A stretch of DNA of 10,149 nucleotides, from the NCBI GenBank assembly GCA_002692165.1, contig NZJL01000003.1:1-10149 (forward strand), given 5' to 3'. This DNA is from Porticoccaceae bacterium. Its GTDB lineage: Bacteria; Pseudomonadota; Gammaproteobacteria; Pseudomonadales; Porticoccaceae. Each line of letters opens with the position of its first letter. Position 1 is the first letter of the stretch. The notes beneath the pieces are model-generated. The model was not told the origin of the DNA and ran no database searches. It saw nothing but the letters and a program-made list of their open reading frames with translations. Below are positions 1-10,149 of this stretch, piece by piece. A program made the position numbers and the translations under genes.

Positions 1-74
1 CCCGTAGTTCAGTTGGATAGAATACGAGTTTCCTAAACTTGGGGTCGGAGGTTCGAATCCTTCCGGGCACGCCA
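1..74 (+). tRNA. tRNA-Arg, anticodon CCU, 5' end cut by window edge
   Basis: The sequence folds as a cloverleaf that lacks only its first three bases. The acceptor 3' strand CGGGCAC (64-70) pairs with the visible CCCG at 1-4, so the missing bases should be GTG. The anticodon stem is CGAGT/ACTTG (25-29 and 37-41) around the loop TTCCTAA, with CCT at 32-34. The T arm is GGAGG-TTCGAAT-CCTTC. The discriminator base is G and the CCA end is encoded at 72-74. It reads AGG arginine codons. AGG is used repeatedly in nearby small genes, for example four of eight Arg codons in the following gene, so it may help translate phage genes in a host where AGG is rare. Confidence 0.93.
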
Positions 75-94
75 AACAGCACATAATTAATTGT

Positions 95-397
95 GTGAAA
101 AGATTCTACTCAGTCAAGTTAAAAGAAAAACAAGAACAGATACCACCATACGTGGCAAAACATCTGTTGAGAAAAGAGTCACCGTTGATAGAATATCTAG
201 CAGAAAACAAAGCATTGAAATTCGTGCATCGCAAAAAGACCAATATACTTGATTGCTATGGTGAAGAAAAATATCTAATGATAGGCAAACTGAAGTATCC
301 TAACATCTGGGGCAGGAAGACCAGGATGGGATTTATGGAACTGTACCTCAACATGAGGATACGGCAACAGATGAGTCTGTCAAGGGGAAGCACATGA
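95..397 (+). CDS. Unknown 100-aa basic protein
   Basis: I do not recognise this protein. It is rich in Lys and Arg, has no signal peptide or membrane segment, and shows no catalytic motif I can name. The start is a GTG 20 bases after the tRNA. No ATG lies upstream in frame before the tRNA and no good Shine-Dalgarno is visible, so the start is uncertain. Its stop overlaps the start of the next gene as ATGA (394-397), the usual sign of translational coupling, which is the best evidence that it is real. AGG codes four of its eight arginines (residues 74, 77, 88 and 97), matching the adjacent tRNA-Arg(CCU). Confidence 0.6.
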   Translation: MKRFYSVKLKEKQEQIPPYVAKHLLRKESPLIEYLAENKALKFVHRKKTNILDCYGEEKYLMIGKLKYPNIWGRKTRMGFMELYLNMRIRQQMSLSRGST

Positions 398-1080
398 AGT
401 ACGGGCCTTATTCCGACAACGACCTAAACACTTTCAAACAGTATCCATTCCGCTGTCCCAAGTGGGATCCAATGCCGGATGGCAAGAAGAATGTTGTCAT
501 ACTGGGTTGCAGTCATGTCTGGGGTGTGGGATTAGAAGAACACGAGACCTGGGCACACCAGGTGAGCCAACACAACACCAATCGATTGAGATACTGGAAC
601 TTGGGTCAGCCTGGTGCCAGTCCAGAGGCAGTGGTTAGAATATTATATTCTTGTGAGAAAGTGCTCCATCCTTCTATTATAATCGTGATGTGGCCAGAGA
701 TGAGCAGGAGGGAAAGATTAGAGTCATACACAAAAAACTTGCTGGGCACACATGAGACCCTCCGATATGAAAATCACAAGACCGACTTGAACAACTTTCT
801 CAAGAGTGTGTTCTTCCTGGAGAAGTATGCCGAGAAGAATCAATGTAAAACCTTCCACTGTTTCTCAGATCACTATCACGATTTCCGCACCGAGGGGAAC
901 TCCCCTGCACTGATGGAGGATTACACACTGCGCAACTGCTGGCCATACTGGGACAAGTTCACCGCACGTGATCTACACTCTAAGCCGAGTCGAGCCGCGG
1001 ATGGTATACACTTTGGCACGGAACACCACAAGCGTTTCGCTGATCTATTCCTGCAGAAATTTGGTCAGAAGTTGAAATAA
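394..1080 (+). CDS. SGNH/GDSL-type hydrolase-like protein
   Basis: This is a 228-aa cytosolic-looking protein with the end blocks of the SGNH hydrolase fold. Block I is GCSHVWGVG (38-46) after a beta strand NVVIL, with Ser40 as the likely nucleophile. The block II glycine is in NLGQPGAS (69-76). Block V is DGIH (203-206), giving the catalytic Asp and His. The block III Asn motif (GxND) is not evident; the corresponding strand IIIVMWPE carries WPE instead, so the oxyanion hole may differ or activity may be altered. The family includes esterases, lipases and carbohydrate O-acetyl esterases. AGGGG lies 6 bases before the ATG and is a good Shine-Dalgarno. The gene overlaps its unknown neighbour by 4 bp and its 3' end overlaps a convergent radical SAM gene by 16 bp. 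O-deacylation of a surface glycan would suit the neighbouring glycosyltransferase and sulfotransferase-like genes, but that is inference. Confidence 0.8.
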   Translation: MKYGPYSDNDLNTFKQYPFRCPKWDPMPDGKKNVVILGCSHVWGVGLEEHETWAHQVSQHNTNRLRYWNLGQPGASPEAVVRILYSCEKVLHPSIIIVMWPEMSRRERLESYTKNLLGTHETLRYENHKTDLNNFLKSVFFLEKYAEKNQCKTFHCFSDHYHDFRTEGNSPALMEDYTLRNCWPYWDKFTARDLHSKPSRAADGIHFGTEHHKRFADLFLQKFGQKLK

Positions 1081-2084
1081 TCATCTATAGATATACTACG
1101 CAACGTATCCTGTCTCTTGATAAAGTATTCAAGCAGTTTGCTGTTGTCTTGATCGACTGCTATCTTTTTTGCTATATCTCTACAAACACTGTAGGAAGAC
1201 TTACTTAATTTTTTTTTAGCACTCACAGTAAACTTATTTTTATACTTTACCTTCAAGGCATCAGGATCATTTAAAAACGCCCAGTTGTGATCCAACCCTT
1301 GTTCTGTTACAAAATCTAATATGCCGGGTAAGTTCTCAACGTTCAAACTGCTTACAGTTGTCCAACAGTTTAATTTCAACAAGGGGTATTGCTTTTGCAA
1401 ATTTTTATATGCGGCAACACTTTTAATGTAGTTCTTCCATTTAATTGGCCAACGCACATAGTCATGCACGTCACCGGTACCATCAAAGCTCAAAGTTACT
1501 ATGACCATTGTTCTGTTTCTAAGTATGCCCTCAAGTTCATTGATCATTCTTGAACCATTGGTGTTCATTCTTACTATTTTTGTGTTAACAGGAAGGTTGG
1601 CTAAAATTTTTTTGTAATTCTTACTTGCGGTGGGTTCGCCTCCGTTGACATCTACTTCCAGTATCCTGTTCTGTGGTAGTTTCCAAAAAGTTTCGTAGTT
1701 GTTCACACGTGTGTATTTCTTTGACTGCAGACTACCTATCTTAGTGCTCAGGCCCGCGTTACAAGACTGACAAGCACTGTTACATATGTTGTCCAACACA
1801 CCCCCAACAACAAGGTAATCATCCTTACGTGGATGTAATATTTTATGTCTGTCTATGCTTTTGGTCCTTACACTTTCTCCGTTTATTTCTTCTGTTTGTT
1901 TACAACGCACACACTCCTCCGGCCACTCGTCCTTTGCCATAGTGTCCTCGAGGTCATTTAGCCATTTGCTTTTGTCTAGTTCGTCGAATGTTTTGAATCC
2001 TACTGCATTTATCATGTGTCCACACTTGCCTATAGAACCATCTTGGTTAAGCCTTACAAAGTGTTTCAGTCTAGGACAATACAT
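1065..2084 (-). CDS. Radical SAM protein, twitch type (N-terminal auxiliary cysteines)
   Basis: This 339-aa protein carries the radical SAM CxxxCxxC motif as CNSACQSC (Cys101, 105 and 108), which binds the [4Fe-4S] cluster that cleaves S-adenosylmethionine. The SAM-binding GGEP is at 148-151, and the strand LSFDG (198-202) is followed by YVRWPIKW, typical of the SPASM/twitch branch. Extra cysteines precede the core (Cys3, 21, 58 and 61) in a pattern like CP...V.L..DGS...C and ECVRC, so an auxiliary Fe-S region sits in front of the barrel rather than behind it. Such enzymes modify proteins, peptides or small metabolites; the substrate here is unknown. Start: ATG with GGAG 7 bases upstream. It overlaps the sulfotransferase-like gene by 14 bp and is last in its transcript. 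Its 3' end overlaps the convergent SGNH gene by 16 bp. Confidence 0.88.
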   Translation of the reverse strand: MYCPRLKHFVRLNQDGSIGKCGHMINAVGFKTFDELDKSKWLNDLEDTMAKDEWPEECVRCKQTEEINGESVRTKSIDRHKILHPRKDDYLVVGGVLDNICNSACQSCNAGLSTKIGSLQSKKYTRVNNYETFWKLPQNRILEVDVNGGEPTASKNYKKILANLPVNTKIVRMNTNGSRMINELEGILRNRTMVIVTLSFDGTGDVHDYVRWPIKWKNYIKSVAAYKNLQKQYPLLKLNCWTTVSSLNVENLPGILDFVTEQGLDHNWAFLNDPDALKVKYKNKFTVSAKKKLSKSSYSVCRDIAKKIAVDQDNSKLLEYFIKRQDTLRSISIDDYFNF

Positions 2085-2604
2085 GTAACAGCTCCGGAAC
2101 TATTTCTGCAAGATTTATTTTCTTATCGATATATTTTTTTAATGGTTCATCAGGTGAGACATATGAGTCAGGCGCTTCTAATTTGAGGTATGAGTACATG
2201 TTCGTATTCAGTTTGGCGGGAGTGTGGTGTGCTACTTGGGAAATATCTTTCAGTGTGATAGGACCCTTATAAAATCTGTAAAGGTGCAAGAGCCACACGG
2301 ACTGGGGACAGAAGTGTCTGTCCAGCATCCTTGATTCCATGATATCTGCTAGTAGTTTATCTTTATCTACATCTGGATTATTGTACAAAACTTCTCCCAC
2401 CCCTGACACAAATCTTTGTCGCTGATTTCTTATATACACGATGATGTTATCAACTTTGCTTACATCATTGTTAATTTTTTCATCTTCTCTCATTAGTATC
2501 AGACTGGTATAAGCATTTTTAAATATTGGATATATCCAGTCGTGTTTAATCTTAATTATTTTACAATCGGTTGTAAACAGTGACATCCAGTGTTTCTTTA
2601 ACAT
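2071..2604 (-). CDS. Sulfotransferase-like protein
   Basis: This 177-aa protein has the two cofactor-binding signatures of PAPS-dependent sulfotransferases. The first is YPIFKNAYTSL (25-35), resembling the 5'-phosphosulfate loop (P-K-N-A-x-T-S). The second is IIVYIRNQRQRFVSG (54-68), resembling the 3'-phosphate motif (R-x-P-x-x-R-x-x-S) with Arg59 and Ser67; the usual Pro is replaced by Gln. DRHFCPQ (95-101) also fits the family's H-x-x-P-Q region. It is shorter than typical sulfotransferases of about 220-300 aa, so it may be a minimal or degenerate member. The likely reaction is transfer of sulfate from PAPS to a hydroxyl on a glycan or other acceptor. The start overlaps the SDR stop by 7 bp and no strong Shine-Dalgarno is seen, suggesting coupled translation. 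The family call rests on motifs only. Confidence 0.6.
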   Translation of the reverse strand: MLKKHWMSLFTTDCKIIKIKHDWIYPIFKNAYTSLILMREDEKINNDVSKVDNIIVYIRNQRQRFVSGVGEVLYNNPDVDKDKLLADIMESRMLDRHFCPQSVWLLHLYRFYKGPITLKDISQVAHHTPAKLNTNMYSYLKLEAPDSYVSPDEPLKKYIDKKINLAEIVPELLHVLS

Positions 2605-3107
2605 GCTTTTAAATCAATCAGAAGATTTTTCACATATTCACGAGCAGTCACACCATCGGGGTGGCTGAAACTTTGAGTCTTAACATTGCCCGGACGAATC
2701 AAAACCATTTTTGTATTACTTGGTTGTGCGTTCAACTGTTCGTGAGCCAGCTCGAGACTCATCTTCCGATTCCTATACTCCATAGACTCTCTCCTAGTGA
2801 GTCCTCTTATATACACATCATTGTTAGACTCACACAACTTGGTGGATATGTTCCAAATTTCATGTTGACTTTTTGAATCGGCCCATCTGTGCCACACCTC
2901 AAACAACAACTCAGTCTGGGCGTACAGGCTTATGGCATTGTTTATGAATAGGTCGCACGGCTCGATTAGGCTTGCCGTGTGAGCGATCCTTCTTATGTTT
3001 TCACCGTCGCTTCTTGATATGCCCACTATCGAGTGTCCCATGTCTTTAAGTTGTTCAGTCAACTCCCGACCGATGCCTCTTTTATGACCTGTGATAGCAA
3101 TTTCCAT
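2598..3107 (-). CDS. Short-chain dehydrogenase/reductase (SDR), short form
   Basis: This is a 169-aa NAD(P)-binding Rossmann protein. The N-terminus MEIAITGHKRGIGRELTEQL has the TGxxxGIG dinucleotide loop (6-13). A DLFINNA segment (52-58) matches the SDR NNAG motif. The active-site pair is Tyr111/Lys115 in YRNRK (YxxxK), with Ser88 in WNIS as the candidate catalytic Ser. RPGNVKT (138-144) matches the PG segment after the active site. It is well below the usual 250 aa, with a compressed middle and C-terminus, so the substrate pocket is small or shared. It probably oxidises or reduces a hydroxyl/keto group, perhaps on a sugar. It is the first gene of a three-gene minus-strand unit with a TTAAATAC box 7 bases before its ATG and no clear Shine-Dalgarno. 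Confidence 0.83.
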   Translation of the reverse strand: MEIAITGHKRGIGRELTEQLKDMGHSIVGISRSDGENIRRIAHTASLIEPCDLFINNAISLYAQTELLFEVWHRWADSKSQHEIWNISTKLCESNNDVYIRGLTRRESMEYRNRKMSLELAHEQLNAQPSNTKMVLIRPGNVKTQSFSHPDGVTAREYVKNLLIDLKAC

Positions 3108-3114
3108 TACAGGC

Positions 3115-3122
3115 GTATTTAA
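3115..3122 (-). promoter_or_regulatory. T4-late-like promoter box TTAAATAC for the SDR unit
   Basis: Read on the minus strand this is TTAAATAC, 7 bases before the ATG of the SDR gene. It resembles the T4 late promoter consensus TATAAATA. The identical octamer with identical spacing faces the opposite way 31 bases further on. Known T4 late promoters have no -35 element, and none is seen here. Confidence 0.5.
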
Positions 3123-3152
3123 TGAATATATTTTTCCTATTTTTTTTTCTAC

Positions 3153-3160
3153 TTAAATAC
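3153..3160 (+). promoter_or_regulatory. T4-late-like promoter box TTAAATAC for the plus-strand radical SAM gene
   Basis: TTAAATAC lies 7 bases before the ATG at 3168, mirroring the box on the other strand at 3115-3122. Together they form a 60-bp divergent promoter region, the rest of which is AT-rich with a T9 run (3140-3148). No Shine-Dalgarno is present between the box and the start. Confidence 0.5.
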
Positions 3161-3167
3161 TTGCTCG

Positions 3168-4274
3168 ATGAATACTCACACCATAGAACCGGCCTATCAT
3201 CCTAGGAGCAAAATGACATTCTTGATCGATTGGTTGGTTACACTGAAGTGCAACTATGATTGTGCGTATTGTGGTATAGGTCCAAGTGGCCATGACAATT
3301 CTAAACCGCACCCTGACTATGACAAGTGTGTCAAAATGGTTTCACAGATGTACGCTTATTGTGATCTAGTACTTGCAAAAAAGAAATTAGTATTCAAGGA
3401 TGCCATCATGAACATCTATGGAGGTGAGAGCATACACCATCCGGATATCGTAAAATTGATCAAAAAAACTTCTGAACTTTATCAGCCTTACAAAAATAAT
3501 TGGAGATTGAAACGTAGAATGACCACAAACGGCACTGCCACAGAAAAAAAGTGGGAGGTGTTGTGTCAGCATGTGGAAGGATTCACAATGAGTTACCACA
3601 GCACGGGTCCAACGAAATTGAAAAACATGTTCAAGCGGAACTTGAAATATCTCAATTCCATAGGGAAGGAGCACGATGTTATTGTGTGCATGTATCCGTC
3701 AAAGGACTATTGGAAAGACTGCGTAAGTTTTCTACACTGGGCAAAAAAACAAGGAATAAATGCCCGACCAAAGATGCTTGATGGACCACTAGGGGTGTAC
3801 AAAAAAGAACACCTCAAGGATTTGGAAGACTTCATAGATTCCAAAGAACTCGCCCACTGGGATGTCTCAGTAACGGCCGAAGTTCAAGGTAGGGGTTGTT
3901 GTGGGGGACGGAGGATGTGTTTCGACAGGAACATCAAGCAACATCAATTTATTGTTCCGCGAGGACCCAACGGTTTCTTGGGATGGCATTGCTCAGCAAA
4001 TCAATTTTTCTTACATGGAAACACATCCACTGGCTTGTATTACACTAACAAGGACTGTAAAGTACGTCTCGATGGTAAGACCGGTCCCATTGCAAATTTA
4101 CACACAATGGGGGATTACATCAAAAGCCTAGCAGAAAAACCACAACTGCCCACGTTAATTTGTGCTCAAAAAACCTGCACCTGTGGTACCTGTGCTCCAA
4201 AAAGTATTCATAAAGAAAACCTCACAGAGATATTGAAAATCTACAACGACCCTAGTCTTGTAGGTAATGTATAG
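3168..4274 (+). CDS. Radical SAM protein with Cys-rich SPASM-like C-terminus
   Basis: This 368-aa protein is the only one of the four radical SAM proteins here with the conventional order. The core comes first with CNYDCAYC (Cys28, 32 and 35). A GGES (85-88) takes the place of GGEP. The C-terminus holds nine cysteines (244, 245, 251, 275, 297, 332, 337, 339 and 342), including the dense ICAQKTCTCGTC, enough to ligate one or two auxiliary Fe-S clusters as in SPASM enzymes. SPASM enzymes typically modify peptides or proteins by cross-links, epimerisation or oxidation, but some act on small molecules; the substrate here is unknown. The gene stands alone on the plus strand with its own promoter box. 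Its last 23 bp overlap the convergent oxygenase-like gene. Start: the ATG directly after the promoter box, without a Shine-Dalgarno. Confidence 0.88.
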   Translation: MNTHTIEPAYHPRSKMTFLIDWLVTLKCNYDCAYCGIGPSGHDNSKPHPDYDKCVKMVSQMYAYCDLVLAKKKLVFKDAIMNIYGGESIHHPDIVKLIKKTSELYQPYKNNWRLKRRMTTNGTATEKKWEVLCQHVEGFTMSYHSTGPTKLKNMFKRNLKYLNSIGKEHDVIVCMYPSKDYWKDCVSFLHWAKKQGINARPKMLDGPLGVYKKEHLKDLEDFIDSKELAHWDVSVTAEVQGRGCCGGRRMCFDRNIKQHQFIVPRGPNGFLGWHCSANQFFLHGNTSTGLYYTNKDCKVRLDGKTGPIANLHTMGDYIKSLAEKPQLPTLICAQKTCTCGTCAPKSIHKENLTEILKIYNDPSLVGNV

Positions 4275-4830
4275 GTTCGTTAAAAAATGTGCATGCCATT
4301 ACCACCCTCGGAAGTTGACATTTGTCACCCAGGATGATGTTGTGTGCTATCTGACTGTTGAAGATCACCGGACTCAGGAGTTCCAGTTCTCCCACCATTT
4401 CTAGTTTTTCATAATCTACGTCTGTGAAGGAGTAATACTTCTTCCCGAATTCGTTTTCGGTGGCACCTACCGAATCAAACATCTCCTTGGGTATTCGATA
4501 CCATCTATTGTAGCTATCCATGGTGTTGTGTATAGGGATATTCATCTTGGCAGTTACCGGCAACTCATCTATGTGTAGCCCAGCGTTGTTTCTTTGGTTT
4601 ATGACAGTCAACGCTACTTCACGTAGTTTGAGACCTAGTTTGTTACAGTAGTCGATCAGTGTTGGGGTAGCACGTACCAACTCCAGGGTGTTCACCTTGT
4701 TCCACAAAGACTCACTGGACAACAGATCTACCCGGTTGTTTTTTATCCATTCCATGACTTGCCGCTGTATCTGTGGCAACGTGTCACATTCCAATTGATG
4801 GTACGGTTTCATTTCAATAATGTTGGGCAT
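4252..4830 (-). CDS. 2OG-Fe(II) oxygenase-like protein
   Basis: This is a 192-aa protein with a plausible double-stranded beta-helix iron site. LHIDE (85-89) supplies the HxD pair His86/Asp88. IFNSQIAHNI (156-165) supplies the distal His163. Arg175 in LPRVVMACTFF is placed to bind the 2-oxoglutarate carboxylate. This is the pattern of 2OG/Fe(II) hydroxylases, including aspartyl/asparaginyl hydroxylase-like proteins. Sequence outside the motifs is not one I can assign to a subfamily. Its start lies inside the upstream radical SAM gene (22-bp overlap). AGGTG lies about 13 bases before the ATG, too far for ideal initiation, so coupled translation is likely. Its 3' end overlaps the convergent plus-strand radical SAM gene by 23 bp. 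It may hydroxylate the product of the paired radical SAM enzyme, or the reverse. Confidence 0.68.
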   Translation of the reverse strand: MPNIIEMKPYHQLECDTLPQIQRQVMEWIKNNRVDLLSSESLWNKVNTLELVRATPTLIDYCNKLGLKLREVALTVINQRNNAGLHIDELPVTAKMNIPIHNTMDSYNRWYRIPKEMFDSVGATENEFGKKYYSFTDVDYEKLEMVGELELLSPVIFNSQIAHNIILGDKCQLPRVVMACTFFNEPIHYLQD

Positions 4831-5831
4831 TCTATGAATCGATCACCTCGCTGTCGCATTCGTTGTTTTACTTTATCTAATTCTCTTTTGTAGTCGTCGT
4901 TGTGCCATATCGATTGTGACTGGAAGTCGTCCATCGTGCCCCAGTCTTCTATCTTGTTGAGCCACACCCGATCAGCGTTGTACCGCTCACCCAGGTCAAT
5001 TATCTCCTGCATCTCATGGAAGTTGTCCTTCTGCACCACGTAGTGCAAGATGAATCTGAATCCGTGTTTGCGTTTCTGTTCCGCCATGCATTCCAGCCCC
5101 TCCAGTATCTTTTCCCACTTGCCTCCGAGCCTCAGTTTTTCGTAGGTTTTTTCTGTCGCCCCGTCTATGCTGACTCCCAGTTCCTTGAGATTCTTGATGA
5201 TGTTGGGCACCCTGCTGTGGAACTCCTTGAACATCAGTCCGTTGGTCAGTATTGAATACTCAATGTTGTCCCGCTCTGGTGTCTGCTCCATGAAGTGCCT
5301 GTACACGTGTGATGCAAATGGATCACCGTCGGATCCTATGTGCACCTGCATCGGGTGTTGGTACCTGTACAGCCAGTCGTTGATCTTGTCAGCCAGTCTA
5401 ATGCCCAGTCGGTACGCGGATCCATCCTTGTGGAATATCATGCTCTTGCGACAGCTCGGACAACGCAGGTTGCAACTGTCGTCTATGGCCAACCTCAGAT
5501 GTCGCACACTGTTGGTGATGTTGCCTTTTAGTTCTTCGAACTTTGGGCTCAAAAGGTAAGAGCATATCTTGTCATTGCAGTATCGATATGTGCCATCATC
5601 TATGGATGACTGCATCTCTCTGCGCATTTTTGACTTCAGTATATCATCGAGTTCCATCACCTGCAGGTTTCCTATGCTCTGTGGCAACCATGACTGACAT
5701 TCACAAGCGTAACATGAGCCTTGTTTGTCAATCAGCAATGTGTCGAATGGCTTAGGGCATCTTGCCTTCATCTTTAGGTCTTTGCCCGTGTCTATGCCAT
5801 AGTGATCGAACAGTCTCTGATTTATCTTCAT
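4809..5831 (-). CDS. Radical SAM protein, twitch type, GC-richer, altered GGEP motif
   Basis: This 340-aa protein has the radical SAM motif CNLRCPSC (Cys120, 124 and 127). The N-terminal auxiliary cysteines are 25, 40, 43, 45, 85 and 90, with a CPKPFDTLLIDKQGSC start like the other two minus-strand radical SAM proteins. VSIDG (220-224) and Y...RLGGKWEKILEGL follow the SPASM/twitch consensus. The SAM-binding GGEP is replaced by GSDGDP (166-171). A lone Cys335 near the C-terminus could be an extra ligand. The gene is visibly GC-richer than its relatives (about 50% in 5041-5100 against about 30% in 7441-7500), suggesting a different origin. Its ATG overlaps the stop of the 58-aa gene as ATGA, and its end overlaps the oxygenase-like gene by 22 bp. 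The substrate is unknown. Confidence 0.87.
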   Translation of the reverse strand: MKINQRLFDHYGIDTGKDLKMKARCPKPFDTLLIDKQGSCYACECQSWLPQSIGNLQVMELDDILKSKMRREMQSSIDDGTYRYCNDKICSYLLSPKFEELKGNITNSVRHLRLAIDDSCNLRCPSCRKSMIFHKDGSAYRLGIRLADKINDWLYRYQHPMQVHIGSDGDPFASHVYRHFMEQTPERDNIEYSILTNGLMFKEFHSRVPNIIKNLKELGVSIDGATEKTYEKLRLGGKWEKILEGLECMAEQKRKHGFRFILHYVVQKDNFHEMQEIIDLGERYNADRVWLNKIEDWGTMDDFQSQSIWHNDDYKRELDKVKQRMRQRGDRFIECPTLLK

Positions 5832-6004
5832 TTGTTGGGATCCGTGATCATGTCCAGAGTCAGCACAACGTCTTCTGGCACAGTGTACCCGTCTTGCTTG
5901 GCAACTGTTGTCTGCTTCCTCTTACGCCTTCGCTCCTCACGTTCCTGTTGCTTCTGCATCTTCTTAGCACCCCTGGTGCTCTTGTAGTCGTAGTGAATGC
6001 CCAT
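5828..6004 (-). CDS. 58-aa highly basic small protein
   Basis: This short frame runs from an ATG at 6004 to TGA at 5828-5830. It begins MGIHYDYKSTRGAKKMQKQQ. Residues 14-36 are a dense Lys/Arg/Gln/Glu stretch likely to form a charged helix that could bind nucleic acid. The tail (38-58) is acidic to neutral: DGYTVPEDVVLTLDMITDPN, then Lys. There are no cysteines. Support for reality: GGGAG lies 7 bases before the ATG, a TATAAAT late-promoter-like box lies directly upstream, and the stop overlaps the next gene's start as ATGA. Three of its six arginines use AGG. It leads the unit containing a radical SAM and an oxygenase-like gene. It could be a regulator, a nucleic-acid binder or, less likely, a peptide substrate. 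I do not recognise it. Confidence 0.78.
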   Translation of the reverse strand: MGIHYDYKSTRGAKKMQKQQEREERRRKRKQTTVAKQDGYTVPEDVVLTLDMITDPNK

Positions 6005-6011
6005 TGTGTTA

Positions 6012-6023
6012 CTCCCATTTATA
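6012..6023 (-). promoter_or_regulatory. Late-promoter-like TATAAAT box and GGGAG Shine-Dalgarno
   Basis: On the minus strand this reads TATAAAT (6023-6017) immediately followed by GGGAG (6016-6012), then 7 bases to the ATG at 6004. The box is the closest match in the window to the T4 late consensus TATAAATA, with G as the last base. At T4 spacing transcription would start inside or just after the GGGAG, so box and Shine-Dalgarno may not both serve the same transcript; read-through from 6088 upstream could use the Shine-Dalgarno. Confidence 0.5.
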
Positions 6024-6053
6024 AAGGTAATTATCGTTCAGGTCAGGCCTGCT

Positions 6054-6113
6054 TTACGCTTTTTAACGCTTCGCGTTATTTCTTAACTTACGCTGTATTT
6101 GGTAATTTACGCT
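6054..6113 (-). repeat. Short AGCGTAA direct repeats
   Basis: Minus-strand AGCGTAA occurs exactly at 6054-6060, 6088-6094 and 6107-6113, with a one-base variant (AGCGTTA) at 6064-6070 inside the hairpin. Two exact copies lie in the last codons of the radical SAM gene, and one of them supplies its TAA stop. The starts are spaced 10, 24 and 19 bases apart, so there is no regular period. Confidence 0.5.
6064..6078. other. Perfect 6-bp hairpin with 3-nt loop after the last gene of the helicase unit
   Basis: TAACGC (6064-6069) and GCGTTA (6073-6078) pair perfectly around TTC. On the minus strand the core is GCGAAGC, a sequence known to form an unusually stable single-stranded DNA mini-hairpin. 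It sits 9 bases past the stop of the radical SAM gene ending at 6088. On that strand it is followed by AAAA, not a T run, so it is not a standard intrinsic terminator; it may protect or process the mRNA 3' end. Confidence 0.45.
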
Positions 6114-7263
6114 CTCGCACTTCTGGCACATCGGGCCATATGTTTGTTATGCTCATATCCCTGTGCTTGTCTTGTTGGTGTGTGATCTTGAGAAAATGAT
6201 GCCAGTGTTTGTTGTGTACATCATCGTTGATACTGTGCAAGTGGTCTGCTATAGCACGTAGTTGAGTTCGTACTTCTGACTTGTCCATGTTCTTTATTGC
6301 ATACATTATGTCTTCTACCGCTCTTACACGTAGGTATCTAGGCAGTACCATTGGAGCATATACCAGAGGAATATTTTCATAAGCAAATCTAAGTTTGTTC
6401 AAATAACCGTTTGATTGTGCCCAGGAAACAAATTTTTTTAAATTGAAGATATTAAAAACTGTGACTGTAAAATTTATATGTGATTGATATTTGTCCATTA
6501 TTTTTTTTGAACTTTCTAGCCATTCTGTCCAAGTACTAGGATATCTTATGTAGTTGTATGTGTCCTGCTCGCCATCGCAACTTATTCCTATGCTATTTGC
6601 TTTAAAAGTTAGAAGAGTAGATTCCCAATTACTCAAGTCTTGTGTACCGTTCGTGGTCCATTTAAGGTCTATATGTTTCCTGTCTTCAACAGGAATACGT
6701 TTAAGAAATTGCAATATTTCTTTGGTCATAAATGGTTCGCCGCCTGTAAACTTTATTCTTTTTACAAATTTTATATTGTCTATAATTTCATCCCATATCT
6801 TGTTAATTTTGTTAGTCTGATAATTTGTATTTTGCCAATCTGGCAATATTGTTTTTGAATTTGTGTCTAGGTAAGGTGTGTTTTGATCTGTCCACCCCAG
6901 TTGTTTCCATTCTGTGGCAAGTTTGCTTGACGACACAGGGTCACACATTTTACAAGCAAGATTGCAAATATTATTAAATTTTATATCAAGCATGGCAGGG
7001 AATCCTCCTTCGCTTTTGTAAGGCTCACTTACTAATCTATAGGAATCATGTCCTAGGTCCTCGATGTTCCAACATGCAGAACAGTAAGAATGACGTGTGC
7101 CACTGTGCAAAGTATTGCTGATTTCTTTTACTGCATCACTGTTGAAAAATTCTCGTATGGTTTGTCCCTCGATGTTTCCCAACGTAGTACCGTAACAACA
7201 GATTCTAAAATTACCGTCAGGTGATATTGTTACGTCCAACGTTGGCCGATTACATTTAGTCAT
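6088..7263 (-). CDS. Radical SAM protein, twitch type (N-terminal auxiliary cysteines)
   Basis: This is a 391-aa protein, the longest of the four radical SAM proteins. The core motif is CNLACKMC (Cys100, 104 and 107), GGEPF is at 174-178, and ISCDG followed by YNYIRYPSTW matches the SPASM/twitch consensus. The N-terminal auxiliary region has Cys4, 22, 23, 61 and 64, with DVTISPDGNFRICC and YCSACW, then an E..G.DSYR segment parallel to the E..GES.R of the radical SAM protein at 1065-2084; these two are likely homologues with the same architecture. Its ATG overlaps the TAA stop of the methyltransferase gene by one base (TAATG). No strong Shine-Dalgarno is present. It closes a five-gene unit headed by the helicase. 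Likely protein, peptide or small-molecule modification; substrate unknown. Confidence 0.89.
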   Translation of the reverse strand: MTKCNRPTLDVTISPDGNFRICCYGTTLGNIEGQTIREFFNSDAVKEISNTLHSGTRHSYCSACWNIEDLGHDSYRLVSEPYKSEGGFPAMLDIKFNNICNLACKMCDPVSSSKLATEWKQLGWTDQNTPYLDTNSKTILPDWQNTNYQTNKINKIWDEIIDNIKFVKRIKFTGGEPFMTKEILQFLKRIPVEDRKHIDLKWTTNGTQDLSNWESTLLTFKANSIGISCDGEQDTYNYIRYPSTWTEWLESSKKIMDKYQSHINFTVTVFNIFNLKKFVSWAQSNGYLNKLRFAYENIPLVYAPMVLPRYLRVRAVEDIMYAIKNMDKSEVRTQLRAIADHLHSINDDVHNKHWHHFLKITHQQDKHRDMSITNIWPDVPEVRERKLPNTA

Positions 7264-7886
7264 TACAAATTTTTTACTATGTCTTCTACTGCTTTGTTGT
7301 ATGCACCTTTTTTCTTTTTGACATATCGTATTTTATGTCCCAGGAACTCACCAGATTCTGTTGCTAGTGTGCAAGGAGTAGGTTCGCCACAAATAATCAT
7401 ACCATCGACATAATATTGTGGTGTAATTTTTTTGTCTTTTATACCATCTAATATAATAGAAAATCTTTGTAGACAGTTTGTTGATGATAAGTCCAGTGCT
7501 ACCCATTTTACATTAGATTGAATTAATTTTTCATAGTCTGGTCGGAAATGGTCAATGTCTGCTTGAGAAAAAATAACAAAGTCGTGCTGTGTCCAATTAT
7601 ACACATGGCTACTTTCTAATATGGTGTGAATTCTATCACTATCTCCAACAGTTTTTTTTACTGCTTTTAAAAAAGGTTGTCTGAATGCTTCTGGTAAAAA
7701 TGCATAGTTGTCTAGCAAATATAATTCCTTGTCAGAAACTTTAATTGCTTTCCACACTGCTCTTCCAACACTTCCGGCAAAACAACCTATGTCGCAAATA
7801 GATTTTGCCTTTGATCGATATATGATATTTCCCAAGTAATCAAATTGCCTCTGTGTGAATTGTTGCCATATGTTTTCTAGTTTCAT
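7263..7886 (-). CDS. Class I SAM-dependent methyltransferase-like protein
   Basis: This 207-aa protein has a Rossmann methyltransferase start. After the strand KSI, motif I reads CDIGCFAGSVGRAVW (31-45), close to the D/E-x-G-x-x-x-G-x-x-G consensus for SAM binding. An acidic residue ends the second strand in LYLLDNYAF (Asp59), where SAM ribose hydroxyls are held. HDFVIFSQADIDHF likely forms strand 4 and its loop. The C-terminus is Lys-rich (RYVKKKKG). The acceptor is unknown; context suggests a sugar, lipid or peptide within the same modification pathway. The start overlaps the upstream gene's stop as ATGA, with AGGA 8 bases upstream, a good Shine-Dalgarno. The gene is AT-rich, about 30% GC in 7441-7500. 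Confidence 0.78.
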   Translation of the reverse strand: MKLENIWQQFTQRQFDYLGNIIYRSKAKSICDIGCFAGSVGRAVWKAIKVSDKELYLLDNYAFLPEAFRQPFLKAVKKTVGDSDRIHTILESSHVYNWTQHDFVIFSQADIDHFRPDYEKLIQSNVKWVALDLSSTNCLQRFSIILDGIKDKKITPQYYVDGMIICGEPTPCTLATESGEFLGHKIRYVKKKKGAYNKAVEDIVKNL

Positions 7887-8473
7887 GATTCAAGTCCTGT
7901 AACTTTGATTATGTATCTGTCTCTGTTGCTGTTGTTCTTTGTGTGGTGCACACCACGCCACACGTTTAATGATATGACATCACCTTGTTTCCACTTCCAC
8001 TGCACGTCGTTGATGGTAAAATTTTGTCCGTCCACTTGATCTTCCACACCTATGAAATAACGCCTTGCCTTAAGTTTAGGATTAGGATCCTTCATGGAGT
8101 GTTCCATGTCTGCTAGGTGGGGTTCATGTTGCACCCAGGATTTGATCTGACCATGCAGTGTGTCAATATGCGGGTCGACTTTGTCGCCTGGTTTCTGTAG
8201 TTGCACATAGGTCTGTTTGTACCTCAACTCTGGAAAAGTTTTGTCTGCCCACGTGTCCAACAACGGGTGTCTTCCATATGTGTAGACATTTTCGAGGTCC
8301 TTGCCGTCAGCTCTTGGTTGTGTGGTGATCTTCTTTATGAAATCTAGTGAGGGCAATCGAACGTTGCCTTTGTGTTCGAAACCTTCTTGTGAAACATCAG
8401 CGTACTCTACTGTGTCTCTGTAATAGTCGAATTGGTTTGAATCTAACCAATTTAAATATTCGGATAATTTCAT
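7883..8473 (-). CDS. 2OG-Fe(II) oxygenase-like protein
   Basis: This 196-aa protein has the facial triad of an Fe(II)/2-oxoglutarate oxygenase. HIDT gives His102/Asp104 after the strand YVQLQKPGDKVDP. GDVISLNVWRGVHHTKN supplies the distal His176 or His177. Arg186 in NRDRYIIKVTG is suited to bind 2-oxoglutarate. The layout (YVQL..PGD.V.PHID, later W..GD...LN.WRGVHHT) resembles aspartyl/asparaginyl hydroxylase-like cupin-fold enzymes. It does not look like a close copy of the other oxygenase-like protein at 4252-4830: the spacing from HxD to distal His is similar but flanking residues differ. It may hydroxylate a protein side chain or small molecule. A TTAAATAC box sits 5 bases before the ATG, overlapping the stop of the glycosyltransferase gene. 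Confidence 0.78.
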   Translation of the reverse strand: MKLSEYLNWLDSNQFDYYRDTVEYADVSQEGFEHKGNVRLPSLDFIKKITTQPRADGKDLENVYTYGRHPLLDTWADKTFPELRYKQTYVQLQKPGDKVDPHIDTLHGQIKSWVQHEPHLADMEHSMKDPNPKLKARRYFIGVEDQVDGQNFTINDVQWKWKQGDVISLNVWRGVHHTKNNSNRDRYIIKVTGLES

Positions 8474-8478
8474 ACCCA

Positions 8479-8486
8479 GTATTTAA
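8479..8486 (-). promoter_or_regulatory. T4-late-like promoter box TTAAATAC, internal
   Basis: On the minus strand TTAAATAC begins within the TAA stop region of the glycosyltransferase gene and ends 5 bases before the ATG at 8473. It is the third copy of this octamer in the window; all three face and closely precede a start codon. It would allow the oxygenase, methyltransferase and radical SAM genes to be expressed separately from the helicase. Confidence 0.45.
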
Positions 8487-9208
8487 ACTTTATTTTTATC
8501 CAGAAAAGAATTTATGCTATGGTACTGTGTTGATTTTTTGTGCCCCGCGGCATGAAAGAAATGCACAGGCGGTTTACCTCCAAAGTGAGCATTTTTATAA
8601 TTGAACAGTCTGGTCATTCGTGTTATTGGCACACCGCTTTTGATTGTGGACCATAACAGGATGTGCCCATCGTGATCGTTCAATTCTTTGTATTTTGCAA
8701 TGTACCTTTTCATTATGTCTCTTGCTTTTTTAGTAACAATAAAAACACCGGCTTGGAAGCCGCACCGCTTCACTTGTTCTAGTAAGCATTCTTTTAGTAT
8801 ACCGTGATAGATATGTTTTATCTGTGCCTCACTTTCTGCTTTTTGGAATCCTGGATGTTCGCAAACCTTCAACGTATTTTGGTCAGGATACTCTGCAAAT
8901 ATATCTGGTGCATCTGGCATGGCGAATACATCACTGTCCACGTACATAATTTCGTCATACTTTTCCCACCAAGAATCATCTAGCCATAAGTCAAATCTTT
9001 CGAATGTAGGATGTTTATAATTTAATTTCTTTTCTGTGACTCTTACAAAGTCGTGATTGTATTTGTTTGCATATGTTTCAAAACTTCTAGCACTGCGATC
9101 GGCAAACTCGTCTGCATCGAACTCTTCGCTTTTCTTCAAGAGTGCGTTGTAGTCAGGTTCGCTATACTGGTCTGCTTGTATCCAGTATTGAACTATACAT
9201 TTTTTCAC
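8483..9208 (-). CDS. Glycosyltransferase-like protein (GT-A, DxD)
   Basis: This 241-aa protein has a GT-A nucleotide-sugar transferase pattern. KYDEIMYVDSDVFAMP (83-98) carries the DxD metal-binding motif Asp91-Ser-Asp93 after a hydrophobic strand, as in GT8-like and related families. Later come GFQAGVFIV (150-158), a typical acceptor-side segment, NDHDGHILLW (177-186) with acidic residues, and HFFHAAGHK (216-224), where a His often completes metal binding. There are no membrane segments, so it is likely cytosolic. The start is GTG, sharing a base with the helicase stop (TAGTG); GAAGAA about 5 bases upstream is a weak Shine-Dalgarno. The donor sugar and acceptor are unknown: a surface glycan, phage DNA or protein are all possible. 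Glucosylation of DNA is a known T4 strategy, but this protein does not resemble T4 alpha- or beta-glucosyltransferase by eye. Confidence 0.78.
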   Translation of the reverse strand: MKKCIVQYWIQADQYSEPDYNALLKKSEEFDADEFADRSARSFETYANKYNHDFVRVTEKKLNYKHPTFERFDLWLDDSWWEKYDEIMYVDSDVFAMPDAPDIFAEYPDQNTLKVCEHPGFQKAESEAQIKHIYHGILKECLLEQVKRCGFQAGVFIVTKKARDIMKRYIAKYKELNDHDGHILLWSTIKSGVPITRMTRLFNYKNAHFGGKPPVHFFHAAGHKKSTQYHSINSFLDKNKV

Positions 9209-10149
9209 TACTGTTCTTCGTCTGAGTGTAATTCGTTTAGCAACTGTCTCAGTTTTCCACCTTCGACAGTACCCTTCACTTTACCTAACGGATCACCCTT
9301 CCGTGGATCCGGAACTTCAGGTGTGTCACTGCCGGATACTTTTGATGTTTGCTTTAACGAATCGTATATTTTATTTTTACTTTGCTGATTATAACTTTGT
9401 GCTTCTTCCTCATTTAGGTCTCTTATTCTTAAACTATCTACATCAAATTCTAAATCTACTTTTTGTCCCACTCCACTACTACTTCTAGTTTTCATGAATT
9501 GTATCTGATATCTGCCACGTTCCTTCATAGCCCTGCTCGTGAATATACCTATCACGTTGTCTGCTGTCTGTATCTTCGACAGTCCACCTGATATGTGAGA
9601 GTGATCAAACTCTATCTCTTCTACCGATGCCCTATTCAACTGTGATGCTGTTGCCAGTATACATTGTTTTTCCACAACCAGGTTCCTCAATTCCTCAGAA
9701 ACATATTTGTCTTTTATAAACAAATCTGCTGGTGATATTCTTTTGCTCTTTGGCATCATCAAATCCAAATAGTCAATTAATATACAGTCTATTTTCTTTT
9801 TGTTTTTTAGTTCTAATTCTTTTAGATAAGTTCTTATGTCCAAAACAGTGCTACCACTTGGCAAGTATTTTATTTGCAAGTCTCCTGATTTCTTCTTCAA
9901 CATTTTTACTTTCATCTCCACGTTTTCTATTTCAGGAAATACTTTACGTGTTGGAATGTTAGTCATCATAGCATCTAATCTCATAGCAGTGAGCTGTTCG
10001 CTCAATTCACAAGATATGTAACAAACGTTCAAGCCAGCAGTGGCCCAGTTGACTGCAAGATTCTGCAAGAACAAACTCTTACCTGCGCCTGATCCACCTG
10101 CAAAGATGTTTAGTTCTCCTCGGTTGAATCCACCGAATAGTTTCTTGTC
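9208..10149 (-). CDS. DnaB/gp41-like replicative helicase, 5' end cut by window edge
   Basis: The open frame runs off the right edge, so only the C-terminal 313 residues are present; the TTG at 10074 is an internal Leu, not the start. The visible protein begins DKKLFGGFNRGELNIFAGG and has Walker A GGSGAGKS (18-25), the catalytic Glu in SCELSEQ (near 48), Walker B CILIDYLDL (122-130), motif H3 ATASQLNRAS (166-175), motif H4 HISGGLSKIQTADNVIGI, and KTRSSSGVGQ near 220 with the candidate arginine finger. These are the RecA-fold motifs of hexameric replicative helicases such as DnaB and T4 gp41, which unwind the phage replication fork using NTP. The tail of about 70 residues is acidic and low complexity. 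The gene heads a unit that continues straight into the glycosyltransferase gene. Confidence 0.9.
   Translation of the reverse strand, partial: DKKLFGGFNRGELNIFAGGSGAGKSLFLQNLAVNWATAGLNVCYISCELSEQLTAMRLDAMMTNIPTRKVFPEIENVEMKVKMLKKKSGDLQIKYLPSGSTVLDIRTYLKELELKNKKKIDCILIDYLDLMMPKSKRISPADLFIKDKYVSEELRNLVVEKQCILATASQLNRASVEEIEFDHSHISGGLSKIQTADNVIGIFTSRAMKERGRYQIQFMKTRSSSGVGQKVDLEFDVDSLRIRDLNEEEAQSYNQQSKNKIYDSLKQTSKVSGSDTPEVPDPRKGDPLGKVKGTVEGGKLRQLLNELHSDEEQ

Follow-up and report, generated by a model that had tools for sequence, protein, structure and literature searches.

The window, a stretch of 10,149 nt from contig NZJL01000003.1 (assembly GCA_002692165.1, Porticoccaceae bacterium), is densely filled with modifying enzymes from position 1065 to 9208, and the genes flanking this island encode an SGNH protein and a helicase of the DnaB/gp41 type. 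It contains four radical SAM genes (rSAM_A to rSAM_D), a sulfotransferase-fold protein (ST), a 2OG-oxygenase-fold protein (ox192) and an SDR, together with oxygenase, methyltransferase and GT8-like genes recognised at the motif level. All reading frames were found where an initial annotation of the sequence had placed them, and the overlaps by which it had tied each minus-strand radical SAM gene to a transferase or oxygenase gene were confirmed from the coordinates (rSAM_A/ST, 14 nt; rSAM_C/ox192, 22 nt; rSAM_D/MT207, 1 nt). The features are:

1 to 71, plus strand: tRNA cut by the contig edge (Rfam tRNA, 50.6 bits, 5' end missing), anticodon CCT (Arg) by reading
95 to 397, plus strand: orf100, small gene adjoining the SGNH gene, no known family, homologues in relatives
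394 to 1080, plus strand: SGNH/GDSL-like hydrolase (GxSxxxG, DxxH; weak Lipase_GDSL), marking one edge of the constant frame and converging on rSAM_A
1065 to 2084, minus strand: rSAM_A, radical SAM protein with an N-terminal twitch-like Cys region (NCBIfam, alignments), cassette core
2071 to 2604, minus strand: ST (unk177), small sulfotransferase-fold protein, 177 aa, cassette core
2598 to 3107, minus strand: short SDR, 169 aa (Epimerase 21.7 bits, cut-off 20.9; YxxxK, GxxxGxG), leading the SDR-ST-rSAM_A run
3115 to 3122, minus strand: promoter-like TTAAATAC before the SDR gene (motif statistics)
3153 to 3160, plus strand: promoter-like TTAAATAC before rSAM_B (sequence, motif statistics)
3168 to 4274, plus strand: rSAM_B, radical SAM protein with a Cys-rich C-terminal part (Radical_SAM E 5.6e-6, under cut-off), optional cassette member
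4252 to 4830, minus strand: ox192, 2OG-Fe(II)-oxygenase-fold protein, 192 aa, cassette member in both architectures
4809 to 5831, minus strand: rSAM_C, radical SAM protein with an N-terminal SPASM-like region (Radical_SAM 4e-11, SPASM 1.3e-4, alignment), edge of the cassette site
5828 to 6004, minus strand: basic 58-aa protein with conserved ends, 4-nt overlap with the rSAM_C start
6026 to 6086, minus strand: hairpin element conserved between genes where cargo and core meet (stem 6065-6077)
6088 to 7263, minus strand: rSAM_D, N_Twi_rSAM protein (NF033640, E 3.5e-74), cargo
7263 to 7886, minus strand: MT207, class I methyltransferase-like, 207 aa (DxGxxxG), paired with 2OG196, cargo
7883 to 8473, minus strand: 2OG196, 196 aa, 2OG-oxygenase-like by motif (HID) only, cargo
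8479 to 8486, minus strand: promoter-like TTAAATAC before 2OG196 (motif statistics)
8483 to 9208, minus strand: GT8-like glycosyltransferase (Glyco_transf_8 E 0.0037, under cut-off; DxD), cargo
9208 to 10149, minus strand: DnaB-like (gp41-type) replicative helicase (DnaB_C; PA5oct), 5' end lost at the contig edge, other island edge

The 58-aa gene, the hairpin element, the promoter-like motifs and the edge-cut tRNA are additional to the elements listed initially. The tRNA group starting at 1 to 71 forms the island boundary; ARAGORN called no tRNA in the window and found tRNA groups at the corresponding place in 6/6 scanned relatives. Although binned in a MAG, the contig looks phage-like, since the helicase (DnaB_C E 4.9e-20) is 60% identical across 90% of its length to that of the jumbo phage PA5oct, and from this kinship the window phage would itself be jumbo-sized.

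Radical SAM proteins and fold assignments

Each of the four radical SAM proteins carries the CxxxCxxC motif of the superfamily (CNSACQSC, CNYDCAYC, CNLRCPSC and CNLACKMC), which is kept in the alignments of rSAM_A and rSAM_C. The Pfam Radical_SAM cut-off was passed by rSAM_C and rSAM_D and narrowly missed by rSAM_B (27.1 vs 29.5 bits), and the Pfam scan gave no Radical_SAM match for rSAM_A. With the NCBIfam model N_Twi_rSAM (NF033640, cut-off 170 bits), rSAM_D scored 250.3 bits, whereas rSAM_A is similar over nearly the full model (positions 9-379 of 398) but stays below the cut-off at 132.1 bits.

For ST, the AF2 model (pLDDT 91.2) has a sulfotransferase fold: rows 1-15 of the structure comparison (VIA-align) were all sulfotransferases, with moderate scores, and the best match in BFVD was 'Sulfotransferase family'. 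The fold assignment is based on these two comparisons; the Pfam sulfotransferase models gave no match for the window protein and reached E 0.013-0.021 at best in 1-2 of 12 ST family members, a PDB sequence search returned chance matches only, and the best E of a Foldseek search against the PDB was 0.39. The top structural matches were heparan-sulfate 3-O-sulfotransferases, than which ST is shorter (177 aa vs ~250-270 aa; 9-17% identity in rows 1-15). By our reading, ST has a PSB-loop-like lysine and an R-x7-S motif, which we take to be as in those enzymes.

The second fold is that of ox192, a double-stranded beta-helix (2OG-Fe(II)-oxygenase) protein for which a PDB sequence search gave no match. 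In an alignment of 28 sequences, H86, H163 and R175 are invariant, and the Asp of the HxD motif is present in the window protein and replaced in four relatives (L274, L291, L271 and L161). 2OG196 had no Pfam match, and a scan of 38 proteins, mostly from five window families, gave no match to oxygenase families and one to Methyltransf_24 (E 0.0013). The enzyme identities proposed initially stood for the radical SAM proteins, for the ST and ox192 folds and for the SDR, GT and SGNH motifs, while 2OG196 and MT207 are placed by motif only.

Arrangement and distribution of the island in relatives

The same genes recur in the same order in many contigs, so the island is not a chance assembly. Its phages are presumably marine, judging from IMG sample numbers and papers. 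We compared 82 loci, from which four duplicate records had been removed beforehand, and 80 rSAM_C loci; near-identical contigs were retained (66 distinct rSAM_A in 81 rows; 68 distinct rSAM_C in the 80). The relatives show three layers, namely a constant frame, swappable cargo and a cassette, rather than one fixed eleven-gene pathway. First, the constant frame runs from the helicase through rSAM_C and SGNH to the tRNAs: the helicase lies upstream of rSAM_C in 75/80 loci, SGNH downstream in 43 of the 46 loci with 5 kb of sequence, and rSAM_B downstream in 9/46. The position next to the helicase, a part of the initial annotation, therefore holds within the window's group, as the 75/80 rSAM_C loci show, and is not general.

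Second, the cassette has ST and rSAM_A as its core, accompanied by the short SDR, by a 2OG oxygenase and, optionally, by extra radical SAM enzymes. Among 59 rSAM_C-SGNH junctions, 33 are filled with the cassette, in the order oxygenase/rSAM_B, SDR, (rSAM_E), sulfotransferase, rSAM_A, and 26 are empty. In other T4-like phages a reordered set occupies a second position, between gp32 and uvsX; one locus (L086) was put in this class solely because its available sequence has no SGNH or rSAM_C, neither gp32 nor UvsX being covered there, and the MetK and GT labels in this architecture were assigned by reading, their PHROGs (1569, 28018) being nameless. ST and rSAM_A are adjacent in 80/82 loci; of the two without ST, L100 has none recognised before rSAM_A, and in L143 the contig ends at a distance of 203 nt from the rSAM_A start. 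An SDR lies near the pair in 70/82 loci, before it in one architecture and after it in the other, with yet another order in L139/L140.

Third, the GT, rSAM_D and the 2OG196-MT207 pair are exchangeable cargo. This second pair is adjacent in 8/8 loci with MT207, and 2OG196 occurs in 10 loci. In relatives, the swappable cargo follows the helicase and comprises methyl-, sulfo- and nucleotidyltransferases, radical SAM proteins, and porin-like and solute-binding proteins (99/103 cluster representatives scanned, four short ones omitted). To the question of whether the island genes travel together or scatter, the answer is both: ST, rSAM_A and SDR are linked and the cargo exchanges. The linkage of these three, with the cassette retained at two genome positions, supports a shared pathway for these genes. 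A single eleven-enzyme pathway is unsupported, because the cargo is exchangeable and rSAM_C-SGNH occurs without the cassette in the 26 empty junctions.

The same exchange could mean that the enzymes share no pathway at all: the hotspot would gather unrelated useful genes, and ST-rSAM_A would be linked only by an overlap that is costly to split. The cargo is mixed (103 clusters from 543 ORFs, duplicate records counted), its genes swap one at a time, the cassette is missing from those empty junctions, and ST-rSAM_A lacks SDR or rSAM_E in 10/46 gp32/UvsX-type loci. Retention of the cassette set despite its changed order and two positions argues otherwise, and we consider this explanation unlikely, although the least so of the three alternatives. 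The two positions bear on another alternative, hypermodification of phage DNA or nucleotides that would shield them from host nucleases. Both lie in replication/recombination blocks (after the gp41-type helicase; between gp32 and UvsX), and oxygenases and glycosyltransferases are known components of phage DNA modification. However, no known nucleotide-modifying enzyme was recognised among the family matches listed (for the cargo, 25 of 57 families), and the cargo is mainly methyl-, sulfo- and nucleotidyltransferases with envelope-type genes; we consider this improbable, the least likely of the alternatives.

Within the searched sequences, the ST-rSAM_A pair is found in viral and metagenome sequences only. 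rSAM_A had 436 matches in viral contigs and no orthologue in the searched cellular genomes, except the window's own contig, or in cultured phages: at E 1e-30 a search of 398 genomes returned that contig alone, and a cellular search with two short patterns, which limit its reach, matched 10 stretches with zero relatives among them. Cultured phages gave no match to the window rSAM_A, ST or rSAM_C; a query from the gp32/UvsX architecture matched KVP40-like Vibrio phages (14 records) at 39% coverage and 30% identity, and rSAM_E reached 22% in 3 Vibrio phages. rSAM_C has cellular relatives at 25-33% identity (95 stretches, 79 loci retained). We set these aside as a guide to function after mapping 20 of the 79 loci (one without a central ORF), as they are distant and their ORF calls are poor in G+C-rich genomes.

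Possible products of the cassette

We propose, with a probability of about 0.47, that the island is the gene-swapping island of an uncultured PA5oct-related phage, with a cassette that would act on glycans, yielding a changed glycan of the envelope or the virion. The genes, the two folds, the ST-rSAM_A pairing, the cassette character and the swapping are observed here, whereas a glycan substrate, PAPS as donor, late timing and any benefit are conjectural. The cassette and neighbouring cargo would tailor a sugar: the radical SAM, oxygenase and SDR enzymes may alter carbons of the sugar, either as such or as a sugar nucleotide; its addition or capping may fall to glycosyl- and methyltransferases, and ST may add sulfate from host PAPS. 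The altered glycan might then protect against co-infecting phages or change virion properties. The promoter-like motifs (T[TA]AAATA[CT]) may hint at late expression of these genes. A relaxed version of the motif, taken as a late promoter, failed in PA5oct to separate structural/packaging genes (4/12) from others (2/8), and because it separated no gene class we lowered our estimate from 0.50 and hold late timing as conjecture.

Modification of a protein or peptide was weighed against a surface glycan, the target being either a side chain of a virion protein or a short precursor, for which the 58-aa protein is a candidate, with RiPP-like maturation including radical SAM, hydroxylase, methyltransferase and sulfation steps. 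Peptides are frequent substrates of radical SAM enzymes of the Twitch/SPASM kind, and among solved structures rSAM_A is most closely related to SkfB, a sporulation-killing-factor maturase. The 58-aa gene, which overlaps rSAM_C, lies within three genes upstream of it in 33/80 loci, yet it was undetected close upstream in 47/80 and is present in 0/46 gp32/UvsX-architecture maps. Both termini of its product are conserved and the middle part varies; for this, and because it went undetected in many loci, the RiPP idea was not adopted and is kept as part of this alternative only. Furthermore, no protease or exporter was recognised, and the cargo indicates sugar nucleotides and so favours a glycan. 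We consider a protein or peptide target improbable, ranking between the other two alternatives. Close to the 58-aa gene, the hairpin element was detected in 48/239 viral loci at E 0.01, duplicates counted, and its stem shows paired changes as read by eye.

Returning to the glycan-modifying cassette, a bolder version, which we hold as possible with the odds somewhat against it, is that ST and rSAM_A form a two-enzyme unit invented by viruses, making a modification not known from cells (for instance a sulfated sugar rearranged by radical chemistry), moving as a cassette between large T4-like phages and retained because of what it does for infection. The locus offers a sharp entry to such questions: an overlapping gene pair with no orthologue in the searched cellular genomes is kept across two genome positions, and the same site has natural filled and empty versions; two purified proteins would therefore suffice to test what the product is. 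A surface sugar would mean a new way for phages to alter the host envelope; if the product is DNA, a peptide, a metabolite or something else, it would be new chemistry.

Comparison with known systems

Phage islands with radical SAM genes are already known, and the coupled ST-rSAM_A cassette is apparently unreported, as we found no report of a coupled radical SAM-sulfotransferase cassette in a phage or virus in the open-access literature. In pelagimyophages, radical SAM cassettes and glycosyltransferases sit in hypervariable islands, for which the authors propose a change of the O-chain against co-infection (PMC7029224; 'sulfotransferase' and 'porin' 0 times in the main text). Those islands lie between VrlC and gp14 (PMC7029224), whereas the positions seen here are after the replicative helicase and between gp32 and UvsX. 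The window island differs in this from a host-recognition island of the pelagimyophage type with tail fibres, and the families recognised in it include none of tail fibres. The T4-like TARA_ERS488813_N000010 has 12 radical SAM genes, reported as a gene count (PMC5332604; 'sulfotransferase' 0 times in the main text). It resembles the present locus as a marine T4-like genome with an abundance of radical SAM genes, and it also has genes related to Fe-S. Radical SAM genes are described as common in marine phages, with no tested function given in the parts of the two articles covered here (PMC5332604, PMC7150976). The closest cultured relative of the window helicase is that of Pseudomonas phage PA5oct (Arenbergviridae, NC_071039; 60%), which is also closest to the terminase of the gp32/UvsX architecture (52%). 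In its block of 37 features, many of them 'hypothetical', no annotation names a radical SAM protein or a sulfotransferase. PA5oct carries TerL, UvsX, primase and helicase in one block and, unlike the window island, continues after the helicase with mostly structural genes.

Empty and filled rSAM_C-SGNH junctions

The layers of the island were compared in loci collected with helicase, rSAM_A and rSAM_C queries (rSAM_A to rSAM_D are the window's four radical SAM proteins; rSAM_E is a further one carried by its relatives). The helicase lies upstream of rSAM_C in 75 of 80 rSAM_C loci, and in 65 of the 67 whose sequence extends more than 8 kb upstream; a 58-aa gene sits close upstream of rSAM_C in 33/80. 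Among the 46 rSAM_C loci with more than 5 kb of downstream sequence, SGNH was found downstream in 43, the SDR protein and ST, the sulfotransferase-fold protein, in 30 each, rSAM_A in 29, the 2OG-Fe(II)-oxygenase-fold protein ox192 in 20, rSAM_E in 13 and rSAM_B in 9. Fifty-nine loci contain rSAM_C and a downstream SGNH. The two genes adjoin in 26 of them, with a spacing from a 17-nt overlap to a 2-nt gap, and intervening genes occupy the junction in 33, the last of these being rSAM_A in 31. Therefore, the rSAM_C-SGNH junction is a natural empty site, into which the cassette (the ST-rSAM_A core with SDR, ox192, rSAM_B and rSAM_E) is inserted in the filled loci. A tRNA group of varying content lies beside the island in all six relatives scanned, and the window has at its edge:

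1-71, tRNA whose 5' end is lost at the contig edge (anticodon CCT by reading)

The cassette at a second genome position

In the rSAM_A locus set (n = 82 after dropping four duplicate records), ST is directly upstream of rSAM_A in 80 loci; the SDR gene lies close by in 70 (up to five genes upstream, up to three downstream), and rSAM_E is nearby in 53. In a set of 84 ST-rSAM_A pairs, first-start ORF calls give an overlap of 14-32 nt in 74. The cassette stands outside the rSAM_C/SGNH frame in 46 of the 82, with gp32 present in 43 and UvsX in 41 of these, and the usual order is gp32 - ST - rSAM_A - (ox192) - SDR - rSAM_E - UvsX - small gene - UvsY. Ten of the 46 carry ST-rSAM_A without SDR and rSAM_E, 14 have an HldE-like gene, and four (two near-identical pairs) have, after UvsY, an S-adenosylmethionine (SAM) synthetase-like gene, in keeping with the need of radical SAM enzymes for SAM:

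L137:13560-14660, SAM synthetase-like gene (label by reading; PHROG nameless)

The SDR gene precedes ST-rSAM_A in one architecture and follows it in the other, and two loci (L139 and L140) show a third gene order. Explaining the architecture labels on the rSAM_A tree (81 proteins, the architecture of L086 being assigned by default) takes three switches, and supported branches make two of these unavoidable. When 15 longer virus records were searched from end to end, 7 contained a full rSAM_A (E 1e-138 or better), each as a single copy.

Between the window and its closest relative, L083, near identity alternates with stretches of 56-78%. The helicase end and GT (93-97%), rSAM_D with the 61-nt boundary element described below (92-97%) and rSAM_A (95-99%) are close, the upstream half of the helicase is at 81-89%, and 2OG, MT, rSAM_C, SDR, ST and SGNH are at 56-78%; blastn gave no match across 3109-4930, where rSAM_B and ox192 lie. 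In this pair rSAM_A is 98% identical versus 46% for ST, two further locus pairs show a similar contrast, and the medians over all loci are 51% and 29%, although the similarities of the two proteins correlate (r 0.69, Mantel p 0.001). A conserved rSAM_A with a variable ST would be consistent with a pair in which the catalytic partner stays fixed and the one facing the acceptor changes.

Promoter-like motif and boundary element

The motif T[TA]AAATA[CT], which resembles the T4 late promoter, is found at -60 to +40 in 201 genes; in 136 of them it begins 6-15 nt ahead of the called start codon. Within genes it is rare, at 0.029 per 100 nt. Sites in the window include:

3115-3122, T[TA]AAATA[CT]
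3153-3160, T[TA]AAATA[CT]
8479-8486, T[TA]AAATA[CT]

It was found at SDR in 19/30, rSAM_B 5/10, MT207 4/6, 2OG196 4/7, ox192 9/22 and SGNH 10/49, and at ST and rSAM_A in just 2/31 each, rSAM_C 4/69, the 58-aa gene 3/33 and the helicase 6/53. Being frequent at SDR and infrequent at ST and rSAM_A, the motif marks SDR as the first gene of an SDR-(E)-ST-rSAM_A run. The motif may mean late expression, although in PA5oct a looser form precedes 4/12 structural or packaging genes and 2/8 others, UvsX included. Since the motif is close to start codons, with no obvious ribosome-binding site in the cases read, leaderless transcripts seem possible.

At the boundary of the exchangeable genes (cargo) and the core lies a conserved element:

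6026-6086, minus strand, 61-nt intergenic element (hairpin 6065-6077)

Matches of 22-61 nt (90-100% identical) occur in 48/239 viral loci, duplicates included, and nearly always at this boundary, with varying neighbour genes. The stem shows paired changes by eye, and Rfam gave no match; the element may serve as a terminator in both directions or as an anchor for recombination.

Probable viral origin, cargo and proposed function

The window's helicase (DnaB_C, E 4.9e-20) is matched at 60% identity over 90% of its length by that of the Pseudomonas jumbo phage PA5oct (Arenbergviridae), and relatives are encoded in 599 IMG/VR stretches, 80 of which were kept (63-96% identical). Relatives of rSAM_A occur in 436 IMG/VR stretches; scanning 84,980 species genomes with patterns found none, and a search at E 1e-30 of 398 genomes of the window's phylum returned the window's own contig only. 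The protein database gave at least 3,582 matches at E 0.001 among 7,999 candidates scored, and the 120 listed are 55-99% identical and from contigs without a stated host. Among 50,697 records of cultured phages, none matched the window's rSAM_A, ST or rSAM_C. Within the range of these searches rSAM_A thus appears virus-only, and distant or unsampled cellular forms may exist. We best read the window as a contig of a phage, probably marine and of jumbo size, binned with a bacterium. The window makes up the entire phage-looking contig (C112, 10,149 bases), which is deposited within a bacterial MAG (1.7 Mb, 78% complete, 112 contigs), whose users could mistakenly credit these enzymes to the bacterium.

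Cargo of very many kinds lies between helicase and rSAM_C (543 ORFs in 103 clusters, duplicate records included). Among the matches listed for 99 representatives, which cover 25 of 57 families, were FkbM methyltransferase (10), Sulfotransfer_2 (6), Radical_SAM (6), DctP (3), NTP_transferase (3), TctA (2) and TylF (2), with one match each to RuBisCO-like, RraA, porin, TauD, Thy1 and DNA polymerase III. A porin-like gene lies upstream of rSAM_C in 37/80 loci, frequently on the opposite strand, and is absent from the window; the label comes from Pfam matches of two representatives, the representative of the largest cluster having no Pfam match at E 0.001.

Cargo genes of relatives
L009:14726-15664, L018:8304-9401 and relatives, porin-like genes (Porin_1, E 1.7e-9; Porin_4, E 1.4e-34)
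L083:3644-4567, DctP-type TRAP solute-binding protein gene (E 1.1e-31), between GT and 2OG
L008:11688-13379, DNA polymerase III alpha-like fragment, 563 aa; in several relatives the helicase and an HhH-GPD glycosylase-like gene precede such a fragment
L087:5686-7720, nucleotidyltransferase adjoining a RuBisCO-like protein; several loci have this pair among their cargo, and it is possibly a phage sugar-acid pathway

We favor envelope or virion glycan remodelling as the function, at slightly below even odds: the cargo is of a sugar type, ST is structurally akin to carbohydrate sulfotransferases, and the exchangeable genes include some for porin-like proteins and for solute-binding proteins. Two rivals are alive: modification of DNA, to which the cassette positions within replication blocks point, and modification of peptides, suggested by the type of the radical SAM enzymes.

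No paper on a radical SAM with a sulfotransferase in a phage or virus was found in the open-access literature searched. Earlier papers describe hypervariable islands of pelagimyophages carrying GT8 genes and radical SAM cassettes (PMC7029224), a T4-like genome bearing 12 radical SAM genes (PMC5332604) and, in marine viral samples, an enrichment of genes for radical SAM proteins, methyltransferases and glycosyltransferases (PMC7150976); the general kind, a phage gene set rich in radical SAM genes, is already known.
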